From the NCBI GenBank assembly GCA_016931135.1, contig JAFGFK010000009.1:1-42117 (forward strand): a stretch of 42,117 bases of DNA, given 5' to 3'. The translations under genes were made by a program, and so were the position numbers. Shown here piece by piece: positions 1-42,117 of the stretch. The notes beneath the pieces were generated by a model. It did no database searches. It was not told the origin of the DNA and saw nothing but the letters and a program-made list of their open reading frames with translations. This DNA is from Candidatus Sumerlaeota bacterium. GTDB taxonomy: Bacteria > Sumerlaeota > Sumerlaeia > MWCT01. Position 1 is the first letter of the stretch; each line of letters opens with the position of its first letter.

Positions 1-1
1 C

Positions 2-508
2 AAAAGGGGAAGCGTCATCGGAATCGGGGCTTATCTTCAGTCATCTATTCAGAACAGCATGGACCAGCTGGCATGGGCGCGAGCTCAGGGCGCTGCGGGA
101 TTGAATATATACGATTGGTACAGCGAAGTCGATGCAGCGAGCGGCGCGACGCGCGCCCAGTTTTACTCCGAGCTGAAATCCCAGTTGTATCCCACATGGG
201 CTGACCCTCCGCAGCGCAAGTGGAAGACCGAGCCGACAACAGGCCTATTCGAGGGGAATCTGACGTACAAGGGATTGCCCATAGATCATGGAACGGTCAG
301 AATTGCGGGGCAACCGGAAACCATGACTTATACGGATGGAAGCGGGTGGTACGCCATCCTGGAGGTTTCCCCCGGCTCCCACATCCTGGAATTTTCAAAA
401 CCAGGGCGCTCGGACGCCTTTACTTCAGCCACAATTCCCACTGCAGGCGACATCATAACAGTCAATATGGACCTTTTCCGCGCTATCACTGCCTGGATGA
501 ATTATTGA
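2..508 (+). CDS. C-terminal part of a family-10-like glycosyl hydrolase (GHL10/DUF187-type barrel) with a carboxypeptidase-regulatory-like tail; 5' truncated by window edge
   Basis: Frame is open from base 2 (KRGSVIGIGAYLQSSIQNSMDQLAWARAQGAAGLNIYDWYSEVD), upstream of the ATG at 59. The tail GNLTYKGLPIDHGTVRIAGQPETMTYTDGSGWYAILEVSPGSHILEFSKPG looks like a CarboxypepD_reg beta-sandwich. Confidence 0.6.
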   Translation, partial: KRGSVIGIGAYLQSSIQNSMDQLAWARAQGAAGLNIYDWYSEVDAASGATRAQFYSELKSQLYPTWADPPQRKWKTEPTTGLFEGNLTYKGLPIDHGTVRIAGQPETMTYTDGSGWYAILEVSPGSHILEFSKPGRSDAFTSATIPTAGDIITVNMDLFRAITAWMNY

Positions 509-605
509 TGTTTTTATAGGCGCTCATCCGTATTCCCATGTACTTTTTTATAAAAATTAGATTGACCCCAAGTGAAAGGTAAGGCTATTTCTTTCAAGAA
601 TAAAA

Positions 606-1091
606 GTGAGTGAACAAAAGATAAAATCACTGGAAAATTTAATTCCCATAATGCGGGAATTAAAAAACGAGGGAAAAAGGATTGTCTTGACCAATGGCTG
701 TTTCGACCTGATCCATGCGGGACATACGCGTCTTCTAAGCATGGCAAGGGGAATGGGCGATATCCTGATCGCAGCCTTGAATACGGATGATTCCATAAGA
801 AGGTTGAAAGGCGAAAAAAGGCCTATCCTGGATCAAAAACAGCGGGGACTGATTCTCTCGTCCTTTTCTTCCGTGGATTATGTGATTTTCTTTGATGAGG
901 ATACGCCCGAGGAAATCATCCGGGAAATGAAACCCGATGTCCTTGTCAAAGGCGGCGAATACGCCATGGATGAGGTGGTGGGAAGGCAAAAGGTATGGGA
1001 TTCTGGCGGCGAGGTAACAATAGTCACACCCCATGCCGGGCATTCGACGACAAACTTAATAAAAGAAATTCTCAATCGTTTCGTTCAATAA
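606..1091 (+). CDS. rfaE2: D-glycero-beta-D-manno-heptose 1-phosphate adenylyltransferase (RfaE domain II)
   Basis: GTG start; nucleotidyltransferase motifs IVLTNGCFDLIHAGHTRLL and KPDVLVKGGEYAMDEVVGR. Confidence 0.9.
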   Translation: MSEQKIKSLENLIPIMRELKNEGKRIVLTNGCFDLIHAGHTRLLSMARGMGDILIAALNTDDSIRRLKGEKRPILDQKQRGLILSSFSSVDYVIFFDEDTPEEIIREMKPDVLVKGGEYAMDEVVGRQKVWDSGGEVTIVTPHAGHSTTNLIKEILNRFVQ

Positions 1092-1117
1092 CATATCTAA
1101 AAGGAGTATGGGATACA

Positions 1118-1555
1118 ATGGCAAGAATCAAACAGATCAAGAAAGAGCCCAGTGAAGATGACATCGAGATTGGAGACCAGGTAAAACATTCCAAATTCGG
1201 AACTGGAACCGTGCTTTATAAAAGCGGAAGCGGGGAGCGGGCAAAAGCCATTGTCGTCTTCCCGGAAGAAGGTCAGAAAAAACTTTTACTCAGATACGCC
1301 AAAATGAAGAAAATCAAAGAGGCGAAATCCGCTGAAGAACTCCCCGGGGAACTCCCTGAAGAGCAAATCATTCAAGCGCTCGATGATTCCGTATCCGCGC
1401 CCAAGAAAAAACGCGGCAGAAAAGCCAAAGAAATCGAGGAAGAGCATATAGAGGAAACGGACAGAGACGCGGAAGAGGAAGAAGAAGAAGAAATCGAGGA
1501 GAAAGAGGCGGATGATGACCGCAATGAATCCACGGATGAGTACTTCAATGAGTGA
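1118..1555 (+). CDS. Small protein with a standalone PcrA/UvrD C-terminal (Tudor-like) domain and a basic/acidic low-complexity tail
   Basis: ATG at 1118 in the 995-1555 frame with AAGGAG upstream. IEIGDQVKHSKFGTGTVLYKSGSGERAKAIVVFPEEGQKKLLLRYAKMKKI matches the PcrA C-terminal pattern as I recall it. Tail is KKKRGRK then E/D-rich. Confidence 0.65.
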   Translation: MARIKQIKKEPSEDDIEIGDQVKHSKFGTGTVLYKSGSGERAKAIVVFPEEGQKKLLLRYAKMKKIKEAKSAEELPGELPEEQIIQALDDSVSAPKKKRGRKAKEIEEEHIEETDRDAEEEEEEEIEEKEADDDRNESTDEYFNE

Positions 1556-1850
1556 AGGAAGAATCAACCGCCTGGAAATCCAGCATGTCGCCCTCCTATC
1601 CAGACTCCATCTGACGGAAGAAGATATTACCGAACATACTGTCATCTTAAACCGTATCCTGGAATATTTCGCCAAATTGAATGAATTGGATACCGAAGGG
1701 GTATCCTGCACCTCTCATTCCATAAACATGAACAATGTCTTCCGCGAGGATGTCGCCACCCCCTCCCTTACAGCTGAAGACGCCCTTGCCAATGCCCCGG
1801 AAAAGGAATTGAATTGTTTCAAGGTTCCCCAAATCATTCAGGAGGGTTAA
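1548..1850 (+). CDS. gatC: Asp-tRNA(Asn)/Glu-tRNA(Gln) amidotransferase subunit C
   Basis: IQHVALLSRLHLTEEDITEHTVILNRILEYFAKLNELDTEGV...VFREDVATPSL; overlaps the stop of the preceding CDS and lies directly before gatA. Confidence 0.92.
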   Translation: MSEGRINRLEIQHVALLSRLHLTEEDITEHTVILNRILEYFAKLNELDTEGVSCTSHSINMNNVFREDVATPSLTAEDALANAPEKELNCFKVPQIIQEG

Positions 1851-1864
1851 AAGCATAAAGCGCC

Positions 1865-3325
1865 TTGAAAGTATACGAACTGTCAGTGAAAGAAGCAAGG
1901 GATAGACTCCTTCAAAGGGAAATATCCAGCCGCGAACTCACCCTGGGCGTTCTGGAACGAATCCGGGAGATCGATCCAAAGATTCACGCCTACCTTGAGG
2001 TGTCTGAAGAACTTGCCATGGAACAGGCTGAGGAGGCGGACAAACGCCTTGCAAAGGGAGATAACATCTCCCCCCTTACCGGCATTCCCATCGCCATCAA
2101 GGATAACATCTGCGCAAAAGGCGTCCGGACCACGTGCGCCTCCCGCATCCTTGAAAATTTCACCCCCCCCTATGATGCCACTGTTATATCCCATCTAAAG
2201 CAAGCCGGCGCTGTTATCCTGGGAAAAACCAACATGGATGAATTTGCCATGGGCTCATCCACAGAAAACTCCGGTTTTCAAATCACCCGGAATCCCTGGA
2301 ATCTGGAACGAATTCCGGGCGGTTCAAGCGGTGGTTCCGCGGCAGCCGTTGCCTCCGATATGGCGATCTGCGCCCTGGGATCCGATACCGGGGGCTCCAT
2401 CCGCCAGCCCGCCTCCTATTGCAGCGTTGTTGGTTTGAAACCGACCTATGGACGCGTTTCCCGGTACGGTCTTGTGGCGTACGGCTCTTCCCTGGATCAG
2501 ATCGGTCCCCTTACGAAAAACGTGATCGATGCCGCCATTGTGTTATCAGCGATTGCGGGACATGATCCCAGGGACTCTACAAGCGTAAACAAGCCGGTTC
2601 CGGATTATACGTCTTATTGCAGGGAAGAGATCGAGGGGCTGCGGATCGGCGTTCCCCGGGAATATTTCGCTGAAGGTATGGATCCTGAAGTGGCTAACCT
2701 GGTTCATTCCGCCATCAGGCGCATGGAGGAGATGGGAGCGGAAATCGTGGACATCTCCCTCCCCCATACCCAATACGCCATTGCCTGTTATTACATCTGC
2801 GCCATGGCGGAAGCCAGTTCCAATCTTGCGCGTTATGACGGGGCGCATTATGGTTATCGCGCCCCCGATACCGACAATATCATTGAAATGTACAGTAAGA
2901 CACGGGCGCAGGGTTTCGGCGCAGAGGTCAAACGGCGCATCATGCTGGGAACTTACGCCCTTTCAGCCGGGTATTATGACGCCTATTATCTCAAGGCGCT
3001 CCGGGTAAGAACCCTGATCAAGCGGGATTTCGAGAATGCCTTTGAAAAGGTCGATATCGTTGCGACTCCCGTTACTCCGACCGCGGCTTTTAAAATAGGG
3101 GAAAAGATCACCGATCCCCTGACCATGTATCTTTCGGATATCTACACGATATCCCTCAACCTGGCGGGTATGTGCGGGATATCGATACCCTGCGGTTTCA
3201 CCGGAGGCTCTCTGCCGGTTGGATTGCAGCTGATTGCGAATATATTTCAGGAGGATATTCTTTTCCGGGCTGCTTACGCTTATGAACAATCCACCCCGCA
3301 TCATAAAAGGAAGCCGGACATTTAA
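1865..3325 (+). CDS. gatA: Asp-tRNA(Asn)/Glu-tRNA(Gln) amidotransferase subunit A
   Basis: Amidase signature [20 protein letters not shown]...[19 protein letters not shown]...[18 protein letters not shown] start. Confidence 0.95.
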
Positions 3326-3429
3326 AATGAAAAATGAAAAACGAAAAATGAAAAATGAAAAACGAAAAATGAAAAACGAAAAACGGAAAACGGAAAATGA
3401 GAAACGAAAAAATGAAGAACGAGAAATGA
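3324..3429 (+). repeat. Heptamer tandem array, unit AAAAYGR (about 15 units, one 8-bp unit), between gatA and gatB
   Basis: Direct reading: aaaatga aaaatga aaaacga aaaatga aaaatga aaaacga aaaatga aaaacga aaaacgg aaaacgg aaaatga gaaacga aaaaatga agaacga gaaatga. Confidence 0.95.
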
Positions 3430-4871
3430 AAATGGATTTGGAACCTGTCATTGGAATAGAGATACACACGGAACTATCCACGAAATCCAAGATATTTTGC
3501 GGGTGTTCCACAAAGTTCGGTTCTTCTCCCAATACCCAGACGTGTCCGGTTTGCCTGGGTATGCCCGGTTCGCTGCCGGTTCTCAATAAAACCGCTCTGG
3601 AATATACAATCAGGACCGCGCTTGCCCTTCATTGCGAAATAACAGAACATACCACCTTCGATCGAAAGAATTACTACTACCCCGACCTTCCTAAAAATTA
3701 TCAGATATCCCAGAATTACGCCTGCCTGGGTTATAACGGCTGGATCGAGATTTCATCAGGAAAGGGAGTCAAGCGAATCGGAATACACAATGTTCACCTT
3801 GAAGAGGACGCCGGGAAAAACATTCATCCCGAATCGGGAGATTCCAAGGAATACAGCCTGGTTGACCTGAACCGCGCAGGTATGCCCCTGATCGAAATTG
3901 TCTCGGCCCCGGATATGAACGGGGCGAATGACGCCATGGCTTATATGACCATCATGAAAAACCTGCTCCAGTACCTGGAGGCGTCGGATTGCCGGATGCA
4001 GGAGGGGCACCTCAGGTTCGAGGTCAACATCTCCCTGAAACCGAAGGATTCCCGGCGTTTGGGAACCCGGGTAGAAATCAAGAATCTCAACTCCATGAAG
4101 GTGGCGCTTAAAAGCATCGAATACGAGATAGAACGGCAGAAAGAAGTTCTGGAATCGGGCGGGGAAGTAGATCAGGAGACTCGTTTATGGGATGAAGCGG
4201 CTGGGATTACAAGAACCATGAGAACAAAGGAATTCGCCCAGGATTACCGTTATTTCCCGGAACCGGACCTGGTGGAAATACATATCACCCCCGAGTGGCG
4301 GGAGGAAATCCGCAAACATCTTCCCGAGCTGCAGGGACAAAAGCGCAACCGGTTCATATCCCAGTATGGACTCCCCGAATATGACGCCTCTATCCTTACG
4401 GGAAATAAGCTCCTGGCGGATTATTACGAGGAATGCGTCCGTATCCATTCCAATCCCAAAACAGCCAGCAACTGGATCATGACGGAACTTCTTCGCGAGT
4501 TGAATCAAAAGGAATGGGAACCGGATACATGCCCGGTAACTTCAGCCCACATGGGAAACCTTATAAAACTCATGGATGAAGGAGTAATAAGCGGAAAAAT
4601 AGGCAAACAGGTGTTTTCAGAAATGCTGGATACCGGCAAGATGCCAGGGGAAATCATCCGAGATAAGGGTCTGGCGCAAATTACGAGCGAGGATGAAATT
4701 TCCGGTATAGTGGAAGCGGTCATGAAAGAAAACGAGGGAACCGTGGAAGCCATCCGGGGAGGAAGAAACAAGGCGATGGGATTTCTGGTAGGAGAGATCA
4801 TGAAAAAAAGCCGCGGAAAGGCTAATCCCAAACTGGTCAATGAGATATTGAAGAAGAAAATCGGCGTCTGA
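3426..4871 (+). CDS. gatB: Asp-tRNA(Asn)/Glu-tRNA(Gln) amidotransferase subunit B; core starts MKMDLEPVIGIEIHTELST (an in-frame extension through the heptamer repeat is possible)
   Basis: VIGIEIHTELSTKSKIFCGCSTKFG...CPVCLGMPGSLPVLN; GatB/YqeY C-terminal region present. The frame is open upstream from 3234. Confidence 0.95.
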   Translation: MKMDLEPVIGIEIHTELSTKSKIFCGCSTKFGSSPNTQTCPVCLGMPGSLPVLNKTALEYTIRTALALHCEITEHTTFDRKNYYYPDLPKNYQISQNYACLGYNGWIEISSGKGVKRIGIHNVHLEEDAGKNIHPESGDSKEYSLVDLNRAGMPLIEIVSAPDMNGANDAMAYMTIMKNLLQYLEASDCRMQEGHLRFEVNISLKPKDSRRLGTRVEIKNLNSMKVALKSIEYEIERQKEVLESGGEVDQETRLWDEAAGITRTMRTKEFAQDYRYFPEPDLVEIHITPEWREEIRKHLPELQGQKRNRFISQYGLPEYDASILTGNKLLADYYEECVRIHSNPKTASNWIMTELLRELNQKEWEPDTCPVTSAHMGNLIKLMDEGVISGKIGKQVFSEMLDTGKMPGEIIRDKGLAQITSEDEISGIVEAVMKENEGTVEAIRGGRNKAMGFLVGEIMKKSRGKANPKLVNEILKKKIGV

Positions 4872-4986
4872 ATCGCCCTCGAACATTCAAAATTTGATAT
4901 TTAATCATTTTAAACTTGCCTTTTTTCCCTCAAAAGATATATATATAAGCGTAATTATAACGTTTCGAGTCAGGAACTTTCGTAAG

Positions 4987-5754
4987 ATGAAAATAGAATC
5001 CTTTGGAATTACGGATGTCGGGCGACGCAGAGCCCATAACGAAGACAGCCTGAGTATATCGGACGATCTTCGGCTTTACCTCGTTGCGGACGGCATGGGA
5101 GGGCATAACGCCGGAGAGGTGGCTTCCTCTACCGCCGTCGATACCATTATGAAGTTCGTCAGGCGCTGCGTAGAAGATAAGGAATTCACCTGGCCCTTTG
5201 GACTCAATTCCTCCCTTTCCGAAGAAGCGAATATACTTCTAACCGCCATAAGAATAGCCAATCGAAACGTCTGCCTTCGCGCCGGGGAACGTTACGAGTA
5301 CAGTGGAATGGGCACCACCATTGTCGGCTTGTACATGGAGAAACAAAATATCGCCCATATCGCTCATGTGGGGGATTCCCGGGCTTATGTCATAAGAGAT
5401 AACAACTTGAATCAGATAACGACAGATCACTCCTGGGTAAATGAACAGATACAAAAAAACATCCTCACCCAGAAAGACGCGCGAAATCATCGTTGGAAAA
5501 ACGTAATCACCCGAGCGCTTGGCAATAAACTCAACGTGGAAATCGATCTGAACTCCATTGAAATCCATCCGGATGACCAGATTCTTCTCTGCACCGATGG
5601 GTTGTCTTCCATGATAGACGATCCATCAATTCTCAAGATCATTCAGGAGGAGGAACCCGGTCCGGAAAAAGTCTGCAAAAACCTTATCCAGTTGGCGAAT
5701 GAAAAAGGCGGACTGGATAATATCACGGTAGTTCTGCTGAAGTTTACGCAATGA
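4987..5754 (+). CDS. PP2C-type serine/threonine protein phosphatase
   Basis: TDVGRRRAHNEDSL...LVADGMGGHNAGEVASS...HVGDSRAYVIRDNNLNQITTDHSWV...LCTDGLSSMIDD...GGLDNITVVLL. ATG at 4987 is preferred to the 4894 start. Confidence 0.92.
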   Translation: MKIESFGITDVGRRRAHNEDSLSISDDLRLYLVADGMGGHNAGEVASSTAVDTIMKFVRRCVEDKEFTWPFGLNSSLSEEANILLTAIRIANRNVCLRAGERYEYSGMGTTIVGLYMEKQNIAHIAHVGDSRAYVIRDNNLNQITTDHSWVNEQIQKNILTQKDARNHRWKNVITRALGNKLNVEIDLNSIEIHPDDQILLCTDGLSSMIDDPSILKIIQEEEPGPEKVCKNLIQLANEKGGLDNITVVLLKFTQ

Positions 5755-7814
5755 AACCTTCGTCCTGCTCCTGTAAAGGTTATATCGTTATCCTCATCAT
5801 CCTGCCCCTGATTGTAACCAAATCCTTATCCGTCGTTTATGAAGGGCAGTCCTGCCTCAACCTTCTTCTTCTCATTATGAGGCTTGCCTCGATCTGCGTT
5901 TTTGCCTTTGTCGCAGCGGGCATGGGGCACTTTTTTCTCAGAAAGAGCGATCTTTTAACCAGCTGTTCGGCGTCCAATTTCTGTTTCTCCATGACAGCTG
6001 GATTTGTTCCTATGGCTTACCTTACCTTTCTCAGCCTGATTCGGATCAGGGGGATTTCGCCATTCCTTCCTTTCGGTTTGATCGCTCTTTACATTTCCTT
6101 GAGGGAGATATCCTTATACTGGGGCGATATTATCCCCAAAAGTCCCGATCGTTTCAGGGAAATCCGGGGAATTAACCTTTTGGCGGTTGTTATTTTGTGT
6201 CTTCTTTTAGTTTATGCCCTGTATTACGCCATGGCGCCGCCTTTTTCCTGGGACGCCCAGGTTTATCATCTCCTTATTCCCAAAATATATTGGCTTGAGA
6301 AAGGTTTTACATCTATCCCCCTGAACGCGTATTCGAACATGCCACACAATCAGGAACTCCTCTACCTTGCAGCCATGTTACTGGGAGATGACGTGGTTTC
6401 CAAACTAGTCCATTTTCTGATGGCGTTTATCTTGAGCCTTTCCATGTACGCCTTTGCCCGACGGTATTTCAATACAAGAACGGGGCTGCTTGCTCCCCTT
6501 TTATTCCTGTGTAATCCGGCTGTTTACGCCCAGCTTGGGATTGCCTATATCGACGTGGGGCTTGCGCTTTTCTGTTTCTGGATGATGGTTTGCCTTGTGG
6601 AGTACTTTCGCTCGGGAAAAACCGGATATATCATTGGGATGGGGATATTTTGCGGAATGGCAATGGGGTCCAAATATACCATGATCTATGCATTCACAAG
6701 CGGGACAATCCTGCTTTTGTTTTCTCCTTACATCCTGTTGAGGGGGGATGATTTTTCCGGCGCGAAATCCGGTATCGACAGGATAATCCGGAAGCAAATC
6801 CGGGCTTTCGGAATTTTCTTCGCTACATCCATTATTCTTCTCATTCCATGGTGGATAAAAAATTACCTGTTTACCGGCAATCCGGTCTATCCCATGATGT
6901 TCAGCGTGTTTGGAGGAAGGGAATGGTCTGCCCAGCAATCGGCGTGGCTGATCGACTGGCAACGGAGCATCGGCATGGGGCGTTCTTTGATCGACTATAT
7001 TCTTCTCCTCGTGAGAATCTTCCTCCCTGGTGAAAAACTCTATGGATACCGCGGTTTCGCAGGCAATCTTTATCCCTGGATTCTGATCACATTGCCTTTT
7101 GGATTCATGGTGAGAGAAAACCGCGGCATAATCAGGATTTTTCTTTTATTCTTCGCCCTATTTTTCATTCAATGGTCTATGGGGTCGCAGCAGATACGTT
7201 TCCTTATTCCTGCGCTCGTTTTTCCCGCTTTAGTGGCGGGAGCGGGCATTGACCGTCTCTCCAGAATCAGGGAGACGCCCCTTGCCTGGATTGCTCCTGT
7301 ATTGATTGCGCTTCTCCCATTGCATCTTTTTGCAGGGCGTATCCTTCCTGAAATCAGGAGGGAGGGCTCATTTTTTCCCATTTTGTTCGGGAATCAGACC
7401 AGGGATCAATTTTTAAGACCCAGGGTGCGTTCCTATCCCTGTTTCGAATACCTCCTGGGTAGATGCAATGAAAAGGAACCAGTCCTGTTCCTTTTCGAGA
7501 ACAAAAGTTATTACTGTCCCCAACCCGCTTATGCGGACAGTATGTTCGAGGCGTCCTTTTTTCTGAATCTTGCCCTGGAATCAGGAAATCCACAGGAATT
7601 CTCCAGGCGCCTGAAACGGTTCAACTGCCGGTACGTGGTTGTGGATCAACTGATCCGAAAGGGAATGCGTCTCCAGGGTGATGCGTGGCTTCTCTCCAAA
7701 AGAGAAAACCGGGAAAATTTTACAAAAGCTCTTGATATCACTGAGAGGTTTATCGAGACTTGTCTTATTAAGGAGTTTGAGGAAAATCAATCCACGGTGT
7801 ATCGTTTTGAATGA
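5751..7814 (+). CDS. Polytopic membrane protein, ArnT/PMT-type glycosyltransferase-like
   Basis: Many hydrophobic helices; SWDAQVYHLLIPKIYWLEKG...NMPHNQELLYLAAMLLGDDVVSKL; overlaps the preceding stop by 4 bp; resembles the protein at 29568-31670. Confidence 0.7.
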   Translation: MKPSSCSCKGYIVILIILPLIVTKSLSVVYEGQSCLNLLLLIMRLASICVFAFVAAGMGHFFLRKSDLLTSCSASNFCFSMTAGFVPMAYLTFLSLIRIRGISPFLPFGLIALYISLREISLYWGDIIPKSPDRFREIRGINLLAVVILCLLLVYALYYAMAPPFSWDAQVYHLLIPKIYWLEKGFTSIPLNAYSNMPHNQELLYLAAMLLGDDVVSKLVHFLMAFILSLSMYAFARRYFNTRTGLLAPLLFLCNPAVYAQLGIAYIDVGLALFCFWMMVCLVEYFRSGKTGYIIGMGIFCGMAMGSKYTMIYAFTSGTILLLFSPYILLRGDDFSGAKSGIDRIIRKQIRAFGIFFATSIILLIPWWIKNYLFTGNPVYPMMFSVFGGREWSAQQSAWLIDWQRSIGMGRSLIDYILLLVRIFLPGEKLYGYRGFAGNLYPWILITLPFGFMVRENRGIIRIFLLFFALFFIQWSMGSQQIRFLIPALVFPALVAGAGIDRLSRIRETPLAWIAPVLIALLPLHLFAGRILPEIRREGSFFPILFGNQTRDQFLRPRVRSYPCFEYLLGRCNEKEPVLFLFENKSYYCPQPAYADSMFEASFFLNLALESGNPQEFSRRLKRFNCRYVVVDQLIRKGMRLQGDAWLLSKRENRENFTKALDITERFIETCLIKEFEENQSTVYRFE

Positions 7815-7864
7815 TCGGAGTGGATTTCCCCTCTCAAATATAAGCCTGATAAGGAACTGAAAAA

Positions 7865-9427
7865 ATGACAGCCGGAATCCGCAAGATAACGCCGCCCCGT
7901 ATAATCATTACCATTTTATTATTCCTGGTTCTGATTTCAAGTCTTTTTCTGCGAACCCGACGTATTCTGGATTCCCCGGGCTGGTTTCGTGATGAAGGAC
8001 TTTACCTCGAAGTGGCGCAACAGATAGGCAAGGCGAAACTCCAGATGGGCGCGGTCAATATCACCTTTGTCGGAACAAACATGACCCATCCCCCGTTTTA
8101 TTTCATTTGCGCAAACCTTTTTTTCAAACTGGCTCGGCCGGATATGTATTTCTTCCGGTTGTTCAACGCACTCCTGGGAGTCCTGGCTTGTTTTACGCTT
8201 TTTCTCCTGGGAGTTGAAGCGGGGCGTTTCGGGAAAAGGAATGAACCGGCTCCCCTTTCCTCTGAAATCCTGGGGCTGCTGGCAGCCTTTTTCTTCAGCT
8301 TTCATTACGACGCCGTTTTGTACAATCGTATGGGAATGCCGTATAATTTATACATGCTCGAGGCGATCCTGGTCGCCTTTTTCATCCTGCGATACCTGAG
8401 ATTGAGACTTTTCCCATGGTGCCTGGGCGCCTGCGTGGTAGCCTCCATTTCTCTTCTCACGGTTTATTATTCCGTGGTTTTCATCCCTTTTATATTGCTG
8501 GCAATACTGTACATGAAAAAATTAAAACATCTCTGGGCTCTTGCATGCGTGCCGATTCCCCTCCTGATCTTTTTCGCTTATCTCGCCCTGGGGAAAACGC
8601 CGGGGTTCCGGGATGATTTCCTTGCGCTCAAAAACGCCTCCCGATCGGGTTCCCTTTTCGTCATCCTGTTGCATTACCAGGACTTTTTTCAAACCGGCGT
8701 CTCCTATTTCATCGGTTTGGCGGGTCTTCTTTTTCTTCGCAGGAAAAACGCCGCGGGATTCCTTTTTCTGCTTTACCTGTTCATTATTCATATTGTCCTG
8801 CGCAAGGAAGATACCATTATCCGCTTTATCCATTATCCTGTGATTCCCATCCTGCCGTTTGTCGCGCTTGGCGTAGCTGCCATCGTTTTATGGGCATGGA
8901 ACGGCGTCAGGCGTTTTTCCCCTGCGTTCCTTTTACTGATACCAGCGATCCTCGGCGCCTGGTTCGGCTTCAGGCAAACGAAAGAGGGCGTTTATGGACG
9001 TTTCAATTCCCCTATGGAATTCGGCATGACCAAAAATACCGAGGATAATTTCAAGGCTGCCGCGTTCATCAACCGGAATACCAAACACAGTGATCTGGTC
9101 ATCTCCACCAGCGTTCTTTGGTCACTACTGCGCACGCTCAATGCAGACCTGGCGCAATCCGTGGTATTCAAGGGAGAGAAGATATTCTTTTACAAACAGG
9201 ATTATCCCCGCGAGCGCTTTCTTTTTTCACCTGAAATCGATAGGGCGAAATTCATCGTAATGGACGCCTTTACCAATGAATGGAGAAACCAGCAGCCGGA
9301 TTCCTCCTGGTATCCCATAACAAAAGAAATCAGGGAGATCGAGGCGAATTGGAAACTGGTTCATACCCAGGGCGAATTCAGGATTTACCTGAATCCAGAC
9401 TGGCAAGACAAGAATCTTGTCGAATAG
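7865..9427 (+). CDS. Membrane glycosyltransferase (GT39/ArnT-like, PMT_2 type)
   Basis: WFRDEGLYLEVAQQIGKAKLQMGAVNITFVGTNMTHPPFYFICANLFFKL followed by multiple TM segments. Confidence 0.72.
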   Translation: MTAGIRKITPPRIIITILLFLVLISSLFLRTRRILDSPGWFRDEGLYLEVAQQIGKAKLQMGAVNITFVGTNMTHPPFYFICANLFFKLARPDMYFFRLFNALLGVLACFTLFLLGVEAGRFGKRNEPAPLSSEILGLLAAFFFSFHYDAVLYNRMGMPYNLYMLEAILVAFFILRYLRLRLFPWCLGACVVASISLLTVYYSVVFIPFILLAILYMKKLKHLWALACVPIPLLIFFAYLALGKTPGFRDDFLALKNASRSGSLFVILLHYQDFFQTGVSYFIGLAGLLFLRRKNAAGFLFLLYLFIIHIVLRKEDTIIRFIHYPVIPILPFVALGVAAIVLWAWNGVRRFSPAFLLLIPAILGAWFGFRQTKEGVYGRFNSPMEFGMTKNTEDNFKAAAFINRNTKHSDLVISTSVLWSLLRTLNADLAQSVVFKGEKIFFYKQDYPRERFLFSPEIDRAKFIVMDAFTNEWRNQQPDSSWYPITKEIREIEANWKLVHTQGEFRIYLNPDWQDKNLVE

Positions 9428-9443
9428 ATTCAACAGAAGTTTT

Positions 9444-10817
9444 ATGGCTGCCATGAATCAAAACGAGCCGGTGATTATATATTTTTCAGCAGGGCAATGG
9501 CGTCCGCCCCTTCCTGTAGGAGAACTTCGCTATCCCATTTACCTGATTGCTCGAAGGCGTCACGTCCTGTATGTCAATCCGCCGGCAAGTTTACTGGATC
9601 GGCTTTCCGGAAAAAGACGCCGGCGCATACATCCCCCCCCGGATTCCCATCAGAGCGTTCCCGGAACAAAAATGACCGTATTCACTCCTTCCGTGGTCTT
9701 TCCCTATTCCGTGAGACTCCCCATGCCCCTGTTCCTGAAAAACATGATCTTAAACAGGAACATTCAAAGCATTACTTCACAGGTTCTGAACATTTTTCAT
9801 ACTCTTTATCCGGGAAGGGAAAAACCGGATATGGCGTGGGGAACGATTTTCCATCATGCGGGAATTCTGGAGAGATTTCCCGCGCGTCATAAACTGGCGA
9901 TTATCGACGATAATTTTCCGGAAAGCCCGGCGTTCACTCCTTTTCAAAAAAATGAAGTGGCGGAAATGGAGCGCTCCCTGATTTCTTCCGCCGAATATAT
10001 CTTCACGACATCCCGCACCCTTTTCGAGGAAAAAGCAAGGATCAATCCCCATTGCGTGATGATGGAAAACGGGGTATCCGACCTGTTTCTCCCGGAAAAC
10101 AGAGAACATCTTGACGGATTTGCGCATCAATGCCCGCAACAGGAACATAACATCATCGAGCAAATCAAAAGTCTTCCCAAACCCAGGATCGGCTACGTTG
10201 GTGCCTTGAATATAAGGCTTTGGAGGGATTTTCTCGAGGAAATTTTCAAAGCAGCCTCCGGATATCAACTGGTATTCATCGGAAATATCGATGATTCCTT
10301 TCCAATCTCTATGATCGAAAAAATGAAAAATCCGAACATTCATGTCTTTCCCTATATCTCCCATGCGTTGATCCCTTATGCCCTTGAACAGTTCGATTTG
10401 CTTGTTCTCCCCTTTGAATTGACCCGGTTTTCAAGGTTCATCAATCCCCTGAAACTGAGCGAATATCTATCGAGCGGGAAGCCGATTCTCGCAACGCCTC
10501 TGGTAGAAATCAAACGAATAGCGGGAGATTCCCGGGGCATGGTTTATTTTATCGAAAATCCCAAAGATATAAAACATTCCATCGAAAAGGCGTTACGGGA
10601 AGATTCTACAGAGATGAGAGAACGCCGGATCGCCCTCGCGCGCGCCCGCACCTGGCAACGCGTCACCCGCGAGATGCTCTCCCTCGTGGAAACAATCCTG
10701 AAGTCAGACCGGTCAGACTCATCAGACTCATCAGACCCGTCAGACTCATCAGACCGGTCAGACTTGTCTGACTTGTCTGACAAAAATAACCATTCCACTC
10801 CAAGGAAAATCTCATGA
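9444..10817 (+). CDS. Glycosyltransferase (TuaH/GT4-like) with a repeat-encoded SDSSDSSDPSDSSDRSD tail
   Basis: KPRIGYVGALNIRLWRDFLEEIFKAASGYQLVFIGNIDD...PLKLSEYLSSGKPILATPLVEIKRI; ATG at 9444 is in frame with the longer TTG ORF from 9417. Confidence 0.75.
   Translation: MAAMNQNEPVIIYFSAGQWRPPLPVGELRYPIYLIARRRHVLYVNPPASLLDRLSGKRRRRIHPPPDSHQSVPGTKMTVFTPSVVFPYSVRLPMPLFLKNMILNRNIQSITSQVLNIFHTLYPGREKPDMAWGTIFHHAGILERFPARHKLAIIDDNFPESPAFTPFQKNEVAEMERSLISSAEYIFTTSRTLFEEKARINPHCVMMENGVSDLFLPENREHLDGFAHQCPQQEHNIIEQIKSLPKPRIGYVGALNIRLWRDFLEEIFKAASGYQLVFIGNIDDSFPISMIEKMKNPNIHVFPYISHALIPYALEQFDLLVLPFELTRFSRFINPLKLSEYLSSGKPILATPLVEIKRIAGDSRGMVYFIENPKDIKHSIEKALREDSTEMRERRIALARARTWQRVTREMLSLVETILKSDRSDSSDSSDPSDSSDRSDLSDLSDKNNHSTPRKIS
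10703..10781. repeat. 9-bp tandem array TCAGACNNN (7 units) switching to TCTGACNNN (2 units)
   Basis: Direct reading: tcagaccgg tcagactca tcagactca tcagacccg tcagactca tcagaccgg tcagacttg tctgacttg tctgac. Confidence 0.95.
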
Positions 10818-11506
10818 ACGATAGCGACACTCCCCTTCTCCCCCACGGGGGTTATCGGCGTCTTCGCAGTTACAAGGTGGCTGAGGCAATCTATGACGCT
10901 ACGGTAGTATTCTGCAGGCGTTTTTATCCTCATGACCGTAGAATGTCCGATCAGATGATCCAGGCGGCGCGCAGCGGCGTCCGTAACATCAGTGAAGGCA
11001 GCGGCGCTGCAGCCACTTCGCGAAAGACCGAGATGAAACTCACCAATGTCGCGCGCGCCAGTCTCAATGACGAACTGCTGCGCGATTATGAAACTTTTCT
11101 TCGTCAGAATAGCATGCGCATCTGGCAAAAGGATTCACGCGAGGCGCGCGCCATGCGCAAAAGGCTATACGAGGATAATGCGCAGAAGACGCCGCCTCCA
11201 CAACCAGGCAGAATTCGTTTGACCGGGCTTTCCGGATTGGCTGATTTTGTCTCCAGGGCGGAACCGGAACTGGCTGGTAACGCCATGATATGCGCCGTGA
11301 ATCAGGCAGTCTATCTTCTGAAACGCCAGATAGAAAGCCAGGCGCGGATATTTCAGAAGGAAGGGGGATTTACGGAGAGCCTCTACAGACATCGCCAGGA
11401 AGCGCGTTCCAGAGATCAAAAGCCCCACGCTCCCGAGCATTCTGATCAGTCAGACCAGTCAGACCGGTCTGACCAGTCTGACAGGTCTGACCAGCATTCT
11501 GATTAA
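10814..11506 (+). CDS. Four-helix-bundle (S23/IVP-like, four helix bundle suffix-type) protein ending in SDQSDRSD repeats
   Basis: SYKVAEAIYDATVVFCRRFYPHDRRMSDQMIQAARSGVRNISEGSGAAATSRKTEMKLTNVARASLNDELLRDYETFL has the typical S23/IVP helices; suffix region NAMICAVNQAVYLLKRQIESQARIFQKEGGFTESL. Confidence 0.85.
   Translation: MNDSDTPLLPHGGYRRLRSYKVAEAIYDATVVFCRRFYPHDRRMSDQMIQAARSGVRNISEGSGAAATSRKTEMKLTNVARASLNDELLRDYETFLRQNSMRIWQKDSREARAMRKRLYEDNAQKTPPPQPGRIRLTGLSGLADFVSRAEPELAGNAMICAVNQAVYLLKRQIESQARIFQKEGGFTESLYRHRQEARSRDQKPHAPEHSDQSDQSDRSDQSDRSDQHSD
11441..11503. repeat. Second TCAGAC/TCTGAC 9-bp array, with a 16-bp perfect palindrome GTCAGACCGGTCTGAC
   Basis: Direct reading: tctgatcag tcagaccag tcagaccgg tctgaccag tctgacagg tctgaccag cattctgat; arms continue beyond the palindrome after a 2-nt mismatch. 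Confidence 0.95.
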
Positions 11507-12870
11507 AATGGCAAGTCCTGCGCCCGGGCGGCGATTGCGTTATCGCTGGCCATTCCCAGGCGAAGGCGATTACCGTCGCGTTTGAAAAAAATCCTGGATA
11601 CGCCATTCCCATCCTCCCGGGGAAGCTTCCAGGCATGCTGCATTTCATTTTTGGTCGTTCCCTTTCCTGTGGGATAGCGTTTATCCACAAGATTCAGAAA
11701 CGCTTTTGTCGCCTCGTTTGCGTCATGGTCGCTGTCCCAAACGGAATCCCATAGAATCATGAATTTTTCATTTTCATCTTTATACAGGGCGTAACGGTCT
11801 CCATCCCATCCGGCTGCCGCTTCCAAAGCGTCATTGGGAGTCATGTATTGCTCGAATAAAAGTTTGAATCCGATCTCCCCGATCGAGTTTTCGTATTTTT
11901 TCTCCCATGCTTTTCCGAACTGTACCGCGCCAGGAAGAGATACTGTGGTGGGATCATCTATCAAGGATAGATATTTTTCCGGATGAAGAATCTGTTCCGT
12001 AGAACGGGGCAGGTTTCGGAAAGGGATATCGCGCCCTTCCACGCCATTCTGCGCCATGACCTCCATCAGAAACATGGAGCCATGAATATAAGGAAAAACA
12101 AGGAGTTGCTGGAGAAAATAAGGCGCTTCATTATACGCCGTTTGATCCATGCCCAGGGAGGAAAGAACCTGAAAAACAGACTTGAATTCGAAATTTTCCT
12201 TCAACCATTCCGTCATCAGGATCGTGGCGTCGCCTTCCAGAACGCTCAGGATCGCGTAAATCTCGTCGTCATTGTTCCTCTTGTAAAGATTCATGCTATC
12301 GATGTTGAAATTCTGATCCTGCAATACATGGCAGATTTCATGAGAGATTATGACGCCCGTGATTGTCTGATTCAGATCGAACTCCTCGACAACGTAAAAC
12401 CACTTGGTCGCGTCGTCATAGAAACCTGCCGCCTGCTCCGTGTAAAGAGAGATAATCATTTTCTTGATATCCGTTCCGTGAGGAATAAAACCGAGACGCG
12501 CCAGGACATTCTCATAATCATGGAGCGTGTCGCCCGGGTATTGCCGGTCGATCTCCCGAAGGACATAGTTTCGCACATCATCTTTTGTCAGAAATTTGGA
12601 ACGAAGCGGTTCCTTTATCTCAAGGTTGCGAATCCGTGAGACTTCCTTTTGAAAATCCAGCGCCATATCCTGGAGCTGGTATTGTTTCAAGTCCTTTTTG
12701 AGTCTTTCATTTTCTTTACGGAGGATTTGAACCTCCTGTTCCATCAGTTCGATCCTGATTCTTGTTTTTTCATCGAGGTCTTTTTTCCCGAAATTTGCAT
12801 CCGTTTCCGAAAATGAACTTATCCCAAGAAACAAGAAAAAAAGGATCAGAAAACATCTTGACGTTTTCAA
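11503..12870 (-). CDS. Secreted/lipid-anchored metallopeptidase-like protein of unknown family (HEICH motif)
   Basis: N-terminal signal sequence MKTSRCFLILFFLFLGISSFS; zincin-like HExxH in TGVIISHEICHVLQDQNF; coiled-coil-like N-region. Confidence 0.6.
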   Translation of the reverse strand: MKTSRCFLILFFLFLGISSFSETDANFGKKDLDEKTRIRIELMEQEVQILRKENERLKKDLKQYQLQDMALDFQKEVSRIRNLEIKEPLRSKFLTKDDVRNYVLREIDRQYPGDTLHDYENVLARLGFIPHGTDIKKMIISLYTEQAAGFYDDATKWFYVVEEFDLNQTITGVIISHEICHVLQDQNFNIDSMNLYKRNNDDEIYAILSVLEGDATILMTEWLKENFEFKSVFQVLSSLGMDQTAYNEAPYFLQQLLVFPYIHGSMFLMEVMAQNGVEGRDIPFRNLPRSTEQILHPEKYLSLIDDPTTVSLPGAVQFGKAWEKKYENSIGEIGFKLLFEQYMTPNDALEAAAGWDGDRYALYKDENEKFMILWDSVWDSDHDANEATKAFLNLVDKRYPTGKGTTKNEMQHAWKLPREDGNGVSRIFFKRDGNRLRLGMASDNAIAARAQDLPF

Positions 12871-12969
12871 TGTTTGAAACCTCTCTTATCGGATTTTTCT
12901 TGCAAAACAGAACAGATATATAAATACATCAATTCATTACAAAGTCAATGAAGAATGAGGAGGATAACC

Positions 12970-13914
12970 ATGAAACCGCGCCGCCTGGAATCTGGAATGA
13001 CAATCGGATTGATCGCCCCTTCGAGCGCGCCAGGAAAAGTGGAATTGATTGAAAAGGGAATGCAGGTTTTGAACGGGCAGGGCTTCAAGACCAAACTGGG
13101 GAAAAACGCCCTGGCAAAAAAGGGATATCTATCTGGAACAGACAAACAAAAACTGGCGGATTTCCATGCCATGTTCGCCGATCCAAAGATTGACGCTGTT
13201 ATATGCCTTCGCGGCGGATATGGAACCCCGCGCCTCCTGAGATATGTGGATTTCGATCTGATACGCAAGAATCCCAAGATATTCGTGGGATTTTCCGATA
13301 TCACCGGGCTTCATATCCCTCTTTTGATCAAATCCCGCCTGGTGACCTTCCACGGTCCCATGCTCACATCCAACATCGCCCATGAAGAGGCAAGGGAATA
13401 TTCCATGGGAAGCCTCATGCGCATGATCACAGAACCCAAACCCTTTGGTTCCATCCTACCCGGAAGCGGAACCAAAAAGGGGAAAACCCTGAACAAGGGC
13501 AAAGCCACGGGGACCCTGATCGGGGGAAACCTGAGCCTGCTCACTACTTTTCTCGGAACCCCCTGGGATTTTTCCACCAAAGGAAAAATTCTCTTTATCG
13601 AAGATGTCGGCGAAGCAAATTACAGGATCGATCGGCTGCTCACCCATCTTCTGAACGCCGGAAAACTGGAGAGCGCGGCAGGCATTGTTTTAGGGCAATT
13701 CTCTGATACGGAATGCAAACCCACAGCAGATGGACGCCCAACCCAAACTGTGGAAGAAATCATTCACGACCGCCTGAAAGCCTTGAAAATCCCGATTGCA
13801 TACGGATTTCCCTTCGGGCATGAGAAAATAACAGCCACCCTGCCTCTGGGCATAAAGGCAACGCTCGACGCGACAAAAGGAGACCTGATCATCGAAGAAT
13901 CGGCGGTACGTTGA
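12970..13914 (+). CDS. ldcA: LD-carboxypeptidase (muramoyltetrapeptide carboxypeptidase, S66 family)
   Basis: IGLIAPSSAPG...DAVICLRGGYGTPRLLRYVDFDLIRKNPKIFVGFSDITGLHIPLL...TFHGPM; AGGAGG precedes the ATG at 12970. Confidence 0.9.
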   Translation: MKPRRLESGMTIGLIAPSSAPGKVELIEKGMQVLNGQGFKTKLGKNALAKKGYLSGTDKQKLADFHAMFADPKIDAVICLRGGYGTPRLLRYVDFDLIRKNPKIFVGFSDITGLHIPLLIKSRLVTFHGPMLTSNIAHEEAREYSMGSLMRMITEPKPFGSILPGSGTKKGKTLNKGKATGTLIGGNLSLLTTFLGTPWDFSTKGKILFIEDVGEANYRIDRLLTHLLNAGKLESAAGIVLGQFSDTECKPTADGRPTQTVEEIIHDRLKALKIPIAYGFPFGHEKITATLPLGIKATLDATKGDLIIEESAVR

Positions 13915-13952
13915 AGCGGAATCCACCCCAAATGGGGCGCATCTTGAAAAAC

Positions 13953-13983
13953 AAATTTTCAATTTTTCATTTTTCATTTTACA
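13953..13983. repeat. Short AAAATGA-type heptamer tract (bottom strand), same unit as the gatA-gatB array
   Basis: aaattttcaatttttcatttttcattttaca; the reverse complement reads AAAATGA AAAATGA AAAATTG. Confidence 0.75.
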
Positions 13984-14959
13984 TTGTCGAAGACATGATC
14001 GCCTTACAGGTATGCAACCTGTTTTCCGCCTCATCATAAACGACCGAATGAGGTCCATCGATCACGGCGTCCGTTACCTCTCCGCCGCGATCGGCAGGGA
14101 GACAGTGCATATAGATGGAATCCTTATCCGTGAGTTTCATTTTTTTCTCATCGCATATCCAGTTTTCGTATTTCTTTGCAATCTCCAGGGCTTTCTGAGG
14201 TTCTCCGAAGAGTTCCAGTACGCCCCAGGATTTGGGATAAACCACATGCGCGCCATCGAAAGCCTCTTCCATGGAATCTACGATCCGGAATTCGGTTCCC
14301 GCTTTTTTTGCGTTCAATCTTGCAATCTCGATCTGCTCTTCCATCAATCCGAACTCCGGAGGATGCGCCAGAACCACATCGATTCCAAAACGTGGCATAA
14401 GGGTAATGAGTCCCTGAGGAACAGATACCGGTTTTGCATAGGTGGGTGTATAAGCCCATGAAACGGCGATTTTCAGCCCTTTTAGGTTTTTCCCGAATTT
14501 CTCACGAATTGTCATAAGATCCGCCAGGGTCTGGCAGGGATGATCCACATCGCACTGCATGTTGATCACAGGGACATCCGCCCATTTGGCGACTTCCCTC
14601 ATATAGGAGTTTCCCTCACCCGGAACCAGGTCGTGGCGTATGGCGATCCCTTCGCCATAACGGGAAAGGATGACGCCGGTATCTTTAGCGCTTTCCCCAT
14701 GGCTGATCTGGGAGGTAGAGGAATCGATAAAATGGGCGTGTCCTCCCAGCTGCGTGATGCCTGCTTCGAATGAATTCCGCGTTCGCGTGGATTTATCGAA
14801 AAAAAGGAGAAAAACAGTTTTATCCAAAAGAAGCCTGTGGGGTATGCCGGTTTTTCTCTCTTCTTTCAATTGCGTTGAGACATCGAGAAGCGTTTCCAGA
14901 TTCTCCAGAGCCCATTCCTGCGTGGTAATATAGTCGCGTCCTTTCAAAGAATGAGTCAT
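13979..14959 (-). CDS. Carbamoyltransferase, YgeW-like (knotted OTCase/ATCase superfamily)
   Basis: FDKSTRTRNSFEAG (carbamoyl phosphate site), GNSYMREV, NMQCDVDHPCQTLADL, VSWAYTPTYAKPVSVPQGLITLMPRFGIDVVLAHP, MHCLPAD. Confidence 0.82.
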   Translation of the reverse strand: MTHSLKGRDYITTQEWALENLETLLDVSTQLKEERKTGIPHRLLLDKTVFLLFFDKSTRTRNSFEAGITQLGGHAHFIDSSTSQISHGESAKDTGVILSRYGEGIAIRHDLVPGEGNSYMREVAKWADVPVINMQCDVDHPCQTLADLMTIREKFGKNLKGLKIAVSWAYTPTYAKPVSVPQGLITLMPRFGIDVVLAHPPEFGLMEEQIEIARLNAKKAGTEFRIVDSMEEAFDGAHVVYPKSWGVLELFGEPQKALEIAKKYENWICDEKKMKLTDKDSIYMHCLPADRGGEVTDAVIDGPHSVVYDEAENRLHTCKAIMSSTM

Positions 14960-14990
14960 ATAACCTCCTTGTGAAACGTTCCGATAAAAT

Positions 14991-16367
14991 TTAACCTATT
15001 CCCTTCTGGAACGCGCATTCCAGGGAATCAAGCGATTCCCTGGGAAGATCGTATTTCTTCCACATTTCAAAACATTTGGCGCAGAAGAGGAAAAGAAGAA
15101 TCTCTCTTTGCGTTTCCGAATCAACTCCCTTCAAACGGATTGATGATTGAAGCGTAAAGTTAAGGATATTGGGAATGGTTCCCTGATCAGTAAGGGTATC
15201 CGGGGAGGCGCCAAACATATCCATCTGCATTTCCCGAAAAACCCATGTAGAAGACTTTCCTCCATCCTTTCCGGTTATTTCCTTTTTTTTAAGGTTCCGG
15301 GTTTGATTGTATTTAATCCAATATTGCGCCAGTTCATCAAAAAGATGAAGCGTCCAGGGGGCGCCTTCCTGTACAATGTCCGCTTCCACCGGTTTCAAAA
15401 CCGCCATATCCTCTACCGCCCATCTTTGTTTCAAACCCGGGCGATCGGTGGTATAGGCTTTTTTGGTTGAGATGAGGCGTTCGGATTCAGAACACCAGAT
15501 AGACAGGAAGACTTCGAGAGAAAATTTCACTCGCGCCAGGAGGTTGAATTCAAGAAGGAAAAGATGAAGCAGGTTGTCGATTTTGTCCGCTTTGGAAAGA
15601 AACGAGGTTTCAGACTTTCCCGGTTGGAAAATGGACAGGGAGAAGCGGTTTTTAAAAAAATCGAAAAGCCCTGTAAGAAACCGGTAAGGAGAGGCGAGGC
15701 GTCGGGACGCCTCGATATGATCCGGGTCATTGACAAAACCATCGAAAAGCAGGGCGGGATTCTCACAACCGAAAAGGGCTGTGTAATATCTAGCCAAAAC
15801 GAGTTTGCGAAGGAAGCGATCCAGTGTTTTTCTCTTTGCCTGCGCGCCGGAGCCCAGTTGGGCGCTCCAGATTTGCAGCCACCCGTTTAATTCGTTCGCC
15901 AGTTGTTCCGTAGGTTTGCCGACAAGGTTTTCGATGCTTCCGTTTTCCACCTTTTTCCTTTCCAGATGGGGGAAAAGGCGATCCGAGCGCTCCTCGACGT
16001 TGGAACAATAGATCAGGCGCTCCTGTCCCTTGACGTTATAAAAATAAGCTCGGGAATCATCGAAATACAGGAGAAATCCGGTTTCGGGAGAGGTTTCCTC
16101 CAGACGCCTCAAAAGAAGATAAATATCAAAATTGAAATCAAGGTATCGGGAATACATGTCCTCATAGGCGGGAAGGCTGAAGTCAATCGGAAGGGCAAGC
16201 GCGATAAGGGGTTTCTCACCCAGAGAGGCGAAAAAAACATGAAATTCCCTTTTGGCTGTTCCGGCGCGCAGCGTCAGGATTTGGGCTTCCGTAAAATCGG
16301 ATGATTTCCATCCCATCAGGGATAGAACCGATAGGACAGCGTCAAGATTTTTCTGAATACTCTTCAC
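14991..16367 (-). CDS. Hypothetical protein, about 458 aa, no family recognised
   Basis: Long ORF; GTG at 16367 (VKSIQKNLDAVLSVL...) preceded by GAGAAGGGA looks better than the 16490 start, which overlaps the neighbouring gene. Confidence 0.65.
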   Translation of the reverse strand: MKSIQKNLDAVLSVLSLMGWKSSDFTEAQILTLRAGTAKREFHVFFASLGEKPLIALALPIDFSLPAYEDMYSRYLDFNFDIYLLLRRLEETSPETGFLLYFDDSRAYFYNVKGQERLIYCSNVEERSDRLFPHLERKKVENGSIENLVGKPTEQLANELNGWLQIWSAQLGSGAQAKRKTLDRFLRKLVLARYYTALFGCENPALLFDGFVNDPDHIEASRRLASPYRFLTGLFDFFKNRFSLSIFQPGKSETSFLSKADKIDNLLHLFLLEFNLLARVKFSLEVFLSIWCSESERLISTKKAYTTDRPGLKQRWAVEDMAVLKPVEADIVQEGAPWTLHLFDELAQYWIKYNQTRNLKKKEITGKDGGKSSTWVFREMQMDMFGASPDTLTDQGTIPNILNFTLQSSIRLKGVDSETQREILLFLFCAKCFEMWKKYDLPRESLDSLECAFQKGIG

Positions 16368-16464
16368 AATCCCTTCTCGATATGATAATAATACGACTAT
16401 TTGACTTATAAGACATATATTGAAGGATCGATAGAATTCAACATCTTTTACGCTTATCCGTAAC

Positions 16465-17877
16465 TTATTCCTTCTTAATCGTCGTCGCAATAAGGGAAAA
16501 TCCTTCCCGGAAAAGCGTGGTGAATTCGTACCATGTTCTTACGCCGAAGAGCCGCCGAAGAATAAAAGAGGGACGCAAATGATATCTCCGTATCGCCTCG
16601 TTTCTCAGTTCCCATAGTTTTTCCCGGCTCAATTCTGCGGTTTCATAAACCGGTTGTGATATGGAGTTGTCAAGCGTGGCGAGATCGTCGGATATCAATC
16701 CCTTTTCAATGGCATTCCTGCGAAAAACCGTTCCCATGCGCGGCATGGCGATATTGAACGAAGCGAACTCTGTATTCAGTTCAATGGCAAGCTGTATAGT
16801 CTTTCTTACGGATTCAACGGTATCACCGGGGAGCCCGAGGATATAATGCGCCAGGATTCTGACGCCGGTTTTTTTGCACAGAGACGCTATTTTTCGCGCC
16901 TGTTCGAGGGTTATGCCTTTTGTATAGTTTTGAAGTATTTCCTCACTTGCTGATTCTACCCCCATCTGGATGGTGTGGCAACCGGCAGCCTTCATTTCCT
17001 CGAGGAGTTCCGCATCCAGTACATTGACGCGGGAAAGACACGCCCAGGTAAAATTCAGATTTTCCTTTCGCATTCGTTGAAGAAGGGCAAAGGAGCGTTT
17101 CTTGTGAACCCCGAAGGTCAGATCCTTGATCCACAGTTCGCGAACGCCCCGGCGTTTCAATTCCCGCAATTCCTCAAAGAGATTATCCATATTGCGAAGA
17201 TGAAACCCAAGTTCCCCCCCGATGCAATAATCGCAGTGAAAGGGGCAACCATAATCCGTGAGGATTCCCGCGTAAGGGAGCCTCAATCCATGGGGTATCC
17301 TGTAATTCTTGAAAGGAAAGATGTCATAATGGGGAATGGGAAGTGAGAATTCACCTTCAGGAAGAATCCGGTCTCCCAATTCGAGGATTGCGTCTTTGCG
17401 ACGAAAGCTGACATTGTGAAAGGGGCGCCGCTCCCCTTCAAGGTAATATACAATATCATCCGAGATAAAGTTCATGATGGCTGCATCGAGGAAAGGATAA
17501 GCGTCAAAGAATTTAGGCGCTTCGGAAAGCAGACAATCCCCGGTTCCTATGATTTCGATTTTTCCCGAGAACGCTTCACTAACTCCCTGCATCAACTCGA
17601 AATCCTCGATAAAACTTACGGCGCCTGTGAGAAATATAATCGCATCCGGCTTGATATCACGTATTCGTTCCAGGGTTTCTTTGGGAGAAAGCCTTTTGTC
17701 CATGGCGTCCAGGGCGAAAAGCGCATAATGATCCTTCAGAATGCCTGACAAAACAATGAGATCATAAGGGCCCCAGTAATAATGCGCCTTGGAGGCATGG
17801 CTGCAGTAATAATCCCGAAGATAGACCCCCTTCCCCGGAGGATTGAGGAGCAATACTTTCTTTTTCGATTCGGACAT
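16465..17877 (-). CDS. B12-binding-domain radical SAM protein
   Basis: CxxxCxxC motif in GCPFHCDYCIGGELG; N-terminal KKVLLLNPPGKGVYLRDYY...; GVESASEEILQNYTKGITLEQ. ATG at 17877 (MSESKKK) is the likely start. Confidence 0.85.
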   Translation of the reverse strand: MSESKKKVLLLNPPGKGVYLRDYYCSHASKAHYYWGPYDLIVLSGILKDHYALFALDAMDKRLSPKETLERIRDIKPDAIIFLTGAVSFIEDFELMQGVSEAFSGKIEIIGTGDCLLSEAPKFFDAYPFLDAAIMNFISDDIVYYLEGERRPFHNVSFRRKDAILELGDRILPEGEFSLPIPHYDIFPFKNYRIPHGLRLPYAGILTDYGCPFHCDYCIGGELGFHLRNMDNLFEELRELKRRGVRELWIKDLTFGVHKKRSFALLQRMRKENLNFTWACLSRVNVLDAELLEEMKAAGCHTIQMGVESASEEILQNYTKGITLEQARKIASLCKKTGVRILAHYILGLPGDTVESVRKTIQLAIELNTEFASFNIAMPRMGTVFRRNAIEKGLISDDLATLDNSISQPVYETAELSREKLWELRNEAIRRYHLRPSFILRRLFGVRTWYEFTTLFREGFSLIATTIKKE

Positions 17878-17972
17878 ATTTATCCAACTCTGTGAAATCA
17901 ATATTTACATAATACAAAATACTTATGGATCAATATTTCATAAAGGGTCAAGAAACAAAGCATGGGAATGTA

Positions 17973-18000
17973 TTTGGATTTTGGATTTTAGATTTTGGAA
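17973..18000. repeat. Heptamer repeat TTTGGAT/TTTAGAT (4 units)
   Basis: tttggat tttggat tttagat tttggaa; shares the 27-mer TTTGGATTTTGGATTTTAGATTTTGGA with 22202-22228. Confidence 0.9.
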
Positions 18001-18087
18001 TAAAACATGTATATCATTACGTTGCGCATTTTAATCGCCTTGACGATCTTCATTCCAAAATATTGGAATCGCCTGATTTTTCAAAAG

Positions 18088-18391
18088 TTATCCACAGGTG
18101 GAAAAAATAATCATAAGAGAAAGAAATGTATGAAAATTTTCGGAATTTAACGCCAAGAATACTGATTTTTCATGGTTTAAACACTAGTTCATGCTTCCGT
18201 TTCCTCTTTTTGATCTATTCTGAATGAAATCAGTACTTTACAATTTGTATTCTCTCATGAATTCATTCATGATTATACATTTTCTTCATAAGAAGAAGGA
18301 AACCCATCATGCAAGAAACATGCCTTATAAGAAAACGATTTTTACGACTTATACACAAGGTTTTCCACAACCAGTATCTTTATGTGGAAAT
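18088..18391. other. Candidate replication origin region (DnaA-box-like cluster in an AT-rich spacer)
   Basis: TTATCCACA at 18088-18096, TTATACACA at 18349-18357 and TTTTCCACA at 18361-18369, all fitting TTWTNCACA; near match TGTGGAAAT at 18383-18391. Confidence 0.35.
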
Positions 18392-18562
18392 CCTCAACTT
18401 GTGATTGTTCTGATCTGCGGGAAACTTCATTAAAAGTCTTTTTTTCATTGATTTTACATTCATACAAGGAACAAATAGAAATAATTCGTTCCCTTGTGGA
18501 ATTATCTTAATTGCGACATTTTAACTGCTGAAAAAATTCAATCGCCATAGGAGATTGCTCGA

Positions 18563-18859
18563 ATGTTAATGGGAAAAGTTGTTGGTACGGTTATCTCCAC
18601 TCAAAAGGATCCGGGTCTTCAAGGTTACAAGCTCTTCGTAGTTCAATGCGTCGATGTTTCAATGAAACCGACTTCGAGTTATGTAATTGCGGTTGACGCC
18701 ATTGGTTGCGGGGAAGATGAGATGGTGATCGTGGTTCAGGGAAGTTCCGCCCGCATCACCGAACGCACCAAGAACAAACCCGTTGACGCAGCTATAATCG
18801 CCATTGTTGATTCCGTGGAAGTGGGGAAAAACCGGGTTTATGAAAAGTACAAACAATAA
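18563..18859 (+). CDS. Bacterial microcompartment vertex (BMC-P, EutN/CcmL family) protein 1
   Basis: MGKVVGTVISTQKDPGLQGYKLFVVQCVD...GCGEDEMVIVVQGSSAR...KNKPVDAAIIAIVDSVEV. Confidence 0.93.
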   Translation: MLMGKVVGTVISTQKDPGLQGYKLFVVQCVDVSMKPTSSYVIAVDAIGCGEDEMVIVVQGSSARITERTKNKPVDAAIIAIVDSVEVGKNRVYEKYKQ

Positions 18860-18948
18860 ACATTCGTTACGCCAGGTAAAACGATTACTATAAAGAACAT
18901 GATCACAACCATGAACACAAAGACGAATCGAGACAAAGGGTAACCGCG

Positions 18949-19239
18949 ATGGATATCGCAAAAGTCATGGGAACTATCGTCGCAACGCAGAAGGACCCCT
19001 CATTAAGCGGGGTAAAGATATGTATCATTCAACCTCTGGATCAGGATCTCAAGGAAAAAGGGAAACCTCTTGTTGCAACGGATTCTACCTCGATGCGAGA
19101 TACAGGGGAAATTGTTTATTATGTTGCGAGCGGCGATGCGGTATCAACAGGGACAGAGGGACAGAAAATGCCTGTTGACGCTGCGATAGTGGGGATAATC
19201 GACCACATCCATTATAAAAAGGAGTATCTGCCCGGTTAA
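18949..19239 (+). CDS. Bacterial microcompartment vertex (BMC-P, EutN/CcmL family) protein 2
   Basis: AKVMGTIVATQKDPSLSGVKICIIQPLD...TGEIVYYVASGDAV...QKMPVDAAIVGIIDHI. Confidence 0.93.
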   Translation: MDIAKVMGTIVATQKDPSLSGVKICIIQPLDQDLKEKGKPLVATDSTSMRDTGEIVYYVASGDAVSTGTEGQKMPVDAAIVGIIDHIHYKKEYLPG

Positions 19240-19242
19240 GCC

Positions 19243-19575
19243 ATGCAATTCGGAATTGTCATTGGGAACGTTATTTCAACGGATAAAAATCCGGCATACG
19301 AAGAGCGCAAGCTGCTTTTGGTGCAGAGGTTGAGCCTGGATAACAGGGCTATGGGAATCCCCACCATGGCGATCGATTATGTAGGGGCGGGAGAAGGGGA
19401 TATTGTATTATTAGGCGCGGCGCCGGGGCTCGCCTCCACGGTTTTCGGCATCCCGGACGCCCCCATCCGCGAACTTGTTATGGGAGTGATCGATCGCGCC
19501 CGATTCTCTACAGGGCAAAAAGAGTTCGGAAACAGCGTTTCGGAAAGGCATGAAAAAAACCGAAATAACACTTGA
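19243..19575 (+). CDS. Bacterial microcompartment vertex (BMC-P, EutN/CcmL family) protein 3, divergent
   Basis: FGIVIGNVISTDKNPAYEERKLLLVQRLS...VGAGEGDIVLLGAAPGLAS...APIRELVMGVIDRARF. Confidence 0.9.
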   Translation: MQFGIVIGNVISTDKNPAYEERKLLLVQRLSLDNRAMGIPTMAIDYVGAGEGDIVLLGAAPGLASTVFGIPDAPIRELVMGVIDRARFSTGQKEFGNSVSERHEKNRNNT

Positions 19576-19600
19576 CGTAATGGATGGGTAAAGTTAGGTA
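19572..19600 (+). promoter_or_regulatory. Candidate sigma70-type promoter upstream of rpsT
   Basis: TTGACG-N17-TAGGTA; overlaps the end of the third BMC-P gene. Confidence 0.35.
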
Positions 19601-19690
19601 TGCTCGGATTTTTCAATGTAATACCGGGTAAGACCTGTAAAAATCTGTTTCTATATTATCATATTCAATTGATTTTCGGAGGAAGACAAA

Positions 19691-19984
19691 GTGCCCAATA
19701 AGAAAGCCCAAATCAAGCATGCGCGTCAGAGTAAAAAGCGCAATCTGGAAAACAGGAAAATCAAAGCCGCCCTTTATACCAACATCAGGAAAGTGAGAAA
19801 GATAATCGAGGGGGGAAGTCTCGGAGAAGTGAAGGCTAACTTACCCGCAACGCTGAAAACAATCAACAAATCGGCGCAGAAGGGCATTATTCACAAACGC
19901 AAAGCTGCGCGCCTCCAATCCCGCATGGTGAAAAACGCCAATAAACTCGCCAAAACCCCGGATTCCACGCCGAAAACCACATAA
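19691..19984 (+). CDS. rpsT: 30S ribosomal protein S20
   Basis: MPNKKAQIKHARQSKKRNLENRKIKAALYTNIRK...KGIIHKRKAARLQSRMVKNANK; GTG start after GGAGGAAG. Confidence 0.95.
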   Translation: MPNKKAQIKHARQSKKRNLENRKIKAALYTNIRKVRKIIEGGSLGEVKANLPATLKTINKSAQKGIIHKRKAARLQSRMVKNANKLAKTPDSTPKTT

Positions 19985-20111
19985 GAATCGGGCGAAATCA
20001 AAAAATACCTCCCTATTACTTTTTCATCGTTCATTCTTGAATGATCATTGACATACGCCTATCGTTTCATATTATTTATTCTTTAACCGCGAAAAGGAGA
20101 CTTTTGAGTAT

Positions 20112-21122
20112 ATGAACGATTTGAGAAAGGATCCGATTACCGGAAGATGGGTGATCATTGCCACGGATCGTCTGTTGCGCCCGCATGATTTTCAGAAAAC
20201 CAAGATTATCGAAGAGACATCCCCGGATCGATGCCCCCTTTGCCCGGGACATGAAGCCATGACTCCCCCTGAAATCTGGCGGTGGGAAAATCCCGATCAT
20301 TCCTGGTCTGTTCGCGTGATTCCCAATAAATTCCCGGTATTGCGGATAGAAGGCGACCTCCTGCGCCGCGGCGAGGGGATGTTCGATCATATTTCCGGCA
20401 TTGGGGCGCACGAGTTGATCGTGGATTCGCCTGTTCACTCTCTCACCCTTGAAGATTATGATGCGGAACAGATATTCCGCATCCTTTCCGCTTATAAAAT
20501 CAGGCTGGATGATTTGAAAAAAGACGCGCGGCTCAGGTACGGACTTGTCTTCAAAAATTTCGGAATGGAAGCCGGCGCTTCCCTCCGGCATCCGCATTCC
20601 CAGCTCATCGCCCTGCCAATCATACCCAAAAACGTCAAAGAGGAACTTTCCAGTTGCCGGGATTATTACGAACTCAAGGAACGCTGCCTTTTCTGCGATA
20701 TCATCAGTGACGAGATGGAACACAATAAGCGCATCATTCTCGAATCGGAGCGTCATATTGCCTTGGCGCCTTACGCCTCGCGGTTTCCCTTTGAAATCTG
20801 CATCCTTCCGAAAAAACACGAGGCGTGTTTTACGCGCATCGGGGAAAAGGAATTAAAGGATCTCGCTTCCCTCATGGATAATATCCTGGAGGCGCTGGAT
20901 CGCAGCCTGTCCTCTCCCCCGTTCAATTACATGCTTCATTCGCGACCGTTCCGCGTTTCCGAACGTCATCCGGAAACAACTCTGGATCTGGATTATCACT
21001 GGCATATCGAGATCATCCCGCGGCTGACAAAAATCGCCGGTTTCGAGTGGGGCACGGGATTTTACATCAATCCCACGCCGCCCGAGGAGGCGGCAAAGGC
21101 GCTTCGTGAGGCGATAGATTAA
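20112..21122 (+). CDS. galT: Galactose-1-phosphate uridylyltransferase
   Basis: DLRKDPITGRWVIIATDR...CPLCPGHEAMTPPEI...GASLRHPHSQLIALPIIP (HxHxQ-type active site). Confidence 0.92.
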   Translation: MNDLRKDPITGRWVIIATDRLLRPHDFQKTKIIEETSPDRCPLCPGHEAMTPPEIWRWENPDHSWSVRVIPNKFPVLRIEGDLLRRGEGMFDHISGIGAHELIVDSPVHSLTLEDYDAEQIFRILSAYKIRLDDLKKDARLRYGLVFKNFGMEAGASLRHPHSQLIALPIIPKNVKEELSSCRDYYELKERCLFCDIISDEMEHNKRIILESERHIALAPYASRFPFEICILPKKHEACFTRIGEKELKDLASLMDNILEALDRSLSSPPFNYMLHSRPFRVSERHPETTLDLDYHWHIEIIPRLTKIAGFEWGTGFYINPTPPEEAAKALREAID

Positions 21123-21148
21123 GTTTGAAGGGTGAAGTTTGAAGTTTG
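21121..21148. repeat. Heptamer repeat AAGTTTG/AAGGGTG (4 units) at the galT 3' end
   Basis: aagtttg aagggtg aagtttg aagtttg. Confidence 0.85.
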
Positions 21149-21155
21149 AAAAAAA

Positions 21156-22220
21156 ATGCTGACTTTTTCCCTCATGGTCATAGTTTTTCTTCTGATACTG
21201 GTTTTTGCTTTTTTCAACGGGCTTCATGATATCCCCAATATCATTGCCGCCATGATCGCCTCAGGCTCCATGAAGGCAAAACAGGCGGTCATTCTGGCAT
21301 TGATATGGGAGATCATTGCGCCTCTGGCAGGCGGCTCTATGGTCGCCAAAGCGATTGTTTCACTTGTCCGTTTCGATGAAATGCAGTCCATCGTGGGGAA
21401 AGAAAGCATTCTGCTTGTTTTGGGTTCAGCGGTGTCAGCGGCAATCATCTGGAATTTCATAACATGGCGCTGGGGGATTCCCTCGAGTTCGTCACACGCG
21501 TTATGCGGGGGACTCCTGGGCGCTTCTCTCGTTTGCGTAAGAAGATTATCCATCATACGGTGGGGTATTGCAGGTTTCAATCCTTTTGCATTGAAGGGAT
21601 TTGCCGGCGTGGCTGCTGCCTTGTTTATTTCTCCTTTTTTGGGTTTTATCGCCGGATTCGTTGTATGCAAATTCATGAGATTTCTGCTTCTCCGGGCAAC
21701 GCCAAAGGCAAATGAAAAATTGAAAAAGGCTCAATGGATCACTGCATCGGGGCTTGCCTTCGCCCATGGAACCAATGCCGCGCAAAAATTCATGGGGCTT
21801 TCAGCCCTGGTTCTTGTAACAGGAGGCGCTATTTCAGATTTCCGGATCGGATTCGGAATCAAATTTGCATGTGGTCTGGCTTTATGCATGGGGGCGTTCT
21901 CCGGCGGTTGGAGGATCATCAAGACCGTAGGAACCGGGATATTCCGATTGCGTCCGGAACATGGATTCGATTCACAACTGGCATCCTCTCTGATCATTTG
22001 CGGTAATTCCTTTATTGGGGGTCCGGTTTCATCCACGCACGTGGTATCCTCAACAATCATGGGAGTGGGAACTGCGGTAAGGCAGAAGGCGGTTCGTTGG
22101 AAAAAGGTGTTTGAAATCATCCTGGCATGGTTCATCACCCTGCCCATGACGTTTATCCTGGGAGGGCTGTTATATTGGATATTCCATTTGGGGTTCCGGA
22201 TTTTGGATTTTGGATTTTAG
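21156..22220 (+). CDS. PiT-family inorganic phosphate transporter
   Basis: FFNGLHDIPNIIAAMIASGSMKAKQAV...IPSSSSHALCGGLLGA...GGPVSSTHVVSSTIMGVG. Confidence 0.93.
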   Translation: MLTFSLMVIVFLLILVFAFFNGLHDIPNIIAAMIASGSMKAKQAVILALIWEIIAPLAGGSMVAKAIVSLVRFDEMQSIVGKESILLVLGSAVSAAIIWNFITWRWGIPSSSSHALCGGLLGASLVCVRRLSIIRWGIAGFNPFALKGFAGVAAALFISPFLGFIAGFVVCKFMRFLLLRATPKANEKLKKAQWITASGLAFAHGTNAAQKFMGLSALVLVTGGAISDFRIGFGIKFACGLALCMGAFSGGWRIIKTVGTGIFRLRPEHGFDSQLASSLIICGNSFIGGPVSSTHVVSSTIMGVGTAVRQKAVRWKKVFEIILAWFITLPMTFILGGLLYWIFHLGFRILDFGF

Positions 22221-22275
22221 ATTTTGGATTTCCTTCCCAGTATATCCAGCATCCAGCATCCAGTATCAACATCCA
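22201..22275. repeat. Composite heptamer repeats: (TTTTGGA)4 followed by (ATCCAGC)n
   Basis: ttttgga ttttgga ttttaga ttttgga at 22201-22228, then tatccagcatccagcatccagtatcaacatcc. The pit gene stop codon lies inside the first tract. Confidence 0.9.
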
Positions 22276-22301
22276 TTTAGCCTTGATTCGTGGAGGTTTC
22301 G

Positions 22302-22937
22302 ATGAAAGAAATAAAAAGTAAAAAAGGCATTTTAAATCGTTTGCTTCCGAAAGAACATGATTTTTACTCCGACTTGATCGAGCATACGGAAAAAGTCCGG
22401 GAGGGCGTGGCGTCTCTTGTAGAATGGTTCAAAACGCATGAATCCGTCTACGCGGATCGGGTGCGGGAGAAAGAACATGAGGCGGACGACATTCAACTCA
22501 AAATCGCATTTGCCCTGGGGAAGGTGTTCATCACTCCCCTGGATCGGGAGGATATCCACCAGCTGGCTTCAGCCATCGATCAGATCATCAATTACGCAAA
22601 AAACACCGTACGGGAAGTTCAGATTTTCGACATCAAACCGGATGCTTTCATGATCGGGATAGCGGAATTGATTCTGGAGGGAACCTGCGCCCTGTGCGAT
22701 GCGGTCAAGATGCTTTCAACAAAATCGAGTGACATTACGGAACTCGCCAATAAAGCGGTCAAATGCGAACACAGGGTGGAAAAGCTGTATCGCCAGGGAT
22801 TGAACGCCCTTTTTGAAGGCGAGGAAATCAAGGAAATTCTGAAACGACGCGAGGTATATCGTCATCTGAGCAACACGGCGGATCGCATAAACGAGGCGGC
22901 GGAAATTCTATCCATGATCATGGTGAAATATGGGTAA
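22302..22937 (+). CDS. DUF47/PhoU-like phosphate transport regulator
   Basis: LLPKEHDFYSDLIEHTEKVREGVASLVEWF...EKEHEADDIQLKIAFALGKVFITPLDREDIHQLASAIDQIINY; follows a Pit gene; GGAGG before the ATG at 22302. Confidence 0.9.
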   Translation: MKEIKSKKGILNRLLPKEHDFYSDLIEHTEKVREGVASLVEWFKTHESVYADRVREKEHEADDIQLKIAFALGKVFITPLDREDIHQLASAIDQIINYAKNTVREVQIFDIKPDAFMIGIAELILEGTCALCDAVKMLSTKSSDITELANKAVKCEHRVEKLYRQGLNALFEGEEIKEILKRREVYRHLSNTADRINEAAEILSMIMVKYG

Positions 22938-22962
22938 TTCTTTATCTTGACATTTTATTTCT

Positions 22963-22974
22963 ACTGTTAACAGT
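22963..22974. promoter_or_regulatory. 12-bp perfect palindrome ACTGTTAACAGT upstream of rex (possible operator)
   Basis: Perfect dyad just downstream of a TTGACA (22947-22952), about 90 bp before the rex ATG; contains the TGTTAA element typical of Rex boxes. Confidence 0.35.
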
Positions 22975-23061
22975 TAAAAACCCAATTATATAGAATAATA
23001 AATCAGCGCTGTTTTTTATCAGAGAGATAGTTGAACTGCCAGAGATTAAATAAAAAGTCTT

Positions 23062-23697
23062 ATGGAACCGGAAAAAAACAATCTGAGGTATGTGCCGAAA
23101 TCCGTAATCAAGCGCCTTGCCCTTTATTGCAGGATCCTTCACCGGATAGAAATGGACGGACTCACGCGCATCTCATCAAAGATTCTGGCGCAATTTCTGG
23201 GAATCACGCCTGCCCAGGTGAGAAAAGACCTGGCATATTTCGGGCAATTCGGAGTCCCGGGTTTCGGTTATAATCCCCATGATCTGCGCATCCATTTAAA
23301 AAAAATACTGGGAACGGATCGCATCATCAATCTGGCGATCATTGGCGTGGGCAACCTGGGAAAGGCTCTTCTTTCTTATGTTGGATTCAAAACTCAGGGA
23401 TTCAAGTTCATCGCCGCCTTCGATCTGGATCAGCGAAAAGTGGGACGGAAGATCAATGAATTGAAAGTATCCAGTATAAATGAACTTGAGAAAATTCTCA
23501 AAGACAGCGATGTGGATATTGTGGTATTAACGGTTCCGGCAAACGCCGCCCAGGAAGTAGTGGATCGTCTTGTGAAATGCAATATCACGGCGATACTGAA
23601 TTTCGCCCCTATACGGATCGATGTCCCTTCCCATGTAAGAATTCATTCCGTAGATCTCGCGATGGAACTGGAACGACTCAGTTTTTACCTGCGTTAA
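23062..23697 (+). CDS. rex: Redox-sensing transcriptional repressor Rex
   Basis: Winged helix SSKILAQFLGITPAQVRKDLAYFGQFGVPGFGYN plus Rossmann motif IIGVGNLGKALLSYVGF. Confidence 0.95.
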   Translation: MEPEKNNLRYVPKSVIKRLALYCRILHRIEMDGLTRISSKILAQFLGITPAQVRKDLAYFGQFGVPGFGYNPHDLRIHLKKILGTDRIINLAIIGVGNLGKALLSYVGFKTQGFKFIAAFDLDQRKVGRKINELKVSSINELEKILKDSDVDIVVLTVPANAAQEVVDRLVKCNITAILNFAPIRIDVPSHVRIHSVDLAMELERLSFYLR

Positions 23698-23819
23698 AAT
23701 ACGTTTACAATTTGCAAGTCGATTGATTCGAGAGATTCATTTAAATCTTGATTTCCCATGAGATATTATTCATTCTTTTTTTTAAATAGACATTTATTAA
23801 TTTCAAGTTTTTGAAAAAG

Positions 23820-24971
23820 ATGCTCGATACAACATCCCAAATTGAAGTCTCGGTTGTGATGCCGTGTCTGAACGAGCGCGAAACCATCGGGGAATGCGTG
23901 CGCAAGGCGACGCAGGCGTTTAAAGAACATGACATCGCGGGTGAGGTGGTTGTCAGCGATAACGGTTCTACGGATGATTCTGAGAAGATTGCCCTTTCCC
24001 TGGGGGCGCGCGTGGCGCATCAACCGGAAAAAGGGTACGGCAACGCCTATCACAAGGGGATCATGGAGGCGAAGGGCAAATATATCGTGATGGGCGATTC
24101 GGACAATACCTACGATTTTTCCGAAATCCATAAGTTCATAGAACCCCTGAAAAACGGGTATGAACTTGTGATGGGAAGCAGATTAAAGGGAAAAATACTT
24201 CCCGGCGCCATGCCCTGGCTGCATCGCTGGATCGGCAATCCCTTTCTTTCCTGGTTTCTAAACCGCCTTTTTCATACGGGCATCAGCGATTCCCATTGCG
24301 GAATGCGAGCTTTTACAAAGGAAGCTTATCATAAAATGAGCCTGAAAACAACCGGCATGGAATTCGCCTCGGAAATGGTAATCAACGCCTCAAAAGCCGG
24401 ATTGAAAATCACGGAAATTCCCATTACCTATTACCCTCGTAAGGGGGAATCCAAGCTGCATTCCTTTCGGGATGGATGGCGACACATGCGATTCATGCTG
24501 ATATACAGCCCCACGCACCTCTTTCTGATTCCCGGTTTTCTCATTATGTTCATCGGAATGGCGCTGATGATGGCGCTTCTTCACGGTCCGGTTTTTCTAT
24601 TTGGCCACGGATTCGACATCCACGTTCAGGTACTGGGCGGCGTTCTGTCTTTACTTGGTTTTCAAATTGTGAATCTTGGCGTTTTCGCCAAGGCAATTTC
24701 CAGATCAAAAAACATCCTTATACACGACTCTTTCATTGAATATATCTTCAAACGATTCACCCTTGAAAAGGGAATTGCAATCGGACTGGTCATCTTCGGA
24801 ACAGGTTTTATCATTAATCTTTTGATACTCATAACATGGATCCGGGGGAATTTCGGCGAATTGCAACGCGTGAGAGAAGCGCTTTTCGGATTGATTCTCA
24901 TTGTAATTGGCATACAAGCCATCTTTTCATCCTTCATATTAAGCATGCTGCAAATTAGAACGGATAAGTAA
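23820..24971 (+). CDS. Family 2 glycosyltransferase (DPM1-like) with C-terminal TM region
   Basis: VSVVMPCLNERETIGECVRKA...VVSDNGSTDDSEKIA...MGDSDNTYDFSEI...SDSHCGMRAFTKEAY. Confidence 0.9.
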   Translation: MLDTTSQIEVSVVMPCLNERETIGECVRKATQAFKEHDIAGEVVVSDNGSTDDSEKIALSLGARVAHQPEKGYGNAYHKGIMEAKGKYIVMGDSDNTYDFSEIHKFIEPLKNGYELVMGSRLKGKILPGAMPWLHRWIGNPFLSWFLNRLFHTGISDSHCGMRAFTKEAYHKMSLKTTGMEFASEMVINASKAGLKITEIPITYYPRKGESKLHSFRDGWRHMRFMLIYSPTHLFLIPGFLIMFIGMALMMALLHGPVFLFGHGFDIHVQVLGGVLSLLGFQIVNLGVFAKAISRSKNILIHDSFIEYIFKRFTLEKGIAIGLVIFGTGFIINLLILITWIRGNFGELQRVREALFGLILIVIGIQAIFSSFILSMLQIRTDK

Positions 24972-26408
24972 ATGGACGTTCTTGTCATCAATGAACCATT
25001 TGTAAAGGATTTCTGCAGAACCCAGCGGTGGGCGGCGCGTACGCGCGGGAGGGTCTTGCGCGCCCCGGATTGGCTCGCCTATGCCACCGCAGTACTCGAA
25101 GAAGCGAAAATCCCTGTCAAACTCTATGATTTTCCCGCCCTCGATTGGAACAAGGATAAACTCCGGGAGATCGTACGTTCCCACAAACCCCGCTTTGTGG
25201 TTCTGGATTCCACAACGCCATCGATTTTCTCGGATATCGAGTGCGCCCGAATTTGCAAGGAGGAAAGCGACGCTCATGTCATCATGGTAGGTCCCCACGC
25301 CTCCGCCGTACCCGAAGAAACTTTGGAATCAGCAAAAGGGGCGGTCGATGTTATCTGCATCGGGGAATACGATTATACGGTCAGAGACATTATAATGGGT
25401 TTTGACAATCTTGCGTCAATACCGGGGATTGCCTATAAGGAGGGAGAACGCGTTGTTCGAACGATGAAGCGCCCTTTGATCGATAATCTGGACGCCCTCC
25501 CCTTTCCAGCATGGCATCATTTGAACCTTCTGAAATATTTCGATGGCGGGAAATTGCACCCTTACATTGACATCATAGCCGGCAGGGGATGCCCGAATGC
25601 CTGCATCTTTTGTTTATGGCCTCAGGTGATGCATGGAATGCGATTCCGGCTTCGCTCCCCTGAAAACGTGGTGGATGAAATGGAACGGGATATAAAGTTA
25701 TGTCCCCAGGTATTGAAAGGAGGGGAATTTTTCTTTGAAGATGACACTTTTACTGTAGATAAAAACCGCGCCATGGGAATCTGTGAGGAGATTCTTAAAC
25801 GGAATCTCAAACTGACATTTTCCGTGAACGCCCGCGTGGATACGGCGGATGATGAGTTATTCCGGATGATGAAACGCGCCGGGTGCCGCGAGCTCCTTGT
25901 GGGATTCGAATCCGGCGATCAGGGAATGCTCGATCGAATGCATAAGAACGCCACGATCGAGGATGCCCTGAGATTCATGGAGATCAGCAAAAAACACAGG
26001 CTCGATATTCACGGTTGTTTCGTACTCGGGCTGCCAGGCGAAACCAAAGAGACCATAGAAAAGACCATCCGGTTTGCCCTGGGACTTGGACTTCATACCG
26101 TGCAATTCTCTGGCGCTGTGCCTTTTCCTGGAACCCGCTATTTCGAATACTGCAAAAAGGAAGGGCTGTTGAAGGCAAAATCCTGGGAGGATTGGCTCTC
26201 CGAGGGGGAACAGGCGCAGGTCGTGGATTATCCCGGGCTCACCAAGGCGGAAATTGACTCGAGTATCGACAAGGGACTCAAAAAATTTTACTTCCGCCCA
26301 ACGTACATGATCCGCTTTCTCTTTCAGACAAGAAGCAGGAAAGATCTGTATCGCAAACTTAGGGGGGCAAAGAATTTTCTTGCATACCTTCTTTCAAAGA
26401 AGAAGTAA
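24972..26408 (+). CDS. B12-binding-domain radical SAM protein
   Basis: CxxxCxxC in GRGCPNACIFCLWPQ; N-terminal cobalamin-binding-like domain (VVLDSTTPSIFSDIECARICKEESDAHVIMVGPHASAVPEETL). Confidence 0.88.
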   Translation: MDVLVINEPFVKDFCRTQRWAARTRGRVLRAPDWLAYATAVLEEAKIPVKLYDFPALDWNKDKLREIVRSHKPRFVVLDSTTPSIFSDIECARICKEESDAHVIMVGPHASAVPEETLESAKGAVDVICIGEYDYTVRDIIMGFDNLASIPGIAYKEGERVVRTMKRPLIDNLDALPFPAWHHLNLLKYFDGGKLHPYIDIIAGRGCPNACIFCLWPQVMHGMRFRLRSPENVVDEMERDIKLCPQVLKGGEFFFEDDTFTVDKNRAMGICEEILKRNLKLTFSVNARVDTADDELFRMMKRAGCRELLVGFESGDQGMLDRMHKNATIEDALRFMEISKKHRLDIHGCFVLGLPGETKETIEKTIRFALGLGLHTVQFSGAVPFPGTRYFEYCKKEGLLKAKSWEDWLSEGEQAQVVDYPGLTKAEIDSSIDKGLKKFYFRPTYMIRFLFQTRSRKDLYRKLRGAKNFLAYLLSKKK

Positions 26409-26430
26409 AAGATTGCGAAGCGCCAAATGC

Positions 26431-26469
26431 ACCCTCCTTCGTTAAACTCAAGGTTTAACTACGGAGGGT
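26431..26469. terminator. Inverted repeat/hairpin between the radical SAM and GT2 genes (terminator-like or intergenic palindromic element)
   Basis: ACCCTCC-ttc-GTTAAAC-tcaag-GTTTAAC-tac-GGAGGGT: two 7-bp stems with a 3x3 internal loop, followed by AAAAA rather than T-run on the + strand. Confidence 0.5.
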
Positions 26470-26493
26470 AAAAATGCGTAACGGAGGGAGAGA

Positions 26494-27468
26494 ATGAAGG
26501 ATGAAAGCGAGAAATATGAACCATTGGTGAGTATTGTCATTCCGGCGTATAATTGCGAGAAGTCTATCGCCAAGTGTCTGGATTCCCTTTTCAAGATTAA
26601 ATATCCCCATTATGAAATCATTATCGTCAACGATGGATCAACGGATTCAACCGGAGAAATATTGAAGCGATATGGGAGCATCCGCGTGATAACCATCGAA
26701 AATTCAGGACCCTCCAAAGCGAGAAATATCGGAACCAGGGAAGCAAAAGGTGATTTTATCGCCTATACGGATTCCGATTGTATTGTGTCTCCGGAGTGGC
26801 TTGATGAACTATACAAGGGTTTTCAGGATGAACGGACAGCAGGCGTTGGCGGCGATCAGCAAAGCCCGGAGGATGAAACGTTTTTTGGGAAAAACATCCA
26901 GGATTTCATGAAGGCAGTGGGGTTTGTCAGCGATTACATGAAAACCGGCGATAAACTCATCAAGACAAGACACAATCCCACATGTAATGTCATGTACCGA
27001 AAGAAAGTTCTGCTGGATGCCGGTTTGTTCGATGAAAAACTCTGGCCTGGGGAAGACGTGGATATTGATTTGAAGATCACTCGTTCGGGTTACGATCTTT
27101 ATTTCAATCCCAGATCTGTCGTTTATCACTACCGCCCTCAGACTTCCCACGCTTTTTCCCGGATGATGAGGCGCTATGGTTGGGCGCAAGGGTATCTCGT
27201 AAAAAAATATGGACTATTTCGATTCATACATTATGTACCTTTGATACTCATAACGAGTATTGTCAGCATTCTGGCAACCTGCGCCCTGGGAAAGACCGGT
27301 CTCGCCTTTATCGCTGTATTTCTTTGCATGGTTTACCCATTTATCTTATTCATGATCAGAACGAGGAACTGCGCCAGGGCGTTATCCTATTATGATTTGT
27401 TTTTTCGTCTTCTCTGGAACTGGAATATCGGATTTTTCAAAGGATTGATACGAAGGTCTAAAACGTGA
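26494..27468 (+). CDS. Family 2 glycosyltransferase
   Basis: VSIVIPAYNCEKSIAKCLDSLF...IIVNDGSTDSTGEIL...AYTDSDCIVSPEWL. Confidence 0.92.
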   Translation: MKDESEKYEPLVSIVIPAYNCEKSIAKCLDSLFKIKYPHYEIIIVNDGSTDSTGEILKRYGSIRVITIENSGPSKARNIGTREAKGDFIAYTDSDCIVSPEWLDELYKGFQDERTAGVGGDQQSPEDETFFGKNIQDFMKAVGFVSDYMKTGDKLIKTRHNPTCNVMYRKKVLLDAGLFDEKLWPGEDVDIDLKITRSGYDLYFNPRSVVYHYRPQTSHAFSRMMRRYGWAQGYLVKKYGLFRFIHYVPLILITSIVSILATCALGKTGLAFIAVFLCMVYPFILFMIRTRNCARALSYYDLFFRLLWNWNIGFFKGLIRRSKT

Positions 27469-28568
27469 ATGAAAAAAAGAACATCCTGGAGGTTTACTAC
27501 GAACCTTCCTTCAGCGGGATCACGCGGCATGTGGGGCAGATTGTTGAACATTTAAAGGGAAATCCGGGTTTGTCCTTCCATATTCTATGCTCCACCAATG
27601 ATGAGAGAATTCCGGAATACTACAAAAAACTCGGAGTACCGGTTGAAACTGTTTCCGGGGCTAAGTATTTCAGCTTCAAAGGGATGTGGAAGGCGTTCCG
27701 GATTGTGAAAAAACGCAAAATATCTCATGTTCACATTCATAACCTGCAATCCATATTCTGGGCGAATTCATCCCGGATTATCCTTCCCGGAGTCAAGTTC
27801 TACTTTACCCCTCATATCATCAACTTTGAAAATCAATTGGTTGATTCTCTCTTTTATTTTATCTGGCGGTATTTTTCCGTTTTTACGGATAAAGTCATTG
27901 CGCTTTCCGGCATACAGAAAATATACCTGGTGGCAAAAGGGATCAAATCCGAGGAGGATATACCTGTCATCCCCAACTCCATCACTCCCATCGATGAAAC
28001 GATCCTTACCGAGAAATACAAAGAAGAAAATCCTCTGGATATTTCCAGCCCCTCCATTGTGAGCGTGATCCGGCTGGTTCGGCAGAAACAGCCTTTCAAG
28101 ATTATAGATATCGCCCGGGAGATATGCCGCCATTTTCCCGATGCCACGTTTTATATCGTTGGCGATGGTCCTCTTTATGAAAAACTGCAAAGAAGAATCC
28201 TGGAAGAAGGATTGGAAAGACGCGTGATTGTAACCGGCTTCCGAAGGGACGCCTTGAGAATATTACATTGCGCAGATATCGTTCTTTCCACCTCAAAGTG
28301 GGAAGGGCTTCCCTACACCCTTCTGGAAGCGATGTATCTTGGGAAACCGATTATAGCAAGCGACATTGACGGGCATCGCCCCCTGATCAAGAACGGGCAG
28401 ATCGGTTATCTCGCAACATCGAGCGAAGATTATATTCAGAAAATATCCCATCTCCTGGAAAATCGTGAATTGAGGAAAGAGATGGGCGGCGCGGGAAGGA
28501 AATATTTCGACCGGTATTTTTCCTTTGACCTTTTCCTGAACAACATAAGGGATCTGTATAAAATATAG
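27465..28568 (+). CDS. Family 4 glycosyltransferase
   Basis: YEPSFSGITRHVGQIVEHL...FYIVGDGPLYEKLQRRILEEGL...STSKWEGLPYTLLEAMYLGKPIIASDIDGH. Confidence 0.92.
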   Translation: MNEKKNILEVYYEPSFSGITRHVGQIVEHLKGNPGLSFHILCSTNDERIPEYYKKLGVPVETVSGAKYFSFKGMWKAFRIVKKRKISHVHIHNLQSIFWANSSRIILPGVKFYFTPHIINFENQLVDSLFYFIWRYFSVFTDKVIALSGIQKIYLVAKGIKSEEDIPVIPNSITPIDETILTEKYKEENPLDISSPSIVSVIRLVRQKQPFKIIDIAREICRHFPDATFYIVGDGPLYEKLQRRILEEGLERRVIVTGFRRDALRILHCADIVLSTSKWEGLPYTLLEAMYLGKPIIASDIDGHRPLIKNGQIGYLATSSEDYIQKISHLLENRELRKEMGGAGRKYFDRYFSFDLFLNNIRDLYKI

Positions 28569-28596
28569 AAAGGTTCAAAGGGAAAGATAAATCAAT

Positions 28597-29571
28597 ATGA
28601 CAATTAAAGAAAAGGTCTCCATTATCACTCCTGTTTACAATTGTGAGAAATACATTGAAGAAACCATACGCTCGGTTCAGGAACAAACCTTTGTCAATTG
28701 GGAGTGGATCATCTGTGATGATGGCAGTACGGACAAAACCATTGACATTATCAGGGAGCGTATTCGATCCGACAAACGTATAAGGCTGATCTCACAAGAG
28801 CATTCAGGATTGCCGGCAAAGGGCAGAAATGGGGCGTTATCCTTGCGATCGGGAGATTTCATCGCCTTTCTCGACAGCGATGACAAGTGGCATCCGGAAA
28901 AACTCGCTATCCAGACGCAATATCTCAAGGAGCATCCAGGATGTCATGCGGTGAACGCCTTGTATGAACTGATCGGCGATCCTGAAACTGTAAAATTCCA
29001 TTCCGGCATTCAGGAACAATCATACCACGAAAAAGCCGATTTTGACGCGATGTTTTTAAAATGCCTCGTGCACATCTCATCGCTCATGATCAGAAACTCC
29101 TTGATAAATGAGGTCGGCATATTCGATGAAGATCCAGGGCTTCGCGGAGTTGAGGATTATGATTATCTTCTTCGTTTAACATATCGGCGACCGATTCATC
29201 AAATCTCAAGAACGCTTTCCTGTTACAGGATAGCCATGGGCACAGTTTTGCACGATAAAGAATACAACCGTTTTGAAAAAGAAATGAGACTCCTGGAAAA
29301 GATGGTGACATCCGGTTATGAAAGGGATAATCGTCGCATCCGGAAAAGAAAAGCCGCGATTTATTACAACAGGGGAATAAACGCCCTGTATCTTTACGGG
29401 GGGGCGTTTCGAAAGGATTTCATGCAATCCTTTATTTTAGATAAGACCGATCCAAAGATATTGATCACGCTTTGCTCATCCTGGCTTCCCGCATCGCTTC
29501 TGCGTAAATGGCTGAAACTCCTTCTTTCCATGAAAAAGAAAATCAAGACAAGGACATCAAGCAAGGGTTAA
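28597..29571 (+). CDS. Family 2 glycosyltransferase
   Basis: VSIITPVYNCEKYIEETIRSVQEQTFVNWEWIICDDGSTDKT...FIAFLDSDDKWHPEKL. Confidence 0.92.
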   Translation: MTIKEKVSIITPVYNCEKYIEETIRSVQEQTFVNWEWIICDDGSTDKTIDIIRERIRSDKRIRLISQEHSGLPAKGRNGALSLRSGDFIAFLDSDDKWHPEKLAIQTQYLKEHPGCHAVNALYELIGDPETVKFHSGIQEQSYHEKADFDAMFLKCLVHISSLMIRNSLINEVGIFDEDPGLRGVEDYDYLLRLTYRRPIHQISRTLSCYRIAMGTVLHDKEYNRFEKEMRLLEKMVTSGYERDNRRIRKRKAAIYYNRGINALYLYGGAFRKDFMQSFILDKTDPKILITLCSSWLPASLLRKWLKLLLSMKKKIKTRTSSKG

Positions 29572-31670
29572 TCAATCCGGTATAAATACATGCTTCCCGC
29601 CTTTTTCAGGAGACAAAGATTTTCTTGCGCCATAGTCAGAAAAAACTCGAGTTCCTTGTTTCCCAATTGGCGCAGTTTTTGATTTTCCGATCCTTTTTTA
29701 TATCCGGAACCGAACCATTTTCCCGGCAGGTTCAGATCGGCCAGGATGTGAGTATATCCCATTTTTTTCAGTTCAATAGAGGCTTCTTTCGGATTTTCAA
29801 ATTTCAGCATGGCAAGGGCAAAGATGTTTCCGGATGCGTCCTCCTGATAATCCCGCCTTATATAATACCCGCGTTTTTCCCATAAGAGAAGAATCCTGGA
29901 TTCCTGGGGGAGGTTTTCATTGATATAATCGATTACAGGCTGGATTCCTGCGGGATTGGCGCGGGAAAGATAGGAAGATTTCGTCTCGAAGCCCATCAGA
30001 TAATACAGGGGATTGATCGAAGCGAATATCAGAATCTGAGACGCCAGGGTAATTAGGAGCATGATCAGGATGATCCCCTTTAAAGCCTTCATGGCATATG
30101 CCATCAGGATATGATCTATGAGTTCCAGGCGATGGATGACATAAGCCAGCAGAATAGTCATGAGAAGAAGAACCGGAGTCAAATATCGCGTAATGGGCTG
30201 CATGACATGCCACTGGCAATAGACAATCAGCGCGTAAAACAAAAGCGTTTTCACATGTTCCGGTTTTTTACGGAAGAAAAATATAAATGGGAAAAACATC
30301 AAATAAAACGGCGCCGCCAGAGTATCGAAAACCTGCATGGGCCAATCCCCATAAATTGTGGCGTTATAAGGAATAAGGAGGAAATCGAGGAACGAGGAAC
30401 GGGGATACGCCCCTTTATAGAGAAGGGCGTTTCTTTCCCGCAATTGCGCGATGGGAGATTTTGCATCTGTGGCATTTCCAGTTTGCGTCTTGATTCCTGC
30501 AGCAAGGCGCAGGTGGTTGGAAATCCGATACGGGGCGAACGGCATTCCGTATAACAGGGTATTTTTGATCATCCAGGGGGAAAAGACGGCAAGAGCCACG
30601 GCTCCATAGATGAACAGACTTGAAATCCATGCCTTCCATTTATTTTTCCATTCCCCAATCCCATAGAAGAAAAATACGCCGATGATTCCCATTATGCCGA
30701 AAAGGGTTGTATATTTGACGCCCAGGCTGAATCCCGCGCAAACCGCGGAGAAATAAAAGTAATAATTTCTCCGGAGATTTTTTTCGGAACGGGAGCAGCC
30801 ATCCCTCCAGATCAAGAGGGAGAAAATCATGACGCCTTCAAAAAAAGCCAAACCAAGATCGACGTTGGCGCGGGAGCTGATATAATATACAAGCCAGCTG
30901 CAATAAAAAAAGGCGCAGGGAAGAAGCGCATTGAACGTAAAAAACTTTTTTACAAAAGCCCAGATCAAAGCCAGGCACAATACGCCAAAATAAAAATTGA
31001 TCAGTTTTGCCAGAATATCGCTGTGCAACAGCATGGCGAAAGCATAAAGCATCTCGACATTCTGGGGAAATTTAGCCTGCTCCCCCATGTTTTCGATGAT
31101 AACGAATCCATGATTCCGGATATAGGTTTGCGGGACATTCAGATGATATTGCTGTTCATCGAGCCCGCTGGGCGGCGCCAGGGCGAAAAGAAGATTCATC
31201 AGGATAAATAAAACAAGGATAAAGACAAGCGTGACATCAAAGAGGGAGGATAATGAGGGTATCCTTATCTTGAGCGACTTGATTGCCCGGATCAAATCCT
31301 TGTAACTTAAAATGCCCAATAATATCAGGAGAAATATCACAGCGGGCTTTGTCAGAAGGTGAATAAACGCCAGAATGGCGGTACCGAAGGCGAAAATCAT
31401 AAATCCCATCGCTGAGGAAACAAGAAAAGACGCCATAGGCTCCATCTCGATACGGGACAAGAACCGGATCAGGGTTCTCCCCAGGCTATAAGCCAGCAAT
31501 GCCAGAAAGAAAAGGATCAGGAGGGGAAGAATTGTAGAATCCAGAAGATTGAAAGCCTTCGCATAGGTTTTATGATTGTTGACATATTGAAAAAATATAA
31601 AAACAACCCATACGAGCGCAAATAAACCGGGGAGATTTTTGATTCCATGAGTTTTCATATTCACTTCCAA
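29568..31670 (-). CDS. Polytopic membrane glycosyltransferase-like protein (700 aa), resembling the protein at 5751-7814
   Basis: LAPPSGLDEQQYHLNVPQTYIRNHGF...FPQNVEMLYAFAMLLHSDILAKLINFYFG; many TM helices. Convergent with, and overlapping, the 28597 gene. Confidence 0.68.
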   Translation of the reverse strand: MEVNMKTHGIKNLPGLFALVWVVFIFFQYVNNHKTYAKAFNLLDSTILPLLILFFLALLAYSLGRTLIRFLSRIEMEPMASFLVSSAMGFMIFAFGTAILAFIHLLTKPAVIFLLILLGILSYKDLIRAIKSLKIRIPSLSSLFDVTLVFILVLFILMNLLFALAPPSGLDEQQYHLNVPQTYIRNHGFVIIENMGEQAKFPQNVEMLYAFAMLLHSDILAKLINFYFGVLCLALIWAFVKKFFTFNALLPCAFFYCSWLVYYISSRANVDLGLAFFEGVMIFSLLIWRDGCSRSEKNLRRNYYFYFSAVCAGFSLGVKYTTLFGIMGIIGVFFFYGIGEWKNKWKAWISSLFIYGAVALAVFSPWMIKNTLLYGMPFAPYRISNHLRLAAGIKTQTGNATDAKSPIAQLRERNALLYKGAYPRSSFLDFLLIPYNATIYGDWPMQVFDTLAAPFYLMFFPFIFFFRKKPEHVKTLLFYALIVYCQWHVMQPITRYLTPVLLLMTILLAYVIHRLELIDHILMAYAMKALKGIILIMLLITLASQILIFASINPLYYLMGFETKSSYLSRANPAGIQPVIDYINENLPQESRILLLWEKRGYYIRRDYQEDASGNIFALAMLKFENPKEASIELKKMGYTHILADLNLPGKWFGSGYKKGSENQKLRQLGNKELEFFLTMAQENLCLLKKAGSMYLYRID

Positions 31671-31758
31671 CTTCCGTGAATCAAAATAATTTCATAAAGA
31701 TATGTCAAGAAAACATATATTTTTTTGACTTTGTGATCAATTGAATATATCAAATAGA

Positions 31759-33291
31759 TTATTGGGGAATCGCCTTCATTATCTTTTGCTCTTCCACAGG
31801 GTATTCCAGAGTTCGTCGCTTGAATAAATATAACCGACCTTTTCGATCCACCAATTCATATTTCTTTTCCAGCAGTAAAGACAAATCCCGATGCGTCCTG
31901 AAAACATTCAGATCGGGCGAAGGGGCGTAATACAAGAGATAATCGAATGGAAACACGCGCATAAAGCCGGGGCTAAGATAGCAGATCACCTTGCGGCGGG
32001 CAAAATATTTCGCCAGATGGCCGGAAACAGCCAACGAGGCGTCCCGTGGCGCCAAACCCTCCATATTTTTTGCGGCTTCAAGTTCAAGAGGCGTTACATA
32101 ATGCAACGCCTCATCCTTGTTTCTCTCCCCTTTTAAAACATATACATAAACCTCGCTTGGAAAGATCATGAAAAGGCAAAGCAGAAATATGATGGCAGTT
32201 ACAAGGCGTATAGAACGTTTGCCGTAAATTCCCCTTTTTTCAAAGAGCCCGGTAAGACGCGGAACAGCCTTCAGCAAGGCGTAATATATGAATGGAATCA
32301 TGGGAACCGTATAGTGTTTCAATAAGCTGGCGCCAAAGAGACGACTGCTCAGGAGATTCTCCCCCAGCTGGGGCAATATAGGGATCAGCGTCAAGGGTTG
32401 GAAAAGAGGCAGGAACAACAAGGGGATCACGAGCTGCAAAAGGTAAAAGACCTTTTCCTTTTGAAGCGCAAATCCAAGGAAAAATCCGGGATTCCGGAAA
32501 AAGTTTTGAATTATCTCAGGGAAGGAATGCCCGATTTCTTTGGGAAAACGGTACTGAATCATGCTGGAAGAAACCGGCGCGCCACGCAGGAGCGGCATGA
32601 TGATGAAAAAACTCCAGATCATCCATGCAAAAGATACAAGGACAAGATGGCGCCCTGTTTTCCGCATTTGAGATCGGAATAATAAAGATATGCCCCAGAA
32701 TAAAAACATCAGGGAAAACGTTTCCCTCCATACCAGAGAAAAGATAACAAAAACCCAGAAAAGGCGTTTATTTCCCGATTCCAGCGCCAGAAAAGTCGCA
32801 AACAAGAATGGCAAGACAAAGGGCGTTTCATGAAAACCGGAAAAGGCTGCTCCCAGCGTGGGAGCATAACACCAATAGCAAAGCGTCACCAGGAAAGAAG
32901 ATGCCTCATCCTTGAGAATTCTGAGGGATAGAAGGAATAAGGGAATGCCGGCAAGGGCAATCGCCAAACTTTGAAGGAAAAGAAGGGTATGAGGCTTGGG
33001 AAAAAGGGCGTAAAAAGGCACAAGCAGAAACAGCCCCGGAGAAAAATGCACACCCAGGTGATTCCCGAATTCATAAAAGTTCCAGAAAATATGCCCATGA
33101 AGCGTATTCCAGAAGGAATTCTCAAAAATGAAAAGATCGTGGAAATTATATCCCTTTTTATAACGGAGAAAATTGACTGTTACGAGAAACAGGAGATAAA
33201 GAATGGAACAAACGCATATAGCGTTAAACCAGGGGGAGCGTCTTTTGCCGTGAAAATACGCATCCTTTTCTTCTTTTCTAACCAAAACCAT
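31759..33291 (-). CDS. DUF2079 family membrane protein
   Basis: NFHDLFIFENSFWNTLHGHIFWNFYEFGNHLGVHFSPGLFLLVPFYALFPKPHTLLFLQSLAIALAGIPLF. Confidence 0.8.
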   Translation of the reverse strand: MVLVRKEEKDAYFHGKRRSPWFNAICVCSILYLLFLVTVNFLRYKKGYNFHDLFIFENSFWNTLHGHIFWNFYEFGNHLGVHFSPGLFLLVPFYALFPKPHTLLFLQSLAIALAGIPLFLLSLRILKDEASSFLVTLCYWCYAPTLGAAFSGFHETPFVLPFLFATFLALESGNKRLFWVFVIFSLVWRETFSLMFLFWGISLLFRSQMRKTGRHLVLVSFAWMIWSFFIIMPLLRGAPVSSSMIQYRFPKEIGHSFPEIIQNFFRNPGFFLGFALQKEKVFYLLQLVIPLLFLPLFQPLTLIPILPQLGENLLSSRLFGASLLKHYTVPMIPFIYYALLKAVPRLTGLFEKRGIYGKRSIRLVTAIIFLLCLFMIFPSEVYVYVLKGERNKDEALHYVTPLELEAAKNMEGLAPRDASLAVSGHLAKYFARRKVICYLSPGFMRVFPFDYLLYYAPSPDLNVFRTHRDLSLLLEKKYELVDRKGRLYLFKRRTLEYPVEEQKIMKAIPQ

Positions 33292-33398
33292 AATAAAACT
33301 ATACTAAAAACCTTTCATGATTCAAGTCAAGAAGGAGAATTATGTTGATCTATCGGGAAAAGTCCTGATAATCCATGAAATAAATGAGGAACGGAAAT

Positions 33399-34052
33399 AT
33401 GAGAATAAGATTTGTCCTTCCATTTTTGATCTTGATCAGTATAATCCTGAACCAACCGGCATTATGCCAAAGCCCGGAAAATCTTCTGAAAAACGGGGAT
33501 TTCGAATCAGGAGAAATCTTCCCCGAGGCATGGGAAAGACCTGATCGTTTGACCGTATTTCTCGTGAAAGAGCCCTCCCCTTCCAACCCGGAAAACAAAT
33601 GCCTTAAAATGGATACGGATGTATATATGACGGATTGGGAAAAACGAAAGAAAGAGATGGAAAAGAACCTGGATACCCTGCCATGGACAAAAACGCCTAC
33701 AAAGGGGAAAAAATACAATACAATCGGGGGAAATAACGGGGTGTCCCTATACAGCGATCCCATACCAGTTGAAACAGGAACCACCTACACCCTCAGCCTC
33801 GATGTCAAATCGCACCAGACTTCCGGAACTCCGAAAATATTTGTGAAAGGTTACACCCTTCACAAAGGGAGAATGAGAGAGATTTATAAAACATATTTGA
33901 ATTGCAGATTCAAGGGAACGGATTGGCAACATTTCGAGCAGAACTTTCATCCTACCTCCAGAACGCCAAGGGTTACAGAGATGCGCGTAATGATCTTTTC
34001 CTACTGGCCCCCCGGGGAATACCGGTTCGATAATATACAGGTCTTTAAATGA
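33399..34052 (+). CDS. Secreted protein with a carbohydrate-binding-like (CBM4/9-type) fold
   Basis: Signal peptide MRIRFVLPFLILISIILNQPALCQ; NLLKNGDFESGEIFPEAWE...YTLSLDVKS...RFDNIQVF. Confidence 0.65.
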   Translation: MRIRFVLPFLILISIILNQPALCQSPENLLKNGDFESGEIFPEAWERPDRLTVFLVKEPSPSNPENKCLKMDTDVYMTDWEKRKKEMEKNLDTLPWTKTPTKGKKYNTIGGNNGVSLYSDPIPVETGTTYTLSLDVKSHQTSGTPKIFVKGYTLHKGRMREIYKTYLNCRFKGTDWQHFEQNFHPTSRTPRVTEMRVMIFSYWPPGEYRFDNIQVFK

Positions 34053-34204
34053 TTCCAATTGAAATTTACCTTTGATTATAACTGTCTCTTGCGTGATTTT
34101 TTTTGAAATACTTGTTTGACAATTGATTTTGATTTGCTATCCATAATATGTCCTATTTGATGGGATTTGCTTGATTTTCCGCAAAATAAATTGGAGGAGT
34201 GAAC

Positions 34205-37200
34205 ATGAACCGAAAAAAATTTGCCGTAAGCATGCATTTCTTCCTCTTTGCCTTTTCTCTCATGATAATATTCAACCCGGCTCGGATCGACGCGGGCTCA
34301 GTCATTGTGTATGTGGATATCAATTCCCCGGCGGGAGCGCCAACTGGATCTTCCTGGGATATGGCTTACAAGAGCATTCAGATCGCTATCATGAATTCGA
34401 GTATCGGGCAGGAAATATGGGTGGCGAACGGCGTTTATCACGAACGGATTTCCCTGGGCGCATCGGATAAACTGTACGGGGGATTCGAGGGATACGGCGG
34501 TCTCGAAGAAACCCAGAGAACCCAGAGAGACTGGACAAAAAACATCTCTATCATAAACGGGACTCTGTTCAATGGAGTGGGATTATCGAAAGAAATCAAG
34601 GGCGTTGCCAATCTTCACACTGTAACCATGGATGGATCGACAACATGCGCCCTGGATGGTTTTACCATAACAGGTGGAGCAGCGGGTAGTGAGCCTCCCA
34701 ACAACATGGGGGGAGGAATCTATTGCAACGGCATAAATAACGCCAACACGATTGCCAATTGCGTCATTGAAAACAATTTTTCAGAATACGGAGGCGGGAT
34801 GGCGTTTATCAACGCATCTCCGGTAGTAACCAATTGCGTCATTTCAGAAAATGAAGCCGGATCCGAAGGCGGCGGAATATATATTTATGATAATTCCAGC
34901 CCGGTTTTCTGGAATTGCAGCATCGGGAACAATATATGCGATTTTACAGGGGGAGGCGTTTATGCGGAGTCATCCTCAACCACATTCACCAATTGCCTGA
35001 TCTTCAATAATGAGGCATACGACAGTTGTGGAGCAGGATTTTTCTGGATGGGCTCCTGTCTAGGTTTGATCAATTGCTCTATTAGCGGAAATTCATCGCC
35101 TGACTTCGGTGGCTTATATACGGATTCAATCGACCAATTGAATATAGTCAACGCCATTTTCCATCAAAATAACGATATTGCCCTTACATCTTATTTTTCT
35201 AATCTGATCCTGTCCAATTGCCTGTTTTACGGAAATCCCAATAGCGCCATATACCACCAAATCTATGGATTCTATGATGATGAGGAGGTCGATAACTTCA
35301 ACGCCGATATCCCCGGCGCCCAGGATAATATAACAGGCGATCCCCAGTTTGTGGATTGGGAAGGCGGTGATCTCCGAATCATGTCTTGTTCCGCAGCGGT
35401 AGATCAAGGGACATGGATCGGCGCGCCCGCCAAGGATATCGACGGCATGAATCGTCCCAAAGACATCCCTGGAATCGGGGCTGATGGAACGCACACGGAA
35501 TACGATATCGGCGCCTATGAGGTTCAAGACATGCTTCGCCTGGATGTCTATCCTCCGGTATTGAAATTAAACCAAGCCATCAACCAGGGCGCTATTATCA
35601 AACCTGTGATCCTTGCCAATATCGGAATCGGGTCCATCGAGTTTACAACCATTACCCTCTCCGGTTCGCTCGATTTCTCCTTTGCCGATCTTCCCGATAT
35701 GGATAGCCTTCCTGTTTGTTCCAGGCGTGAAGCGTTCATTTCCTTCGATCCCTCGAGCATAGGATTGATCACAGGAACGCTTACTGTGGAAAGCAACGAT
35801 TTGATCAATCCCGAAACCAAGGTATCCCTCGAGGGAAATGGAACCAACGAACGCCCTCTCGCCGGGCAGTATCATACGGGAGGAGCCCTTGATTTTCAGG
35901 ATATAAACGATCGGGTGATCATACCGGATTTCAATAATTTCCCAATCGGAGCCATGACCGTTGAGTTTTGGATGAGGAGTTCCTCCTCCAATGCCGGCAT
36001 CTTATCCTACGCTGCGGAATCCCCGGGATCGCCTAATGAATTTTATATTTTCGACCAATCGAGTCTCGTTATTGCGATAGGCAACGCCGCCGTTGACACG
36101 GATGTTGCGGTCAATGATGACAAGTGGCATCATATCGCCGTAACCTGGGATAGTAATCTGGGAGATCTCAGGCTTTATGTAGATTATGACATGGCTTATA
36201 AAGGAACGCTTAGACCGGGTTATGCTATACAGGGAAACGGGACCCTGGCGTTTGCCGAGGAACAGGATGCGGTGGGAGGCGGTTTCGATCCGAACCAGGC
36301 TTATATCGGATGGCTGGATGAGGTTCGAATCTGGAATAATGTTCGAATCATAGACCATATATTCGGTTTCATGCATGAGGAACTCTATGGGAATGAGACA
36401 AACCTCGTTGGTTACTGGAAATTCAACAATGTCAGAAACTCCCATGTAGAAGACAGCTCGGGTGATGGGAATCACGGAACAATACAGGGCAGCCCCCACT
36501 GGTTGACGCCCTCCCCGGCTGATATTGTCAACAAGAACGCCACAGTGGGAGCGAATATTGACAGGGATACGGTATTCACCCTTTCCGGCTTCGATCTTGA
36601 TGGGGACATTCTGACAGCGTCGCTGACCCTGCTTCCCTTTACAGGTCAATTATACCAGTATGACAATGGATCTCGCGGAACAGCCATTAATTCTGTTCCC
36701 ACAGTAGTATCTGATTCTCAAAACCGGGTGATTTACGCGCCCCCTGCGCCCGGAAAGATGAAAACCGCAGTCAATAATCTGCAATATAAAGTAAACGATG
36801 GATTCCAGGAATCCATCAATGCAGCCAACCTGAATTGGGAATTTTCCGATCGGGAGATCGAGGTAAGCGGCGGCGCCCATAATTTCGGTTTGGGACTAAT
36901 CGGAGAACCTCCCGATCACACGCACCTGATCACCATCACGAACGACGGAACAACTACGCTGACTTTTTACGGAAACGAAGTGGAACTGATTGGAGCCAAT
37001 CCGGAGGACTTCATCATTTCGAGCGATACGGAAGAATCGGCGCTTGCATCAGGGCAAAGCCGCGAAGTCGAGATATCCTTCGCTCCCCAAACCAAAGGAA
37101 TGAAAACGTCAAAACTGCATATCTCGAGCGATGATCTGGATGAACCGGTCGTTGAAATCGGATTACTGGGTTTCGGCGATACGCGCCCTCTTGCGGGCAA

Positions 37201-38311
37201 ACTTTCCGCAGGATACGCCCTCGATTTCACCAAAGTGGAAGATCGCGTGATCATCAACGATATCGCCAATCTCTCAACAGACAGTTTGACCGTATCCTGC
37301 TGGTTGAAAAGCGGAGAATCCGGAGATGGCGTCATATCCTATGCGGTTCCGAAAAATGATAACGAGATTCTGATATATAACCAGGCGAACCTTGATTTAT
37401 ATATACATAATAAGCATATCGTTACGGGAGTGTCCTTTAACGATAACGACTGGCATCATCTGGCGGTAACCTGGCAAAGCCTGGATGGCTGGGTTAACGT
37501 TTACAAGGATGGCGATCTGGCGGCGACAGGCACCTTGGCTATGGGATCGAGCCTTAAAAACGGCGGCGTCCTGGTTTTTGGCGAGGATCAGGACTTCATG
37601 GGAGGAGGATTTCAAACAGGACAGGCTTATATCGGCGACTTGGATGAAGTCAGAATCTGGAACAAGGTCAGAACCCGTGAAGAAATCCTGGAAGACATGA
37701 ATCGCGAACTCACAGGCGATGAATCCGGGCTCGTGGGATACTGGAGCCTCAACGAAGGCGCAGGCGCTACGGCATACGATTCGACATCCAACAACAAAAA
37801 CGGGGCTCTTTCGGGATATCCCGCATGGATTCACTCTTTTGCCATGAAGGGAATTATTCACAATTTCCATATCTTTGCCCCGAATGATGAAGACACCACC
37901 ATCACCCTTTGTGGCATAGATGGTGATTGGGATGTTCTCAAGGCGATCATTACCAACATCCCGCCCGAACAAAAAGGGGAACTGTATCAACTGGCAGCCC
38001 CGGGACCTGTTCGCGGCGCAAAGATCACGACTATCGATACAGAGCTGACGGATCCCGAAATGCGCCTCGTATTCGCCCCCAATTCAACTTCAGATGGTTT
38101 TACAGCCATCATCGGATGGAAGGTGAACGACAACTTGGTCAATTCCAACAATATCGGCAATTATGCGGTTACGGTGAATGCCACCCAGATCATTCTTGAT
38201 TATCTATTGGGCAAGACATTGCTTCTTCCTCTTCAGAGAGAGATACTGGATTTGAACGGAGACGGGACCGTGGATATCGCCGATGTGATTACGTATTACA
38301 TGCTGAATTGA
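34205..38311 (+). CDS. Large secreted modular protein: right-handed beta-helix, then two copies of [choice-of-anchor-D-like + LamG-like + cadherin-like spacer], then a C-terminal dockerin-like segment
   Basis: Signal peptide; beta-helix region GGGIYCNGINNANTIANCVIENN...; LamG motifs DDKWHHIAVTWD and DNDWHHLAVTWQ with WLDEVRIWNNVR/DLDEVRIWNKVR; C-terminus LDLNGDGTVDIADVITYYMLN. GGAGGA precedes the ATG at 34205. Confidence 0.85.
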   Translation: MNRKKFAVSMHFFLFAFSLMIIFNPARIDAGSVIVYVDINSPAGAPTGSSWDMAYKSIQIAIMNSSIGQEIWVANGVYHERISLGASDKLYGGFEGYGGLEETQRTQRDWTKNISIINGTLFNGVGLSKEIKGVANLHTVTMDGSTTCALDGFTITGGAAGSEPPNNMGGGIYCNGINNANTIANCVIENNFSEYGGGMAFINASPVVTNCVISENEAGSEGGGIYIYDNSSPVFWNCSIGNNICDFTGGGVYAESSSTTFTNCLIFNNEAYDSCGAGFFWMGSCLGLINCSISGNSSPDFGGLYTDSIDQLNIVNAIFHQNNDIALTSYFSNLILSNCLFYGNPNSAIYHQIYGFYDDEEVDNFNADIPGAQDNITGDPQFVDWEGGDLRIMSCSAAVDQGTWIGAPAKDIDGMNRPKDIPGIGADGTHTEYDIGAYEVQDMLRLDVYPPVLKLNQAINQGAIIKPVILANIGIGSIEFTTITLSGSLDFSFADLPDMDSLPVCSRREAFISFDPSSIGLITGTLTVESNDLINPETKVSLEGNGTNERPLAGQYHTGGALDFQDINDRVIIPDFNNFPIGAMTVEFWMRSSSSNAGILSYAAESPGSPNEFYIFDQSSLVIAIGNAAVDTDVAVNDDKWHHIAVTWDSNLGDLRLYVDYDMAYKGTLRPGYAIQGNGTLAFAEEQDAVGGGFDPNQAYIGWLDEVRIWNNVRIIDHIFGFMHEELYGNETNLVGYWKFNNVRNSHVEDSSGDGNHGTIQGSPHWLTPSPADIVNKNATVGANIDRDTVFTLSGFDLDGDILTASLTLLPFTGQLYQYDNGSRGTAINSVPTVVSDSQNRVIYAPPAPGKMKTAVNNLQYKVNDGFQESINAANLNWEFSDREIEVSGGAHNFGLGLIGEPPDHTHLITITNDGTTTLTFYGNEVELIGANPEDFIISSDTEESALASGQSREVEISFAPQTKGMKTSKLHISSDDLDEPVVEIGLLGFGDTRPLAGKLSAGYALDFTKVEDRVIINDIANLSTDSLTVSCWLKSGESGDGVISYAVPKNDNEILIYNQANLDLYIHNKHIVTGVSFNDNDWHHLAVTWQSLDGWVNVYKDGDLAATGTLAMGSSLKNGGVLVFGEDQDFMGGGFQTGQAYIGDLDEVRIWNKVRTREEILEDMNRELTGDESGLVGYWSLNEGAGATAYDSTSNNKNGALSGYPAWIHSFAMKGIIHNFHIFAPNDEDTTITLCGIDGDWDVLKAIITNIPPEQKGELYQLAAPGPVRGAKITTIDTELTDPEMRLVFAPNSTSDGFTAIIGWKVNDNLVNSNNIGNYAVTVNATQIILDYLLGKTLLLPLQREILDLNGDGTVDIADVITYYMLN

Positions 38312-38370
38312 TATTTTCAACCAATAATCCCAAAATATTCCATCCTTTATAAGAAAGGCTGCTTTATATA

Positions 38371-39255
38371 ATGGAAGGAAAACCGATAATTCCAGTATAT
38401 TTAAACCAACGAATTGTTTTTGACCTCTTGGCAATGCTTGAGGGAGGAATATGTCAAGTTACAAGAGTTGCTTCCTCTCAACAAAAAACCGAATCGAATG
38501 AACGTAGATATGGTGCAGAGTTTGGATTGAGTAAGGCATTGTCATCTCTTCTTAGTATTATGGTTTCTGGAGAGAGTAGAAAATCTGAAGGTAACGAAAA
38601 AGTATTACATAAAGATGAAGAACGGATTCATACTCCCGCATCTCTATTTTATCGTCTTAGAAATCAACTTCGGAAAGAAAGCTATCTTCATGTATTAACC
38701 GAACCACTCCTTCCCAATGAGCATGATTTGGTAGAATTTGAAGCATCCATGATAAGGAATCCCCTCATTCATACAATGGATTCTTTCGTTTCTATAATAG
38801 AAATGGCTCTTTTATTTGAAAATCAAGATATTAATGTTAAAGGGAAACAATAAAATATAAAAAATACAGAAAATGAACGGCTTCTCAAACAAATGAAAGT
38901 TTTCAGCGAAAAACTTAAAAGTGGGGATACTGTAGACATGGTGGCTCAAGGAATTGCTGGTGAACATCAAGCAATTGTTACTCTTGAAATTGAATATCTA
39001 AATGATCCAACAATGGCGGATTTGGTTGATGGAAGATTTACCGTTGTTGGTAAGGTGATCAGAATTGTATCGAAAGGAGATACAATCAGTCTTATTCGAA
39101 AGTCTGCTTTTACTTTAGCGCCAAAGAATATCCTTGAAAACATGAGGAATATTTTATCTCAGCTTTCGGATTCTAAGGGATTTAATCTTCCAGAAATAAA
39201 ATGGGAATTAGAAGGACCTGCGTTTCAGATTATTCCAATAGCAATATTCTCATAA
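38371..39255 (+). pseudogene. DUF6414-like gene split by a single in-frame TAA at 38851-38853 (ORFs 38371-38853 and 38893-39255 share the same frame)
   Basis: Past the TAA the same frame reads NIKNTENERLLKQMKVFSEKLKSGDTVDMVAQGI... without another stop to 39255; the second half has DGRFTVVGKVIRIVSKGDTISLIRKSAF, as in the C-terminal half of DUF6414-type proteins. Confidence 0.65.
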
Positions 39256-39352
39256 AAAAGCCATCCCAAATCATTTTTAGATTTTTGAACAAAATATTTG
39301 TTATGTTTTTTCGGATAAAAGATTTATATATATTGTTTCATTCACTCAAGTA

Positions 39353-39382
39353 TTGACATTTCAAAGTTGTCATTTTAATGTC
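39353..39382 (+). promoter_or_regulatory. Candidate promoter of the R-M operon with an overlapping inverted repeat GACATT-N16-AATGTC
   Basis: TTGACA (39353-39358)-N17-TAATGT (39376-39381); GACATT at 39355-39360 and AATGTC at 39377-39382. Confidence 0.45.
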
Positions 39383-39414
39383 TATTATTATTAGTAGTAT
39401 GTAGGGAAAATAAA

Positions 39415-40935
39415 TTGTTTAAATCAAAAGAATCATCAATCCAATTGAAACTTTTTCCTGATCCTCCAAAGCAAAAGATGGAGATAAATAATATTCTTTC
39501 TCCCAAAGCATACACAGGATTAGCGAGTTTCCATAAATACTGGGGGAAGAAACCGATTGAAAGTCTTTCATTCATTATCGAGCAACTAACAAAGGAAGGA
39601 GATATCGTCGCTGATCCATTCATTGGATCCGGGTTGATTGCAAAAGAGTCTCTCGAATTGGGAAGAAGGTTCATCGGAATAGATATTAATCCATTTTCTA
39701 TTGAATTAACCAAATTGTTTCTTCAATTACCTTCTTATGATTCTTATCTTCATGCCCTTCAAAATATGGAGAAAATAATAAAACCTTTTATTGATGAAAG
39801 TTACCGTATGTATGATGAAAGGATCGGAACGCATTATCTATGGGAAAACAACAAATTGGTATCTGTTTGGACCAAAAATGTCAAGAATTCAAAGGAAATA
39901 CTTACGCCCAATTCAATTGACATCTCTTTAGCAGAAAAATACTCATCGTATAAACCTCAAAGGCTGCGCCAGATGAGGTTCTTTACAAATTCCCGAATCA
40001 ACGCTTCACCCTCAATTACCCTCAATGATATTTTCACGGGAAGAGCCTTGAGAAATATTGAACTTATTCTTGGTTATATTGAAGAACAAATAAATCCACA
40101 GGTTAAAAGGGCGCTTTTCCTGACTTTAACATCAGCTTCAGGCCAAATGTCAAATATGGTATTTGCCATAAAAAACAGAAACAAAAATAATGGCAAACCT
40201 TCGCGATCATCCAACGCTATTGAAGTAGGAAGTTGGGTGATCGGTTATTGGAGGCCCAAATTCCATTTTGAAATAAATGTATGGAATTGTTTTGAGAACA
40301 GGGCAGGTAAACTTCTCCGTATTCTCAAGAATGAAGGACAAAGTCGAAAATATTTCTTTTCAGAAAACAGCAAGGATTTTTGGAATGAGAATACCCCGGC
40401 TCTCCTAATAAATAATGACAGCAGAACAGTTTTACAAAGAACGCCGCCTAATTCCATATCTCTTATCTGTACCGATCCTCCCCATAGTGATAGAATTCCT
40501 TATCTAGAACTTAGTGAATTATGGAATTCTATCCTTGGTAAGGAGACAAACTTTGAAAATGAAATTGTTGTTTCAAATGCCAAGGAGAGAGAAAAATCAA
40601 AAAGAGAATATAATAGGGACATGGAAGAATTTTTCAGAATTTCGGAACGTTGTCTCGTACCCAACGGATACATAGCTCTTTTCTTTAATGCCAGAGACTC
40701 CGAGAGCTGGGAATATATAAAAGTATTGGAAAAATCAGCAAAAGACCTCCGTTATTTAGGTTGTTTCCCTATGTTCTACTCGGCTACTTCTGTTATTCAG
40801 GATAATAGAAAAGGAGGGATGAAAAGCGATTACATCCTCTTTTTTATAAAACAAGGACAGCGTTCTTGTTTTTCATTTAACCTTTTTTCAAAATTCCCAA
40901 ATTGGTCATATTCTCTTCCCGAAAGGTTAGAATAG
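39415..40935 (+). CDS. DNA methyltransferase (N4-cytosine/N6-adenine type) of a putative R-M system
   Basis: Motif I-like DIVADPFIGSGLIAKESLELGRRFIGIDINPFS; motif IV-like LICTDPPHSDRIPYLELSELWNSIL; TTG start, or ATG at 39478. Confidence 0.82.
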   Translation: MFKSKESSIQLKLFPDPPKQKMEINNILSPKAYTGLASFHKYWGKKPIESLSFIIEQLTKEGDIVADPFIGSGLIAKESLELGRRFIGIDINPFSIELTKLFLQLPSYDSYLHALQNMEKIIKPFIDESYRMYDERIGTHYLWENNKLVSVWTKNVKNSKEILTPNSIDISLAEKYSSYKPQRLRQMRFFTNSRINASPSITLNDIFTGRALRNIELILGYIEEQINPQVKRALFLTLTSASGQMSNMVFAIKNRNKNNGKPSRSSNAIEVGSWVIGYWRPKFHFEINVWNCFENRAGKLLRILKNEGQSRKYFFSENSKDFWNENTPALLINNDSRTVLQRTPPNSISLICTDPPHSDRIPYLELSELWNSILGKETNFENEIVVSNAKEREKSKREYNRDMEEFFRISERCLVPNGYIALFFNARDSESWEYIKVLEKSAKDLRYLGCFPMFYSATSVIQDNRKGGMKSDYILFFIKQGQRSCFSFNLFSKFPNWSYSLPERLE

Positions 40936-40937
40936 CC

Positions 40938-41927
40938 GTGAAATACACATTTGAATCTTCTCTCAAAGCTTTTAATAATGATAATATAAATCTACTTGGT
41001 TGCTCACCCGAAGGTGTTAGATTTCTTAAACTTCGTTCATTATCAAGAAGTGAATTAATGACCCGCTTAGCTGATAATTATGGAGTTGCTTTTACTGGAC
41101 TTAAAGGCATGAATCTATTGAAAACTCTTTATGATTCCAAAATATCTGATTTACAAATTGATGAATTCATTAAGTCTTCATATAAAAAAGAAAGAATAAT
41201 AAGAAGACAATCAGAGGATTCACTGATTAATGAACTATACAAGGTTTCTTCTTTTGAATGGGGAGGATTGCATCAAAACAGCCTCGAAAAAACGATTGTA
41301 GATAATTATGTAAAAAGAATAAGATCGTTTGATGAATTGAACTCATGTATCGAGAACGAATTACACAATAGTCTTAGAGCTTATGTTACATCTTCCTGGT
41401 ATAACCACTGGACATCTATAATAATTGAAGATGTTTTTCGAGACCATCAAAAAGTATTACCGGCAATTGGACTTATAAAGAAAGTAGATTTCTTTGTTAA
41501 AAACATACCTTTTGATTTGAAAGTAACTTATCTACCTGAAGGTTATATAAAATTGGAGGACTTATGGACAAAAGTGAAGGACCACCCATCTGAAGAAGCA
41601 AGAGAATTAATTCACCAACTTAGAGACAAGAGACTAAAAATTCTCGATTTGGCTAAGAACAAACCATCACGGTTGATAAAATGGCTTTATGAAAATCAAG
41701 GAGTCCGCCGATTTGACTCTGCAAACAGGCTTTTTCTTGTTCTTGTAAATTGTGAAAATTTCTTTGAATCATGGAAACTTAAAAGAGCTAAGCCATTGTT
41801 AATAGAAAAAATACACGGTCATTTTGATTTGTTGGATGATCTCCCAGGATTTGAGATTACATTTCGATGGGAAAACGTAAACTATAGAACTCGTTCTGAT
41901 ATTATTTTCATCGATCATAATCGATAA
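40938..41927 (+). CDS. Putative restriction endonuclease (PD-(D/E)xK-like) paired with the upstream methyltransferase
   Basis: GTG start 2 bp after the methylase stop; candidate catalytic segment PAIGLIKKVDFFVKNIPFDLKVTYLP (D...DxK); gene order M-R. Confidence 0.6.
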   Translation: MKYTFESSLKAFNNDNINLLGCSPEGVRFLKLRSLSRSELMTRLADNYGVAFTGLKGMNLLKTLYDSKISDLQIDEFIKSSYKKERIIRRQSEDSLINELYKVSSFEWGGLHQNSLEKTIVDNYVKRIRSFDELNSCIENELHNSLRAYVTSSWYNHWTSIIIEDVFRDHQKVLPAIGLIKKVDFFVKNIPFDLKVTYLPEGYIKLEDLWTKVKDHPSEEARELIHQLRDKRLKILDLAKNKPSRLIKWLYENQGVRRFDSANRLFLVLVNCENFFESWKLKRAKPLLIEKIHGHFDLLDDLPGFEITFRWENVNYRTRSDIIFIDHNR

Positions 41928-41952
41928 ATATAGATCATAGAGTTATAAGAAA

Positions 41953-42117
41953 TCAGGCGTTCTTGAGGCGGGGATCGAGGGCGTCGCGAAGGGCGTCGCC
42001 GAAGAGATTGAAAGCCAACACGATTATAAACATGGCGATCGTCGCTGCGGCGAATTGCCACCATACCCCCCGTTGCAGCTCCTGCCGCGCGCTCTGGATC
42101 ATGTTTCCCCAACTCGG
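41953..42117 (-). CDS. C-terminus of a Dpp/Opp-type ABC transporter permease (5' truncated by window edge)
   Basis: Minus-strand translation from 42117: PSWGNMIQSARQELQRGVWWQFAAATIAMFIIVLAFNLFGDALRDALDPRLKNA*. This frame is not in the supplied ORF track. Confidence 0.88.
   Translation of the reverse strand, partial: PSWGNMIQSARQELQRGVWWQFAAATIAMFIIVLAFNLFGDALRDALDPRLKNA

Follow-up and report, generated by a model that had tools for sequence, protein, structure and literature searches.

In the genome of a Candidatus Sumerlaeota bacterium, a small gene encoding a four-helix-bundle protein is enclosed by two arrays of a 9-bp repeat, and this raises the question whether gene and arrays constitute a mobile unit whose protein acts on the repeat. 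The window analyzed here is the whole 42,117-nucleotide stretch of contig JAFGFK010000009.1 (assembly GCA_016931135.1), and its features are collected in Table 1. A preliminary description had suggested that the protein may bind or help spread the repeat, analogous to a REP/RAYT pair, and that the unit inserted at the 3' end of a host gene.

The locus and its four-helix protein

The gene P0001 is flanked on both sides by GTCNGACNN arrays, and TCAGACNNNTCAGAC, with at most one mismatch, has 14 matches in the window vs. 0.11 expected, a number equaled in none of 100 shuffles. The units of the first array read (G/A)TC(A/T)GACNN, the final two being GTCTGAC, while the second array (11441–11503; TRF span 11441–11494, six units) includes a perfect 16-bp palindrome, GTCAGACCGGTCTGAC, at 11458–11473. 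Both arrays are translated. The first forms the SDRSDSSDSSDPSDSSDRSDLSDLSD tail of the glycosyltransferase P0002, whose reading frame continues through the array since 9 bp equal three codons, and the second forms the SDQSDQSDRSDQSDRSDQHSD tail of P0001. The TGA of P0002 overlaps the ATG of P0001 (ATGA, 10814–10817), and the TAA of P0001 (11504–11506) overlaps the stop of the convergent P0003 (from 11503). The two arrays, the SD-rich tails, the palindrome and the overlapping stops had all been described before, and all were confirmed. The accompanying claim that the arrays switch orientation internally mostly did not hold, since it is the central base of the near-palindromic GTC-W-GAC that changes, with the 9-bp phase kept. 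Because this heptamer is near-palindromic, both arrays fold as single-stranded DNA better than their shuffles (z −2.3 and −4.3 for arrays 1 and 2).

Table 1. Features of the window discussed in the text.
Feature	Position	Strand	Remark
Host gene P0002, TuaH-like glycosyltransferase	9444–10817	+	C-terminus from about residue 426 extended by array
Upstream array, nine 9-bp units GTC(A/T)GACNN	10703–10781	+	Left end of unit; in-frame SD-rich tail of P0002
Four-helix-bundle suffix gene P0001, 230 aa, S23/IVP fold	10814–11506	+	
Downstream array, six 9-bp units, mostly GTCTGACNN	11441–11503	+	Right end of unit; codes SD tail of P0001
Convergent neighbor P0003, Hvo_1808-like (below cut-off)	11503–12870	−	
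Solo 7-bp array AAAATGA	3324–3432		Motif of plain gene L053, contig C360, own genome
Solo 7-bp array TTTTCAT	13954–13980		Motif of L053
Solo 7-bp array TTTGGAT	17973–17999		Motif of plain gene L052, contig C72
Solo 7-bp array GGATTTT	22198–22231		Motif of L052

P0001 scored 59.6 bits against TIGR04258 (residues 151–199; curated cut-off 40 bits) and 27.9 bits against TIGR02436 (curated cut-off 24 bits). Against Pfam PF05635 (23S_rRNA_IVP) it reached 26.4 bits, under the gathering cut-off of 33.8, and L139, a plain relative (i.e., a TIGR02436 protein without the suffix), reached 144.4 bits. The AlphaFold (AF2) model of P0001 (pLDDT 83.8) best matched 2gsc (XCC0516, Z 15.7) and 2rld (Z 14.0), compared with about 11 for unrelated helical bundles, and among the listed solved chains only these two S23 proteins stood out. 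The earlier assignment to S23/IVP-like four-helix proteins is therefore supported, by both TIGR models above cut-off and by the nearest fold. The listed chains did not include Avd, so that the fold comparison excludes nothing in this respect; in Pfam searches, P0001 had no bAvd match and L139 had a weak one (31.5 bits, cut-off 40).

The four-helix protein is the only gene of the unit, in which no transposase was found by Pfam and NCBIfam. To our knowledge, no nuclease or catalytic motif has been recognized in the S23-type four-helix family, and mobilization may therefore need other enzymes. An anti-phage defense system was rejected, since P0001, L139, and the suffix relative L041 had no match among the PADLOC models, and so was a known structured RNA, since the window had no Rfam match. 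Some suffix proteins bear a C-terminal Top1-type C4 zinc ribbon (L038 1330–2052, L041 1000–1908, L043, and L047), with PF01396 above cut-off in two of them, L038 and L041; the topoisomerase-type zinc ribbon is a nucleic-acid-binding (DNA-binding) domain.

Array period and motif at related genes

The same genome encodes five suffix paralogues, four of which have clear 9-bp arrays, each with its own motif: GTCNGAC (P0001), GTCCATC/GTCCACG (L016), TTCCCAT (L018), and GTCCCTT (L019). In the fifth, L017, a GTCCGTG/CACGGAC array was seen by eye only and lies under the detection threshold. Two of the five, L018 and L019, have internal stops, as expected of decaying mobile genes. Four plain TIGR02436 genes are also present, and their arrays have a 7-bp period instead. 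L020 on contig C177, which has a 7-bp array, was at first taken for a sixth paralogue but was rejected for want of a four-helix gene; its match to the window array at 21121–21150 is thus one of solo array with solo array and is not counted in support of a gene.

The association extends well beyond this genome. Among 26 plain loci in 40 genomes of this phylum, 23 have flanking arrays (7-bp in 20, 8-bp in 3), and none has 9- or 10-bp flanking arrays. In a second set of 30 independent plain loci, taken from another group of 395 genomes, 7-bp arrays were found at 26 and 7- or 8-bp arrays at 28, with arrays on both sides at 22 under a looser threshold. Plain genes on plasmids gave a similar picture (7- or 8-bp arrays at 16 of 17; 16 cyanobacterial and one from Gemmatirosa). 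A few plain genes lack clear arrays. As for controls, arrays on both sides were seen at none of 30 infC loci in the same 40 genomes and in none of 228 windows far from suffix genes.

A scan of 84,980 species genomes returned at least 562 suffix-type loci in many phyla. Among the best 80, which were kept, 9-bp arrays occur in the flanks of 22 and inside the gene in 27, mostly in the linker ahead of the suffix helix. No arrays were found inside the genes of the 26 plain loci, and this restriction to the suffix class is expected if the reading frame must hold, because 9 bases make three codons and 7 do not. The suffix period is 9 bp and in a few cases 10 bp; the longer one was noted in a subgroup with the CACGGAC/GTCCGTG or a similar motif (L026, L030, L038, L130, and L131). 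The subfamily thus sets the period, 7–8 bp for plain TIGR02436 genes and 9–10 bp for the suffix form.

Spread by phage was also considered and rejected, since viral contigs contained no relative of the suffix type and phage records none of the plain type. Plain genes do occur on six viral contigs, with arrays at five.

The two arrays of a plain locus are mutual reverse complements. In the first set the mean cosine was 0.65 for inverted, 0.07 for direct, and 0.05 for shuffled partners (19 vs. 1 in favor of inverted), and in the second set the values were 0.49, 0.00, and 0.05, respectively. For the suffix class the count was 6 inverted and 10 direct, with the direction ambiguous for GTCNGAC because it is near-palindromic; suffix loci with directional motifs are inverted (e.g., L021, L121, and L133), and no motif apart from GTCNGAC is palindromic. 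Most suffix motifs have GTCC as a common core, after which come three variable bases and two of spacer, the clades differing in the variable part (GTCCTAT, GTCCGAT, GTCCAC, GTCCATC, and, at a 10-bp period, GTCCGTG).

Motif and protein vary together. Across 65 suffix loci, motif similarity correlated with protein identity (Mantel r 0.50; best permutation 0.13, 0 of 2000), and the correlation was weaker across 44 plain loci (r 0.19, 0 of 2000 permutations), so that motif turnover, judged from these sequence comparisons, appears to be faster in the plain class than in the suffix class. The nine closest relatives of P0001 among the matches listed (62–75% identity, tblastn), from Verrucomicrobia, Planctomycetota, and Lentisphaerae, all have GTCNGAC-type arrays. 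Arrays travel with the gene between phyla. However, linkage of a gene to its adjacent arrays could by itself give such a correlation, and the Mantel result alone is no proof of recognition; it is for this reason that copies in trans matter.

Arrays without a gene and sites without a unit

In the window, four of six 7-bp arrays match the motifs of the resident plain genes L052 and L053 (Table 1), which foreign gene motifs did in 0 of 500 draws. Other 7-bp arrays of the window have no known resident gene (ATCCAGC, 22244–22263; AAGTTTG, 21121–21150; GGAACGA, 30366–30401), and the AAGTTTG array was found again at L020 on contig C177. In 400 kb of another genome, G030, 22 of 37 arrays have the motif of L035, a gene located on another contig; foreign motifs gave a mean of 6.6 and a maximum of 28 matches there, so the excess is weaker, the L035 motif being common to some other genomes.

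Whole-genome counts of motif triplets in the 40 genomes agree with this. GTCCAT triplets number 283 in G030, 120 in G007, and 54 in G016 and are absent from 30 of the 40, and reversed-pattern controls were zero in every one of them. G000 has no exact GTCCAT triplets, though L016 has its GTCCATC/GTCCACG array, which indicates the imperfect reach of the pattern. GAGTGGC triplets are confined to two of the 40 genomes, G018, where the gene is present, and G019, which has a single one. GTCNGAC triplets were found wherever a gene of the same motif is visible (three genomes), but also in five genomes without such a gene. These five, the fragmented assemblies G004, G005, G006, G007, and G016, contain many GTCNGAC arrays; the cognate gene might have been lost from them, or might have been missed since assemblies break at repeats. 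The preliminary description held that arrays spread genome-wide without a link to four-helix genes would refute it. Arrays are indeed found genome-wide, yet they are strongly associated with four-helix genes of the same motif, and what remains on the other side is that some genomes have arrays and no visible cognate gene.

Solo arrays often form convergent pairs 11–103 bp apart, with the polarity seen around genes. This polarity was found in all 10 GTCCAT pairs among the matches listed and in five pairs in the sequence examined. The sequence between paired arrays is unrelated from pair to pair. On contig C1 of G030 (L265, L270, L272, L274, L279, and L281), we also noted 8-bp arrays of the CACAAAGA / TCTTTGCG type and 9-bp ATGGGANNN arrays with no visible cognate gene.

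Discrete insertion was observed at three cyanobacterial plasmid loci, for which filled and unfilled versions exist in relatives. Between nrdB and nrdA, array, gene, and inverted array are present in Nostoc edaphicum pNe_5, where Calothrix NIES-4105 has a short intergenic stretch; between cas10 and cmr3, the unit of Picosynechococcus PCC 7003 is represented by 12 bp in PCC 7002; and between cas6 and cas4, an 849-bp unit in Anabaena sp. 90 is represented by a short spacer in Nostoc UHCC 0302. Within alignment resolution, the ends of the three insertions are the arrays. No target-site duplication was recognizable in these comparisons, in which flanks had diverged or the site was altered. Dolichospermum UHCC 0315A, whose flanks are 98–99% identical to those of Anabaena sp. 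90, has a different, 273-bp insert between cas6 and cas4 (L321 1333–1605), and the ends of this insert look like inverted AGTAGGTTGGGTT copies, in the manner of a MITE. Array-ended units were noted within CRISPR-Cas operons of cyanobacterial plasmids three times, twice at cas6|cas4 and once at cas10|cmr3 (L304, L305, and L307).

For the window locus itself, the closest orthologue of P0002 (57% identity; L168 in G014) ends ahead of the SD tail, and is followed by a convergent orthologue of P0003 with neither four-helix gene nor 9-bp array between them. This supports the earlier proposal of a unit whose insertion at the 3' end of a gene lengthened the host reading frame, a proposal that would have been refuted by glycosyltransferases that always carry the SD tail without an adjacent four-helix gene. 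As other small ORFs lie between the two genes in G014, the locus is orthologous without being an unfilled site in the exact sense. The comparison with loci lacking the unit that had been called for is thus met by G014, and more cleanly by the three plasmid loci.

A proposed mobile repeat-ended element and its alternatives

In the arrays, six core positions have 1.8–2.0 bits of information and three spacer positions 0.25–0.54 bits (the selection of arrays favors the core somewhat). A conserved core with a variable spacer resembles a protein-binding array, and the four-helix protein could conceivably act on its private arrays as a regulator or nucleoid protein; the arrays would then spread through slippage and recombination, whereas the gene, along with its arrays, would move only passively. 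The lack of a known catalytic motif would agree with this. Heptamer and octamer arrays in Geobacter metallireducens were guessed to be sites of an unidentified global regulator (PMC2700814). We nevertheless consider a regulator unlikely, since discrete insertions bounded by arrays, scattered occurrence across many phyla, two of five resident copies broken by stops, and the fixed polarity of convergent pairs that lack a gene all suit mobility better.

Alternatively, inverted arrays might act in a transcript as a hairpin that the protein binds, as in the intervening sequences (IVS) of 23S rRNA, with movement via RNA or a reverse transcriptase. S23 ORFs are found within such IVS, which have terminal inverted repeats, and tandem GACAGAT heptamers precede the S23 ORF of the Coxiella IVS (PMC4990558); further, inverted 7-bp arrays are able to pair, and a plain protein has the weak bAvd score given above. 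However, in the 9-bp GTCCAT pairs the spacer bases of the two arms are complementary at 20 of 57 positions vs. 24.7 expected, and the window has no Rfam match, which leaves this route only a slender chance. The hairpin as the functional unit, an idea of the preliminary description, is not supported for the 9-bp class on the same grounds, as arm spacers are complementary no more than by chance.

That the arrays are ordinary microsatellites near neutral genes, with the four-helix genes as bystanders, is hardly credible, for although the intergenic DNA of bacteria commonly contains heptamer arrays (PMC6344855, PMC4692102), the association controls (none of 30 infC loci and none of 228 distal windows) already contradict it, as do the subfamily-specific period, the gene's own motif on both its sides, and the solo arrays with resident motifs.

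Taken together, the association of genes and arrays, the period set by subfamily, the private inverted motifs, the solo arrays with resident motifs, and the discrete insertions lead us to think it probable that these genes belong to REPIN/RAYT-like, mobile, repeat-ended elements in which an S23-family protein recognizes its own array, and that 10703–11503 is one copy. The suggested pairing of protein and repeat is supported by the same-motif association; binding and catalysis are inferred, and no binding, cleavage, or transposition has been observed. The solved Xanthomonas S23 protein (XCC0516) was reported to be a homopentamer (PMC4990558), and we infer that an S23-type protein of this kind may bind tandem heptamers in register, its recognition surface diverging along with the motif, and may bring two inverted arrays together. 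The unit and the gene-less pairs would then be copied or moved by the protein itself or by host enzymes. Tandem duplication would change the number of units, and binding would conserve the core but leave the two or three spacer bases free to drift. In the window, the element may have landed on the last codons of P0002, and its gene may have become translationally coupled through the ATGA.

Among known systems, REP/REPIN sequences with RAYT are a close comparison, as there too a dedicated gene lies beside short repeats of its own that are scattered through intergenic DNA, often as inverted doublets, and the pairing of repeat and protein is group-specific. They differ in having an HUH (Y1) tyrosine transposase (TnpA-REP) where an S23-type four-helix bundle is found here, and palindromes of 20–40 bp rather than tandem arrays of 7–10 bp. 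Dispersed inverted doublets are shared, whereas an adjacent Y1/HUH transposase and a hairpin-selected palindrome are not. Terminal inverted arrays bounding a discrete insertion are as expected of a MITE or insertion sequence, but, unlike in a normal MITE, the sequence between paired solo arrays is unrelated. The 23S rRNA IVS with S23 ORF (Leptospira, Coxiella) is likewise small, with inverted ends and a single ORF of the S23 family; however, it lies within rRNA and is removed by RNase III, whereas the unit here lies between protein genes, at the 3' end of one. Avd of diversity-generating retroelements has a related four-helix fold, as indicated by the weak bAvd match of the plain relative, but that score is under the cut-off, and the unit here is array-ended with a single gene.

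The arrays at plain genes are of the same kind as the intergenic tandem heptamers of bacteria (cyanobacterial STRR, TAACTGA, GGGAATC), and the suffix class differs in its 9–10-bp period (heptamer plus spacer). No gene has been tied to these heptamers in the literature found: none was described for the GGGAATC heptamers of Xanthomonas, often in convergent pairs (PMC4692102), or the TAACTGA heptamers of Beggiatoaceae (PMC4679880), those of Geobacter were ascribed to the regulator mentioned above, and a survey of heptamers gave no clue on function (PMC6344855). The GACAGAT units were reported for Coxiella only (PMC4990558), and are an isolated hint at a link. We found no paper that joins heptamer repeats with S23-type genes, in a search confined to open-licence literature, from which priority cannot be judged.

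The recurrence of this arrangement in many bacterial phyla, together with discrete insertion, suggests a class of mobile elements that has not been named, and the array-ended insertions point to a class lacking a recognizable nuclease. A broader proposition, on which we are evenly divided, is that S23/IVP proteins are new transposition or array-maintenance proteins, each with its own heptamer code, that spread genes and gene-less pairs and are the missing source of heptamers in cyanobacteria, Xanthomonas, Geobacter, Beggiatoaceae, and many others. If the model is true, GGGAATC arrays are predicted to flank XCC0516; our second sample (395 genomes) had no close relative of this protein (best 62%). 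Such a class of elements could explain the common and hitherto unexplained heptamer repeats of bacteria, and, where a motif is tied to a neighboring four-helix gene, repeat and protein each have a testable partner. The private motifs of the paralogues, the two periods of the subfamilies, and the GTCC core common to most suffix motifs constitute a natural library that could serve for reading a protein-to-DNA recognition code.

What the first reader, a model, noticed from the sequence alone, without database searches (positions are those of the whole stretch)
18563..19575. Three consecutive BMC-P (EutN/CcmL) vertex genes with no BMC-H/T shell or cargo enzymes nearby
Three divergent pentamer-family genes lie in a row, followed immediately by rpsT. 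No hexameric shell gene, aldehyde dehydrogenase, signature enzyme or regulator occurs anywhere in the window. Established: BMC loci usually combine BMC-H, BMC-T and BMC-P; some types carry three different pentamers, and satellite loci exist. Inference: either a satellite of a microcompartment encoded elsewhere, or a pentamer-only assembly beside housekeeping genes.
Basis: partly seen in the sequence, partly recalled or inferred. Interest (0 to 1): 0.7.

Follow-up and report, generated by a model that had tools for sequence, protein, structure and literature searches.

The report
Scattered microcompartment: its three vertex genes
These three neighbouring genes make the corner pieces of a protein-shelled bacterial organelle whose other shell and enzyme genes are scattered around the same genome; this scattered kind is already known, but tagged enzymes found here give a testable guess at what it does (breaking down sugar phosphates to an aldehyde).

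Summary
Three divergent BMC-P genes (18563-18859, 18949-19239, 19243-19575) lie in a row before rpsT, with no other shell or cargo gene in the window. They are the only BMC-P genes in this 4.66 Mb Sumerlaeota (BRC1) draft genome. Two BMC-H genes and one tandem BMC-T gene lie on three other contigs. Cargo candidates lie elsewhere too: an AldDh-PduL-AckA-RnfC run leading into BMC-T (split between two contigs), and a class II aldolase with a C-terminal encapsulation-peptide-like helix. A pentamer-only assembly is therefore rejected. "Satellite" is right in spirit, but no main locus holding both H and P exists. This is the known FRAG kind of dispersed microcompartment, marked by a BMC-P triplet. 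Across the class, the triplet forms three orthologous clades, one copy per genome, and in a closed genome all six shell genes are apart. New here: 20 of 21 shell-bearing relatives carry the aldolase tag, against 0 of 13 without shells, with repeated joint changes on the aldolase tree. Best reading: a dispersed aldolase metabolosome with PVM-type chemistry; fuculose- or rhamnulose-phosphate is likely in this genome but not shown. The rpsT adjacency is a family-level accident of position.

The parts
18563..18859 (+). BMC-P subtype 1 (P1), 98 aa vertex pentamer protein
   Evidence: Pfam EutN_CcmL 103 bits; nearest solved structure is the Haliangium ochraceum shell pentamer 5v74, E 2e-23; P1 clade has one copy per shell-bearing relative
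18949..19239 (+). BMC-P subtype 2 (P2), 96 aa
   Evidence: Pfam EutN_CcmL 80 bits; own orthologous clade of 22 rows; paired with P3 in Poribacteria
19243..19575 (+). BMC-P subtype 3 (P3), 110 aa, with a short low-confidence C-terminal tail
   Evidence: Pfam EutN_CcmL 66 bits; AF2 pLDDT 82, fold match to CcmL/EutN/GrpN; P3 clade; starts 3 bases after the P2 stop codon
19691..19984 (+). rpsT (30S ribosomal protein S20); neighbour, not part of the organelle
   Evidence: Pfam/NCBIfam S20; next to the triplet only in the three genomes of its own family

Best explanation
The three genes encode the three vertex-pentamer subtypes of one bacterial microcompartment whose shell and cargo genes are dispersed over the genome of a Candidatus Sumerlaeota bacterium (a FRAG-type BMC). 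Shown by sequence: P1+P2+P3 here; BMC-H1 (contig C170); BMC-H2 (C251); an AldDh-PduL-AckA-RnfC-BMC-T run split between contigs C245 and C179; and a class II aldolase with a C-terminal encapsulation-peptide-like helix (C411). AldDh and PduL carry N-terminal helices of the same kind. Inferred working: a phosphorylated sugar (in this genome most likely L-fuculose-1-P or L-rhamnulose-1-P) is cleaved by the encapsulated aldolase to DHAP plus a short aldehyde (lactaldehyde); AldDh converts the aldehyde to an acyl-CoA with NADH; PduL and AckA yield acyl-phosphate and then ATP; the RnfC-like protein next to BMC-T helps re-oxidise NADH. BMC-H and BMC-T form the facets and the three pentamers cap the vertices. 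Cargo reaches the shell through its peptide tags, so gene linkage is not needed. The contiguity of P1-P2-P3 and their place before rpsT are local gene order, not function.
For: Shell genes in own genome. PduL, aldolase and AldDh in own genome; helices read from sequence; families (PduL 255 bits, over its cut-off; AldDh in subfamily NF011927 at 616 bits; EutM-like BMC-H). C245 ends inside AckA and C179 begins inside AckA, and G002 has PduL-AckA-RnfC-T contiguous. Co-occurrence: BMC-P in 26 of 41 genomes and PF00936 in 25 of the same 26 and in no other; PduL in 16 of the 26 and in none of the 15 without. Aldolase tail: helix motif in 20/21 shell-bearing and 0/13 shell-less genomes (Fisher 1.5e-8; 0/9 with close orthologues, 7e-7); shuffled tails give 0.7 of 21 on average, maximum 4. 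On the aldolase tree the tail changes 7 times; the 3 independent pairs on well-supported branches go the same way as the shell, including G034 versus G038 of one genus. AldDh N-terminal helix visible in most shell-bearing genomes examined. Two class relatives have the same chemistry in one compact locus: DeoR, H, H, PduL, AckA, H, P, AldDh, P, P, tagged aldolase, Ldh, matching the described PVM components (PMC4207490). RhaA and an L-fucose isomerase homologue are in the own genome, and a rhamnulokinase gene lies close to BMC-T.
Against: No expression, protein or microscopy data. The genome is an 88.8% complete draft of 523 contigs, so the own-genome dispersal rests partly on contig breaks (the two BMC-H genes sit at contig ends); closed G007 and conserved family neighbourhoods answer this for relatives. 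The helix pattern was written after seeing the tails, and related genomes are not independent; 3 pairs alone cannot reach significance. G004 has the shell but an untagged aldolase. RhaA is missing from most shell-bearing relatives, and both isomerase families from G007, so fucose/rhamnose cannot be the substrate in all. PduL was not found in 10 shell-bearing genomes, including closed G007. The aldolase falls below every NCBIfam equivalog cut-off, so its substrate is not fixed.
Confidence: 0.75

Rival explanations
1. The dispersed shell is real, but its substrate is another aldehyde-yielding compound: the tagged class II aldolase acts on a different sugar phosphate (for example one yielding glycolaldehyde), or the main input is an imported aldehyde or diol.
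For: RhaA and FucI-type isomerases are absent from many shell-bearing relatives, both from G007. The aldolase is below all equivalog cut-offs; its best NCBIfam score is to 3-oxo-tetronate 4-phosphate decarboxylase, then FucA-type models. Poribacteria with a related dispersed shell show no tagged class II aldolase, and 1,2-propanediol was proposed for them (PMC5087111).
Against: The own genome has RhaA, rhamnulokinase and a FucI homologue. Nearest solved relatives include several L-fuculose phosphate aldolases. Aldolase orthologues of G018 and G026 lie beside a fucose-isomerase-family gene. Two class relatives have a PVM-like locus with the homologous aldolase.
Confidence: 0.35
2. A pentamer-only assembly unrelated to a closed shell.
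For: No BMC-H or BMC-T in the window.
Against: H and T genes are in the same genome; 25 of 26 BMC-P-bearing relatives also have PF00936 and none of the 15 without BMC-P does. The single exception, G036, is an 80% complete draft.
Confidence: 0.02
3. A relic: leftover vertex genes of a degraded microcompartment.
For: Isolated position beside housekeeping genes; no cargo nearby.
Against: All three ORFs are intact and conserved at 65-78% identity in the two family relatives with gene order kept; one orthologue of each subtype is kept in nearly every shell-bearing genome; H, T and tagged enzymes are all intact apart from the contig break in AckA.
Confidence: 0.04
4. A binning artefact: contig C200 belongs to another organism.
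For: Estimated contamination 4.85%.
Against: The two family relatives share the same neighbourhood (triplet, rpsT, galT, pit; with the radical SAM gene in one), and the shell genes of this genome on the other contigs also have their closest relatives and shared neighbours in the same two genomes.
Confidence: 0.02

Closest known systems
FRAG bacterial microcompartments (FRAG1-7; Sutter et al. 2021, PMC8217296)
   Same: Shell genes in several genomic places (4 loci here, up to 6 in relatives), a BMC-P triplet, shell genes remote from enzymes, candidate phyla.
   Different: The paper lists FRAG among types with no obvious signature enzyme; here a tagged class II aldolase is identified. Subtype (1-7) could not be assigned without the reference trees.
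PVM microcompartment (Planctomycetes/Verrucomicrobia; fucose and rhamnose)
   Same: Class II aldolase with AldDh, PduL and acetate kinase; [quoted passage not shown]
   Different: PVM is one compact locus with a DeoR regulator and an Ldh-family gene; here genes are dispersed and a tandem BMC-T and an RnfC-like gene are present. A compact PVM-like form occurs in two class relatives, G012 and G034.
Dispersed shell genes of Poribacteria and 'satellite-like' loci of Poribacteria and BRC1 (PMC3909097, PMC5087111, PMC4207490)
   Same: Three BMC-P and two BMC-H genes scattered over the chromosome; P2 and P3 orthologues adjacent.
   Different: No BMC-T found in the eight Poribacteria genomes searched and no tagged class II aldolase among the C-termini read; P1 separate from P2-P3.
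HO microcompartment of Haliangium ochraceum
   Same: BMC-P triplet; best solved match of P1 is its pentamer.
   Different: The literature gives HO three BMC-T and one BMC-H (PMC4207490); here one BMC-T and two BMC-H.

Membership tests
BMC-P / EutN_CcmL vertex proteins | PF03319 domain over full length | tested here: met
   103, 80 and 66 bits against a cut-off of 25
BMC-P / EutN_CcmL vertex proteins | Fold of the pentamer subunit | tested here: met
   P3 model matches CcmL/EutN/GrpN at probability 1.00, TMt about 0.8; P1 and P2 not modelled
BMC-P / EutN_CcmL vertex proteins | Pentamer assembly at shell vertices | not testable with these tools
   Needs purified protein and EM
FRAG BMC | Shell genes in several genomic places without a defined locus | tested here: met
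   Four loci in this draft, six in single-contig G007
FRAG BMC | BMC-P triplet of three distinct subtypes | tested here: met
   Three clades, one copy per genome for most shell-bearing genomes
FRAG BMC | Triplet drawn from the published gray, orange and a third BMC-P clade | not tested
FRAG BMC | Shell genes remote from known enzymes | tested here: met
   No metabolosome enzyme in the 42 kb window; only BMC-T is beside enzymes
[quoted passage not shown]
   All BMC-P are in the window, all PF00936 genes on other contigs; a break inside one locus cannot be wholly excluded, but family relatives show the same separation
PVM BMC | Class II aldolase signature enzyme | tested here: met
   C411 3703-4488, PF00596 169 bits, with an encapsulation-peptide-like tail (statistics)
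PVM BMC | AldDh, PduL and acetate kinase | tested here: met
   C245 and C179; acetate kinase recognised from its sequence and by similarity to the Pfam-confirmed AckA of G012
PVM BMC | One locus with DeoR regulator and lactate/malate dehydrogenase gene | tested here: not met
   Genes dispersed; neither gene was recognised beside the shell loci read; both are in the compact locus of G012
PVM BMC | Degradation of L-fucose and L-rhamnose | tested here: inconclusive
   RhaA, RhaB and a FucI homologue in this genome, isomerases absent from many shell-bearing relatives
HO BMC | Three BMC-T and one BMC-H | tested here: not met
   One BMC-T and two BMC-H

The most novel reading that the evidence does not exclude
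The FRAG-type dispersed microcompartment of Sumerlaeota is a deoxysugar-aldolase (lactaldehyde) metabolosome. This would be the first functional assignment of a FRAG organelle, and an organelle kept together only by encapsulation tags, with the tag repeatedly lost from the aldolase when the unlinked shell genes are lost.
Probability: 0.5. Interest if true: 0.65.

Novelty: new member of a known kind. Interest (0 to 1): 0.5.

Why it matters
FRAG microcompartments were described in 2021 as enigmatic, grouped by shell proteins alone and lacking an obvious signature enzyme. Linking a dispersed shell to a tagged aldolase, by co-occurrence across unlinked genes, gives a substrate class and a direct experiment. 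It also suggests how to find cargo of scattered organelles in other uncultured phyla: look for tails that come and go with the shell rather than for neighbouring genes. I could not read the catalogue's supplements, so part of this may already be tabulated there.

Tried and rejected
(1) Pentamer-only assembly: rejected by the genome-wide BMC-H/T hits and co-occurrence. (2) Functional link to rpsT: the adjacency is confined to the own family (3 genomes); orthologous triplets elsewhere have other neighbours. (3) Rex control (a rex gene lies at 23062): no Rex-like operator near the triplet; four weak sites in the window against 2.85 expected by chance. (4) Terminator or promoter evidence for a separate P1-P2-P3 transcript: uninformative. 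(5) Structured RNA in the window: no Rfam match. (6) Extending the tagged-aldolase idea to Poribacteria: the Poribacteria genomes searched have only weak class II aldolase hits; the five C-termini read have no such helix (the script stopped after these). (8) Alignment of P2 for a second structure prediction failed on a wrong frame and was dropped, as the Pfam score left no doubt.

Full report
What is there. The window holds three consecutive genes on the + strand, here called P1 (18563-18859), P2 (18949-19239) and P3 (19243-19575), followed by rpsT at 19691. Each is a full-length EutN_CcmL protein (103, 80 and 66 bits against a cut-off of 25). They are only distantly alike: P1 matches the Haliangium shell pentamer best (E 2e-23), while P2 and P3 match solved pentamers more weakly. 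A model of P3 has the fold of CcmL, EutN and GrpN. No RNA family, Rex operator or terminator adds anything.

The rest of the organelle is in the same genome, elsewhere. The window is contig C200 of a 4.66 Mb draft (523 contigs, 88.8% complete). A whole-genome search finds no other BMC-P gene, two BMC-H genes on C170 and C251, and one tandem BMC-T gene on C179. BMC-T follows an RnfC-like gene and the end of an acetate kinase gene. Contig C245 ends inside an acetate kinase gene after an aldehyde dehydrogenase and PduL. In family relative G002 PduL, AckA, RnfC and BMC-T are contiguous, so C245 and C179 are most likely one run: AldDh-PduL-AckA-RnfC-T (inference). A class II aldolase lies on C411. 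AldDh and PduL start with amphipathic helices followed by linkers (NENQIRGVVEQVLKKM; DPQYIRKIVEQVVSELA) and the aldolase ends with one (RSDIENVVRQVLQEKGLL): these look like encapsulation peptides (established knowledge of BMC cargo).

Which organism. Orthologues of P3 found in named genomes are best in Candidatus Sumerlaeota (BRC1), then in many Poribacteria and one Omnitrophota draft. The two family relatives are Sumerlaeota drafts and keep the order P1-P2-P3, rpsT, galT, pit, with the upstream radical SAM gene also seen in one of them. Outside the family rpsT is not next to the triplet, so the ribosomal neighbour is incidental.

Dispersal is a property of the lineage. Of 41 genomes searched (mostly of the class), 26 have BMC-P, nearly always three copies, and 25 of the same 26 have PF00936; none has PF00936 without BMC-P. 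A tree of all copies gives three clades with one copy per genome in each for most genomes. Counting loci more than 10 kb apart or on other contigs, most have 3 to 6 shell loci; in single-contig G007 all six shell genes are apart. Only G012 and G034 have a single compact locus. In eight Poribacteria genomes, most of them single chromosomes, there are three BMC-P and two BMC-H genes in four places.

Cargo. PduL occurs in 16 of 26 shell-bearing genomes and in none of 15 without. Aldolase orthologues exist with and without the shell, which allows a test: the C-terminal helix motif is present in 20 of 21 shell-bearing genomes with a complete gene and in 0 of 13 without (0 of 9 counting close orthologues only); shuffled tails give 0.7 of 21 on average. 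The motif was written after seeing the tails. On the aldolase tree the tail changes seven times; three independent pairs on well-supported branches all go with the shell, one of them within a genus (G034 with, G038 without). Since the aldolase gene is unlinked to the shell in most of these genomes, this is good evidence that it is cargo. G004 is an exception (shell, no tail).

How it likely works. The compact locus of G012 is DeoR, BMC-H, BMC-H, PduL, AckA, BMC-H, BMC-P, AldDh, BMC-P, BMC-P, tagged aldolase, Ldh. These are the parts given for the PVM organelle, which degrades fucose and rhamnose through lactaldehyde (PMC4207490). The dispersed system has the same enzyme core. In this genome rhamnose isomerase, rhamnulokinase and an L-fucose isomerase homologue are present, so fuculose- or rhamnulose-phosphate is the likely input here. 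The isomerases are missing from many shell-bearing relatives, including G007, so the substrate step is the least certain part.

What is known. Sutter et al. 2021 (PMC8217296) define FRAG BMCs: shell genes in up to six places, a BMC-P triplet, many candidate phyla, no obvious signature enzyme. Axen et al. 2014 (PMC4207490) already noted satellite-like loci in Poribacteria and BRC1. Kamke 2014 and Jahn 2016 described dispersed shell genes in Poribacteria, found them expressed, and proposed propanediol use. A 2021 paper on Sumerlaeota does not mention compartments. So the triplet is a new member of a known kind. The aldolase assignment is, as far as the papers held here show, new; supplements were not readable.

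Verdict. Observation confirmed; interpretation partly supported (satellite-like yes, pentamer-only no, rpsT link no). Interest 0.5: ordinary as a shell find, but it makes the function of a FRAG organelle testable.

Noticed in passing
L061:1459-2397 (-), L060:417-1355 (-), L062:1453-2340 (-), L192:8006-8887 (+): Single ORFs of about 293-312 aa hold three BMC (PF00936) domains in a row, each scoring about 100 bits with a model of this genome's BMC-H proteins. In G028, G032 and G035 this is the only PF00936 gene found. Known tandem BMC proteins are two-domain fusions (PMC8217296); two such chains could form a pseudohexamer. No literature found in two searches.
   Followed up: partly
L009:2689-3507 (-), beside BMC-H2; relatives L088, L092, L097, L100: A 272-aa protein of no Pfam family is conserved near BMC-H2 in many relatives; weak NCBIfam match to TIGR02536 ethanolamine utilization protein. 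Possibly an unrecognised BMC component.
   Followed up: partly
L094 (G012) and L103 (G034): Two class relatives carry a compact PVM-like BMC locus with divergent shell proteins instead of the dispersed set, but with a homologous tagged aldolase.
   Followed up: partly
L210, L213, L225 and other Poribacteria loci: P2 and P3 orthologues are adjacent in nearly all Poribacteria loci, P1 elsewhere, and no BMC-T was found in eight genomes searched.
   Followed up: partly
window 34199-38311; L008 1-2781 and 2852-5419: Very large predicted surface or secreted proteins; those at window 34199-38311 and L008 2852-5419 end in a dockerin-like motif (DLNGDGTVDIADVITYYML / DLNNDGIVDIADLITMIM).
   Followed up: no
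window 10700-11500: Repeated SDQSDRSD-type coding stretches at the ends of two neighbouring ORFs (a 466-aa and a 230-aa ORF), suggesting a short DNA repeat here.
   Followed up: no
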